38,772 nt of DNA from positions 1-38,772 of the IMG/VR virus record IMGVR_UViG_3300028563_000040; one strand, 5' to 3'. The notes beneath the pieces were generated by a model that was not told where the DNA came from, ran no database searches, and was given only the letters and a program-made list of their open reading frames with translations. Below are positions 1-38,772 of this stretch, in pieces. Positions within the stretch are counted from its first letter, which is position 1. Each line of letters starts with the position of its first letter. The stretch comes from a virus. The position numbers were made by a program, and so were the translations under genes.

Positions 1-77
1 ACCCCCCACCCAGATGCGCGTTTCAAGGCTTAATCTAAGGGTAGTGACACCATTGGCAGTTTCAACCAGGAAGGAAT
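1..77. other. leader upstream of the terminase genes
   Basis: This short non-coding leader ends with an AGGAAGGAA ribosome-binding stretch a few bases before the small terminase start. I see no convincing promoter hexamers or hairpin. It may continue a longer intergenic region outside the window. Confidence 0.4.
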
Positions 78-599
78 ATGCCCAGAGCCAAAAAACCAGA
101 AGACTCAGCCAAGGTCTACCACGACCGTATATCCAAGAAGGGTAATCACCAAAAAACCGAACCCCCCGTAAACCCGGCACCAACCCCGCCACCATGTACC
201 CCAGACCCCACCCCTGATCCGCCTGACTGGCTTGGTTCTACAGCTTTGGAAGTCTGGACTAGGGAATTGCCGCTTTTAGACCTGCACCCTGGGAAGCTCC
301 AATTATTCGCTGCTTACTGCTCACATTCGGGCAGGGCGATTGAGTTTGAACGGGAAATCAACAAGAACGGAAAGGGCACAAGGATGTCTAACCGTGTATT
401 CAAGAAGGCTGCTGAGATTTCAGCCGCTGCCAAAGAGTGGAAAGCAGCATCTGATCTAGGCACCAAACTTGGTATCACTGCTTTAGTGAAGGTGAAGCCG
501 TCAAATGAAGGCGGGCAGACTGCACCCAGTGAACCGGTGATTTCCAACCAAGAACAATGGAACAACTATTATGAGGGTGGACCGAAGCCGGGAAATTGA
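78..599 (+). CDS. terS: terminase small subunit, P27-like
   Basis: This is a 173-residue protein that probably recognises phage DNA and hands it to the large terminase for packaging. The N-terminal third is basic and then very proline-rich (residues 30-50), which suggests a flexible tail. It is followed by the pattern PDWLGSTALEVWTRELP and a helical segment with FAAYC near residues 75-80, the arrangement seen in P27-type small terminases. A good Shine-Dalgarno sequence precedes the ATG. The end overlaps the large terminase gene by 29 bases, as is usual for this pair. The assignment rests on family-like motifs and position; the DNA site it binds cannot be deduced. Confidence 0.8.
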   Translation: MPRAKKPEDSAKVYHDRISKKGNHQKTEPPVNPAPTPPPCTPDPTPDPPDWLGSTALEVWTRELPLLDLHPGKLQLFAAYCSHSGRAIEFEREINKNGKGTRMSNRVFKKAAEISAAAKEWKAASDLGTKLGITALVKVKPSNEGGQTAPSEPVISNQEQWNNYYEGGPKPGN

Positions 600-2163
600 T
601 GAAGAGTACTTCTACGATGTCGAAGAAGAGCAGCGCTTTGTTGATTTCTGTGCAACGCATATCCAGCTGATTGAAGGTCAATGGGCTGGTAAGCCATTCA
701 TCCTGCAACCTTGGCAGAGGCAAAATATCTGGGGTCCGCTTCTTTCCTGGAAGAGAAGAGACAACCAGTTAAGGCGCTTTCGCTCTGCCTTCATCACGAT
801 GGCAAGAAAGAACGCAAAGACGACAGCAACGGCTGCCTTCTTGCTTTATTCGTTGATCCGTGACAACGAAGTGGAAGCAGAAAACTATGTTTCAGCTCAA
901 ACTGAGCCAAAAGCGAAGAAACTGACTCGGATCTGTGTGCGGATGGTGCAGGCTAACCCCTGGTTGCAGGAAAGACTGATCGCCTATCCCGGCTCGTGTG
1001 TAATCGAACATCGCAAGAATCATGGCTTTATTCAGCCGGTTTCTTCCGAAGCGGTCTCTCAGCTCGGTGGATCTCCTCATATCGTTGTGATGGACGAATT
1101 CCAGGAGCAAAAGACAGACGATCTTCAGGCAGCACTGCAAACTGGTATGGGTGCTCGGTCTCAGCCGCTCTTAATCATGCAAGGCACTGCTGGTGATGAC
1201 ATTCACAGCAGCGCTTATGAAGAGTATCAATACGCCAAAATGGTGCTGAAGGGTGACGTGCACCACCCAAAGTATTTTGCATTCGTTGCTGAAGCTGAAA
1301 GGAAGGCCGATCCATTCTCGGTGGAAGCCTGGCAAGCTGCCAACCCAGGTTATCCATTTGCACCCAGTCACGAATCAATCGAAGAGATTGCAATTAAGGC
1401 AAAGCGCAAAAAGGCATGGCTTCGGAAGCTCCGGCAATATCACTGCAATCAATGGGTCCAGGACATTGACGCTTGCATTGATGAACTTCAATGGGAGGCT
1501 TGCGGCAGCAACGAAATAAAGCTTGAAGACTTCCCTGGCAAGCCGCTTTATCTGGGCATCGACTTGGCAGATCAAAACGATCTGACATGTCTATGTTTTA
1601 TGTTTATCAACGATGACGGCCTACCGGTTTACTTTCCGTTTTTCTATGGTCCTGAAAAGTGCATTCAGAAAAACATTGATGAACACAATGTGCCGTATGA
1701 CGAATGGGCAGAAGCCGGGCACTTTACCCCAATACCAGGGATAAGAACCGATTACAAAGTGCTGGCTGAGAAAGTGGCAGAAGTTGCACAAACCAACCCG
1801 ATCCTGGTCTGCCACTACGATAAGCACCACAGCTATCAGCTGGTGGAGTCACTCGAAAAACTCGGTATCGAGCTGGTAGAGGCAACTCAAGCGTGTGGAC
1901 CGATGAACGCCTGCACATCAGAAGTGATTTTACGGATCGAAGAAGGGCGGCTTATCCACCCGCACAATGCAGTGCTTACCTGGAATGCAATGAATGCGAG
2001 GACAAATGAAACTGTACATGGCAAGATGTTTGACAAAAAACTCAGTGCGCGAAAAATTGACGGCATGGTCGCAATGGCTCTGGCTACCCGTGGCGCGATT
2101 CCTGAACTTACCGGTGGAGGGGAAGAAGCCGGGCCTGATGCTTATATTCCGAAAGCTTCTTGA
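571..2163 (+). CDS. terL: terminase large subunit
   Basis: This 530-residue protein is the ATP-driven DNA-packaging motor and headful or site-specific nuclease. The N-terminal ATPase has the adaptor-like LQPWQRQ segment (about residue 46), a Walker A-like ARKNAKT (about 78-84) and a Walker B IVVMDE (about 171-176). The C-terminal nuclease begins with GIDLADQNDLT (about residue 330), with the expected acidic metal ligands. The length fits the Terminase_1 family. The start lies inside the small terminase gene, so the two are probably translationally coupled. The end overlaps a small membrane-protein gene. Confidence 0.95.
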   Translation: MRVDRSREIDEEYFYDVEEEQRFVDFCATHIQLIEGQWAGKPFILQPWQRQNIWGPLLSWKRRDNQLRRFRSAFITMARKNAKTTATAAFLLYSLIRDNEVEAENYVSAQTEPKAKKLTRICVRMVQANPWLQERLIAYPGSCVIEHRKNHGFIQPVSSEAVSQLGGSPHIVVMDEFQEQKTDDLQAALQTGMGARSQPLLIMQGTAGDDIHSSAYEEYQYAKMVLKGDVHHPKYFAFVAEAERKADPFSVEAWQAANPGYPFAPSHESIEEIAIKAKRKKAWLRKLRQYHCNQWVQDIDACIDELQWEACGSNEIKLEDFPGKPLYLGIDLADQNDLTCLCFMFINDDGLPVYFPFFYGPEKCIQKNIDEHNVPYDEWAEAGHFTPIPGIRTDYKVLAEKVAEVAQTNPILVCHYDKHHSYQLVESLEKLGIELVEATQACGPMNACTSEVILRIEEGRLIHPHNAVLTWNAMNARTNETVHGKMFDKKLSARKIDGMVAMALATRGAIPELTGGGEEAGPDAYIPKAS

Positions 2164-2341
2164 ACGCTGCCTAAAAATAGTGGTTGAAATTAGCCTAGAC
2201 CTGATGGTCATTGCAGGCATATTTATCTTCTTGTGCGGTGTGCGCATGTGGTGTGAACCACTGGCGGTGATGCTGGGCGGCTTAATATTGGTGGCTGTGG
2301 CACTCATTTTAAACAGAGAGTCTGAAAAGAATGCTGAGTAA
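2138..2341 (+). CDS. small two-helix membrane protein
   Basis: This 67-residue protein is encoded between large terminase and portal, overlapping the first by 26 bases and the second by 11. It shows two hydrophobic segments (about residues 20-35 and 43-59) separated by a short polar turn, with a charged C-terminus (NRESEKNAE). Small membrane proteins of unknown role are common at this place in siphovirus genomes. The ATG at 2138 was chosen because it gives two full segments; the Shine-Dalgarno-like purine run lies rather far upstream, and an internal ATG near 2203 is possible. No function is assigned. Confidence 0.65.
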   Translation: MLIFRKLLERCLKIVVEISLDLMVIAGIFIFLCGVRMWCEPLAVMLGGLILVAVALILNRESEKNAE

Positions 2342-4124
2342 AGCAATACTAAATGCGGTGCCCGGTTTCCAGCGGGCTGATGCTCTAAAGCAGCTCTGGA
2401 ATGAACCCGGCGCCTGGTCACCTTATGGTGGCGGCTGGTACATAGGGTGGAATAAAGACCCTGTAACGGGGCAGACTCTGACGGCTGAAGATGTGCTTTA
2501 CTGCTCGGTTGCTTATCGCTGCATGACTTTGATCGGCGGCAGTGTCGGAAGTCTGCCGCGCTATCTGTACAGAGAGCATGATGACGACAACATTAAGAAG
2601 GCGAAGACTCACCCTAACTATAAGGTGATTTCAATTCGCCCGAATCTCGAACAGACCTGGGCGCAGTATGACATGACCAGGGTGCTGAGATATTTCATGT
2701 ACGGCAACAGCTACGATCAGAAGCTCCGCAATGATCGGGGCGACATAATCGCGCTTAATCCGCTGCATCCGGCAAATATGGAAGTTAGGCGGAATGATGT
2801 TGGTGAGCTGATTTATAGATATTCGCCTGTCGGTGTCGGCAACTCGGTCACACCAATTGACTTGGCCCAGGCACGAGTGCACCACATTGCCGCGCCTTCA
2901 GTAGAGGGAATTGTAGGTATTTCGACCTGTGCACTGGCTCAGAAGTCTATCCAGATCTTGCGTGACTTCGATGAATTCACACAGCGATTCCTTCACAACG
3001 ATGCAACGCCTCCTTTTGTCTTCTCCACTGATGCAATTCTCAAGCCGGAAAAGAAAGAAGAGATCTGGGAGAACTGGGTTAAGAATTACCAGGGCTTGAA
3101 AAACAAGTTCAAGGCCGGTGGTGTCTTTGACGGTGGCTTAAAACCAGTCGCTATCCCGGTTATGTCGGGCAGAGATGCTGAAAACGATGCCAGCATCAGG
3201 CGGAATATTGAGAGCATCATTCGATATTTTGGCGTCCAGGCGCACAAGGTGGGACTGCTGGAACGGTCCACCAACAACAACATTCAGCAGCAGAGTCTGG
3301 AATATTTGCTGGACTGCCTGACGTATGTGCTGACACAGTTTCAACAGTGCACAGAGCGCGATTTTTTGCGTGACGATGAGCGCGTGAAGTTCTTTGTTGA
3401 ATACGATGTTGATTCACTTCAATGGGCTGACGTGGTTGCCCGTGATGAGTCTTTGTCCCGCACTGTTCTTGCTGGTATCAGGAAGATCAACGAAGCCAGG
3501 TCTAAGCTCAAACTCAATCCCGATCCACACGGTGACGTGCTTCTTATTCCGACAGCTAACGCACCCAACGGCATTGTGTTGACAGCACCTGCACCGGCAC
3601 CGGGTGCCGCGCCACCAGAGAAACCGGCCAAGAAGCCAAAGGATAAGACGAAAGTGAACCCGAAAGATCAAGCCGGTTTGGCTAATGATATTTATCAGGT
3701 CGATGTGCGCAAAGTTGCGTTGCCTTTGTTTCAAGATGCCTGTGTCCGTGCTGCACGAGTGGAGCGCGAATATCTGGAAGAGTCGGTGAAACGACTGAAA
3801 GCAGGTAAGCCGCTTCTAGATTGCATGGATCATGCAAAAGCCTTTTATTCAGAGGCTTTCCGTAAGAAAGTGCAGGAGATATTCACACCGGTGGTGGTGG
3901 CATGTTCTCAGGTAATGCCAGAGGGTCCAGGGCTTGACGTTGAAAGATCTGTGCACGGCATTGCCAGTAATTTGTCAGCTCGGTCAACCGAATGGCTTAG
4001 CACTTTCGGCTCAACCGAAGCAGTAGAGAACTTTTGCAAGCACTTCCTTGAGCCGATGGCAAAAAACAATGCTTCTTATGCGCTGGAGAACTTCTTAGAA
4101 AAGGCAGGGGGAAATCATGTCTAA
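2331..4124 (+). CDS. portal protein, HK97-like, with C-terminal extension
   Basis: This 597-residue protein forms the dodecameric ring through which DNA enters and leaves the capsid. The core (about residues 40-415) has typical HK97-portal features: SVAYRCMTLIGGSVGSLPR near the N-terminus, the RYFMYGNSY segment, and a body rich in conserved Asn/Arg. It is longer than the usual roughly 400 residues. After about residue 420 comes an Ala/Pro linker and a lysine-rich stretch, then about 150 helical residues that do not look like portal. The extension could be a capsid-internal or scaffold-interacting domain (inference). The gene overlaps the protease gene by 8 bases. Confidence 0.92.
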   Translation: MLSKAILNAVPGFQRADALKQLWNEPGAWSPYGGGWYIGWNKDPVTGQTLTAEDVLYCSVAYRCMTLIGGSVGSLPRYLYREHDDDNIKKAKTHPNYKVISIRPNLEQTWAQYDMTRVLRYFMYGNSYDQKLRNDRGDIIALNPLHPANMEVRRNDVGELIYRYSPVGVGNSVTPIDLAQARVHHIAAPSVEGIVGISTCALAQKSIQILRDFDEFTQRFLHNDATPPFVFSTDAILKPEKKEEIWENWVKNYQGLKNKFKAGGVFDGGLKPVAIPVMSGRDAENDASIRRNIESIIRYFGVQAHKVGLLERSTNNNIQQQSLEYLLDCLTYVLTQFQQCTERDFLRDDERVKFFVEYDVDSLQWADVVARDESLSRTVLAGIRKINEARSKLKLNPDPHGDVLLIPTANAPNGIVLTAPAPAPGAAPPEKPAKKPKDKTKVNPKDQAGLANDIYQVDVRKVALPLFQDACVRAARVEREYLEESVKRLKAGKPLLDCMDHAKAFYSEAFRKKVQEIFTPVVVACSQVMPEGPGLDVERSVHGIASNLSARSTEWLSTFGSTEAVENFCKHFLEPMAKNNASYALENFLEKAGGNHV

Positions 4125-4932
4125 CGGTCTGAATATTTGCGGTTTTAGCCATTCACTGAAAGCAGCCGCTGATCCCAAAGTTGAGAAGAAGAAAGACCAG
4201 ATCAGCGGATACTTCGCTGTCTATGGCACCACCTCTGAGCTTATCTGCGGTTACAAGCGCTGGAAGTGGGAAGTAGGCTGCTTTGATGAATCGCTTGCCG
4301 ATGATTCCAAAGAAATTTACATGCTCAATCAGCATGACTGGGAACAGGTTTTAGGAAGACGTTCTAAGGGCACTGCCAGCTTCTCAGCTGATTCAACAGG
4401 ACTTATGGGTGTCTGTACGCCGAATATGGAAAAGCCGATAGTTCAAGGCTTGATGGCAGACCTTGCACGCGGTGATATTGATGCTGGCTCTGTCGGTTTC
4501 TTTGTTCTTACAGATGATTGGAGCTTGGAAGACGGCTATGACATCCAGCACTTGATGAAGGTGCAGCTGGAAGAGTGCAGCCCGGTCACGCTGCCGCGCT
4601 TCACATCGACTGACGGGCTTGTCTGCATCATGCCTGCATCGCTTCCGAAGGATGAGCAAGCGGCCCTGAGACGCGCTCTTAATCGTGCATCGCGTGACCT
4701 GTCATGGATCAACCAGGATGACCGGGAATTGCTTCGTGCTCACCGATCAGAACTTGAACCTAATCTGACCGCCAATCTGGTGGCAGCTCTTGATCGTCAT
4801 GGCGTGCCTTCACGCACTGTTACCGGTGGAGATTCCACAGAGCCGGTGAACGTGATTGCACCGATTACTTTGACTGAGCAGGACAACCAGCTTAGGGTTG
4901 CGAAGTTGCTAAACGATCTGTATAGCATCTAA
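4117..4932 (+). CDS. prohead maturation protease, S78/HK97 type
   Basis: This 271-residue serine protease cleaves the capsid scaffold domain (and itself) during prohead maturation. The order is typical of family S78: a GYFAVYG beta segment (31-37), the HDWEQVLGR box with the likely catalytic His73, and DAGSVGFF with the likely nucleophile Ser125, followed by LEECSPVTLP (about residues 150-160). The C-terminal 100 residues are charged and probably removed or disordered. AGGGGGA precedes the ATG, which lies within the portal end. Position directly before the capsid gene supports the call. Confidence 0.9.
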   Translation: MSNGLNICGFSHSLKAAADPKVEKKKDQISGYFAVYGTTSELICGYKRWKWEVGCFDESLADDSKEIYMLNQHDWEQVLGRRSKGTASFSADSTGLMGVCTPNMEKPIVQGLMADLARGDIDAGSVGFFVLTDDWSLEDGYDIQHLMKVQLEECSPVTLPRFTSTDGLVCIMPASLPKDEQAALRRALNRASRDLSWINQDDRELLRAHRSELEPNLTANLVAALDRHGVPSRTVTGGDSTEPVNVIAPITLTEQDNQLRVAKLLNDLYSI

Positions 4933-5108
4933 AAGTTAGAGCTTCAATCTCTTAAAAGTAGAATTCTTGTAGCACCGGTGGCAGTGGCACGAGCCGCTGA
5001 ACTGGTCAACGTTGAAATAGTGGCTAGGCCTTATTTGGCGTGACGGATTATCCCACCGGGTAAGCCGCCCGTTTGGCGTGCTTGCCGCAAACTTTTAAGA
5101 GGTGAAAC
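4933..5108. other. 176-base gap upstream of the capsid gene
   Basis: This is the longest gap in the virion block. It contains a direct repeat TTTGGCGTG at 5034-5042 and 5072-5080. An imperfect hairpin (GTTTGGC with GCC-gc-AAAC, about 5071-5092) is followed by TTTTAAGAGG, so the hairpin sits directly before the capsid ribosome-binding site. I see no ORF with a ribosome-binding site and no convincing sigma70 promoter. It could hold a phage-specific late promoter or an RNA-processing or attenuation element. Confidence 0.35.
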
Positions 5109-6470
5109 ATGGACTTAGAACAGTTGATGAAGCTTCTGGCTGAAGCCAGAGCTGCAAGAGAAGCAGCTTCTGCCAAAGTGAACGAATTGATCGCTAAGGC
5201 ATCGAAGGCTGATTATCAAATTGATCAGGCTGACGTTGATTTGCAAAAGGCGCACGAATCCCGCGTGAAGCAACTCAGAGACAGCATTGCATCGCTTGAG
5301 ACTCAGATTGATGACTTCAAGAAAGATCAAGAGCGTGCAGGTAAGTCAATCGACAAGCCGATTGATCCGCCTAATCCCGTGAATGCTGGCAAGAAAGATC
5401 CGCACATCACAACCAATGAATTGGATGAGTCGGGCGGCTTCAGCTCGCTTGGTGAATTCATGGTAGCGGCTGCAAAATCCACCAGACCGGGACACATGGA
5501 TGAGCGCCTGATGAAGCTGAATAAAGCAGCAGGCGATACCAGATTGCTGAATGATGGCGCCTTCATGATTCCGAAGCAGCAAGCCACAAGCATTCTGGAA
5601 ACAGCCTGGCAGACCGGTGTGATCACAGCCAGAATTCCGAAGACAGAGATCACAGTCGGCAATACATTGCACTACCTGGAGATGGATGACAAAGATCTGT
5701 CTGCTGGAAAAGTGGCCGGCGGTGTGGCAGTTGCTTGGCAGGATGAAGGTGACGCCCTCGCTGCAACCGGCTTCAAGCTCAACCCGAAAGAGTTGAATCT
5801 GAAAGAACTGGGCGCATACATTCAAGCCACAGACAACATGCTTGAAGATGCTCCAGCTTTTGAAGCCACCGGCCGCCGGATGATCGACAAAGCGATCTCT
5901 TATGAACTGGACAAAGCGGTGCTTTATTACGATGGCTTAAATAAGCCAATGGGCATGTTGCACGCCCAAAATAAAGCGCTCATCACCGTCGCCAAAGAAA
6001 CTCAGACAGACAAGCTCTGTGCAGAAAATTTCAACAAGATGTATGCACACCTGCCTGAAGATCTGGTTGATGGTGCTGTGTGGGTGCTTCACCCACAAGC
6101 CAAGGAAATCTTGCCGCTGTTGAACAACGCGGCCAAGAACCTCACGGCAGTCTATACCGGACCCATGATCGGTTATGACGGCAAGCAGACCAGACCAACG
6201 ATCCTGGGTATTCCGGTTGTGTTCCATGCCTCTGCCAAGGCTCTGGGATCACTGGGTGACTGTGCACTAATTGCACCGTCTGAATACACCATGATCGCCA
6301 AAGGCGGTCTGAAGGTAGACATGTCCATTCATGTTCAGTTCTTGAACAGCAAGACTGTCTTCAGATTCCGCATGAGAATCAACGGTAAGCCTGCTTGGTC
6401 GGCACCGATGACGCTTGAAAATGGCGGATTCCAGCTTTCCCCCTACATCATTCTCCAGGGCGGCCGCTAG
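5109..6470 (+). CDS. major capsid protein, HK97 fold, with N-terminal scaffold domain
   Basis: This 453-residue shell protein starts with a charged coiled coil (about residues 5-85), equivalent to the HK97 delta (scaffold) domain that the upstream protease removes. A Pro/Asn linker (about 86-105) leads to the HK97-fold body: LGEFMVAAAK, a variable loop with NDGAFMIPKQ, the ATDNMLEDAP spine segment (about 241-250), a DGLNKPMGML loop, and a C-terminal LGIPVVF plus APSEYTMIAKGGL pattern. AAGAGGTG lies before the start. Its order after portal and protease is canonical. I see no second capsid or separate scaffold gene. Confidence 0.95.
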   Translation: MDLEQLMKLLAEARAAREAASAKVNELIAKASKADYQIDQADVDLQKAHESRVKQLRDSIASLETQIDDFKKDQERAGKSIDKPIDPPNPVNAGKKDPHITTNELDESGGFSSLGEFMVAAAKSTRPGHMDERLMKLNKAAGDTRLLNDGAFMIPKQQATSILETAWQTGVITARIPKTEITVGNTLHYLEMDDKDLSAGKVAGGVAVAWQDEGDALAATGFKLNPKELNLKELGAYIQATDNMLEDAPAFEATGRRMIDKAISYELDKAVLYYDGLNKPMGMLHAQNKALITVAKETQTDKLCAENFNKMYAHLPEDLVDGAVWVLHPQAKEILPLLNNAAKNLTAVYTGPMIGYDGKQTRPTILGIPVVFHASAKALGSLGDCALIAPSEYTMIAKGGLKVDMSIHVQFLNSKTVFRFRMRINGKPAWSAPMTLENGGFQLSPYIILQGGR

Positions 6471-6479
6471 TTTCTAGCG
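6465..6479 (+). terminator. short hairpin across the capsid stop codon
   Basis: CGCTAG (6465-6470) pairs perfectly with CTAGCG (6474-6479) around a TTT loop, and the stop codon lies in the stem. A T-run (about 6497-6503) is too far downstream for a normal intrinsic terminator. A role in mRNA 3' protection or partial termination is a guess. Confidence 0.3.
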
Positions 6480-6518
6480 CTGTTCCTTGAGTGTGATTTT
6501 TTTAGAGGAGTAAAACAA

Positions 6519-6977
6519 ATGCAATTTGAACGATTTGCCACGCTTCAAGCGCTGGCACCTAACGCGGATGTTTTTGACACCGGCTTCACAACCCCTGGCT
6601 TTAACATCTCCAACTATGGCCGGCTGATCTTTATCTTCAATTACAAGAAGATCCTGACCACCGGTCAAGGCAAACTGGTCATGAAAGCGGCAGACAATGC
6701 CAACTTAGACAACCCGGTCGCGATTCCCTTCAAGTACATCACAAAGTTGGCTGAAGTGGAAAGCGCGATCCAGGATGCAGTTGCAGCCAACGGTGTTAGC
6801 ACCACGCCTAATACCGAACAGCTGATCATCATGGAAGTAAGGCAGGCTCAGTGCCCAGACAATAAGCCGTTTGTGCATATTGTCGGCACCGAGTTGGTTA
6901 ACGACCCGGTTAAAGGCAGCATGATTGTGCTCGCATTTGAGCCGCAAGTTGCACCGAAGCCGGTCCTGCTCACATAG
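6519..6977 (+). CDS. unknown virion-module protein after the capsid gene
   Basis: This 152-residue protein is preceded by a strong GAGGAG site. Predicted character is mostly beta, with no signal peptide or membrane segment. It opens with MQFERFATLQAL and has a motif GTELVNDPVKGSMIVLAFEPQ near the end. Genes in this position often encode capsid decoration or stabilising proteins, so that is the most likely role, but no family is recognised. It is followed by two hairpins, so it may be the last gene of a capsid sub-operon. Confidence 0.75.
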   Translation: MQFERFATLQALAPNADVFDTGFTTPGFNISNYGRLIFIFNYKKILTTGQGKLVMKAADNANLDNPVAIPFKYITKLAEVESAIQDAVAANGVSTTPNTEQLIIMEVRQAQCPDNKPFVHIVGTELVNDPVKGSMIVLAFEPQVAPKPVLLT

Positions 6978-6978
6978 A

Positions 6979-7036
6979 GCTTTCCCTCCTGGGAAGCATC
7001 ACGACACACAGAGAGAAAGGGGGCATCACGCCCCCT
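6979..7036 (+). terminator. two tandem hairpins after the capsid-linked gene
   Basis: The first hairpin pairs GCTT-CCC (6979-6986) with GGGAAGC (6991-6997), with one bulged T. The second is a perfect 7-bp stem AGGGGGC (7018-7024) with GCCCCCT (7030-7036) and a 5-base loop. Neither has a U-tract, so classical intrinsic termination is doubtful. Transcript stabilisation or a processing site between the head-shell and head-tail joining genes is equally possible. Confidence 0.4.
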
Positions 7037-7057
7037 GGATCTCTTGGAGTATAGGCA

Positions 7058-7708
7058 ATGAAACAACATAGATCGGTAATTAAAACGGGCATGATCGCTG
7101 GACCGTGCATGACCTTTGCAGACATGCAGGCTCATTCCCGGATGGATGGCACGACAGAGCAGGCGCTCATGGACGATTATCTATCCGCTGCTGAGTCTTA
7201 TGTTGCAGATTTACTAGATTGCAGTTTCTTGATCCAGGAATGGACAGCAAGATATACAGAGTTTCCGCTCAATTATGATCGCCGTCTTCCCAATACTGGC
7301 TTTCTGGCTACCAGTCTCTTTAGGCGTGACGGCAGGCTCTATCTTCCTAAAGGTCCGGTAGTGTCAGATGTGGTGCCTACCATCACTTATATTGACACTG
7401 ACGGTGTTGAGCAACCCCTGACAGACTTTCAATTTGATCCTTATTCCACCTTTGCTGAGCTGGCACCGGCAGCGGGTTCTTCCTGGCCGGAAACTCTCTG
7501 TGGTGGTCTCAATAACGTGAAAGCGATCTTTCAAGCCGGAATGGCAGCAGCTGCCGCTGATGTAGACCAGAAGTATAAGCAGGTCATCAGACTGCTTGCC
7601 GCTCAATGGTATGAATTCCGAGTACCTCTTATGCCCGGTGACCTTCAGTCGATGGGTACGCCTGGGGGCTTCGATCAGATGGTGCTCAATCTCAGGCGCG
7701 GTTCCTAA
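7058..7708 (+). CDS. head-tail connector (gp6-like adaptor)
   Basis: This 216-residue protein should bind under the portal ring and extend the DNA channel. The N-terminal pattern MTFADMQAHSRMDGTTEQAL, followed by LDDYLSAAESYVADLL-type helices, matches the phage head-tail connector (gp6/DNA-packaging adaptor) family, which begins with an acidic helical repeat. The C-terminal part has a helix ending in RLLAAQWYEFRVP, also typical. The start has a GGAG site. The stop shares its last base with the next ATG. A 10-residue longer N-terminus than usual is tolerable. Confidence 0.8.
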   Translation: MKQHRSVIKTGMIAGPCMTFADMQAHSRMDGTTEQALMDDYLSAAESYVADLLDCSFLIQEWTARYTEFPLNYDRRLPNTGFLATSLFRRDGRLYLPKGPVVSDVVPTITYIDTDGVEQPLTDFQFDPYSTFAELAPAAGSSWPETLCGGLNNVKAIFQAGMAAAAADVDQKYKQVIRLLAAQWYEFRVPLMPGDLQSMGTPGGFDQMVLNLRRGS

Positions 7709-8070
7709 TGGCTTCGATTACACCACGAAGGATGATCGATCCTGGTGCTCGTGACCAGCAGATCGAGATCAAGATCTCAGAGATGGTTAAGAGCGCTTCT
7801 GGTGCTCTGTCGAAAGAAGCCGTATCTAGTCAGAGCGCCTGGGCAAATGTCAGAGAAGTGAAAGCTCAGACGGACAGAGAAGACGGAATGCTTTTGTCTT
7901 CCGGCATTGCAGTCTTTGTGATCCGTTATCGAAGAGACCTAAAAGAATCAGACGTGATTGTCTGGCGTGGTGTTGAGTTTTCGGATCTCTCTTTTGCCTC
8001 AATTGGGCACAGAAACGAACTGCTGGAAATTACCGGCAAGAGAAGGAAGGGCAAGAACAATGGCAGTTAG
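7708..8070 (+). CDS. head closure / head-tail joining protein
   Basis: This 120-residue protein has the layout of SPP1 gp16-like head-tail joining proteins: a beta-rich small barrel with the tail VFVIRYRRDLKESDVIVWRG, then an LLEITGKRR ending. It should plug or line the connector below the adaptor protein. It starts at a one-base overlap (TAATG) with the connector gene and ends inside the next gene, suggesting coupled translation. The family is inferred from motif shape and gene order. Confidence 0.75.
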   Translation: MASITPRRMIDPGARDQQIEIKISEMVKSASGALSKEAVSSQSAWANVREVKAQTDREDGMLLSSGIAVFVIRYRRDLKESDVIVWRGVEFSDLSFASIGHRNELLEITGKRRKGKNNGS

Positions 8071-8614
8071 TTGCACTATGAACATGTATGGCAGCAGAGA
8101 GCTGTCTGAAGCCCTTCTGAGCCTTCCTGGTCTGTACAGGAAGCGCATTGTGTACTATGCCCTAAATAAATGCGCTGGCATCGTGAAGGCCCAGGTGATT
8201 CAGAACCTGGTCAGCATGGGTCTGGTGAAGACTGGCAACCTGAAGCGCTCGATCAAGATCGCACCAGGCAAGGTGGATAACAAACAGCTCCAGGCTTGCG
8301 TGCTTGTCGGACTTAGAAAGATGTCGAAGACTAAGAGGATATTCGGCAAAGCTGCCAGGAAATCTCACGCGGCAACCATCAAGCAATTGAAGAAGCTGGG
8401 CAGCGTCACGGCTTTCTATGGTGCCATCCTTGAGCGTGACTGGATTCACAAAGGCAAAGGCGGTGGCAAGCTCATCAAAGGCAAGCACTTCATGAGCAGA
8501 GCACTGGAAGTCACCCGTGAAGCTGTCGTGAAAGTCTTCGTGCAGTTCTTGCGTGACAAGCTGCCTGAGATCATCCGACAAGTTCAAATGAGAGGCAGAG
8601 GAAGGGCAGCATGA
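8060..8614 (+). CDS. HK97 gp10-like tail completion protein
   Basis: This 184-residue basic protein follows head closure, where HK97 gp10-like proteins are found. The N-terminus (about residues 8-40) has ELSEALLSLPGLYRKRIV, then VKTGNLKRSIKI (about 58-69), the signature region of this family. It probably joins the completed tail to the head. An upstream in-frame extension exists, but the ATG at 8060 follows an AGGAAGG site and is preferred. It overlaps the preceding gene by 11 bases and the next by 4 (ATGA). Confidence 0.8.
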   Translation: MAVSCTMNMYGSRELSEALLSLPGLYRKRIVYYALNKCAGIVKAQVIQNLVSMGLVKTGNLKRSIKIAPGKVDNKQLQACVLVGLRKMSKTKRIFGKAARKSHAATIKQLKKLGSVTAFYGAILERDWIHKGKGGGKLIKGKHFMSRALEVTREAVVKVFVQFLRDKLPEIIRQVQMRGRGRAA

Positions 8615-9045
8615 AGATCAAAAAACGGCCGCCCCTGGGCGCTCATATTTACTTCTGGCTGACCACTGATGACACCTTCAGCGCCCTTGTTGGTGACCGG
8701 TTCTCCAAAAATCAAGGAGAGCAGGACATCACACCACCGATGGTGATCTATGACATCGACATAGTGAGCGGTGAGAGTGACCTGGACGGTCAGACCGGTG
8801 ACTATGACGCCACTGTCACCTTCAATATTTGCGCCCGCACAGACGATGAAGGGAAGTGGATAAGTGACGCGATCCAGGATCGTTTAGTTGGTCATTCGGG
8901 AACAGTCGCAGGCGTGGAAATCACCGAGTGTACCTTTGATTCGGACATCGAAGATAAGTGGTCTGAAGTAGTTGATGTTTATCACCGGATACTTAGTTTG
9001 TCTGTCAGCTTTAGAAGAGCTGAGGCAACTGAGGAGGATCTATGA
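8611..9045 (+). CDS. tail terminator-like protein (DUF3168-like)
   Basis: This 144-residue protein has the pattern of DUF3168/gpU-like proteins, which cap the tail tube and fix its length: FWLTTDDTFSALVGDRF at the N-terminus, a PPMVIYDI beta strand, GDYDATVTFNIC, and a C-terminal VYHRILSLSVSF strand. It begins with an ATGA overlap and GGAAGGG site and ends with an ATGA overlap into the next gene. The very acidic tail (EATEEDL) is unremarkable. Confidence 0.8.
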   Translation: MKIKKRPPLGAHIYFWLTTDDTFSALVGDRFSKNQGEQDITPPMVIYDIDIVSGESDLDGQTGDYDATVTFNICARTDDEGKWISDAIQDRLVGHSGTVAGVEITECTFDSDIEDKWSEVVDVYHRILSLSVSFRRAEATEEDL

Positions 9046-9488
9046 GAAACAAGAAGCACTTGAGCGCCGCTTTGATGGCGGCTTTGTGTGCCATCACATT
9101 TGGTGCGCAAAGCGCTTTTGCTGTTCGCACAGACGTTGCTGGCGTAATTCCTAAGAACATGAACAACGGCACTATCTCAGCCAATGCTGCTGATGTGACG
9201 TTGACTGCCGTTGATACAGTCAATAACAACAGTGTCACTCTTGATGCTGGAATGTCTTGCCTGGTGCAAAATTCGGGCGGTTCACCATACACAATTACAT
9301 TCACGAGTGTGGCGGATCATCTGGGCAGAACTGGTGACATTACCTACACAGTTGCAGCCGGTGGCTTTGCCCTGTTTGGTCCTGTCACTCTGAAGGGTTG
9401 GATGCAGACAGACGGAAAGGTCTATTACACCGGCTCTAACGTCGCTGTAAAGACGCTCTGGATTAGACCGACTAACCCGAATATCTAA
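9042..9488 (+). CDS. exported structural-like protein with Sec signal peptide
   Basis: The 148-residue product opens with a textbook Sec signal peptide: Arg/Lys-rich start, hydrophobic core at about residues 8-23, and an AFA cleavage site after Ala27. The mature part (about 121 residues) is all-beta and looks like a small phage virion protein often encoded near the tail tube: SCLVQNSGGSPYTITF, a turn, then YTVAAGGFALFGPVT. GGAGG precedes the ATG, which overlaps the tail terminator stop. A signal peptide in this module is unexpected, because virion assembly is cytoplasmic. It may be a periplasmic effector built from a virion protein, or an uncleaved N-terminus. The gene is certain; the role is not. 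Confidence 0.8.
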   Translation: MRNKKHLSAALMAALCAITFGAQSAFAVRTDVAGVIPKNMNNGTISANAADVTLTAVDTVNNNSVTLDAGMSCLVQNSGGSPYTITFTSVADHLGRTGDITYTVAAGGFALFGPVTLKGWMQTDGKVYYTGSNVAVKTLWIRPTNPNI

Positions 9489-9519
9489 CGGTTTTCTTTC
9501 ATCCAATAGGTAGTTACTG

Positions 9520-9540
9520 GCGGTGCCGGTTGGCAGCCGC
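9520..9540 (+). promoter_or_regulatory. GC-rich hairpin upstream of the tail tube gene
   Basis: GCGGTGCC (9520-9527) pairs with GGCA-g-CCGC (9532-9540) around GGTT, with one bulged G. The hairpin ends just before the AGGAAGGAG site of the tail tube gene and has no U-tract. It may stabilise the abundant tail tube mRNA or create a processed 5' end. Confidence 0.35.
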
Positions 9541-9559
9541 ATAGGAAGGAGTTTGCAAA

Positions 9560-9994
9560 ATGGCAACGAAAGCAACAGGCGCAAAACTTAAGAGACAAAA
9601 TACTTACGCCTCTGACGGTTCCGGCGCATACACTCAGATCACCAAGGCTAAAAATATTCAGTTCGATATTCAGTGGGAAATAGAAGACACTTCTGATCTC
9701 GATCTGGTGTCCGACTACACGACAAATGAAACCACCGTGAGAAGTATTCAACCGGTGACTTTTGATCTGTACTTTGAACCAGCCAACGCAACACATGATG
9801 AAATCACAGGTTTGATCTCAGACTTTGTGGGCGATGTATTGCGCTTCTGGCAAGTTCAACTGAGAACCGGAAAAGCCAGACAGTTTGAAGGCAAGGTCAC
9901 TGGCATCTCTGAAGCCATCCAGGCAAAGGGATTGATCATGACTCGTGTGACCATCACACCACGCGGTGCCGTAACTTACGCAACAGCTGCTTAA
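9560..9994 (+). CDS. major tail tube protein
   Basis: This 144-residue protein should polymerise into the tail tube. It is beta-rich and ordered like TP901-1/lambda V-type tube proteins: a KNIQFDIQWEIEDTSDLD segment (32-49), a central VTFDLYFEP strand (66-74), EITGLISDF (81-89), then EGKVTGIS (110-117) and a final VTITPRGAV strand. AAGGAG gives strong initiation, as expected for an abundant virion protein. It is followed directly by the chaperone gene pair. Residues 65-97 recur in an early protein encoded at 27284-27676. Confidence 0.87.
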   Translation: MATKATGAKLKRQNTYASDGSGAYTQITKAKNIQFDIQWEIEDTSDLDLVSDYTTNETTVRSIQPVTFDLYFEPANATHDEITGLISDFVGDVLRFWQVQLRTGKARQFEGKVTGISEAIQAKGLIMTRVTITPRGAVTYATAA

Positions 9995-10052
9995 GTCTAG
10001 TTAGTTGGTTGAAGGTAAATGCTGCAAGGGCAGCCTAGAAAGGGGGAGAACG

Positions 10053-10517
10053 ATGAGTAAGAAGGTGATAAATCTTGAGGCTCTGAATAGTCTCAATGAT
10101 CGCGAATTCGCTACTGTAGCAACGAAGTTTGGCATATTCAGATTGCAGACTTTGACGGCGGCTGAAATCTTTGAGACTGAGCAATGGGCAGGCAAGAAGA
10201 ACAAAGAAGCCGAAGAAGAAGGGCTTGATAGTGTCGGCTACGAAGGTGCGTCTCTGGTGGCGATGCTAGTTGATGAAGACGGTCACCGTCTATTTCCGCC
10301 TAGCAAGATCGAAGAAGGCTATCAGCGGTTATTCAATCTGAGTATGCCGGTGAATAATGCGTTGATTCGTGCTGCTCGTGATCTTCACAGGTTGCCTCAA
10401 GTACAGGGCGACAATGAGGAAGTGATTGAGGAGCTTGCAAAAAACTCAGAGACTCCCCCAGACTTGATCTCTTCATCCTTGCCGGAAGGCTCGGAAGAGT
10501 TGACCCCGATCAGCTAA
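10053..10517 (+). CDS. tail assembly chaperone G-like
   Basis: This 154-residue acidic protein lies between tail tube and tape measure, the place of the lambda G gene. Such proteins coat the tape measure during tube polymerisation and are absent from the virion. An AGGGGGAG site fixes the ATG at 10053. The reading frame contains a slippery heptamer at 10439-10445, near the end, after which ribosomes that shift by -1 continue into the T frame. A small GCTGC/GCAGC hairpin (10021-10034) precedes the gene. Sequence alone is not strongly family-like; position and frameshift make the call. Confidence 0.8.
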   Translation: MSKKVINLEALNSLNDREFATVATKFGIFRLQTLTAAEIFETEQWAGKKNKEAEEEGLDSVGYEGASLVAMLVDEDGHRLFPPSKIEEGYQRLFNLSMPVNNALIRAARDLHRLPQVQGDNEEVIEELAKNSETPPDLISSSLPEGSEELTPIS

Positions 10518-10864
10518 TAAAAGAGATCCCTTCAGTCAAGCTGTGGTTTGAATGGCGGGCCGTAGAGAAATTGATCGGCACCGGGCAACAGTTTCAGAGA
10601 GAGATGACTGGCACCATCTGTGAAACTATCCACCAGGTGAATACCGAATCAGACAGGGAAACCCCCTGGCACTTCTTTACCGGCTCGCCTTTCGGTCTTC
10701 GGTGGGAGTCTATCAAAGAGCGCACAGAGCGCTTCTTGAAGTATTTCGGGAAAGACAGAAAGACTTTGCGTATGCAGGAAGCCATTGAAGGTTTCAATGA
10801 CCTGATTGCAGACGCAACGCTTACAAAAGCGCAAAAGGTTGACATAGATAATGGCGAGGAATGA
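10053..10864 (+). CDS. tail assembly chaperone GT fusion by -1 frameshift
   Basis: The fused product reads frame 0 to base 10445, slips back one base and continues in the -1 frame to the stop at 10862-10864, giving about 270 residues. The -1 frame is open from before the slippery site, has no good start codon of its own near 10520-10570, and encodes a clearly protein-like T domain (KLWFEWRAVEKLIG, then TPWHFFTGSPFGLRWES). This is how lambda makes gpGT, the minor chaperone that binds the tube protein through T. The end overlaps the tape measure start by 14 bases. Confidence 0.8.
10439..10445 (+). promoter_or_regulatory. -1 ribosomal slippery site A_AAA_AAC
   Basis: In the G frame the codons read gcA AAA AAC. 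Both decoding tRNAs can re-pair after slipping one base, so this fits the X_XXY_YYZ rule exactly. Continuation in the -1 frame avoids the G stop at 10515-10517. A downstream stimulatory structure was not demonstrated. Confidence 0.82.
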
Positions 10865-13800
10865 CACTGTTGGAGGCATCACGCTTGAGCTGAAGGCTGA
10901 GCTTGCTCAATTCACTTCAGAAATCAAACGCGGTGAATATCAGCTCAGGTCAACCGCCAAAGAGATGCAGCGCTCACTTCAGAGCGTGGCAAAAGAAACA
11001 GAGCGGACCCACAACAGCATGGTGGGTCAATTCCAGAAGATCAGCAGTGCTGCCCAGTCATTGAGCAGATCAATGGCGGGCGTCTTTGTCGGTGTCAGTG
11101 CAGCTGCCATGGTGCGGGAAGCATCAAAGCTGTCTGACACCTTCTCTGGTATCAACGCAAAGATCAAGGTTAATACCCAGTCGCAGGCTGAGTTTAACCA
11201 GGTCTTTAATCAACTCTATGACATCAGCCAAAAGAACCGGGCATCTTTTGAAGATTCGGTCACGGCTTTTCAGAACATCACATCTGTTGCCAAAGATATT
11301 GGTGCCAGCTCTACCGATATTTTGAAGCTGACTGACATTATCCAGAAGATGGGCAAGATCAGCGGTGCCAGCACCCTGGACATGGCCAACGGTCTGAGAG
11401 GCTTCACTCAGGCTCTCTCTGATGGCAACGTCCAGGCTGATGAATTTCGCCAGATCACAGACAACCTTCCTGCTCTTGCTGCACAGATTGCTTCTGCTGC
11501 TGGTATCTCGCTTGGTCAGCTCAGGAACCTGGTCAAGCAAGGAAAGGTTTCATCGAAGGATCTTTATGACCTGACCATGAAGTCTGCAGAAGATGTAGAC
11601 AAAAAATTCACGGCAGTGACAGCCACCATGTCTGGTGCGTTCCAGCAGATGGAGAACAGCCTGACTGTTGCTGTCGGCAAGATGGATAAGAGCATTGGAA
11701 CAACCAAGGCTCTTGCAAAAGCATTTGAAGAACTCGCCAAAGGCATAGGGCAGGCGGGCGATGCCTTTGTAAAGTGGAATGAGACATCCACCGGACAAAA
11801 GAAGGCTGACGGATCGCCGCTTACCGCCACAGAGAAGTTTACTGCCGACCAGGCGAAGGCATCGCGTGACCGTGCTGCCGGATGGCGTGCTTTCAGCAGG
11901 GATGTAACCGATCCTTCTGCTTACTTCGCACAGACCGATATTCACGGTCACCTGGAGATGGGGATCAGTGGCCGGGGTAGCAAGTACCTGCCGCGTGAGC
12001 TGGCTGCCAGCAATAAGCAGTATCAGAAAGATACCGGCTGGGACCCAGATTATCTGCCCGGTGCTCAGGACCTTGAAGGATCAAAAGCCTGGGGCACAAA
12101 TGCTGGCAAATTTAAATTTACTGGCACCGGTCCCAAAGGTGGCGCTGGTGGCAAGAAGTCTGATGCTGAAAGCCGATATGACCGTGAAATAAAAGAGATC
12201 ACTGAGCTTGTCGCTAAGCGCAAAGAAGAAGCGCTGGAGCTTGATCAGACAGCCAAGGGCATGGACGAACTGGCCCGGCAGTATGACAGAGAGAAGCGGC
12301 AAGTTGATAGCACCACGCTTAGTGCCAAGGAAAAGAAAGCGGCGCTCGATTCGCTTGCAAAATCCTATGCAGAGATCCGAAAGCAACAGGACTTTGAGAA
12401 GCAGCTGAAGCAACAGAAGGAAGCCGGTAAGGCAATTGATGACTTCATCAAGAAGGGCAAAGATCAGATCGCCCAGGTCGATGAAGAAGTTAAGGGCCGC
12501 ACCAATCTGAATGCGGCTCTGAAGCTTGAGGCCGAATATAAAGACTTGCTGGCAAAAGGCAACAAGGGCAGCGCTGAAAACGTTGCCAAACTGGACAACG
12601 CCCGGCAAGTTGTGGAGCAAGCAAAGGCCAATGCAGTTGCAAAAGATTCCGCTGAAATCTACGGCGAACTCAACGAGAAAACTAAGCAATATAATGCGGA
12701 TGTTGAAGCTTCGGTCACCGGTCTCAAAGAGCACAGAGAAGAGCTTGAACGGCAGCTGAAGGGTGAGCAAGACATCTCACCATTTATCCAAGCTCGTGGC
12801 GAGCTTGAAAAGAAAACAAATGAAATTCTGGAGGAGCAGAGAACCAAGCTTGCTGCAATTGAGCAAGTGCTTTCATACGATCCCGGCAATGTTAAGTCAT
12901 TACAGGACAAGCAGAATGCAGAAGCAGCAATTAATCAGACATATGAAAAGCGCGCTCAAATACTGAAAGAGATTGCCGCCGAACAGACAGCGACAAAGGC
13001 GGCCACCGATGCGCTCAAAGATCAGAAAGACCTGCTCGAAAGCATCACCGGATCATCAGCTAAGTATTCTCAGAAGGTCCAGGAGCTTTCTGACGCCTTT
13101 GACCAGGGCAAGATCACTGCCGACCAATATAACGATTCACTGAGGCAGATACACAGTAGCAATGACAAAGCATCGTCTTCTGGTCAGAGTTTTGCCAACA
13201 CCATAACCGGTGCCTTTTCCAATATGCTCAGGGGCAATCAAAGCCTGAGCCAGAGCTTTAAGCAGCTTGGAATTGACCTGGCTAACCTGGCAGCTAAGCG
13301 CTTCTTACTCCAGCCGCTGGAGAAGATGCTGGGCAATCTTTTCAACAACATCAGCAATAGTCTATTTGGTGGTGGCGGTGGTGGTCTGGGAAGTTCTGCG
13401 AGCAGCTTGGCTGGTGGCGCCCTTGGTGCCTTGGCAAAAGGCGCAGCATCTAGCTTTGGTAGTGGCGCTGCTGCTGCTACTGGTCCGGTCGGTGCGGTCA
13501 CTTCCAGTGTGCAACAAGCAGCCCAGAATGCGGTCAGCAATGCCTTCTCTGGTGTCAATTCTGGAAGCATTGGAATTACCAAGCCCATTGCAGCTCTGCC
13601 CCTGGTGGCGGCAGATGCTGCTGACATAAAGAAGGCAGACTTTGAGCGCCCGATCCTGGAAGCAGCAAAGATCCAGAATCCGACCATTGCTAAGCCAGAA
13701 TTCAACCTGTCTCAGTTCACCGAATCCCGGCACAAGAAAGATGCTTTCTATGATGCCACCTTCTGGTTGGCAGTCTTCAAAGAGATTGATATTGACCGCG

Positions 13801-15632
13801 GCTTCTTTAAGACTTCCTGGTTTGACACATCGAGCTTCAAGAAGCCTTTGCTTGACAGTGCCACGATCAAGAATGCCACCATAGACGGTGTTTCAGGCTT
13901 AGGCGGCAGCGCTTCTGGTGGCGGCTTCGGCAGTTTCCTGGGGCAGCGTGTCACTGGTGCCATTGACAGTATAGGTAATGGTATTGTCACCAACGCATTC
14001 AGCAAGCTCTTAGGCTTCGCTGGTGGTGGCATGTACAGCCCAGGCATGGGTGCTGTCCAGGTTGGAGAACAAGGCCGTGAGTTGTTTTTTCCTGGCACTG
14101 CCGGATACATCATGAATAGTGCCATGAGCAACATGTGGCTGGCAATGCAGGGCATGGCGGGCGGTAACCCCTGGCTTTCTGGCGGTCATGGTGGCGGCTT
14201 CGGTGCCGGTGGTGGCGGCTACTCACCCATGATGCCAGGCGGTGGTCTCGGTGCCGCTCCAGGCTCCGGCAACATTCCGACTGTTTCTTATACCGACTAT
14301 GCACTGAGTCAGGGCATGGGAATGAGCGCGCTTGCGGACCAAGCCGAAGCAGATTTGAGAAGTGGCAAGCGTCAAGACTATATCCAAGTCAAAAACATCC
14401 GCGATCAAGCCAATCTGTTCATGGGCGAAGCGATGAGCCAGCGTGCGACAAGCCGCTTCACTCAGACGAGCTTCCGCGCCGATCAATTGCCGTGGATGAA
14501 TATCAACACACTGAGCAAGAACTCAGGCGTCGATACGACACAGTGGCTGCCGCAAGGCGTCGGACAATACAACAATGGCCAGCTTTGGGGTGGCTTCCAA
14601 GCCTTTGGCAGCGGTGAAGGCAGCGAAGGCGTCGGCGTCGAATCGTGGAGCAATGATCCGCCTCCCGGTATCCAGCAAAGCTCGTTCAATACTTCCCGTG
14701 GAAGCGTTTACTACACGCCTGGTGCCGGCGGCTCGATCACACAGATGGCAGCTATGGGTGGTGGCAGATGGGGTTCTGTCGGAATGATGAACGCGCCCAA
14801 TGCTACGCCATGGAATGCTAATGGTGGCAATGTGCTTGGTGGTCCTGGTGGCGTCATTCCCAATTTGCCGTTTGGTTCCACTGGCAGTTATCAAAGCTTC
14901 GGCGGCAACCTGGCTCTTGGTGGCGATCTTGGCTCTTCACGCTCAAGGTCTACCCTAATTCCGCCTGAAAACTATCCTGATTACATGCAAAGAGTGTATG
15001 GGCAAGGCAACCCAAATACAACATTGGCGCCGGACATGGTGCCTGGTTTGCTCACAGGAAACGGATCACACACCACCCTTGCTGACATGCTTAAGGGTAT
15101 GGAATATATGCAAGCTGGGCGTGTAATGCCGGGAAACAGTCTGCCCTTTCATGTCACCGATTCTTTCGATGTCAGATCGAATAACAGCGGCGCCTTTGGT
15201 GGTGGTGACTTCGGCGGCTCGGATATGTCGGGCGGTTTGAACCCGCGTTATATGGGTCCATACAGCCCACAGTATTACAACAACGCGATGAACGGCGCCG
15301 CCATATTTGGTGGCATGTTGGGATCGATCAAACGCTATGGCAAGGGCGGCAAGTACAAAGGCAAAGAGCCGATCATGGTTGGAGACATGGGCAGTGAAAT
15401 CCTCTGGCCAGATTCGGCTGGCTCTGTGGTGCCTAACAACAAGATGAAAGAAGCGCTGTCACCGACCGTGAAGATCACCTTGCACAATGAGACAGGCGTG
15501 AAAGCAAACTTAACCCAACAAGTGCAGCCTGACGGCTCTGTGAAGATGTATCTAACTGCAATTGAAAACATGATGAGAGATCCAGGCAATAGTATTCACA
15601 GAACCATAAAGGATATTGCAAGAGGGAACTAA
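10851..15632 (+). CDS. tape measure protein
   Basis: The 1593-residue protein sets tail length and occupies the tube. The N-terminal 250 residues match the tape-measure N domain (SLSRSMAGVFVGVSAAAM, then GASTLDMANGLRGFTQALSDG). A long coiled-coil region follows (about 430-740), then a Gly/Ala-rich hydrophobic stretch (about 835-895). Three features are odd. Residues 924-1013 form 18 successive pentapeptides with a hydrophobic centre. The tape-measure C-terminal motif VGxxGxExxxP occurs twice (1071-1081 and 1510-1520). The roughly 430 residues between the two copies are Gly/Asn/Ser/Met-rich, with codon choice that looks different by eye. The start lies inside the T frame. Confidence 0.95.
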   Translation: MARNDTVGGITLELKAELAQFTSEIKRGEYQLRSTAKEMQRSLQSVAKETERTHNSMVGQFQKISSAAQSLSRSMAGVFVGVSAAAMVREASKLSDTFSGINAKIKVNTQSQAEFNQVFNQLYDISQKNRASFEDSVTAFQNITSVAKDIGASSTDILKLTDIIQKMGKISGASTLDMANGLRGFTQALSDGNVQADEFRQITDNLPALAAQIASAAGISLGQLRNLVKQGKVSSKDLYDLTMKSAEDVDKKFTAVTATMSGAFQQMENSLTVAVGKMDKSIGTTKALAKAFEELAKGIGQAGDAFVKWNETSTGQKKADGSPLTATEKFTADQAKASRDRAAGWRAFSRDVTDPSAYFAQTDIHGHLEMGISGRGSKYLPRELAASNKQYQKDTGWDPDYLPGAQDLEGSKAWGTNAGKFKFTGTGPKGGAGGKKSDAESRYDREIKEITELVAKRKEEALELDQTAKGMDELARQYDREKRQVDSTTLSAKEKKAALDSLAKSYAEIRKQQDFEKQLKQQKEAGKAIDDFIKKGKDQIAQVDEEVKGRTNLNAALKLEAEYKDLLAKGNKGSAENVAKLDNARQVVEQAKANAVAKDSAEIYGELNEKTKQYNADVEASVTGLKEHREELERQLKGEQDISPFIQARGELEKKTNEILEEQRTKLAAIEQVLSYDPGNVKSLQDKQNAEAAINQTYEKRAQILKEIAAEQTATKAATDALKDQKDLLESITGSSAKYSQKVQELSDAFDQGKITADQYNDSLRQIHSSNDKASSSGQSFANTITGAFSNMLRGNQSLSQSFKQLGIDLANLAAKRFLLQPLEKMLGNLFNNISNSLFGGGGGGLGSSASSLAGGALGALAKGAASSFGSGAAAATGPVGAVTSSVQQAAQNAVSNAFSGVNSGSIGITKPIAALPLVAADAADIKKADFERPILEAAKIQNPTIAKPEFNLSQFTESRHKKDAFYDATFWLAVFKEIDIDRGFFKTSWFDTSSFKKPLLDSATIKNATIDGVSGLGGSASGGGFGSFLGQRVTGAIDSIGNGIVTNAFSKLLGFAGGGMYSPGMGAVQVGEQGRELFFPGTAGYIMNSAMSNMWLAMQGMAGGNPWLSGGHGGGFGAGGGGYSPMMPGGGLGAAPGSGNIPTVSYTDYALSQGMGMSALADQAEADLRSGKRQDYIQVKNIRDQANLFMGEAMSQRATSRFTQTSFRADQLPWMNINTLSKNSGVDTTQWLPQGVGQYNNGQLWGGFQAFGSGEGSEGVGVESWSNDPPPGIQQSSFNTSRGSVYYTPGAGGSITQMAAMGGGRWGSVGMMNAPNATPWNANGGNVLGGPGGVIPNLPFGSTGSYQSFGGNLALGGDLGSSRSRSTLIPPENYPDYMQRVYGQGNPNTTLAPDMVPGLLTGNGSHTTLADMLKGMEYMQAGRVMPGNSLPFHVTDSFDVRSNNSGAFGGGDFGGSDMSGGLNPRYMGPYSPQYYNNAMNGAAIFGGMLGSIKRYGKGGKYKGKEPIMVGDMGSEILWPDSAGSVVPNNKMKEALSPTVKITLHNETGVKANLTQQVQPDGSVKMYLTAIENMMRDPGNSIHRTIKDIARGN
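13620..13889 (+). other. pentapeptide-repeat-like domain within the tape measure
   Basis: Residues 924-1013 divide without gaps into 18 blocks of five, from ADIKK and ADFER to ATIKN and ATIDG. Position 3 of each block is F, I or L in 17 of 18 (the exception is SRHKK), and position 1 is usually a small residue (A, P, S or G). This is the periodicity of right-handed quadrilateral beta-helix (pentapeptide repeat) proteins. The fold is inferred from periodicity alone. Confidence 0.65.
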
Positions 15633-15635
15633 CCC

Positions 15636-15986
15636 GTGCCTTTCTCATGGCCTGTGACTTTGCCTTCACCATTGCAAAGTAATCTTACTGGCACCCGACA
15701 AAATAACAAGATAGTTTCTCAGCCTGAGATCGGCAGACCACGCAGGCGCAAACGCTTTAGCGGTCAGGTCAAATACTATGACTGTGTGATCAAGATCACC
15801 AAGGATCTGCTGGATGACTTCTGGACATTTTATGATCAGCTCAGCAGTGGCACTGATTCCTTCACCTGGACCCACCCGATCTATGGCTCTATTCAGGTGC
15901 AGTTCAGTGGTGAAGAAGAGCCGACCGAGACGCACAGCAAAGGCAAGCTCTGGACGATCAGCTTTAAGCTGGAGCAACTACCCTGA
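15636..15986 (+). CDS. tail tip assembly protein, lambda M-like position
   Basis: This 116-residue protein follows the tape measure and precedes the DUF1833-like protein, matching the place of lambda M and related distal-tail proteins. It has a basic RPRRRKRFSGQV segment and a beta-rich end with DDFWTFYDQLSSGTDSFTW, a pattern of small distal tail proteins that bind the tape measure C-terminus. It starts with GTG after an AGAGGGA site. The name depends mainly on order. Confidence 0.65.
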   Translation: MPFSWPVTLPSPLQSNLTGTRQNNKIVSQPEIGRPRRRKRFSGQVKYYDCVIKITKDLLDDFWTFYDQLSSGTDSFTWTHPIYGSIQVQFSGEEEPTETHSKGKLWTISFKLEQLP

Positions 15987-16468
15987 TGAGAACGATCAAC
16001 GCAGCGGCAATAGCGCTGATCAATAATCCGAACTGCAACAAAGCCTTCATCTGCTTGATCGAGATCTCGCACCCACAGCTGGACACTCTTTATCTGGCTA
16101 GAGATTCGGCTGATGTTGTTTCCAACGGGCGCACCTATACGGCTTTTCCGTTTGATATTGATCTGCTCGATGAGTCGCAGAATGAAATCACCGGCAGCAA
16201 GCTCAGCCTGGGCTGGGTAGATTCGTCAATCTTAGACCTGGTGCAGAAGGTCAATGAGACACCGGGCACGGTGGCGGCAAAATGGGTAGTTGAAGGCGAC
16301 ACTAATACGGTGCTCTGGCAGATTGATCCACCTTTGATGATCAAGAAGGCAACTGCAACGGTTAAAAAGGCTGACTTCGATCTGGGGCTTCGGTCTCTGG
16401 AAGATGAAGAAGTGCCGGTCTATGGCAAGGGTCCGAACACTCACCCAGGACTTTATGCAAACCGATGA
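15986..16468 (+). CDS. DUF1833-like tail tip protein (lambda L-like)
   Basis: This 160-residue protein shows the DUF1833 layout: an N-terminal LIEISHPQLDTLYLARDSAD, a GRTYTAFPFDIDLLDES segment, and a C-terminal ADFDLGLRSLEDEEVPVYG. In lambda-like tails the equivalent L protein is part of the tip complex and binds an iron-sulfur cluster, but no Cys cluster is visible here (only two Cys near residues 17 and 22). It shares one base with the previous gene and has an ATGA overlap with the next. Confidence 0.78.
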   Translation: MRTINAAAIALINNPNCNKAFICLIEISHPQLDTLYLARDSADVVSNGRTYTAFPFDIDLLDESQNEITGSKLSLGWVDSSILDLVQKVNETPGTVAAKWVVEGDTNTVLWQIDPPLMIKKATATVKKADFDLGLRSLEDEEVPVYGKGPNTHPGLYANR

Positions 16469-16869
16469 CCTGGGCTAATGACTATGTTGGCATTCCTTAC
16501 ACTCACCTGGGGCGCACTGCTGAAGGTGCTGATTGCTACGGTCTGATCAGGCTTGCAATGTTGGAGCAATTCAACATCGACATGCCAGCGCTCACCACAG
16601 ATAGTGCACACACGCCCAGGGCGCTGGCTAAAGAATTCCTTGCACTCAGGCGGGTTTTCACGAAAGTGGAGAACGCCCAGGAGGGTGATCTGATCATCTT
16701 CAAAACGCTGGGACAACCTAATCACGTAGGCATCGTAATAGGCATAGATTCTTATTTCCTGCACACAGAGCCGATGAAGAACGCTTGCATTGAAAGCTGG
16801 AAGTCTTCGATGTGGCGTCACGTCTTAGACTCTGTTTGGAGGCATAAGAGCAAGTGTCTGCACAAGTAG
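16465..16869 (+). CDS. NlpC/P60-family tail tip peptidase (lambda K-like)
   Basis: This 134-residue protein has an NlpC/P60 core: catalytic Cys24 in GADCYGL, then QEGDLIIFK, His87 in NHVGIV, and a possible third residue His100 in YFLHTEP. Such tail-tip hydrolases cut peptide cross-links in peptidoglycan or process the tip. Unlike lambda K it has no N-terminal JAB/MPN metallopeptidase domain. It begins at an ATGA overlap and ends inside the J-like gene. Confidence 0.87.
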   Translation: MTWANDYVGIPYTHLGRTAEGADCYGLIRLAMLEQFNIDMPALTTDSAHTPRALAKEFLALRRVFTKVENAQEGDLIIFKTLGQPNHVGIVIGIDSYFLHTEPMKNACIESWKSSMWRHVLDSVWRHKSKCLHK

Positions 16870-19800
16870 TAGCGCGAATAAATCCTTTCAAAGAAGCGCT
16901 AACCAAGCTGTCAGTTGATGCTGGCACAAAGGTGAGCGAAGTATTGAAGCAGCTCAAGATCTTGAGCATCTTTCACGCGCTCTGCTACGTCAACGGCAAC
17001 CCTGTTGATCTTGCTTATGAGCTTCAATCTGACGACCTTCTTAATGTGTGCGCTGTTCCCGGTATCAACAACTATTTTCCTCAGCCAAATGCACCGGCCT
17101 ATTACCAGCCGCAACAGCCGCCTAAGAATCTGGGGCGCTCTCTCCTTGGTGGTGCCATTGGTATTGGTGGCTTATCGGCCGCCTATTTGCTGAGTCGTTT
17201 CTCTGGGCAAAGAACAGCTGACAGCAATGCAACAAAGAATGCCAGCGGTCTTTCTGGATATGTCGCACCACCAGAAAGCATCCCGGTATTGCCAGCGATC
17301 ACAGGTATTTCAAACCAGCTCCAGCGCGGATCGAAGATCCCTTACATCGCTGGTAAGTACCTTATGCGCCCGTCTCATTCTTCAATGCCCTGGACACTGA
17401 TCGAAGGGCAGGACCAATATATAAATCTAGCTTTTGATGTCGGCTTAGGTCCGAACATTTACACCAATCATCAGATCGGTGACAAGTCTACTGCCACGAT
17501 GCCTGAGATCACCAACATTGAAGTGGCTCAGACGCTCACGATCTTTCCTTACGATTATGAAGAGCTGCCGATAGGTGAAGCGGTCACCTTTGCTGCACCG
17601 ATCACGAAGCTGGCACCACAGCTGGCCGACCAGTTAACCATTGTCCTGAGCTTCGATAATGGCTTGTATCACGCTGTGACTTCGACCAACGCCCAGGGGC
17701 AGCAGGTCACAAAGTTCAATACTGCTTCGGTCAACGTCAAGATCGAATATCGCAATACTGCTGGTGGTTCTTTCGTAACTCTGGCCAGCGGTCCTGTTGG
17801 CACCAACAGCCAGAAGACTTACCGCTTTCCTTGGTCTGTGAATATTTCCAGAGCTGCACTTTATGAAGTCAGAGTCACCCGGCTAGATGCTGACTCCGTA
17901 GATCCAACAATAGTAAATGCCTTCTCATGGACATTCCTTCGTGCAACGCGGTTTGAATCCCCTGTAAAGACGTCTTATGACTCCCAGGGTGTTGTTGTGC
18001 CAGCCATGCAGGTTGGTCTTCGTATAAAGGCAAGCAACAACGTCAACGGCAACCTTGATGACTATAACGTCACGGTGTCTCACCAGGTCAGCAAGTGGAA
18101 TGGATCGACCTGGGGCGCTGCTGTCGAAAGCTCCAACCCGGCATGGATCTTTGTGGACATGCTGACCGGTCCTTTCTTTGACAGCAGGGTCTTGAAGAGT
18201 GACCTTGATCCTGATGCCTTCAAAGCCTGGGCTGATTATTGTGATGCCCAGGGCTATAGCTTTAATTACATCTTCGACCAGCCAACCACGCTTTCAGATG
18301 CACTGAAGATGGTGGCAGCAGCCGGCCGCGCTTCGTTCTGTATCCGTGACGGCAAGTACACGCCAATTGTAGACAAACCTCAGACGATCATTGCCCAGCA
18401 CTTCAGCCCGGCAAACTCCTGGGACTACACGATCTCCAGAGCGTGGCCCAGGAAGGCAGAAGCAATTGAGGCAACCTTTGCCAACAAGGATCTGAAGTAC
18501 GAAGAAGATACGCGCCTGGTCTACTGGGATGGCTTCAGCGCTGCCAGTACCAAGTGCTACATTCAGAAGCTGAGCTTGCCGGGCATCGTTGACGCAAACC
18601 TGGTCTATAAGTTCTGCCGCTGGCTCATGCGCACCATGAGACTGAGACCGGTGACGCATGAGATCACCACAGACCTTCAGCAGATTTGCTGCAATGTCGG
18701 TGACCTGGTGAGGCTCACTCACGATGTACCGCGCCTGGGTATCGGTGAGGGTTACATCAAGACAGTCAACACAGACGGATCAGGCAACATCACATCTGTT
18801 GTGCTCGATCAGTCTGTCATCCTGACCGCTGGTAATGTCTATGGTTTGCGTGTTCGTTGCTCTGATGGCAGCAGCTTCTTTAGGCAGATTGTCACCACGG
18901 CCGGTGAGCAGACAACGGTGAGCTTCACTATTCCGATCCCGTCAGCCACTTCACCGAAGCCACAGGTTAACGATCACTTTCAGTGCGGTCTCTACGATAA
19001 CGATTCAGCACCCATGATCGTTGTGTCGATTCAGCACCAGGCAGATCTCTGTGCTCGGATAACCATGCTGGACTACTCGCCAGACATCTACGCCAAAGAG
19101 ACCGAAGTTGTACCGGCTTACAATCCGAACACCACAGAAAGAAGTCTTTCCAGATTCGTGGTGCCTAAGCCAACATTTATTGGTATCCAGACTAATGAAG
19201 CTGTGCTGGCAAAGCTGCCTGATGACTCTCTGATCTCGCAGATTCTGATCACGATGGAACCGCCAAAGGACTACCGGGTAAATGCCTGGGAGAGCCAATA
19301 CAAGCGCACTGATGAAGCGAACTATGGGCCGATCTCTCATGTGCCTATCGGTCCAGGCTACATCCTAATTTCCAATGTCGAAGATGGGATTGATTACAAC
19401 ATCCAGGTGAGAGCCTTTATCCCTCCTGGTGCTGAGTCTGAATGGACGGATCTGCCGGTCACGACCGTCATAGGTAAACAAACGCCACCACCGAAGCCAC
19501 TAGGCTTGGTCTATCTTGCAGAGCGGAACCGGATCAGGGCGCTTCTGCCGCCAATGCCTTTGGATTATGCAGGTTTGCGTTGGAAGGCTGCTATAGGCGA
19601 TGTACGGCAGTGGGATCTGATCACGACTGTTGTTAATCTCGAAAAGACAGGTGAGCTTGACACTTCGCAATTGCCAACCGGGCTGATCACAATAGGCTGC
19701 CGCACTGTCGATGTTGCTGGCAACGAAAGCTCGGATACAACCTGGCTGCTGGTTGACCTTCAGCACTGGGTAGCTAACAACATCTATTTAGAGCAGGACT

Positions 19801-20543
19801 ATCACCCGACTTTCCCAGGCATCCTCACCGGTGGCACAGTTTCTAGTGGAGTAATTCAGGCCAACTCCACAGGCGGCAATTACTGGAATGCGGACAGTGA
19901 CGGATCGCAGTTTTGGAACCAGGCAGACTCTGATCTGTTTTGGGATACTGGCACGGTGCGCTGTGTTTATCAATTCGATTACACGCCCGATTCTTCATTG
20001 CTGGGCAAAGACTATAAGATCGTCATGCGGAATGACATTGAGCTGATCGTTGATGCTGCCGCTTACTTTGTCGAATACAAGCCGGTTGACTCATCACTCT
20101 ACTGGACAGATGACACAGCACCGTTTTGGAGTCGTGCAAGTGACTCGGATCTTTGGTGGGTTGATAACGGTGTTTGGTTGCCCTGGACCGGTTCACTCGA
20201 TGGCTCATCCGGTCAGATTACTTTTAGAATCACCTGTTATGAAAGCGTGGTACATCCTGCATTCATCGAGCAGGTAAGCGTCATAGCAGACGTGCTTGAT
20301 CGTGAGGAGCGCTTTGGCGGCTTGGTTCTTGCCACTTCCGGTGGTGCACGTCCAGACCTGGGCGGCAGATTCATTGCCATCAAAAATATCGCCGTCACTC
20401 CACAAGTGAGCGCTGCATCGCCAGACGCTAGAAGCGGTGGATATGCCGACACAGAAGTGAATCCGGGACCGTTGATATTAGCTTATGACTCTACTGGTAG
20501 TGCGTGTGCCGGTATAGTGGATGTTGTAATTCAGGGCTACTAA
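16854..20543 (+). CDS. tip attachment protein J-like (host specificity)
   Basis: This 1229-residue protein forms the tail tip hub and usually determines host receptor choice. The first 75 residues resemble the beta-grasp segment seen in gpI or J N-termini (VSVDAGTKVSEVL-like, then VNGNPVDL). A hydrophobic stretch (about 98-122) follows, then the conserved J body (GSKIPYIAGKYLMRPSHSS; GPFFDSRV; GYSFNYIFDQPTTLSDALKM). A fibronectin-III-like section lies at about 760-880. Near the C-terminus two Trp-rich, Asp-rich clusters occur (about 1007-1026 and 1080-1110). It starts with GTG after GGAGG. No separate gpI gene is present. Confidence 0.9.
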   Translation: MSAQVVARINPFKEALTKLSVDAGTKVSEVLKQLKILSIFHALCYVNGNPVDLAYELQSDDLLNVCAVPGINNYFPQPNAPAYYQPQQPPKNLGRSLLGGAIGIGGLSAAYLLSRFSGQRTADSNATKNASGLSGYVAPPESIPVLPAITGISNQLQRGSKIPYIAGKYLMRPSHSSMPWTLIEGQDQYINLAFDVGLGPNIYTNHQIGDKSTATMPEITNIEVAQTLTIFPYDYEELPIGEAVTFAAPITKLAPQLADQLTIVLSFDNGLYHAVTSTNAQGQQVTKFNTASVNVKIEYRNTAGGSFVTLASGPVGTNSQKTYRFPWSVNISRAALYEVRVTRLDADSVDPTIVNAFSWTFLRATRFESPVKTSYDSQGVVVPAMQVGLRIKASNNVNGNLDDYNVTVSHQVSKWNGSTWGAAVESSNPAWIFVDMLTGPFFDSRVLKSDLDPDAFKAWADYCDAQGYSFNYIFDQPTTLSDALKMVAAAGRASFCIRDGKYTPIVDKPQTIIAQHFSPANSWDYTISRAWPRKAEAIEATFANKDLKYEEDTRLVYWDGFSAASTKCYIQKLSLPGIVDANLVYKFCRWLMRTMRLRPVTHEITTDLQQICCNVGDLVRLTHDVPRLGIGEGYIKTVNTDGSGNITSVVLDQSVILTAGNVYGLRVRCSDGSSFFRQIVTTAGEQTTVSFTIPIPSATSPKPQVNDHFQCGLYDNDSAPMIVVSIQHQADLCARITMLDYSPDIYAKETEVVPAYNPNTTERSLSRFVVPKPTFIGIQTNEAVLAKLPDDSLISQILITMEPPKDYRVNAWESQYKRTDEANYGPISHVPIGPGYILISNVEDGIDYNIQVRAFIPPGAESEWTDLPVTTVIGKQTPPPKPLGLVYLAERNRIRALLPPMPLDYAGLRWKAAIGDVRQWDLITTVVNLEKTGELDTSQLPTGLITIGCRTVDVAGNESSDTTWLLVDLQHWVANNIYLEQDYHPTFPGILTGGTVSSGVIQANSTGGNYWNADSDGSQFWNQADSDLFWDTGTVRCVYQFDYTPDSSLLGKDYKIVMRNDIELIVDAAAYFVEYKPVDSSLYWTDDTAPFWSRASDSDLWWVDNGVWLPWTGSLDGSSGQITFRITCYESVVHPAFIEQVSVIADVLDREERFGGLVLATSGGARPDLGGRFIAIKNIAVTPQVSAASPDARSGGYADTEVNPGPLILAYDSTGSACAGIVDVVIQGY

Positions 20544-20556
20544 TCAGGGTTTCAAC

Positions 20557-22440
20557 ATGACTGCTGTACCAGCTGCCGGTTATCCGTCTAACTCTGCCCG
20601 CACGCAGGGCGACATAAAGACGTATGAAGAGACAATGCTGACACTCTATAAAGAAGTGTTTGGCGGCTCTCCGAAGCAGACACTGACGCTGGATACAAAC
20701 GGCAAGATCACGCCGGTTGCTGGTTGCTCTTATTATGCGCTCGATACTTTTGCAGCTGCATCAACAGACCAGCTAGATAACTTCTTCGCAACCAATTTGC
20801 GCGATGGTCAGATGATTGCTTTCTGTGGTGCGAATAATGCGCACATAGTCACGATCAGAAACGCCCAGGGCGCTTCTCTTAACTTCGTGCTGTCGGATAC
20901 TGCCGATTTCCAATTAGAGAGCACCAAAGACTTCATTGCCTTTATTTACTCAACTGGCGGCTCTGGCACCCTGACAGAGCTGTTCCGAAGCGACACTATC
21001 AGGTCTGTGCGCCTTGCTGGTGCTTCTGTTGAGACTGTCACCGGTATTGTGTCGGATGCCTTCACGCCTTCGACCTTCATGCACTCTCTGAGTTGTGAAA
21101 CCGGTACGCCTGGTACTGCTACGGATAACGTCTCTCAGATCGCACAGACAACGCCCTATCTCAAGAATGTGATCATTCACCCTGAGACTGTTGGTGACAT
21201 CATCTCTGTCACAAATAACACGGGTGGCACTGGCAAGCTCCTCACCAAAGATGGACAAACCAGGCAGCTCACGCACCCTAATGAATTCCTTTGGGCGCAA
21301 CAAAAGGGCACGACCTGGGAAGAGATCATGAGCTTCCCTCACTTTCCGATTGAGTACATCTTTAGTGGTGGAAGGATCAATAGTTCTAACACTGTTGCAG
21401 ATTCTGCGGCTGGTGGAACCACCTGCTATCTATTGCCGTTTGGGCAGCATGGCAAATGGCTTAGCGGCCTCAGGGGTAGTAAATGGATACCATCGCCTCT
21501 CGATTTTTCTAGCCCGCCTTCGGTTGCTTATCCTAACGTCAAGTTCTGTGGCGGCTGGGTTCATGCCTATCTAGGCACAGACAATAAATGGAACCTTGAA
21601 ATAGAGCGCTGGGATGGTGGATCGCAGGTTACCGGCTCGGTCTCAAGCGTCACTATCGCCAACCCTGCTGTGGTCACTACCGGCGCCACTCACGGTCTGT
21701 CTGTTGGTGACTGGGTGGCCTTCGATGGTGGCGCCGGTACGGCATTCACGGACAGCTCCAAAGGCCTCAATTCTAATGGCACCTTCCCGACTAACTTCTT
21801 TAGAATCACTGCCACGCCTTCAGGCACTACCTTCACACTGGGCGGTCATTCTACCAGTGGATTAGCAAGTTCAACCGCTACCTGGTACAAAGTGCCACAG
21901 CCAACCGCCTTGGCCTTGAAAGATGGAATTCCAACAAAGACAGGCGATTCAACACGGCGCTGTGTAGGCGGTTTCTACACCGGTTATGTTGCTGGCACTG
22001 TGAACACGGGCAGCAATGGATCGATGATCGTTTCTTTGTTGAATCCGATCACGAAGAGTTTTTCGAAGGCGGTTAATGCTTTCACGCTGAATTCCAGTGG
22101 CGTTAATATACCGATGCAAGACTACACAAATGGTCTATTTAGAGCGCTTGCGATTGATGTTAACAATTTCCTTCGCATTGAGCACCAGGTTGATTTGACC
22201 AATGGAAGCACCTCTTTCCCGACTCTGCGTGTGGCGATTGATAGCCTTGATGGCTCTAATACTTGGAATACCCCGCCATTGCAAGTGTCTACCACCGGTG
22301 GTACTAACTGGAAGGCGGCAGCGCCTTTCTCTTATGTTCCCACTCTGGGGATTCATTTGTTTGCACTGATCGGGCAGACAAGCTCTTCTCAAAATAACAC
22401 TGTTAACACTTCAACAGCATTTTTCACGTTGGCTGTTTAG
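20557..22440 (+). CDS. tail fibre or tip-associated structural protein
   Basis: The 627-residue product follows J, where side fibres or tip appendages are found. It is rich in Gly, Thr, Ser and Asn and in short beta strands. It contains a domain with TTGATHGLSVGDWVAFDG (about residues 370-390) that recurs in phage structural proteins. No transmembrane segment, collagen repeat or obvious catalytic motif is seen. The ribosome-binding site is weak (AGGG, 6 bases before the ATG). Receptor binding is a reasonable guess but not shown. Confidence 0.75.
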   Translation: MTAVPAAGYPSNSARTQGDIKTYEETMLTLYKEVFGGSPKQTLTLDTNGKITPVAGCSYYALDTFAAASTDQLDNFFATNLRDGQMIAFCGANNAHIVTIRNAQGASLNFVLSDTADFQLESTKDFIAFIYSTGGSGTLTELFRSDTIRSVRLAGASVETVTGIVSDAFTPSTFMHSLSCETGTPGTATDNVSQIAQTTPYLKNVIIHPETVGDIISVTNNTGGTGKLLTKDGQTRQLTHPNEFLWAQQKGTTWEEIMSFPHFPIEYIFSGGRINSSNTVADSAAGGTTCYLLPFGQHGKWLSGLRGSKWIPSPLDFSSPPSVAYPNVKFCGGWVHAYLGTDNKWNLEIERWDGGSQVTGSVSSVTIANPAVVTTGATHGLSVGDWVAFDGGAGTAFTDSSKGLNSNGTFPTNFFRITATPSGTTFTLGGHSTSGLASSTATWYKVPQPTALALKDGIPTKTGDSTRRCVGGFYTGYVAGTVNTGSNGSMIVSLLNPITKSFSKAVNAFTLNSSGVNIPMQDYTNGLFRALAIDVNNFLRIEHQVDLTNGSTSFPTLRVAIDSLDGSNTWNTPPLQVSTTGGTNWKAAAPFSYVPTLGIHLFALIGQTSSSQNNTVNTSTAFFTLAV

Positions 22441-22461
22441 CAAAGCAAAGAAGGAGATTCT

Positions 22462-22833
22462 ATGAACGTTTCAGATTTTTTGGCATCATTCAAAGAGCCG
22501 GCAAAAATTGCAGGCGGTATCATCAACGGTGTCAGCAAAGCTGCCCAGGGCGCAGCTGAAATCAAAGCGAAGTTTGACCTGATCAACACCGACACAGATC
22601 ACAACGGCTTCACTCAGGCCCAGGACATAAAGAACTCTGTGGTGAAGCTGCATGATAGAGCGGTCGGGCCGACAGCAGTACTGATCAAAAGAACCAAGGA
22701 AGATTGGACCGCTGAAATTAGCTTCTATGACACAGAGCTGAAAGTGCTCGGCTCTTTTGTCGGTGGTCTCTTCGGTGAACTTCTGGCACAACACACAGCA
22801 CCGGCAGCGGTGTCTGAGAATGGAGCTGTATAA
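22462..22833 (+). CDS. unknown protein with EF-hand-like loop, first gene of the lysis cassette
   Basis: This 123-residue protein follows a strong AAGGAG site. Residues 1-40 are amphipathic (AGGIINGVSKAAQGAAEIKA). Residues 44-55 fit the calcium-binding loop DxDxNGxxxxxD, as in EF-hand or dockerin-type loops. The C-terminal 30 residues include a hydrophobic stretch (VLGSFVGGLFGELLA). No family is recognised. It may be a virion-associated or lysis-linked protein. A single calcium loop is only suggestive. Confidence 0.75.
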   Translation: MNVSDFLASFKEPAKIAGGIINGVSKAAQGAAEIKAKFDLINTDTDHNGFTQAQDIKNSVVKLHDRAVGPTAVLIKRTKEDWTAEISFYDTELKVLGSFVGGLFGELLAQHTAPAAVSENGAV

Positions 22834-22835
22834 CC

Positions 22836-22964
22836 ATGCACTTTGAAGCATCAATTGCAATAGGCGTCTTGGTCGTGTCTGTGGTACTAATGCACACGAG
22901 GGTTGCAGAATGGATCGTGAATCAGAAACCCACGATCTCAGCACAGGCGAAGATCAAGAAATAG
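22836..22964 (+). CDS. 42-residue single-helix membrane peptide
   Basis: This short gene was read directly from the sequence. The ATG at 22836 follows a GGAG site 10 bases upstream and starts two bases after the preceding stop. Residues 5-19 are hydrophobic (ASIAIGVLVVSVVLM), followed by a basic C-terminal tail (KPTISAQAKIKK). It overlaps the start of the next gene by 55 bases in another frame. In this place it could be a small holin, an antiholin or an inner-membrane spanin-like peptide. No homology is claimed. Confidence 0.6.
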   Translation: MHFEASIAIGVLVVSVVLMHTRVAEWIVNQKPTISAQAKIKK

Positions 22965-23200
22965 TCTTCTCTGCTGAGCATCACGAGAACTTCGACACCG
23001 ATAAGGCTAAGTCTTACGTGGTGCTTGGTGCTGGACTGTGCGCATGTCTCACGGTGAGCGCTCTTGCAATCATGCAAGGATACTCAGTGATGAGAGGTGG
23101 CCCTGGTATCGGCGTTGATCTCAATCACATCTTGATCGGTTATGCGGCAGGTTTGGCGATGATCTACAAATGGGCCTTTGCCAAAGAAGGTGACAAGTGA
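22910..23200 (+). CDS. holin candidate, two membrane segments
   Basis: This 96-residue protein has an acidic N-terminus (about 35 residues) and two hydrophobic segments (about 36-56 and 72-90), and ends with a charged tail KEGDK. It lies directly upstream of the endolysin gene with a GTGA overlap, a class II holin-like arrangement. GAGGG precedes the ATG. The alternative is an antiholin, with the 42-residue peptide as holin. Confidence 0.68.
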   Translation: MDRESETHDLSTGEDQEIVFSAEHHENFDTDKAKSYVVLGAGLCACLTVSALAIMQGYSVMRGGPGIGVDLNHILIGYAAGLAMIYKWAFAKEGDK

Positions 23201-23769
23201 TCGAAGTAGTCTTTAACACAGGTCTGATTGCCGACTATCAAAAGCTCTGGGACACAATGGTGATCAAACCGGAATTGATGAAGCTGATCCAGCAGCGCGT
23301 CAACTCAATCCTGGTCTATCGCAAAAGGTATGAAGCGGTAGCCGCTAAAATCAAGATGCCCTGGTATCTGATCGCCTGCATTCACTCGATGGAAGGCGGG
23401 CTGAGTTTTGAGAAGCATCTTCACAATGGTGACTCACTCAAAGCTCGCACGGTTAGAGTGCCACCAGGAAGACCGCACACGGGCACGCCTCCCTTCACCT
23501 GGGAAGATTCGGCATACGATGCTTTGATTTACAAAGGCTTCGACAAAATAACCAGCTGGAGCGTGCCCAGGATGCTCTACACATTGGAAGGTTACAACGG
23601 GTACGGCTACCGGCAGTTTCATCCACAAGTGAAGTCACCTTATCTGTGGAGCTTCACCACACACTATAAGATCGGCAAGTATGACAAAGACGGCCACTTC
23701 GATCCTGAGCTGGTCTCTCAACAGATCGGTGCAGCCGTCCTTTTGAAACTTTTGATGCAGATCAAATGA
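23197..23769 (+). CDS. lysozyme-like endolysin
   Basis: This 190-residue protein probably cleaves peptidoglycan to release progeny. WYLIACIHSMEGGLSF puts a likely catalytic Glu at 66 in the position used by goose-type and related muramidases. The following HLHNGDSLKARTV and PPGRPHTGTPPFTW segments are characteristic of a bacterial and phage lysozyme-like family. There is no signal peptide, so export would need the upstream holin. It starts with GTG in a GTGA overlap and ends with an 8-base overlap with the convergent methyltransferase gene. Confidence 0.82.
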   Translation: MIEVVFNTGLIADYQKLWDTMVIKPELMKLIQQRVNSILVYRKRYEAVAAKIKMPWYLIACIHSMEGGLSFEKHLHNGDSLKARTVRVPPGRPHTGTPPFTWEDSAYDALIYKGFDKITSWSVPRMLYTLEGYNGYGYRQFHPQVKSPYLWSFTTHYKIGKYDKDGHFDPELVSQQIGAAVLLKLLMQIK

Positions 23770-23784
23770 GCAATAGCTGATCTG
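23758..23784. terminator. hairpin at the convergence of the two transcription blocks
   Basis: CAGATCA (23758-23764) and TGATCTG (23778-23784) form a perfect 7-bp stem around a 13-base loop that contains the endolysin stop codon; the methyltransferase stop codon lies in the left arm. It could be read from either strand. Neither side has a clear U-tract, so terminator strength is doubtful. Confidence 0.35.
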
Positions 23785-24385
23785 GATTCTGTTCTTTGCG
23801 CTTCCCTCTTTTCTCTGGGGGGAAGCCTTCGATTCTGAACCATTGGTGACCTTTTGAAATGCCCCAGGTGAACCAGGCATACTCTGTGGCGTCAGGAAAC
23901 GGGCGCGGATACTGAATATACATATCAGGCGGGTAGGCACCAAAGAGGCTGGCTCTTTCTTTTGTGCCGATGTAATTAAGCCGAAGAAGCATGATCACGA
24001 TGTCGGCAAATTGCAGAGATCTTCTGATGAAGTCTTCTGCATAAGTGAAAGGCGGGTTGGTGATCAGAACATCGACATGCTTAGGGTATGCCCAGAATTG
24101 AAACATCTCTCCAACCGTGATGTTTAGCCGGTCTCGGTCAACGTCAAGCTTCTGCAGTTGCTTTCTGCATTCAGGTCTGATGTCCAGAAGATGCCAGGTC
24201 GGATGGTAGCCGAAGGATTCCACAGCTCTGACAATGTGCCCTTCTCCTGCTGCCGGTTCGCACCAGATGCCATCGGCCTTGAATGCCAACTCAGGGATTG
24301 CTTGAAGGATAGAATGGGTTGACCATTCTGGAGTTGGGTAGAAGTCTTCTGGGTTGCGGGCTTTGCCCCTGTTGGTGTTGCTCAT
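23762..24385 (-). CDS. class I DNA (adenine-N6) methyltransferase-like protein
   Basis: The 207-residue protein has DFYPTPEW near the N-terminus, a SAM-binding motif EPAAGEG (43-49), an acidic end of strand 2 at DIRPE (69-73), and the catalytic NPPF (110-113) of N6-adenine methyltransferases. No separate target-recognition domain is obvious, and no restriction gene is nearby, so an orphan enzyme modifying phage or host DNA is likely. It is the last gene of the leftward block and overlaps the upstream gene by 4 bases. Confidence 0.82.
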   Translation of the reverse strand: MSNTNRGKARNPEDFYPTPEWSTHSILQAIPELAFKADGIWCEPAAGEGHIVRAVESFGYHPTWHLLDIRPECRKQLQKLDVDRDRLNITVGEMFQFWAYPKHVDVLITNPPFTYAEDFIRRSLQFADIVIMLLRLNYIGTKERASLFGAYPPDMYIQYPRPFPDATEYAWFTWGISKGHQWFRIEGFPPEKRGKRKEQNPDQLLLI

Positions 24386-24588
24386 TCTTTTTCCAGCATC
24401 TCTGCTTCTTCAAGGCAAGTCATAGACATGCACCAATTTAGATACCCGGCATAAAACATCATTGCCGCGTCAAAAGGCTTACGAACAATCACAAGATGAA
24501 TGAAGCCTGTTGCCACCAAGGCGATTGCACAACAAATCCACATAAACCATCTAACAAAAATGCGCTCTCTCAATTCTTCTTTAGTCAT
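24382..24588 (-). CDS. small two-helix membrane protein
   Basis: This 68-residue protein has a charged start (TKEELRER) and two hydrophobic segments (about 13-35 and 40-57), then an acidic tail. A GGAGAG site lies just before the ATG, immediately after an intrinsic terminator. It overlaps the methyltransferase gene by 4 bases. Function is unknown; superinfection-related membrane proteins often look like this, but that is a guess. Confidence 0.6.
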   Translation of the reverse strand: MTKEELRERIFVRWFMWICCAIALVATGFIHLVIVRKPFDAAMMFYAGYLNWCMSMTCLEEAEMLEKE

Positions 24589-24600
24589 AATCTCTCCAAT

Positions 24601-24630
24601 AAAAAGCCGCGCCTCAGAGAGAAGCGCGGC
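24601..24630 (-). terminator. intrinsic terminator, leftward
   Basis: GCCGCGC (24624-24630, read on the minus strand) pairs with GCGCGGC (24606-24612) around an 11-base loop and is followed by TTTTTATT on the minus strand. It lies between the secreted-protein gene and the gene pair that ends the block, so the membrane protein and methyltransferase would be expressed only by read-through or antitermination. Confidence 0.8.
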
Positions 24631-24641
24631 CGGTGTGTCTA

Positions 24642-24980
24642 CTACAATGAGCCGCGGTCTAGTCTGACAAAGAGCCGTCTCTTCTTGATCAGATTGCCCA
24701 GGATATTCATAGATTTATTCTCGTCCCAGACTTTATGAGGATCTGTGGCCCAGTAAACTAGATTACCCAGTGCCTGAGCTTCAACTTTGCCAAGTACTTG
24801 ATCTTCTCCGTTTTGGTTTACCGCGTGCCAGGTTGGAAGAACTATGTCTTCGTTTCCCTTGAGCGCATCGAATGCGGTTTGCTCGTCATTCGACAAAGCG
24901 GGGTAATACGGGATTTGGGCTAAGGCATCGCTGCCACCAAAAGCGGTGACCAGGGCTAATGCCAAAAGTTGTTTCTTCAT
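24642..24980 (-). CDS. small secreted protein with Sec signal peptide
   Basis: The product is 112 residues from the ATG at 24980, which has an AAAGGA site; a longer in-frame version has no such site. MKKQLLALALVTAFGG begins a typical signal peptide with an ALA cleavage site after residue 21. The mature protein (about 91 residues, QIPYYPALSND...) is acidic with a basic KKRRLFVRL tail and no Cys pair. No family is recognised. An early-expressed periplasmic protein may alter the host envelope. Confidence 0.72.
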   Translation of the reverse strand: MKKQLLALALVTAFGGSDALAQIPYYPALSNDEQTAFDALKGNEDIVLPTWHAVNQNGEDQVLGKVEAQALGNLVYWATDPHKVWDENKSMNILGNLIKKRRLFVRLDRGSL

Positions 24981-25017
24981 TGTCTTTCCTTTGTTGTGTT
25001 GTGTACGGGATTCCAAA

Positions 25018-25386
25018 CTATTCAAAATACACGAAGGCATCATCACCAGGTGCAAGCGAAGACCAGACAGCGTGCCTTATGTCAATGTTCACAGCCCTGA
25101 TGCCCGTTGCAAGCGCTCGCTGCTGTCTCAGAAGCAGCGGCTTGAAGATCGGCCAGACGCCATGATCAAGACGGCGCTGGATGTCGGCAGCAAGAAGGCA
25201 CCACTTACGGCAGCGATGAAAGCTGTCTTGGTACTTTGCGTCAAGCCTTGTGTCTTCCGGGAATTCCAAACTGCTCAGGCAATAGTCAATCGTGAAGACG
25301 TACTTGTCACCGATCCAGCGCCCTTCTTCTTCTTCTTCAGCTTCAAGGAGATGGTATTCAAACTCGTGACCGGACATGCTCACCAT
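25018..25386 (-). CDS. unknown protein
   Basis: This 122-residue protein has an acidic run AEEEEEGRW near residue 18 and a Cys/His-containing middle (FHRCRKWCLLAA). No domain is recognised. The ATG at 25386 has a GGAGAG site 10 bases upstream and overlaps the preceding stop; GTG at 25389 or ATG at 25377 are alternatives. Tight spacing to its neighbours supports a real gene. Confidence 0.55.
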   Translation of the reverse strand: MVSMSGHEFEYHLLEAEEEEEGRWIGDKYVFTIDYCLSSLEFPEDTRLDAKYQDSFHRCRKWCLLAADIQRRLDHGVWPIFKPLLLRQQRALATGIRAVNIDIRHAVWSSLAPGDDAFVYFE

Positions 25387-25634
25387 CACTTCGGCTCTCC
25401 ATAAGGGTATTGAATGCCCAGCTTCTTAGCGGTTTTCTTTCCCTTCTCAGTCAAGGCAACGCAATCAAAGACCAGCCCAGCCCGCTTCAATTCGTCCAGT
25501 CTTTCTGAATGCTCCTCTTTAGGAAGATCCAGAAGACTCAAGCCGGATTTAAAAACACCGGGGTGTATGTGCCTGCTGCTGGTATAGCTGAGCATCCAGC
25601 AGAATGTCTTCAGTGATTCGGTTCTTCTAGTCAC
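25386..25634 (-). CDS. small protein, possibly winged-helix
   Basis: This 82-residue protein begins at a GTG that overlaps the upstream stop (GTGA). The segment from about 43 to 75, including LDELKRAGLVFDCVALTEKG, looks like the recognition helix and wing of a small winged-helix DNA-binding protein (LTEKGxxxA is frequent in such folds). It could be a regulator within the early block. The fold is an inference. Confidence 0.55.
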   Translation of the reverse strand: MTRRTESLKTFCWMLSYTSSRHIHPGVFKSGLSLLDLPKEEHSERLDELKRAGLVFDCVALTEKGKKTAKKLGIQYPYGEPK

Positions 25635-25843
25635 TCCGCTTCTCCTTCCTTGCCGATTTCCTCAAGCTCTTTGTCCATATTTTCCTTGAGTTGTTTAAGT
25701 GCAATATGCAGCAATTTGCACATTGATATGCCGTACTGTGCACTCAATTGTTTAAGCACATCGTGAGTTTCCCGCTTTATACGTACAAAGGTTTCCTTTG
25801 TCTTCTTGGCTTTCGCGTTCTCAATTTCGTCAAGGATGCTCAC
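25631..25843 (-). CDS. small protein, possibly ribbon-helix-helix
   Basis: This 70-residue protein has KETFVRIKRETHDVLKQLS (about 16-34) followed by a second helix YGISMCKLLHIALKQL, the strand-helix-helix pattern of ribbon-helix-helix DNA-binding proteins, with an acidic tail. It starts with GTG directly after GGGAGAGA, overlapping the stop of the 31-codon gene. No toxin partner is evident, so an antitoxin role is not supported. Confidence 0.6.
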   Translation of the reverse strand: MSILDEIENAKAKKTKETFVRIKRETHDVLKQLSAQYGISMCKLLHIALKQLKENMDKELEEIGKEGEAE

Positions 25844-25935
25844 TCTCTCCCTTCCGGTGGCTCTGCTTCAATTGTCGCCTTTGCTTTCAGTAGTCGCTCT
25901 TCGCTCATATCTGAAGCGTGGATTAGTTTGCTCAT
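25840..25935 (-). CDS. 31-residue coupled microprotein
   Basis: A very short gene fits exactly between two neighbours: its ATG overlaps the upstream ASCH gene stop (ATGA), and its TGA overlaps the next GTG start (GTGA). The product begins MSKLIHASDMSEERLLKAK and is charged and helical with a PPEGRE end. It may be a genuine peptide or a device that carries ribosomes across the junction. Confidence 0.45.
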   Translation of the reverse strand: MSKLIHASDMSEERLLKAKATIEAEPPEGRE

Positions 25936-26459
25936 GGTTTTATTCTCTCCATCATTGCCTGACCGAAGGCGCCCCTGGTCAGTTCTTCCAGATCAACTTC
26001 AAAGAATCCCTGACTGCCTTTGTACGGCACTGCAACATCGAAGCGGATCGGGTTCTCTAACTTCCAGCCAAACCGGCCATAGGCATAGTTGCCCCGGTTG
26101 AATTCCTTGTCATTGATCTTCTGGTTTGCGTGCAGCCAGTCTGTGCTCTGCACATCGACCAGATTGACCTGACCGATGATCGCGCCGAAGGGCATATTTT
26201 TGATCAGGCAATTGAGTGTCAGTCTCTCAAGCTCCACCGGCTCAAACATTCCTGGCACGCTAACTTCTTTGCGCCTGAAGCAATCAAGGTCTGCTTCAAA
26301 CAAGGTGCCGTAATGTCTCAGCTCTTCTTTGACCAGGCGCTTTGCCGCATGGATCAAGAGCGGGCCTCTGTAGGATGTATACCAGCTCCTGGTCTCATAC
26401 TCTTTGGCACCAAATACCACCAGCGATGCCCAGGGCTGCCACAGGCTAATGCACTTCAC
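25932..26459 (-). CDS. ASCH-domain protein
   Basis: This 175-residue protein starts with SLWQPWASLVVFGAKEYE (5-22) and ETRSWYTSYRGPLLIHAAK (22-40), the signature strand-helix and G-x-K-x-x-E-x-R element of ASCH domains, which belong to the PUA-like fold and bind RNA or modified nucleotides. It has GAIIGQVNLVDV in the middle, also typical. Phage ASCH proteins are often near nucleic-acid enzymes, as here next to a DnaQ-like exonuclease, with which it overlaps by 14 bases. The target is unknown. Confidence 0.85.
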   Translation of the reverse strand: MKCISLWQPWASLVVFGAKEYETRSWYTSYRGPLLIHAAKRLVKEELRHYGTLFEADLDCFRRKEVSVPGMFEPVELERLTLNCLIKNMPFGAIIGQVNLVDVQSTDWLHANQKINDKEFNRGNYAYGRFGWKLENPIRFDVAVPYKGSQGFFEVDLEELTRGAFGQAMMERIKP

Positions 26460-27024
26460 TCTTCATCCTCCTATACCTTCTTGCAATGTTGAACGTCTGT
26501 GTGATGTCTGAAAGCGCATTGTGTTGCCGCTTCCCGTGAATGCCCAGATAAGGGCCGACCAGCTCAAGCTTGTATCGGCTGATTGTGCCGTCTTCGTTCA
26601 CCCGCTCTGGCATGTTTGGCAGCATCTCTTTTGAATGCTTCATCACGCAGTATCCGGGCGTCTTCACGCAGAGCCGCTCATACAAACCGATAGCATTGAG
26701 CCGGGCGCAAATGATCCGAAGGTCATAAGCGGCATTGAATCCAGCGAAGATCAGATCGTCTTCATCCTCATAAGTAATACTGAAATCCAGCCATGCACTC
26801 AACACATTTTCTTCATTCGGTTCATTCTTCAGATGCTCGTGAGTCAGCCCGGTCAGGTTCTTCACATAGTCGGAGATCTCAACGTCTGGCGGCAGATAGA
26901 CATGAGAGTAAAAGACACCACGAACTTTCAGATTCAGGTCAGTCCTGATGCTGGCAAGTTGCGTGATCCTCACATCGCCTTCCAGCCCGGTGGTTTCTGT
27001 GTCGGTGAAAAGATACCCGCTCAT
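26446..27024 (-). CDS. DnaQ-like DEDDh 3'-5' exonuclease
   Basis: The 192-residue protein has all four DEDDh motifs: Asp8 and Glu10 in FTDTETTGL, Asp101 in FNAAYDLRI, and His168 with Asp173 in HNALSDI. It is a stand-alone exonuclease domain that could trim 3' ends, proofread or degrade host nucleic acid. No polymerase gene is in the window. The start follows a 4-base overlap with the upstream gene. Confidence 0.88.
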   Translation of the reverse strand: MSGYLFTDTETTGLEGDVRITQLASIRTDLNLKVRGVFYSHVYLPPDVEISDYVKNLTGLTHEHLKNEPNEENVLSAWLDFSITYEDEDDLIFAGFNAAYDLRIICARLNAIGLYERLCVKTPGYCVMKHSKEMLPNMPERVNEDGTISRYKLELVGPYLGIHGKRQHNALSDITQTFNIARRYRRMKSEVH

Positions 27025-27284
27025 AAAACTCCCTTGTCCCTTAGAAGTGCAATTCTGAAATCACTCAGCATGTTGTGCATTGTCAGGTCAGTGCGAGTGA
27101 AACAAGACTCCATCCGCAAAAATACTTCTAACACTGGTATCAGTGTGTGCTGATGTCTTCGCACCACTTCAGCCAACCTCCATGAGTTTTGTAGTTGCCG
27201 TGTAGCTTCTGACCACTCACGATCACCTGCACCCTTTGTGCAGAAGTGATGAGCGGCTTCTTCAAACGTCATCATCTTTGGCAT
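27021..27284 (-). CDS. unknown helical protein
   Basis: This 87-residue protein is predicted to be mainly helical (MMTFEEAAHHF, later VVRRHQHTLIPVLEVFLRM), with basic and His-rich patches. No family is recognised. Both ends overlap neighbours by one to four bases, so it belongs to the coupled early operon. Confidence 0.55.
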   Translation of the reverse strand: MPKMMTFEEAAHHFCTKGAGDREWSEATRQLQNSWRLAEVVRRHQHTLIPVLEVFLRMESCFTRTDLTMHNMLSDFRIALLRDKGVL

Positions 27285-27676
27285 TATTCTGAAACCTCGA
27301 TTGGTCCTGATGGGTTGACCGTCTTGATTGAGAGCGTCACTTTGCCGTCAATGCACTTCCCTTCACCAAAGGCGATATAGCGAAGTTGCTCTTGGAAGTG
27401 CCTGAATTCTTCTTCAGTCACGTACAGCACCCGGCTGGGGTGCACATGTGGATTGACTTTGAAAAACTCTTCCTTGGTGATCTTCTCTGGATTCAGAAAC
27501 ATCATGGGCTGCCGCACTTCACCGGCACCGAAGCTGGCATCAAAGTCACAGTACCAATACTCTTCTTCCTTCTTTGTGAAGCCAGAGAGTAAGCCGGTTA
27601 TGTCGTCTTTCTCTTGCTTCGGATCGAAGAACAGATCAAAAGTCAGAGGCACAGTCTTCTTCTTAGATGACATCAC
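27284..27676 (-). CDS. early protein with a tail-tube-like segment
   Basis: This 130-residue protein begins MMSSKKKTVP. Residues 10-41 align with residues 65-97 of the tail tube protein: PLTFDLFFDP against PVTFDLYFEP, then DDITGLLSGF against DEITGLISDF, then a Trp at the same spacing; about 15 of 33 positions agree with one gap. Later, GKVT recurs at residues 111-114 of both. The middle (about 45-105) is unlike the tube and charged. It may be a tube-derived protein reused as an inhibitor, adaptor or decoy, or a recombinant fragment. It overlaps the next upstream gene by 14 bases, and the minus-strand operon context supports expression. Confidence 0.7.
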   Translation of the reverse strand: MMSSKKKTVPLTFDLFFDPKQEKDDITGLLSGFTKKEEEYWYCDFDASFGAGEVRQPMMFLNPEKITKEEFFKVNPHVHPSRVLYVTEEEFRHFQEQLRYIAFGEGKCIDGKVTLSIKTVNPSGPIEVSE

Positions 27677-27977
27677 TGTTTACCTCTGGGTGATGCTTCT
27701 GCCACTCCTCAATAATTCGCGCCTTCGTTGCATCATTGAGCGGTTCAGAAGTCACAGTCATTGCCACGATCTCACCCTTCTCATTCAGAACAGGCACGGT
27801 GAAGATCTCACCCTTCGGCGGTCTGTAATCGCACATCTTGCGAATACTGAAAGGGCACGTTGCAGAGTACCGATTGATCACAGCACCACAGAAGAAGCCC
27901 GTGGTGTGCGATCCGTCAAGCTCTCCATAGTTGTATTTTTCATCTGCTTTGCATTCTGGGCAGCTTGCTTTAGTCAT
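27663..27977 (-). CDS. Cys-rich putative zinc-binding protein
   Basis: This 104-residue protein has CPEC at 6-9, then Cys at 30, 41 and 49, enough for one zinc-ribbon-like site, followed by a beta-rich VPVLNEKGEIVAMTV and a helical tail. Phage proteins that start MTKASCPECK-like are often small restriction-alleviation-type (Lar-like) zinc proteins, but the match here is too weak to name. It shares one base with the next upstream gene. Confidence 0.6.
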   Translation of the reverse strand: MTKASCPECKADEKYNYGELDGSHTTGFFCGAVINRYSATCPFSIRKMCDYRPPKGEIFTVPVLNEKGEIVAMTVTSEPLNDATKARIIEEWQKHHPEVNSDVI

Positions 27978-28693
27978 CAGTCTTCCCCGCTAACGTATTC
28001 GGCAGCACCAGGCAATTGACCTGTGCAAGACTTGCAGACTTCATCCGCACTGCCAGCGCCTTTCAGCTCATAGCCTTCATCGTATGAGACGGTACGATTG
28101 CAGCCCCAGCACACGAAGGCATCGCCGTTAAATAGCTGCTGCTTCATTGGTATGCGCTCTGATACCAGATCACCCATGAATGCAGTCAGCTTGCTCAGCC
28201 TTGTCTCAAGCTCTCTGATGATCCCTTCCAGCAATGGCCGCTTCTTCTTCGCAAGCGGGCCGATCAGCTCTTTGCTCTCCAGAAACTTCTTGCACATTGC
28301 AAGCTCTTCGCTCAGTGCAACTGATGAATCGACCGGCCGATCCCATTTGTATTTGTGCTCGATCCACTCCAGCACAGTGGCATCTAGTGGCACGTTATCA
28401 CCGTCCAGTTTGAAGTAAGTCACAGCATCTGCAACCCTGATGGCCAATTCTGAGCGGTCGCAAAAGAACTTCGCCTTAGCACCACCGAAGCCATGATCCA
28501 GATCGTCATATGCTTTCTGGAGCTTCGTCAGCGTCTCTTCTGTCGGTGCCTCCTGGTGAGCATCGTTAGCCTTCTTGAAGTCTCTAACCAGGTCATGCCA
28601 GACGCCACACCTTGCCACATATTCATCAACGCAGTGGTGCGCATTGGGAGGGTCAAACTTCTCCCTGCAAAAATCACATCTTCCTTCAGTCAA
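27977..28693 (-). CDS. protein with N- and C-terminal zinc motifs
   Basis: This 238-residue protein carries CDFC (6-9) with HHC at 19-21 near the start, and CWGC and CKSC near the end (about residues 194-222), flanking a long helical, partly coiled-coil middle (about 35-180). Two terminal zinc knuckles joined by helices suggest a nucleic-acid or protein-binding scaffold. No known family is recognised. It overlaps the upstream gene by 8 bases. Confidence 0.62.
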   Translation of the reverse strand: MTEGRCDFCREKFDPPNAHHCVDEYVARCGVWHDLVRDFKKANDAHQEAPTEETLTKLQKAYDDLDHGFGGAKAKFFCDRSELAIRVADAVTYFKLDGDNVPLDATVLEWIEHKYKWDRPVDSSVALSEELAMCKKFLESKELIGPLAKKKRPLLEGIIRELETRLSKLTAFMGDLVSERIPMKQQLFNGDAFVCWGCNRTVSYDEGYELKGAGSADEVCKSCTGQLPGAAEYVSGED

Positions 28694-29213
28694 GTGAACT
28701 CCTCCCCTTATTGAACAGGCTCGGCCTGTGTTCGTTCTGTCTCACTACCTCTTCTATCTGTGGCCTCACCCTGGCACGCCATTGCAAGAACACGTTTCTC
28801 TGTGGACCGCCCAGGGAGATCAGATCGAGACCTTTCAAGATCTCCCTGGTCCGGTTCCTTCTTTCTGCCATCACATACGCTCTGATGATTCGAGCACATC
28901 GGTCAGCTTGCTGGTATTGGCAAACAAGCTCACCGAATTCCTTTACCTCGCCGTCTTTCTCAAGCGGCTCTAAAGCGTAGAAGTGATCCAGAAACCACTG
29001 CTTGAAGTTCTGAGCAACAACATGCTGGGGCCAGCAGAAGACACAGGTGGCATTCACCACCGGGAAGCGCTCAGAATCAACATACCTCTCACAGTGCTGG
29101 CACCGGATCAGGTTGCTGTCTTCTTCTGCCCGCTTCTTCTTTTTCTTCTTTTTGCCTTTGTTTGCAAGCCGCTTGAACTCTCTTGTGAGTTTAAACAGGT
29201 GCAATTGCTTCAT
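28686..29213 (-). CDS. zinc-ribbon protein with poly-lysine tract
   Basis: The 175-residue product has seven consecutive lysines at about 21-27, then CQHC (38-41) and CVFC (57-60), a compact four-Cys zinc site. The remainder is helical with many Arg residues. The lysine run is encoded by AAG/AAA repeats, where slippage is possible. It overlaps the ribbon-helix-helix gene by 4 bases (ATGA). Function is unknown; nucleic-acid binding is likely. Confidence 0.6.
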   Translation of the reverse strand: MKQLHLFKLTREFKRLANKGKKKKKKKRAEEDSNLIRCQHCERYVDSERFPVVNATCVFCWPQHVVAQNFKQWFLDHFYALEPLEKDGEVKEFGELVCQYQQADRCARIIRAYVMAERRNRTREILKGLDLISLGGPQRNVFLQWRARVRPQIEEVVRQNEHRPSLFNKGRSSLD

Positions 29214-29425
29214 GAGAGTGTTGGTGTGTATGGTTCCGAAGGGTCTCTGACTTCCATTGTTTGCACTGCCAGATGTGCAGCGCCTTGCTGCCGCCTGAAG
29301 TTGTCTAGGTAACGTCTGAGAGCTTCCCTTATCAGATCGCTTCTGGTGCGGTGCTCGTGCTGGGCAATAAAGTCAACTTGCTCAAGCATTGCCGGTGGCA
29401 GCGCGATCAGTACTTTCTTAGGCAT
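29210..29425 (-). CDS. ribbon-helix-helix transcription regulator
   Basis: This 71-residue protein has the classic CopG/MetJ-type layout: a short strand KKVLIALPPAM, helix 1 (LEQVDFIAQHE), RTRSDLIREALRRYL as the second helix (about 26-40), and a short tail. It should bind an operator as a dimer of dimers. GGAG precedes the ATG. It lies just after dnaB, so it may control the early operon. Targets are unknown. Confidence 0.83.
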   Translation of the reverse strand: MPKKVLIALPPAMLEQVDFIAQHEHRTRSDLIREALRRYLDNFRRQQGAAHLAVQTMEVRDPSEPYTPTLS

Positions 29426-29446
29426 TTGTATAACTCCAAAAGGTAA

Positions 29447-31069
29447 TTAGTCTTGATAGAAGGCGGCCAGATCATCGACTTGTGTTAACGCCCTGGTCGC
29501 TTTCATTGATTCCCATTGATCACTAAGTGCTGACCAGTTTCTGACGTGCAGCTGGTCCGATTTTGAATCTCCTTTATGTTCGTCAAGCACTGCTTGCAGT
29601 TGTGTTTCTACGAAGTTCGTTCCTCCTTGCTGTTCCCAGCGGTTTAGTGTCTCCTCTATAGTTGATCTGTGAAGCAGCTCTGGCAGCGCTTCCTGTGCAT
29701 CAGATTTCAGCATCTTCATCTGCTCGCCCTGCCCCTTGCTGGTGAATTGCTGAGCAGTGGCATTAAACATCGTCCAGATCTTGCCCGTCTCACCGTCTCT
29801 ATTTTTGGCAATGATGATCTCTGCTTCGCCCTTGTAGATTGATTCTTTCGGGTTGTAGTACTCATCCCGGTACATCATCAGGACAATGGAAGCGTCTTGC
29901 TCCAGGCTGCCTGACTCTCTGATGTCTGAAAGTTGCGGGTGCTTGTCCTGCCGTGCTTCAACTGCCCTGGACAACTGGCAGAGCACTCCAACAGGTATGC
30001 CGTACTTAGCAGCAGCCTTCTTGATGGTCCTGGAGATCTCGCTTACTTCCAGCTCTCTGGTGGCAACCTTCCCCTTCCCTTGCAGCAGACCGATGTGATC
30101 GACATAGACGGCATTAGGCATCACGCCCCGGATCTTCATGTCTTCGATTACTGCCACCACATCGTCACCAGTGGTGATGCCAGCCCGCTGATCCACAATG
30201 TGAATAGGCAACTGATTCAGGATTGCTGAAGCCTTATTCAGATCATCGAGATCCCAGCTGTTGAACTTGCCGCTCTTGAACTTCGTTGCATCCAGCCCAG
30301 AGATGCAAGCCAAAAGCCGGTTAGTCAGATCCTCTTCGTACATCTCCAGAGAGACGATCAGTATTCTCTGCTCGTAAAGCTTCGCCTGGGCAAGTGCAAT
30401 ATTGAGCATTAGAGCAGTCTTGCCCATACCCGGCCGACCTGCAATGATATTCAGCTCTCCACCGTTGAAGCCAAAGAGCTTTTCGTCAAGGTCATATATT
30501 CCGCTAGGTATGCCGGTCACGGCGCCACCATTCATCATGATCCGATCCAGTTTTTCCCTTGCTGTGACAACGATCTCAGAGACCGATCGCGCACCACGTC
30601 TAGTGCTGTCATCGTCAATTCTTGTGCTCTCTCTGATGAGATTCGATAAGAGATCTTGTAAGTCTTCATTCTCATAAGCTTCTCTGTTTGTGTGCTTCGT
30701 GATTCCGATCAGTTTTCGGCGGTTAGCATCCCGCTTGATCTGTGTGGCGTAATAGCCAGCGTTATCTATTGAAACGGTGGAGCTTTCCAGCTCTGATAGA
30801 TAAGGTCTGTCTCCAGCTTGCTTGAGCTTCTTCAGCTCTTTCAGCTTCTCTGCCACCGTCAGGGTGTCGATGGGTTTAAGGGATTCCCAGAGGTCTAAAA
30901 TTGCTGACCAGACTAATTGGTGCTGCTTAACGTAGAAGTCAGATGGCTGGAGTTTCTTGCCGGTATCGAGGAGTGATCGGTTAGCTACAAGAGCCGCACC
31001 AATGACCGCCTGTTCTGCCTGCAATGAATGCGGTGGCAGCTGAATGTCTTCCTCTTCGTGTTCCGGCAT
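29447..31069 (-). CDS. dnaB: replicative DNA helicase DnaB
   Basis: This 540-residue protein is a hexameric helicase that should unwind phage DNA at the fork. It starts with the DnaB N-terminal segment PPHSLQAEQAVIGAAL, followed by a linker and the RecA-like core: GRPGMGKT Walker A at about residues 211-218, VYVDHIGLL Walker B, and LSDIRESGSLEQDASIVLM. A C-terminal extension of about 80 residues (RSTIEETLNRWEQQ...) goes beyond usual DnaB. A TTG at 31087 would add six residues; the ATG is chosen because the upstream stop lies between them. No helicase loader or primase is recognised in the window. Confidence 0.93.
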   Translation of the reverse strand: MPEHEEEDIQLPPHSLQAEQAVIGAALVANRSLLDTGKKLQPSDFYVKQHQLVWSAILDLWESLKPIDTLTVAEKLKELKKLKQAGDRPYLSELESSTVSIDNAGYYATQIKRDANRRKLIGITKHTNREAYENEDLQDLLSNLIRESTRIDDDSTRRGARSVSEIVVTAREKLDRIMMNGGAVTGIPSGIYDLDEKLFGFNGGELNIIAGRPGMGKTALMLNIALAQAKLYEQRILIVSLEMYEEDLTNRLLACISGLDATKFKSGKFNSWDLDDLNKASAILNQLPIHIVDQRAGITTGDDVVAVIEDMKIRGVMPNAVYVDHIGLLQGKGKVATRELEVSEISRTIKKAAAKYGIPVGVLCQLSRAVEARQDKHPQLSDIRESGSLEQDASIVLMMYRDEYYNPKESIYKGEAEIIIAKNRDGETGKIWTMFNATAQQFTSKGQGEQMKMLKSDAQEALPELLHRSTIEETLNRWEQQGGTNFVETQLQAVLDEHKGDSKSDQLHVRNWSALSDQWESMKATRALTQVDDLAAFYQD

Positions 31070-31076
31070 GTTTCCA

Positions 31077-31430
31077 TCATTCGCCAAAGACTAAAAAATA
31101 CCTTCCGCCTTCACCGTCTCCAGGGTCTTCATACTTGGCTCGGCACTTCCATTTGTTCTGTTTGTAGAGGGTGCATACCTCTTCAATGGCTGCCTTCTTC
31201 ATGTATTTGCAGCTCACCCAGACTGTCTTGCCGGGCTTGCCGTCCCAGTTCTCTCCCAGGGCTTTCTCACACTTCAGATAGAGCTTCTCTGTGTCTTCTT
31301 CGATCCGCTTCTGTTCTGCTGCCGCCTTCTCTGCATCAGAAAGCGCTTTAGCTGCTGCTTTCTCTGCTGCCTTTGCGGCTTTCATTTCCGGTGAGTTGTT
31401 TTTCTTTGCTGTCTCTTCTGGGGTGAGCAT
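31077..31430 (-). CDS. Ala/Lys-rich helical protein
   Basis: This 117-residue protein has an N-terminal charged helix of Ala, Lys and Glu (about 5-50) and a C-terminal part with three Cys (LKCEKAL, WVSCKYM, KWKCRAKY) and a GGRYFLVFGE end. It lies directly upstream of dnaB, a place where helicase loaders or replication accessory proteins occur, but I see no ATPase motif. GAGG is 4 bases before the ATG. Confidence 0.58.
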   Translation of the reverse strand: MLTPEETAKKNNSPEMKAAKAAEKAAAKALSDAEKAAAEQKRIEEDTEKLYLKCEKALGENWDGKPGKTVWVSCKYMKKAAIEEVCTLYKQNKWKCRAKYEDPGDGEGGRYFLVFGE

Positions 31431-31436
31431 CAATCC

Positions 31437-31715
31437 TCACAGTTCAATTGTCTTGCCGGTCACTTCTTTATGCTTCTCCAGAATCATTTCCCAGGGAATA
31501 AGCTTGACTCCGCACGGTGGCCAAAAGATGACCATTCCCGCTGGTGAGAACAGGATCACTAGATTCTGTTTGTCCAGCTCCGCCTTGATGCTCGCTGCCG
31601 TCACATCTGTCAGGTGCCTGACGCCCGACTCTGCCGCCTTTGGCAAACTGCTTGCAAAAGCAGGAGCTAAGCCGACTATCAGCACAGCAAGCGCTGTGAG
31701 TGTTTTCTTCAACAT
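31437..31715 (-). CDS. small secreted protein with signal peptide
   Basis: From the ATG at 31715 the product is 92 residues and starts with a good signal peptide (LKKTLTALAVLIVGLAPAFA, cleavage after residue 21). The mature part includes LVILFSPAGMVIFWPP and ends TGKTIEL. A longer in-frame form from 31754 would put a hydrophilic extension before the signal and is less likely. GGAG lies 10 bases upstream. It overlaps the preceding gene frame for 248 bases. No family is recognised. Confidence 0.6.
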   Translation of the reverse strand: MLKKTLTALAVLIVGLAPAFASSLPKAAESGVRHLTDVTAASIKAELDKQNLVILFSPAGMVIFWPPCGVKLIPWEMILEKHKEVTGKTIEL

Positions 31716-31980
31716 CTTCTTCAATCTCCAAAAGGTAAATCTGATTGGTGGCATATCTGGTGATAGCCATCAGTTGCCGGGCTCTCTTCTGTCTCATCGA
31801 TCTTTCTTGCTCAAGCTGCTGCTTCAGCTCTGCAATCTTTTCATTCAGCTCATGCACGGTCACATGAAGCTCTTGATCCATAATGCAATCGCGCCCAGCG
31901 TGCACAAAGTGAATGACACCTGCTGTGTGATTGTCGAATTGGCGCGTGTATGACTCTCCACACGCTGGGCACTTTCGCAT
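31468..31980 (-). CDS. zinc-knuckle and coiled-coil protein with long overlap
   Basis: This open frame of 170 codons starts MRKCPACGESY (Cys4, Cys7) with His and Cys residues up to residue 32, then a coiled coil (about 38-66). The first 95 residues look real. The last 80 or so, read over the secreted-protein gene, are compositionally unlike coding sequence (Ser, Gly, Cys-rich). The tail is probably unselected, or the real product may end by a frameshift near 31720. AGAGAGAAAG precedes the ATG. Confidence 0.5.
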   Translation of the reverse strand: MRKCPACGESYTRQFDNHTAGVIHFVHAGRDCIMDQELHVTVHELNEKIAELKQQLEQERSMRQKRARQLMAITRYATNQIYLLEIEEDVEENTHSACCADSRLSSCFCKQFAKGGRVGRQAPDRCDGSEHQGGAGQTESSDPVLTSGNGHLLATVRSQAYSLGNDSGEA

Positions 31981-32012
31981 TGTTTGCTTTCTCTCTTTTC
32001 GTGTAAGGCTGT

Positions 32013-32729
32013 CTACTTCTTCTTAGCTTTTGCAGCGGGCTTCTTGGTCGTCGCTGCTTTCTTCGGCTTGGCCGGCTTCTTATCCGGCGCGGTGCCTTCC
32101 GATGGTGGCAAGGTCTCTACTTTGTCGATTGCTGCCGGTTCGTCTTTGAAGGCTGACAGATCGTCTTCTTCCGGCTTGAGATAGCTGTCTTCCCTGGGCG
32201 TCTGATCTTCTTCAGTCACAAAGAACGGATCGGTCCTGGTCTTCACCTTGCCGGCCTTCTTGCCTTTGCTCTTTGCCTCTTTCACGGTTTCTTCCATTCC
32301 TGGAAAAACACCTTGAGACTTCTCAGCAACTTCTCTGACATGTTCGTCTTCCACTTTCTTGGCTTCGGCTTCTTGTGCTGCTGCACGGTCAGCTTCCTTG
32401 TCCAAAGTTTGCTGATTCTCTGCCGACAAATGCGGGCGGGCCATCCTGCCGTAAGCGTCAATCCTGTCGTCAATGTCTTTGATGCTCGGATTAGCAGTGC
32501 CTTCGATGGAGAACTGATCCACGACTGCCAATCTCAGGGAAGCCATGATCCAATCTATGTCTGCATCACAACCCTGAACTTCCTCATTGAATTCTTTCTT
32601 TAGTGCAGTGCGCTTGCTTTTAAACTCAGAATCGTCAATGTCTATTTCCGGTGCGTCTTCGTGCAGTGCTCTAAATTTACGGCGGGCGCTCTTTCGCTTC
32701 GCCTGCCTTCCTTGAATCTCGATGATCAT
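32013..32729 (-). CDS. protein with histone-H1-like basic tail
   Basis: This 238-residue protein has a charged helical first half with a GCDADIDWIMASLRLAVVDQF core (about 53-73), an acidic middle, and a C-terminal tail of about 30 residues made of Lys, Pro and Ala (KKPAKPKKAATTKKPAAKAK) like histone H1 or HctB tails. It stands next to the RuvC-like gene. Binding to DNA, possibly with replication or recombination proteins, is the likely role. No enzyme motif is seen. Confidence 0.62.
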   Translation of the reverse strand: MIIEIQGRQAKRKSARRKFRALHEDAPEIDIDDSEFKSKRTALKKEFNEEVQGCDADIDWIMASLRLAVVDQFSIEGTANPSIKDIDDRIDAYGRMARPHLSAENQQTLDKEADRAAAQEAEAKKVEDEHVREVAEKSQGVFPGMEETVKEAKSKGKKAGKVKTRTDPFFVTEEDQTPREDSYLKPEEDDLSAFKDEPAAIDKVETLPPSEGTAPDKKPAKPKKAATTKKPAAKAKKK

Positions 32730-33203
32730 CTATTTCACTCCAAATGTTTTCATGTAAGTCAAACCAATTGCCAGAGCTGAAATCTCATGGCTCACGATTC
32801 CCTTCAGCACTCCTGAGAGCTTGCCTTTGATTAGTGGCACGCCCCAGTGATAAGCGCATTGCTCTTTGATGTGCAGATCCTTGACACCAGAAGCGGTGCC
32901 ACAGAGAGCCATCTTCACATCGAGTCTCATGATCTCAGTGAAGGGTATATTTTTGTCTTTGCAGATCCTTCTGAACTCACCAAACCATTCAGCAGTGTCA
33001 TAAAGAGAGCGTGAAGCGCTTCCGTAGTTGTCTAGTTTTTCGCACGCAACATGATCGATCTGCTGTGACTTCTTTAGGAAATCTGCAAAAGCATCGTTTC
33101 TGTCTATGCCGTGACCGACCGGGGCACCCTTGATGCCTAGCTTTGTATTCAATGCCACCCAGCCAGATTCATAAGTGCCAGGGTCGATACACAACAGATT
33201 CAT
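32730..33203 (-). CDS. RuvC-like Holliday junction resolvase
   Basis: The 157-residue protein has the RNase-H fold landmarks of RuvC-type resolvases: IDPGTYESGW with catalytic Asp7, ACEKL with Glu55, and a C-terminal SHEISALAIGL helix, where the usual Asp pair is replaced by a His-Glu...Ser pattern, as in some phage resolvases. It would resolve recombination and replication branches before packaging. It starts with one base shared with the upstream stop. Confidence 0.82.
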   Translation of the reverse strand: MNLLCIDPGTYESGWVALNTKLGIKGAPVGHGIDRNDAFADFLKKSQQIDHVACEKLDNYGSASRSLYDTAEWFGEFRRICKDKNIPFTEIMRLDVKMALCGTASGVKDLHIKEQCAYHWGVPLIKGKLSGVLKGIVSHEISALAIGLTYMKTFGVK

Positions 33204-33541
33204 CAGAATTTTTTAGCGCTCACGATTGCAGTAGTGCCGATATTTCCAGCAGAGCCTAAGCCTGCCATCAGTCCGTTAAAGCCGCTCGACTCCATCCACT
33301 GACCAGCTCTCAGGGGGTGCTGGACTGGAAAAGTCAGCCGGTGAAACGTATGAATAGGATGCTTCACCATAAAGAACGGGCCACGGTATAAGGCCTTTAT
33401 TCTCTTGTGCTTCTCCACTGCGATCACCGGCTTCTTCGGTGGTGGCGGTGGCGGCAATGGGGTTGTGGGTGGCTTCTGCTGAGCGCTTGCTGGCAACGAA
33501 GTCACCAATGACAGAGCAATGATGATCAGTGCAGTTCTCAT
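33203..33541 (-). CDS. secreted proline-rich small protein
   Basis: The 112-residue product has a signal peptide (RTALIIIALSLVTSLPASA, cleavage after residue 20), then QQKP and a run of prolines (LPPPPPPKKP), then a basic globular part ending with a Gly-rich FNGLMAGLGSAGNIG. AGAGG precedes the ATG. It resembles an Rz1-type spanin in being proline-rich after the signal, but there is no lipobox Cys. It could act in the periplasm; the role is unknown. Confidence 0.62.
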   Translation of the reverse strand: MRTALIIIALSLVTSLPASAQQKPPTTPLPPPPPPKKPVIAVEKHKRIKALYRGPFFMVKHPIHTFHRLTFPVQHPLRAGQWMESSGFNGLMAGLGSAGNIGTTAIVSAKKF

Positions 33542-33599
33542 TCTGCCTCTCTTCCCTGTTGTGCAGGATAGCTAGTGTGATGTGTGGCTCTTGATACAT
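33276..33599 (-). CDS. possible overlapping ORF upstream of the secreted protein
   Basis: This 107-codon frame starts 7 bases after the preceding stop and has a GGAG site across that stop. About 19 codons precede the secreted-protein gene; the rest overlaps it in another frame, where composition looks like a shadow. It may be a real short leader peptide with an unselected tail, used to bring ribosomes to the next start. Confidence 0.25.
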   Translation of the reverse strand: MYQEPHITLAILHNREERQNENCTDHHCSVIGDFVASKRSAEATHNPIAATATTEEAGDRSGEAQENKGLIPWPVLYGEASYSYVSPADFSSPAPPESWSVDGVERL

Positions 33600-33605
33600 C
33601 GGTGC

Positions 33606-34901
33606 TTACTCCTCTACGTCTTCATCTTCCGCTTCATCAACACCACGAGTGGTATCACGCGGGCGGCTGAAATATAGCTTAGGTTCACCGATTGGATCTG
33701 GGTCTTCTATTTTCCAACCAGGGAATTCAACGCCCGCTTCAACAGCTATTTCACATGCGCGGTAATCTATGGAAATCGACTGCTGGAAGCAGTTCACAAA
33801 CAAAGCAATCTGCTCAGCCGTTAACGTGTGCATGTATTCATTCAGCTTCTCAGGAGCTTTTGAAAGCTCAGTGATCCACTGCTTAAAGCCGTCTTTGTCT
33901 TTGCATGTCGGACCACCGGCAATAGGTGAGCGCTTCACGGAACACCAACCCAGCTTAATGGTGGCTGGCTTGTAATAAACCTTTCCGCTCTGGCTAACCC
34001 TTCGGCGCTTTGCCAGCTCCTCTCTGAGCGGGCCTCTCAGCTGTGACCAGTAATTGCCGTACCAGCTCGCTTCTCTATCTGCCAGCTGCTTCATGTCGGC
34101 TTCATGTTCGTTTGTTCTGGTCTCTTGAAGTGACATGGTTGCAGCAAGGTTCTGAAAGACTTGCCTAGCTGTGTACTTGGTTTCATCCCAGGGATTAACA
34201 ACTTCCATCTGGAGAAGATCCCAGACGCGATCTTCACAGTTCATATTGAAGAGCGCTGCATTCTTTGCTTCTTGCTCTTTGGTGGCTTTCTTGATCGCTG
34301 CTGGTGAGCAGTCATCAAGCTCAGCAATAATGGCCGCTATTTGATTAAAGTGCTCTTCGGTCAACTGTGAACTATCCGGTGCCAAGGCACGAGCATAGCC
34401 AGTCAGGTCATCCTTTTCATAGCCTTTCTTGATCAGCTGATTCTTGAGCTTTTCCCACTCCTTGATCCGTCTCTCTGGCGTCAACTCTTTCGGCTTCGCT
34501 GCCTTCTCTGGCTTTTCTTCTGGTGGCGCGGCTGGTGGCACTTCTGCAGCCAATGCCGGCGGCGCATTTTCGGGCGCCTGTGCAGCTTTCGGCTTTTGGT
34601 TTTTCTTGGTCTTCTTTGCCGCTTCTGCCGCTTCCTTCTCTGCGATCTGAGCCTTCAGCTTTTCGATGTGCTCCCAGGTAATGCCGGAAATCTCAGGCGC
34701 CTTCATGCCTTTCGGTTCCTTCATGTCACCACCAAGACCCCTGATATGGGCAATCATGCTGGCTCTAATGATCTTCAGATTCAGTGCTTTTGTATAAAGC
34801 GGTTCGTACTCAAAGTAAGAAGGCGGGCGCTTTACGATTGATAGTTGTTGCGGTTCTTCCGGCTCACCCACACCGAAGACTGCCAGGTCATTTAGTGTCA
34901 T
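33606..34901 (-). CDS. large unknown replication-module protein
   Basis: The 431-residue protein starts at an ATGA overlap with the upstream putative annealing protein. It has a globular N-terminus (about 1-85), a low-complexity Ala/Lys/Pro linker (about 85-150), then a helical middle, and a C-terminal region (about 240-400) with GPLREELAKRRRVSQSG and WCSVKRSPIAGGPTCKD. The end is highly acidic. No nuclease or ATPase motif is seen. A role linked to annealing or replication is suggested only by its position. Confidence 0.65.
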   Translation of the reverse strand: MTLNDLAVFGVGEPEEPQQLSIVKRPPSYFEYEPLYTKALNLKIIRASMIAHIRGLGGDMKEPKGMKAPEISGITWEHIEKLKAQIAEKEAAEAAKKTKKNQKPKAAQAPENAPPALAAEVPPAAPPEEKPEKAAKPKELTPERRIKEWEKLKNQLIKKGYEKDDLTGYARALAPDSSQLTEEHFNQIAAIIAELDDCSPAAIKKATKEQEAKNAALFNMNCEDRVWDLLQMEVVNPWDETKYTARQVFQNLAATMSLQETRTNEHEADMKQLADREASWYGNYWSQLRGPLREELAKRRRVSQSGKVYYKPATIKLGWCSVKRSPIAGGPTCKDKDGFKQWITELSKAPEKLNEYMHTLTAEQIALFVNCFQQSISIDYRACEIAVEAGVEFPGWKIEDPDPIGEPKLYFSRPRDTTRGVDEAEDEDVEE

Positions 34902-36235
34902 GACGCTGCTGCCTCCTCTCCGACCGGCGGCCACTCGGTGCCAGGTTCGTTCTCACTGAACCAGACAATGGCCTTCTTGTATTCGCCTACAGTGAAATAC
35001 TTCGGTATCTCTGAAGCTTTGGCGACTCGTGCATGACCGGCCATCTCTTTGGCAATTTGTGCGGGTGTCCAGCCAGCAGCCTTGCCAACTTTCATGATGT
35101 CTTTCAGCTGGTCTTCTGTGACGATCTTCAGGTCTTCCGGATCTGGCAGCTCTGGATCTTCATCGTCTCCGAAGAGTGCATCAAAGTCTGCATCATCCTC
35201 TTGGGATTCGCCTCCCACACCTGGTGCATGTGTAGCCGAATCCAGAGCCGTCTCCTCTGAATTCACAGTAGTCTGCACAGACTTTCCCGGCTCTTCACCC
35301 TGGGGGCCAGATTGTGACGCTTCGGAAGGTGCAGATTGTTCCTTCTCTGAAGCAGGATGTGGTGTGGCTGAGTTGGATGTTTCTGCCACAGGTTCCACAA
35401 TAGATGATTCGGCCGCGGGCTTTCCCACAGGAGCAACTGAAGACACTGCCTCGCTTTCAACTTCTACAACGTCTTCAGCTTGCTCTGTCTCTGCGGTTTC
35501 CGGTGCAGCCGGTTCTGTTGCGGTCGTTGGCTGCACTGCACTCAGCAAAGGCTTTCCAGCCTGGCCGAATACATCTGTTATCGAAGGCTTCGGCGGTTCC
35601 GCTTCACCTTCCAAAGATCTGACTATTGTGCCGTCACCGTCTTCTGGTGAATCGGCGGAAAGACCGAAGCCTTTAAGCACAGAGCGCCTGTGTGCTTTGG
35701 TTTCAATCTTCATGAGCGCATTGCCCAGGTCCTGCCCTTTCACACCGGTGATGTCCAGGTAAGCTCTTCTGGTTTCCGTCCTGCCGTCTGCTTTCGTCAT
35801 GGTGCAATCGACATGTGCCAGAGTGGTGCCGTTGATTTCGACAGTGCCATAATTGGAAAAGGCAGTCTTCGCCCCCCGGCTGTCTTTCATTTGGGCGGCG
35901 CATTCATCATTGTAATAAGGCACAACCTTGTTGGTGGTCTTGTTTTTCAGCAGGTCTATGCAATGACCTTCAACGCCCAGGCGCTTCTTTTCCCACTGGA
36001 GAAAAGCCAGTTGATGTGCCGGTTTCATCGCGCTAATGTCCTGTGTCAGCATGAACTGCTGCACGGCAGCTTCTTCCAGCTTCACGGTGATCTCATAGTG
36101 ATCGCGCTCTGCCAGCGTGACTTCACGCTCTGCCGGTGTGACCGTCAATGCCGTGCCTGGCTCTTTCGTCTCTTCTGAAGAAACTCCAGAAGCCTTTTCT
36201 TTTGCCAGCTGAAACGCGCTTTTTGTCTCTGTCAT
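34898..36235 (-). CDS. putative single-strand annealing (recombination) protein
   Basis: The product is 445 residues from the ATG at 36235, which follows GAGGAG; an 18-residue longer form lacks such a site. The core (about 40-200) includes a helical start, KNKTTNKVVPYYNDECAAQM, paired beta strands, and NALMKIETKAHRRSVLKGFG (172-191). That last helix, with an A-x-T-K-A-x-R-R type signature, occurs in phage annealing-type proteins related to Rad52/Red-beta folds. The second half (200-360) is acidic, Pro/Thr/Ser-rich and probably disordered, followed by a short C-terminal helical domain. The annealing call is an inference. Confidence 0.5.
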   Translation of the reverse strand: MTETKSAFQLAKEKASGVSSEETKEPGTALTVTPAEREVTLAERDHYEITVKLEEAAVQQFMLTQDISAMKPAHQLAFLQWEKKRLGVEGHCIDLLKNKTTNKVVPYYNDECAAQMKDSRGAKTAFSNYGTVEINGTTLAHVDCTMTKADGRTETRRAYLDITGVKGQDLGNALMKIETKAHRRSVLKGFGLSADSPEDGDGTIVRSLEGEAEPPKPSITDVFGQAGKPLLSAVQPTTATEPAAPETAETEQAEDVVEVESEAVSSVAPVGKPAAESSIVEPVAETSNSATPHPASEKEQSAPSEASQSGPQGEEPGKSVQTTVNSEETALDSATHAPGVGGESQEDDADFDALFGDDEDPELPDPEDLKIVTEDQLKDIMKVGKAAGWTPAQIAKEMAGHARVAKASEIPKYFTVGEYKKAIVWFSENEPGTEWPPVGEEAAAS

Positions 36236-36386
36236 GTTGCTCTTTCTCCTCACGCTTTCGGCGCATGTCTTTGAGTATCTCCAGCTCACAGGTCAGACAG
36301 CCCTCACGCTTCAACGTGTGAGGGTAGAGACCGGTGTGCTGCACTAAGTTATCTTGATCTGTCCCTTGTCTCTTGCTCGTGACCAC
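36123..36386 (-). CDS. possible small Cys-containing protein
   Basis: This 87-codon frame starts with GTG at 36386 within the end of the upstream gene and extends 113 bases into the putative annealing gene in another frame. The part before that overlap has a protein-like PHTLKREGCLTCELEILKDM with a CxxC and then a very basic tail. It might be a short DNA-binding protein, but start and end are uncertain. Confidence 0.4.
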   Translation of the reverse strand: MVTSKRQGTDQDNLVQHTGLYPHTLKREGCLTCELEILKDMRRKREEKEQHDRDKKRVSAGKRKGFWSFFRRDERARHGIDGHTGRA

Positions 36387-36613
36387 TTCGGATCGCTCCT
36401 TTCCACATTGAGATAACGTCTCTGAACTAGGTGCCGTTTGTTTGCTCTCACCCAGCGGTCTGCCTCATAGAAGCTAGACAGCCAGCCCACTACCTCAAAG
36501 GGCGGGGGTTTCTCCTTCATGCTCTCCAGGGTTCTCTCTTCTGCAATCAAAAGCAATTGCTTCCCGTTGTTGAAGAGATTTGAGAACAGCCTGGTGTTTG
36601 GATTCTCTAACAC
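36344..36613 (-). CDS. unknown protein, GTG start
   Basis: This 89-residue product starts from GTG at 36613, chosen because an AAGGAG site stands 7 bases upstream, whereas the longer open frame has none. It contains FSNLFNNGKQLLLIAEERT (about 10-28) and FEVVGWLSSFYEADRWVRAN. No family is recognised. It overlaps the upstream gene by 119 bases in another frame. Confidence 0.58.
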   Translation of the reverse strand: MLENPNTRLFSNLFNNGKQLLLIAEERTLESMKEKPPPFEVVGWLSSFYEADRWVRANKRHLVQRRYLNVERSDPKWSRARDKGQIKIT

Positions 36614-36830
36614 GGCAATACTCCTTGAGCGGTGCAGGTAGCGGCTGATCTTTATGAATCGCTCTGAACTTGTTGAAAAACTTTGTGTATGGAATGCGGC
36701 CGTCATGTATCCACCGATCCACATCTTCACGGCTGAAGGGCACTTGAGGTGTGCTGTGTCGCTCGGTCCATTGAGCTGGCATCAAGTGATCGGCTTCTTC
36801 TATCTGCCGCCTGAAGTTGCTAATCCTCAT
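36495..36830 (-). CDS. unknown basic protein
   Basis: This 111-residue product starts at an ATG that overlaps the upstream stop (ATGA). It contains FSREDVDRWIHDGRIPYTKFF (split at about 30-50), a helix-turn pattern like small excisionase or helix-turn-helix proteins (DVDRWIxxGRIP), which is only suggestive. The tail is overlapped by the next gene. It may be a DNA-binding regulator. Confidence 0.55.
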   Translation of the reverse strand: MRISNFRRQIEEADHLMPAQWTERHSTPQVPFSREDVDRWIHDGRIPYTKFFNKFRAIHKDQPLPAPLKEYCRVRESKHQAVLKSLQQREAIAFDCRRENPGEHEGETPAL

Positions 36831-37171
36831 CCCTCTTTCACCACAGCGGGCAGCTGCTTCCTTGGGAAGCCTGCCTGATTGAGCAGGAGATTGACCGAAC
36901 AAAGGAAGTGAAATTCTGTGCTAGCTTCGGCGTTGCTGCCTAGATCGTCTAGCTTTTCGCGAATGGTTAGCAATGCAGTTCTTTGCTTGCTAGCTGCTTC
37001 TGTTTCCTGGTGGCTTGCTGTTCTCAGGTTGTCCAGCTGCTTGTTGGCCCATTCCAACTGATTGCCCAGGCTCTCAACCTTCGCCCTCAGCTCATTGATT
37101 TGCTTGCCGTCTTCGTAGATGTTGACCGTCGCCCCTGTGCAGACTGTCATTGATATTGGTGATCCGAACAT
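36827..37171 (-). CDS. coiled-coil protein, first gene after the promoter
   Basis: This 114-residue product starts from the ATG at 37171 with a GTGAGG site. A strong coiled coil spans about 24-75 (INELRAKVESLGNQLEWANK). The end includes a hydrophobic FHFLCSVNLLLNQAGF. It is the first gene downstream of the promoter at 37249-37276. No family is recognised. Confidence 0.58.
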   Translation of the reverse strand: MFGSPISMTVCTGATVNIYEDGKQINELRAKVESLGNQLEWANKQLDNLRTASHQETEAASKQRTALLTIREKLDDLGSNAEASTEFHFLCSVNLLLNQAGFPRKQLPAVVKEG

Positions 37172-37231
37172 ATAAAACCTCACGCTAAAGCCGCACCACT
37201 CACGGTGCCTAATTGTTTCCAGTCCAAAGCA

Positions 37232-37300
37232 GTGGAACAGGTTCAGTGTTTATAAGCCTTCCACAGCACTTGTCACACGCTGCTTCTAGCCCTGTTCCAC
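37232..37300. repeat. perfect 10-bp inverted repeat flanking the promoter
   Basis: GTGGAACAGG (37232-37241) and CCTGTTCCAC (37291-37300) are exact inverted copies, 49 bases apart. One arm covers the predicted transcription start and the other lies upstream of the -35 box, a layout that suits a repressor binding two sites with DNA looping. Confidence 0.7.
37249..37276 (-). promoter_or_regulatory. sigma70-like promoter, leftward
   Basis: Read on the minus strand: -35 GTGACA (37276-37271; 5 of 6 to consensus), a 16-base spacer, and -10 TATAAA (37254-37249; 5 of 6). Transcription would start near 37242 and read into the gene at 36827-37171 and the replication genes beyond. It is the best promoter found in the window. 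Confidence 0.62.
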
Positions 37301-37309
37301 AGGTCAGGA

Positions 37310-37522
37310 CTAGCTGAGGCTAGTCTCTGCCGCTGCTGGTATCGAGTCTGGCAGCACTGCTTCTGGCTTGTCTTCCACCGATGTGATCGCCACAAAAGGA
37401 ATGCCGGTGTTTGTCTTTCCGATCTTGTAATTGATCCGCTTGTTTGTAAGGTTCTGCACCAGCACTGGTGGCTGGGTATTCATCGCGCTTTGTGCAGATC
37501 CCCTGAATACTCTCTTAGTCAT
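37310..37522 (-). CDS. small unknown protein
   Basis: The 70-residue product has a beta-rich centre (VLVQNLTNKRINYKIGKTN and IPFVAITSVED) and an Ala/Ser end. GGAGAGC precedes the ATG, which overlaps the upstream stop. It is the last gene before the regulatory region. No family is recognised. Confidence 0.55.
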   Translation of the reverse strand: MTKRVFRGSAQSAMNTQPPVLVQNLTNKRINYKIGKTNTGIPFVAITSVEDKPEAVLPDSIPAAAETSLS

Positions 37523-37764
37523 GCTCTCCTTAACTGCTTCAGATAGGGCGTCAGATCGTCGCCCGCATAGTGATAACCCTTCAGGTGGAAGCTATGCGGT
37601 GAGCGCTTTGACTTCGGCTCAAACTTAACGCACAGCTTGGCCCCAGTCGGCAAGCATTGCAGCTCGCCACTGTATCCAGTCGGCACAGATTCAAGCATTC
37701 TTGCCAGCTCATACCGGCCAACAATGCGCTCAGCTTCGCACCTGGTGATCCTTACGCTGTCCAT
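37519..37764 (-). CDS. small unknown protein
   Basis: This 81-residue protein has two Cys (residues 9 and 37), a helical N-terminus (CEAERIVGRYELARMLESV) and a beta-rich basic C-terminal half (KLCVKFEPKSKRSPHSFHLKG). It shares bases with both neighbours, so it belongs to the same coupled unit. No function is assigned. Confidence 0.55.
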   Translation of the reverse strand: MDSVRITRCEAERIVGRYELARMLESVPTGYSGELQCLPTGAKLCVKFEPKSKRSPHSFHLKGYHYAGDDLTPYLKQLRRA

Positions 37765-37988
37765 TACTCATCAGTCTCTTCAACTTCGACTTCAGACGTG
37801 GTGTCTGTGTCTTCTTCTTCCAGGTCCCAGAGCGATTCATCAAGCTCATTTTCGTTCTCTTCATTCGGCGCCCGGTACTCAAACTTTTCCTGAGCTACCT
37901 CTTCATCTTTTGCGCTGATCGGCTTGGTGCTCCGGTATGTTTTCGTGATGGTCTGAGTGACTGTCAGGGTGGCTTCAAATTTAGGCAT
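37764..37988 (-). CDS. small acidic protein
   Basis: The product is 74 residues from the ATG at 37988, chosen for the AAGGAG site (a longer form adds 11 residues without one). A short beta strand (FEATLTVTQTITKTYRS) is followed by a strongly acidic tail ending EVEVEETDE. Phage acidic proteins of this size may mimic DNA, but many are uncharacterised and the call is not made. Confidence 0.6.
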   Translation of the reverse strand: MPKFEATLTVTQTITKTYRSTKPISAKDEEVAQEKFEYRAPNEENENELDESLWDLEEEDTDTTSEVEVEETDE

Positions 37989-38004
37989 CGTTCTTTCTCC
38001 TTGT

Positions 38005-38107
38005 CTCAACCATGCAGGCAAAACTGCACGCTAGCGCACGCCCTACCACAAGCATTATTTATGCGCTCGCACACGAGTGCACGCACAGCTTTGCTGGCAT
38101 GGTTGAG
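38005..38107. repeat. 22-bp inverted repeat enclosing a palindromic centre
   Basis: The sequence at 38005-38026 (beginning CTCAACCATGC) matches the reverse complement of 38086-38107 at 19 of 22 positions. The 59-base spacer has a further inverted repeat (GCGCTCG 38063-38069 with CGAGTGC 38074-38080, one G:T) and three copies of GCACGC. It lies between the pentapeptide gene and the small acidic protein gene, ending just before that gene's ribosome-binding site. Confidence 0.65.
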
Positions 38108-38121
38108 TGTTTCTATATTTC

Positions 38122-38772
38122 CTATACTGCCGCTTTTGCTGCTTCCAGTTTTGCGGTAAACTCATCGATCCAATTCACAGCAATTGCTGCCAATTGATTA
38201 TTCTCTGGTGTCGATCCTTTTGTGATTCCAAGGAAGAATCTTTCTATTGGCCTGCTGCCGTTTGGTGTGATTCCCTCAAGCTCGGTGTACTTGACACCAC
38301 GTAAATAAGCAATAGATCCCAGCAAGCATCCAAGATTGCAGGCGCTTTCATAACAAGTGCCATTCACTTTCCCCTCAATCAGCAACTGGCGAAGGCCGGC
38401 GGCCTCATGAGAGGCATTCAGCAGAACTTCAAAGAAGTCATTCTTGATTGTTCCAAGGCTGGCACCATCAAGGCGGGCACCATCAAGGCTGGCACCATCA
38501 AGGCTGGCACGAACTAGGCGGGCACCATCAAGGCTGGCACGAACTAGGCTGGCACCATCAAGGCGGGCACCATCAAGGCTGGCACGAACTAGGCTGGCAC
38601 GAACTAGGCTGGCACGAACTAGGCTGGCACGAACTAGGCTGGCACGAACTAGGCTGGCACCATCAAGGCTGGCACCATCAAGGCTGGCACCATCAAGGCT
38701 GGCACCATCAAGGCTGGCACCATCAAGGCTGGCACGAACTAGGCTGGCACCATCAAGGCTGGCACGAACTAG
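38122..38772 (-). CDS. pentapeptide-repeat protein, 5' end outside the window
   Basis: The frame is open from the window edge for 216 residues. The first 104 consist of pentapeptides of two kinds, A(S/R)LDG and A(S/R)LVR, predicting a right-handed square beta-helix of about five turns within the window. A C-terminal globular domain follows (NDFFEVLLNASHEAAGLRQL, GTCYESACNLGCLLGSIAYL with three Cys, ELEGITPNGSRPIERFF). That domain recurs, as far as I recall, in other phage and bacterial pentapeptide proteins. A start codon is not seen; an internal TTG at 38385 is not a true start because the frame continues. Roles of such proteins include DNA mimicry (gyrase protection), but this one is not determined. 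Confidence 0.88.
   Translation of the reverse strand, partial: LVRASLDGASLVRASLDGASLDGASLDGASLDGASLDGASLVRASLVRASLVRASLVRASLVRASLDGARLDGASLVRASLDGARLVRASLDGASLDGARLDGASLGTIKNDFFEVLLNASHEAAGLRQLLIEGKVNGTCYESACNLGCLLGSIAYLRGVKYTELEGITPNGSRPIERFFLGITKGSTPENNQLAAIAVNWIDEFTAKLEAAKAAV
38461..38772 (-). repeat. tandem array of 15-bp units (20 full, 1 partial)
   Basis: On the plus strand the units are GGCACCATCAAGGCT (encoding SLDGA on the minus strand) and GGCACGAACTAGGCT (encoding SLVRA), with a final G in three units giving Arg instead of Ser. Of 20 full units, 10 are S-DG, 2 R-DG, 7 S-VR and 1 R-VR. Units of one kind are identical at the base level, with no silent variation. Confidence 0.95.

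Follow-up and report, generated by a model that had tools for sequence, protein, structure and literature searches.

In siphophage structures, the tape measure protein forms a trimer inside the tail tube, its C-terminal end is held in the baseplate core, and infection expels it (PMC11445458); the lambda protein is likewise placed and released on infection (PMC11101478). Some tape measures carry an additional domain toward the C-terminus, as does pb2 of phage T5, for which a zinc carboxypeptidase motif has been reported in that region (PMC11445458). In another tail-like injection machine, the contractile type VI secretion system, pentapeptide repeats occur in TvpB and TvpAB (DUF2169), of which TvpB is predicted to fasten the spike tip complex; these are separate, chaperone-like proteins whose secretion was not detected (PMC13373197). 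A literature search, in which some papers were judged by title, found no pentapeptide repeat described within a tape measure protein.

The window analyzed here is the whole 38,772-base stretch of IMGVR_UViG_3300028563_000040, an uncultured phage record. Its tape measure protein contains a module that shares with pentapeptide-repeat proteins (PF00805, PF13599, and PF13576) more than eight contiguous repeats, a small residue at position i-2, a large hydrophobic residue at position i, polar residues elsewhere, a register kept across homologues, and a reciprocal profile match. It differs from them in lying inside a phage tape measure, in the dominance of Ile and Phe at the centre, in its sub-threshold Pfam score, and in being known from sequence alone. 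With two phages as its known carriers, the joining of a pentapeptide module to a tape measure protein constitutes a new domain combination.

The tape measure gene and its repeat array

Assignment of the gene product to the TMP_3 tape measures was based on its PF20155 domain (Table 1) and its position within the tail gene order, and nearly all of its PHROG matches are to tail-length tape measure families. Genes for terminase, portal, prohead protease, and capsid lie upstream, and genes matching DUF1833, NlpC/P60, and a J-like protein (Pfam and PHROG) lie downstream. As in other TMP_3 tape measures, an N-terminal domain is followed by a charged helical middle and a Gly-rich C-terminal region with FAxGG, and the gene stands ahead of the minor tail genes. 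The additional domain is found toward the C-terminus as in T5 pb2, but in contrast to pb2 it gave no enzymatic match, and an NlpC/P60 domain is encoded here in a separate gene (16465-16869), so cell-wall-cutting activity is likely encoded outside the tape measure. The two genes that immediately follow the J-like gene (20557-22440, 627 aa, and 22462-22833, 123 aa) had no Pfam or PHROG match; their products are possible receptor-binding or fibre proteins. The closest records, two metagenomic fragments, are identical to the window across the tape measure. A lineage-specific profile of the middle of the tape measure gave no match, and so no host, in 399 Pseudomonadota genomes.

Table 1. Coordinates of the tape measure gene, its segments, and other features of the window
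Feature	Position	Strand	Basis
Tape measure protein gene, 1593 aa	10851-15632	+	ORF; PF20155 E 1.7e-49
TMP_3 domain (PF20155), residues 89-280	11115-11690	+	Pfam scan
Conserved segment upstream of module, residues 776-841 (...QSFKQLGIDLANLAAKRFLLQPLEKML...)	13176-13373	+	conserved with L180
Gly/Ala/Ser-rich linker preceding module, residues 842-913	13374-13589	+	sequence
Pentapeptide-repeat module, residues 914-1013, 20 blocks	13590-13889	+	repeat and profile evidence
Site of L180 insertion QVTLNRPEID (ten residues, exactly two blocks), after residue 927	13629-13634	+	alignment
Irregular block SRHKK plus D964, residues 959-964	13725-13742	+	identical in L180
Conserved putative surface stretch R983-T1010 (RGFFKTSWFDTSSFKKPxLDxATxKNAT)	13797-13880	+	window against L180
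Gly-rich linker following module, residues 1014-1055	13890-14015	+	sequence
FAGGGMYSPGMGAVQVGEQGRELFFPG motif (FAGGG/FAxGG), residues 1056-1082	14016-14096	+	conserved in L180
NlpC/P60 peptidase-like tail protein	16465-16869		PF00877 E 3.5e-14
Second pentapeptide protein, ASLDG/ASLVR repeats	38122-38772	minus	PF00805 E 2.5e-22; cut by contig end

A sequence-only reading of the window had proposed that tape measure residues 924-1013 (13620-13889) divide into 18 gapless blocks of five with F, I, or L at the centre of 17. Blocks 1-9 read ADIKK ADFER PILEA AKIQN PTIAK PEFNL SQFTE SRHKK DAFYD, and blocks 10-18 read ATFWL AVFKE IDIDR GFFKT SWFDT SSFKK PLLDS ATIKN ATIDG. Counts of F, I, and L in the five registers of these blocks were 1, 3, 17, 0, and 2, which confirms the proposed division; the best count among 20,000 shuffles was 12. 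The 18 blocks therefore stand, but the array starts two blocks further upstream, at residue 914 (position 13590; AALPL VAADA ...).

Over the full 20-block array, the centre is F, I, or L in 18 blocks, a count that none of 100,000 shuffles reached (maximum 14), and the first position holds a small residue or Pro (A, G, S, T, C, V, or P) in 18 of the 20. On a position-weighted pentapeptide scale the module scored 45.9, and 390 shuffled long ORFs reached no more than 15.5. The published five-position consensus, with L or F in the centre, was matched at 61 of 100 positions (equalled by 1 of 20,000 shuffles); the central residue is L or F in 12 of the 20 blocks and Ile in most of the others.

Register and surface conservation in a related phage

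A scan of viral contigs for the module found a related phage, L180, which is part of the 49,982-base viral contig IMGVR_UViG_3300012921_000001. Its tape measure (1591 residues) is 52% identical to that of the window, its minor tail protein and J are 73% and 68% identical to their counterparts, and the tail gene order is the same. The L180 module occupies the same location as 22 contiguous blocks and scored 51.2, with a small residue or Pro at i-2 in 19 of the 22 blocks and a hydrophobic residue at i in 19 of the 22; 70 of its 110 positions fit the published consensus, which none of 20,000 shuffles achieved. The sole gap inside the module is ten residues long, equal to two blocks, so the five-residue register, whose loss in homologues would by the sequence-only reading have spoken against the module, is kept in this single independent homologue. 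The irregular SRHKK block has H at its centre in both versions.

The flanks of the module are Gly/Ala-rich and of low complexity, and the period could in principle be a chance product of such a region. We regard the probability of this as vanishingly small: set against the shuffled maximum of 15.5, the homologue also scores far above it, genuine pentapeptide proteins score at least 45 where other tape measures score at most about 12, and the shuffle tests never approached the observed count of central residues. The sequence-only reading had held that chance could hardly account for the period, and the independent homologue L180 rules that explanation out.

Positions i-2 and i point inward in pentapeptide helices. 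The window and L180 share the same residue at 27 of 40 predicted inward positions, compared with 25 of 60 outward ones (Fisher p 0.014), which is the pattern expected from selection on a pentapeptide core. Identity at outward positions is itself uneven: the C-terminal half has 19 of 33 such positions identical and the N-terminal half 6 of 27 (p 0.008), as would suit a binding surface, with a peak in blocks 17-22 (14 of 18). With only two independent sequences, the argument from a conserved surface is thin; a viral contig scan for pentapeptide relatives that would deepen the alignment found none.

Family assignment and predicted fold

Two Pfam families, PF00805 and PF13599, had been named as targets for a profile search with the segment. 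In direct searches, PF13599 was the best match for both module versions (E 0.0036 for the window and 0.00069 for L180), but the scores of 15.6-20.1 bits lie below the curated cut-off of 38, which is a database threshold and no biological definition, and PF00805 gave no direct match. The second-best match of both versions, also sub-threshold, was the SV2 luminal domain (LD_SV2, PF23894), which we take to be a beta-helix family like PF13599. This eukaryotic domain is a small pentapeptide beta-helix used as a docking surface, and its match reflects the shared repeat.

For a reciprocal comparison, a two-row profile of the window and L180 modules was run blind on six-frame translations of 754 genomes (385 from one class and 369 from another). 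Matches were obtained in 63 of the 754 genomes at E 0.001, with a best E value of 1e-10. PF00805, PF13599, and PF13576 were all present in each of the 47 matched ORFs that were scanned together and in each of eight larger ones that were scanned separately, and no TMP_3 tape measure was present at any of the match loci examined. The retrieved loci L274, L286, and L298 encode large DUF2169-pentapeptide proteins resembling type VI secretion TvpAB. In hhalign, the module aligned with the 47 pentapeptide proteins at 95% probability (E 3.4e-8), compared with 0.1% for a control tail protein, and the 47 score at least 45 on the simple pentapeptide scale. Based on the profile retrieval, the hhalign result, and the pentapeptide scores, the segment was filed as a divergent pentapeptide-repeat module; together with the repeat and the L180 homologue, the profile matches support the proposal that such a module lies inside the tape measure protein.

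A sequence search of the PDB with the module gave no significant match, the best pentapeptide match being MfpA (E 1.5). AlphaFold2 returned a mean pLDDT of 34.7 with one and with three input sequences, drawing short low-confidence helices and no usable model; at this confidence the results were not taken as evidence against a beta-helix. Given the sub-threshold Pfam scores and the AlphaFold2 outcome, we infer the fold from the repeat and its relatives: residues 914-1013 very probably wind, in about five coils, into a right-handed square beta-helix.

A real period could also be compatible with a different structure, namely a hydrophobic stretch, partly extended or amphipathic, which would enter the membrane on ejection. 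The short helices drawn by AlphaFold2 in place of a beta-helix, the sub-threshold Pfam matches, and the large hydrophobic centre residues would suit such a stretch, as would the view that ejected tape measures form channels (PMC11445458). We nonetheless consider it quite improbable, because a period of exactly five is incompatible with any regular helix, a long hydrophobic segment was looked for within the module and none was found, the profile searches lead to pentapeptide proteins only, and the ten-residue indel preserves the register.

Certain pentapeptide-repeat proteins imitate DNA to bind gyrase (PMC8145042), and tape measures are ejected. The sequence-only reading had raised an ejected DNA mimic, which would act in the manner of MfpA or Qnr on gyrase or another host DNA-binding enzyme. 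The charge of the module disfavours this, being near neutral in both versions: K plus R against D plus E is 14 to 15 in the window (net -1, 100 residues) and 14 to 13 in L180 (net +1, 110 residues). MfpA/Qnr-type proteins form eight or nine coils and dimerise through a helix, whereas the module would have about five coils, with no separate C-terminal capping helix apparent, and DNA mimicry is in our judgement very improbable.

Distribution, placement, and candidate role

The module is unusual among tape measures, as had been suggested. In a set of 180 TMP_3 ORFs taken from viral contigs and genome contigs, it was seen only in two lineages, with a next-best score of 12.2. Another 38 TMP_3 ORFs, sampled from Pseudomonadota genomes regardless of the module, reached a maximum of 10.9; the module is absent from 214 other TMP_3 tape measure ORFs, many of them mutually related and all from this one family. 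Scans of viral and genome contigs for the tape measure, the module, and the neighbouring genes likewise found the module in two lineages only. When 50,697 phage records were searched by tblastn, the window module returned nothing at E up to 1 and the L180 module only a non-significant match (E 5). Of 406 phage records with pentapeptide proteins, 60 were examined, and in none of these was the protein annotated as a tape measure.

The second pentapeptide protein that had been noted at the right edge of the window is real (Table 1) and is separate from the tape measure module. Its DNA contains a 15-base tandem array of 20.8 copies (38454-38765), which may explain where the assembly stops. No PF00805 match was found in the L180 record, which may be a fragment; a functional link between this protein and the tape measure module is unsupported, since a protein of the right-edge type is absent from that possibly fragmentary record.

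Within the tape measure, the module is positioned as first described, downstream of the long charged helical region and before the C-terminal region, about 580 residues from the C-terminus. The conserved segment upstream of it has a weak match in just two unrelated tape measures and presumably resembles the C-terminal helix of lambda-type tape measures, while the FAGGGMYSPGMGAVQVGEQGRELFFPG motif downstream is of the type usual in tape measure C-terminal regions. In L159, an unrelated tape measure, about 28 residues separate the counterpart of the upstream segment from a similar motif, against about 215 here, which from this one example is weak evidence that the module is an insertion. Gly-rich motifs at 14016-14096 (FAGGGMYSPGMGAVQVGEQGRELFFP) and at about 15335-15435 (YGKGGKYKGKEPIMVGDMGSEILWP) resemble each other and seem to be copies of an internal repeat that has diverged, of a kind typical of the C-terminal part of tape measures.

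The conserved outer surface of its C-terminal half leads us to read the module as a rigid docking element, acting in the tail tip or after ejection. That it is a pentapeptide beta-helix with this role, confined to one small lineage and no part of the measuring rod, is a proposal to which we give an even chance. Flanked on either side by a flexible Gly/Ala-rich linker, with the helical measuring rod before it and the C-terminal region after it, the module would sit in the distal tail of the virion and would leave the tail together with the tape measure protein on infection. Once ejected, it would use the conserved outward-facing side of the C-terminal coils to bind a partner, candidates being a tail-tip protein, a second copy of the module, or a host envelope protein. 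The data fit docking to a tail-tip protein before ejection and docking to an envelope protein after it; the more specific case, in which the ejected beta-helix docks on a host envelope protein and guides DNA entry, a non-enzymatic role that would be new for tape measures, seems to us unlikely. Among the roles named in the sequence-only reading, those of a plug and of an element that binds the tip or the membrane are possible. Speaking against the docking view are the partial fit to the published consensus, the sub-threshold Pfam scores, and the low AlphaFold2 confidence, and the distance of the module from the C-terminus counts against placing it exactly at the tip.

With the same fold, the module might instead serve as a structural filler or latch, packed into the tail tip or the distal part of the tube, that retains the tape measure before ejection, for which host contact would be unnecessary. 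The tail tube is about 40 Å wide, and three helices of 18-27 Å placed side by side would be tight, which speaks against such packing and leaves the state of the module in the virion uncertain. TvpB is the nearest functional parallel to the module, although the latter lies within a tape measure: TvpB is predicted to form a 'seat belt' around the type VI spike tip, and a role in filling the baseplate cavity has been proposed for Tvp complexes (PMC13373197). The DUF2169-pentapeptide proteins were retrieved by the module profile itself, and the good conservation of the adjacent tail genes in L180 makes a conserved phage partner plausible. The part of the tape measure resolved in the baseplate comprises only the last tens of residues (PMC11445458), a long way from the module, and we hold the filler or latch to be somewhat unlikely.

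Most pictures of tape measures show long helical rods, and questions remain about the way they pass the envelope and guide DNA. As a rigid, non-helical, soluble unit with a conserved surface, the docking module proposed here would provide a small, expressible handle on the partners of a tape measure after ejection, and the storage of three copies inside a narrow tube presents a packing puzzle. With pentapeptide proteins recently reported around the type VI spike tip as well, tail-like injectors may employ this fold more widely than had been assumed.
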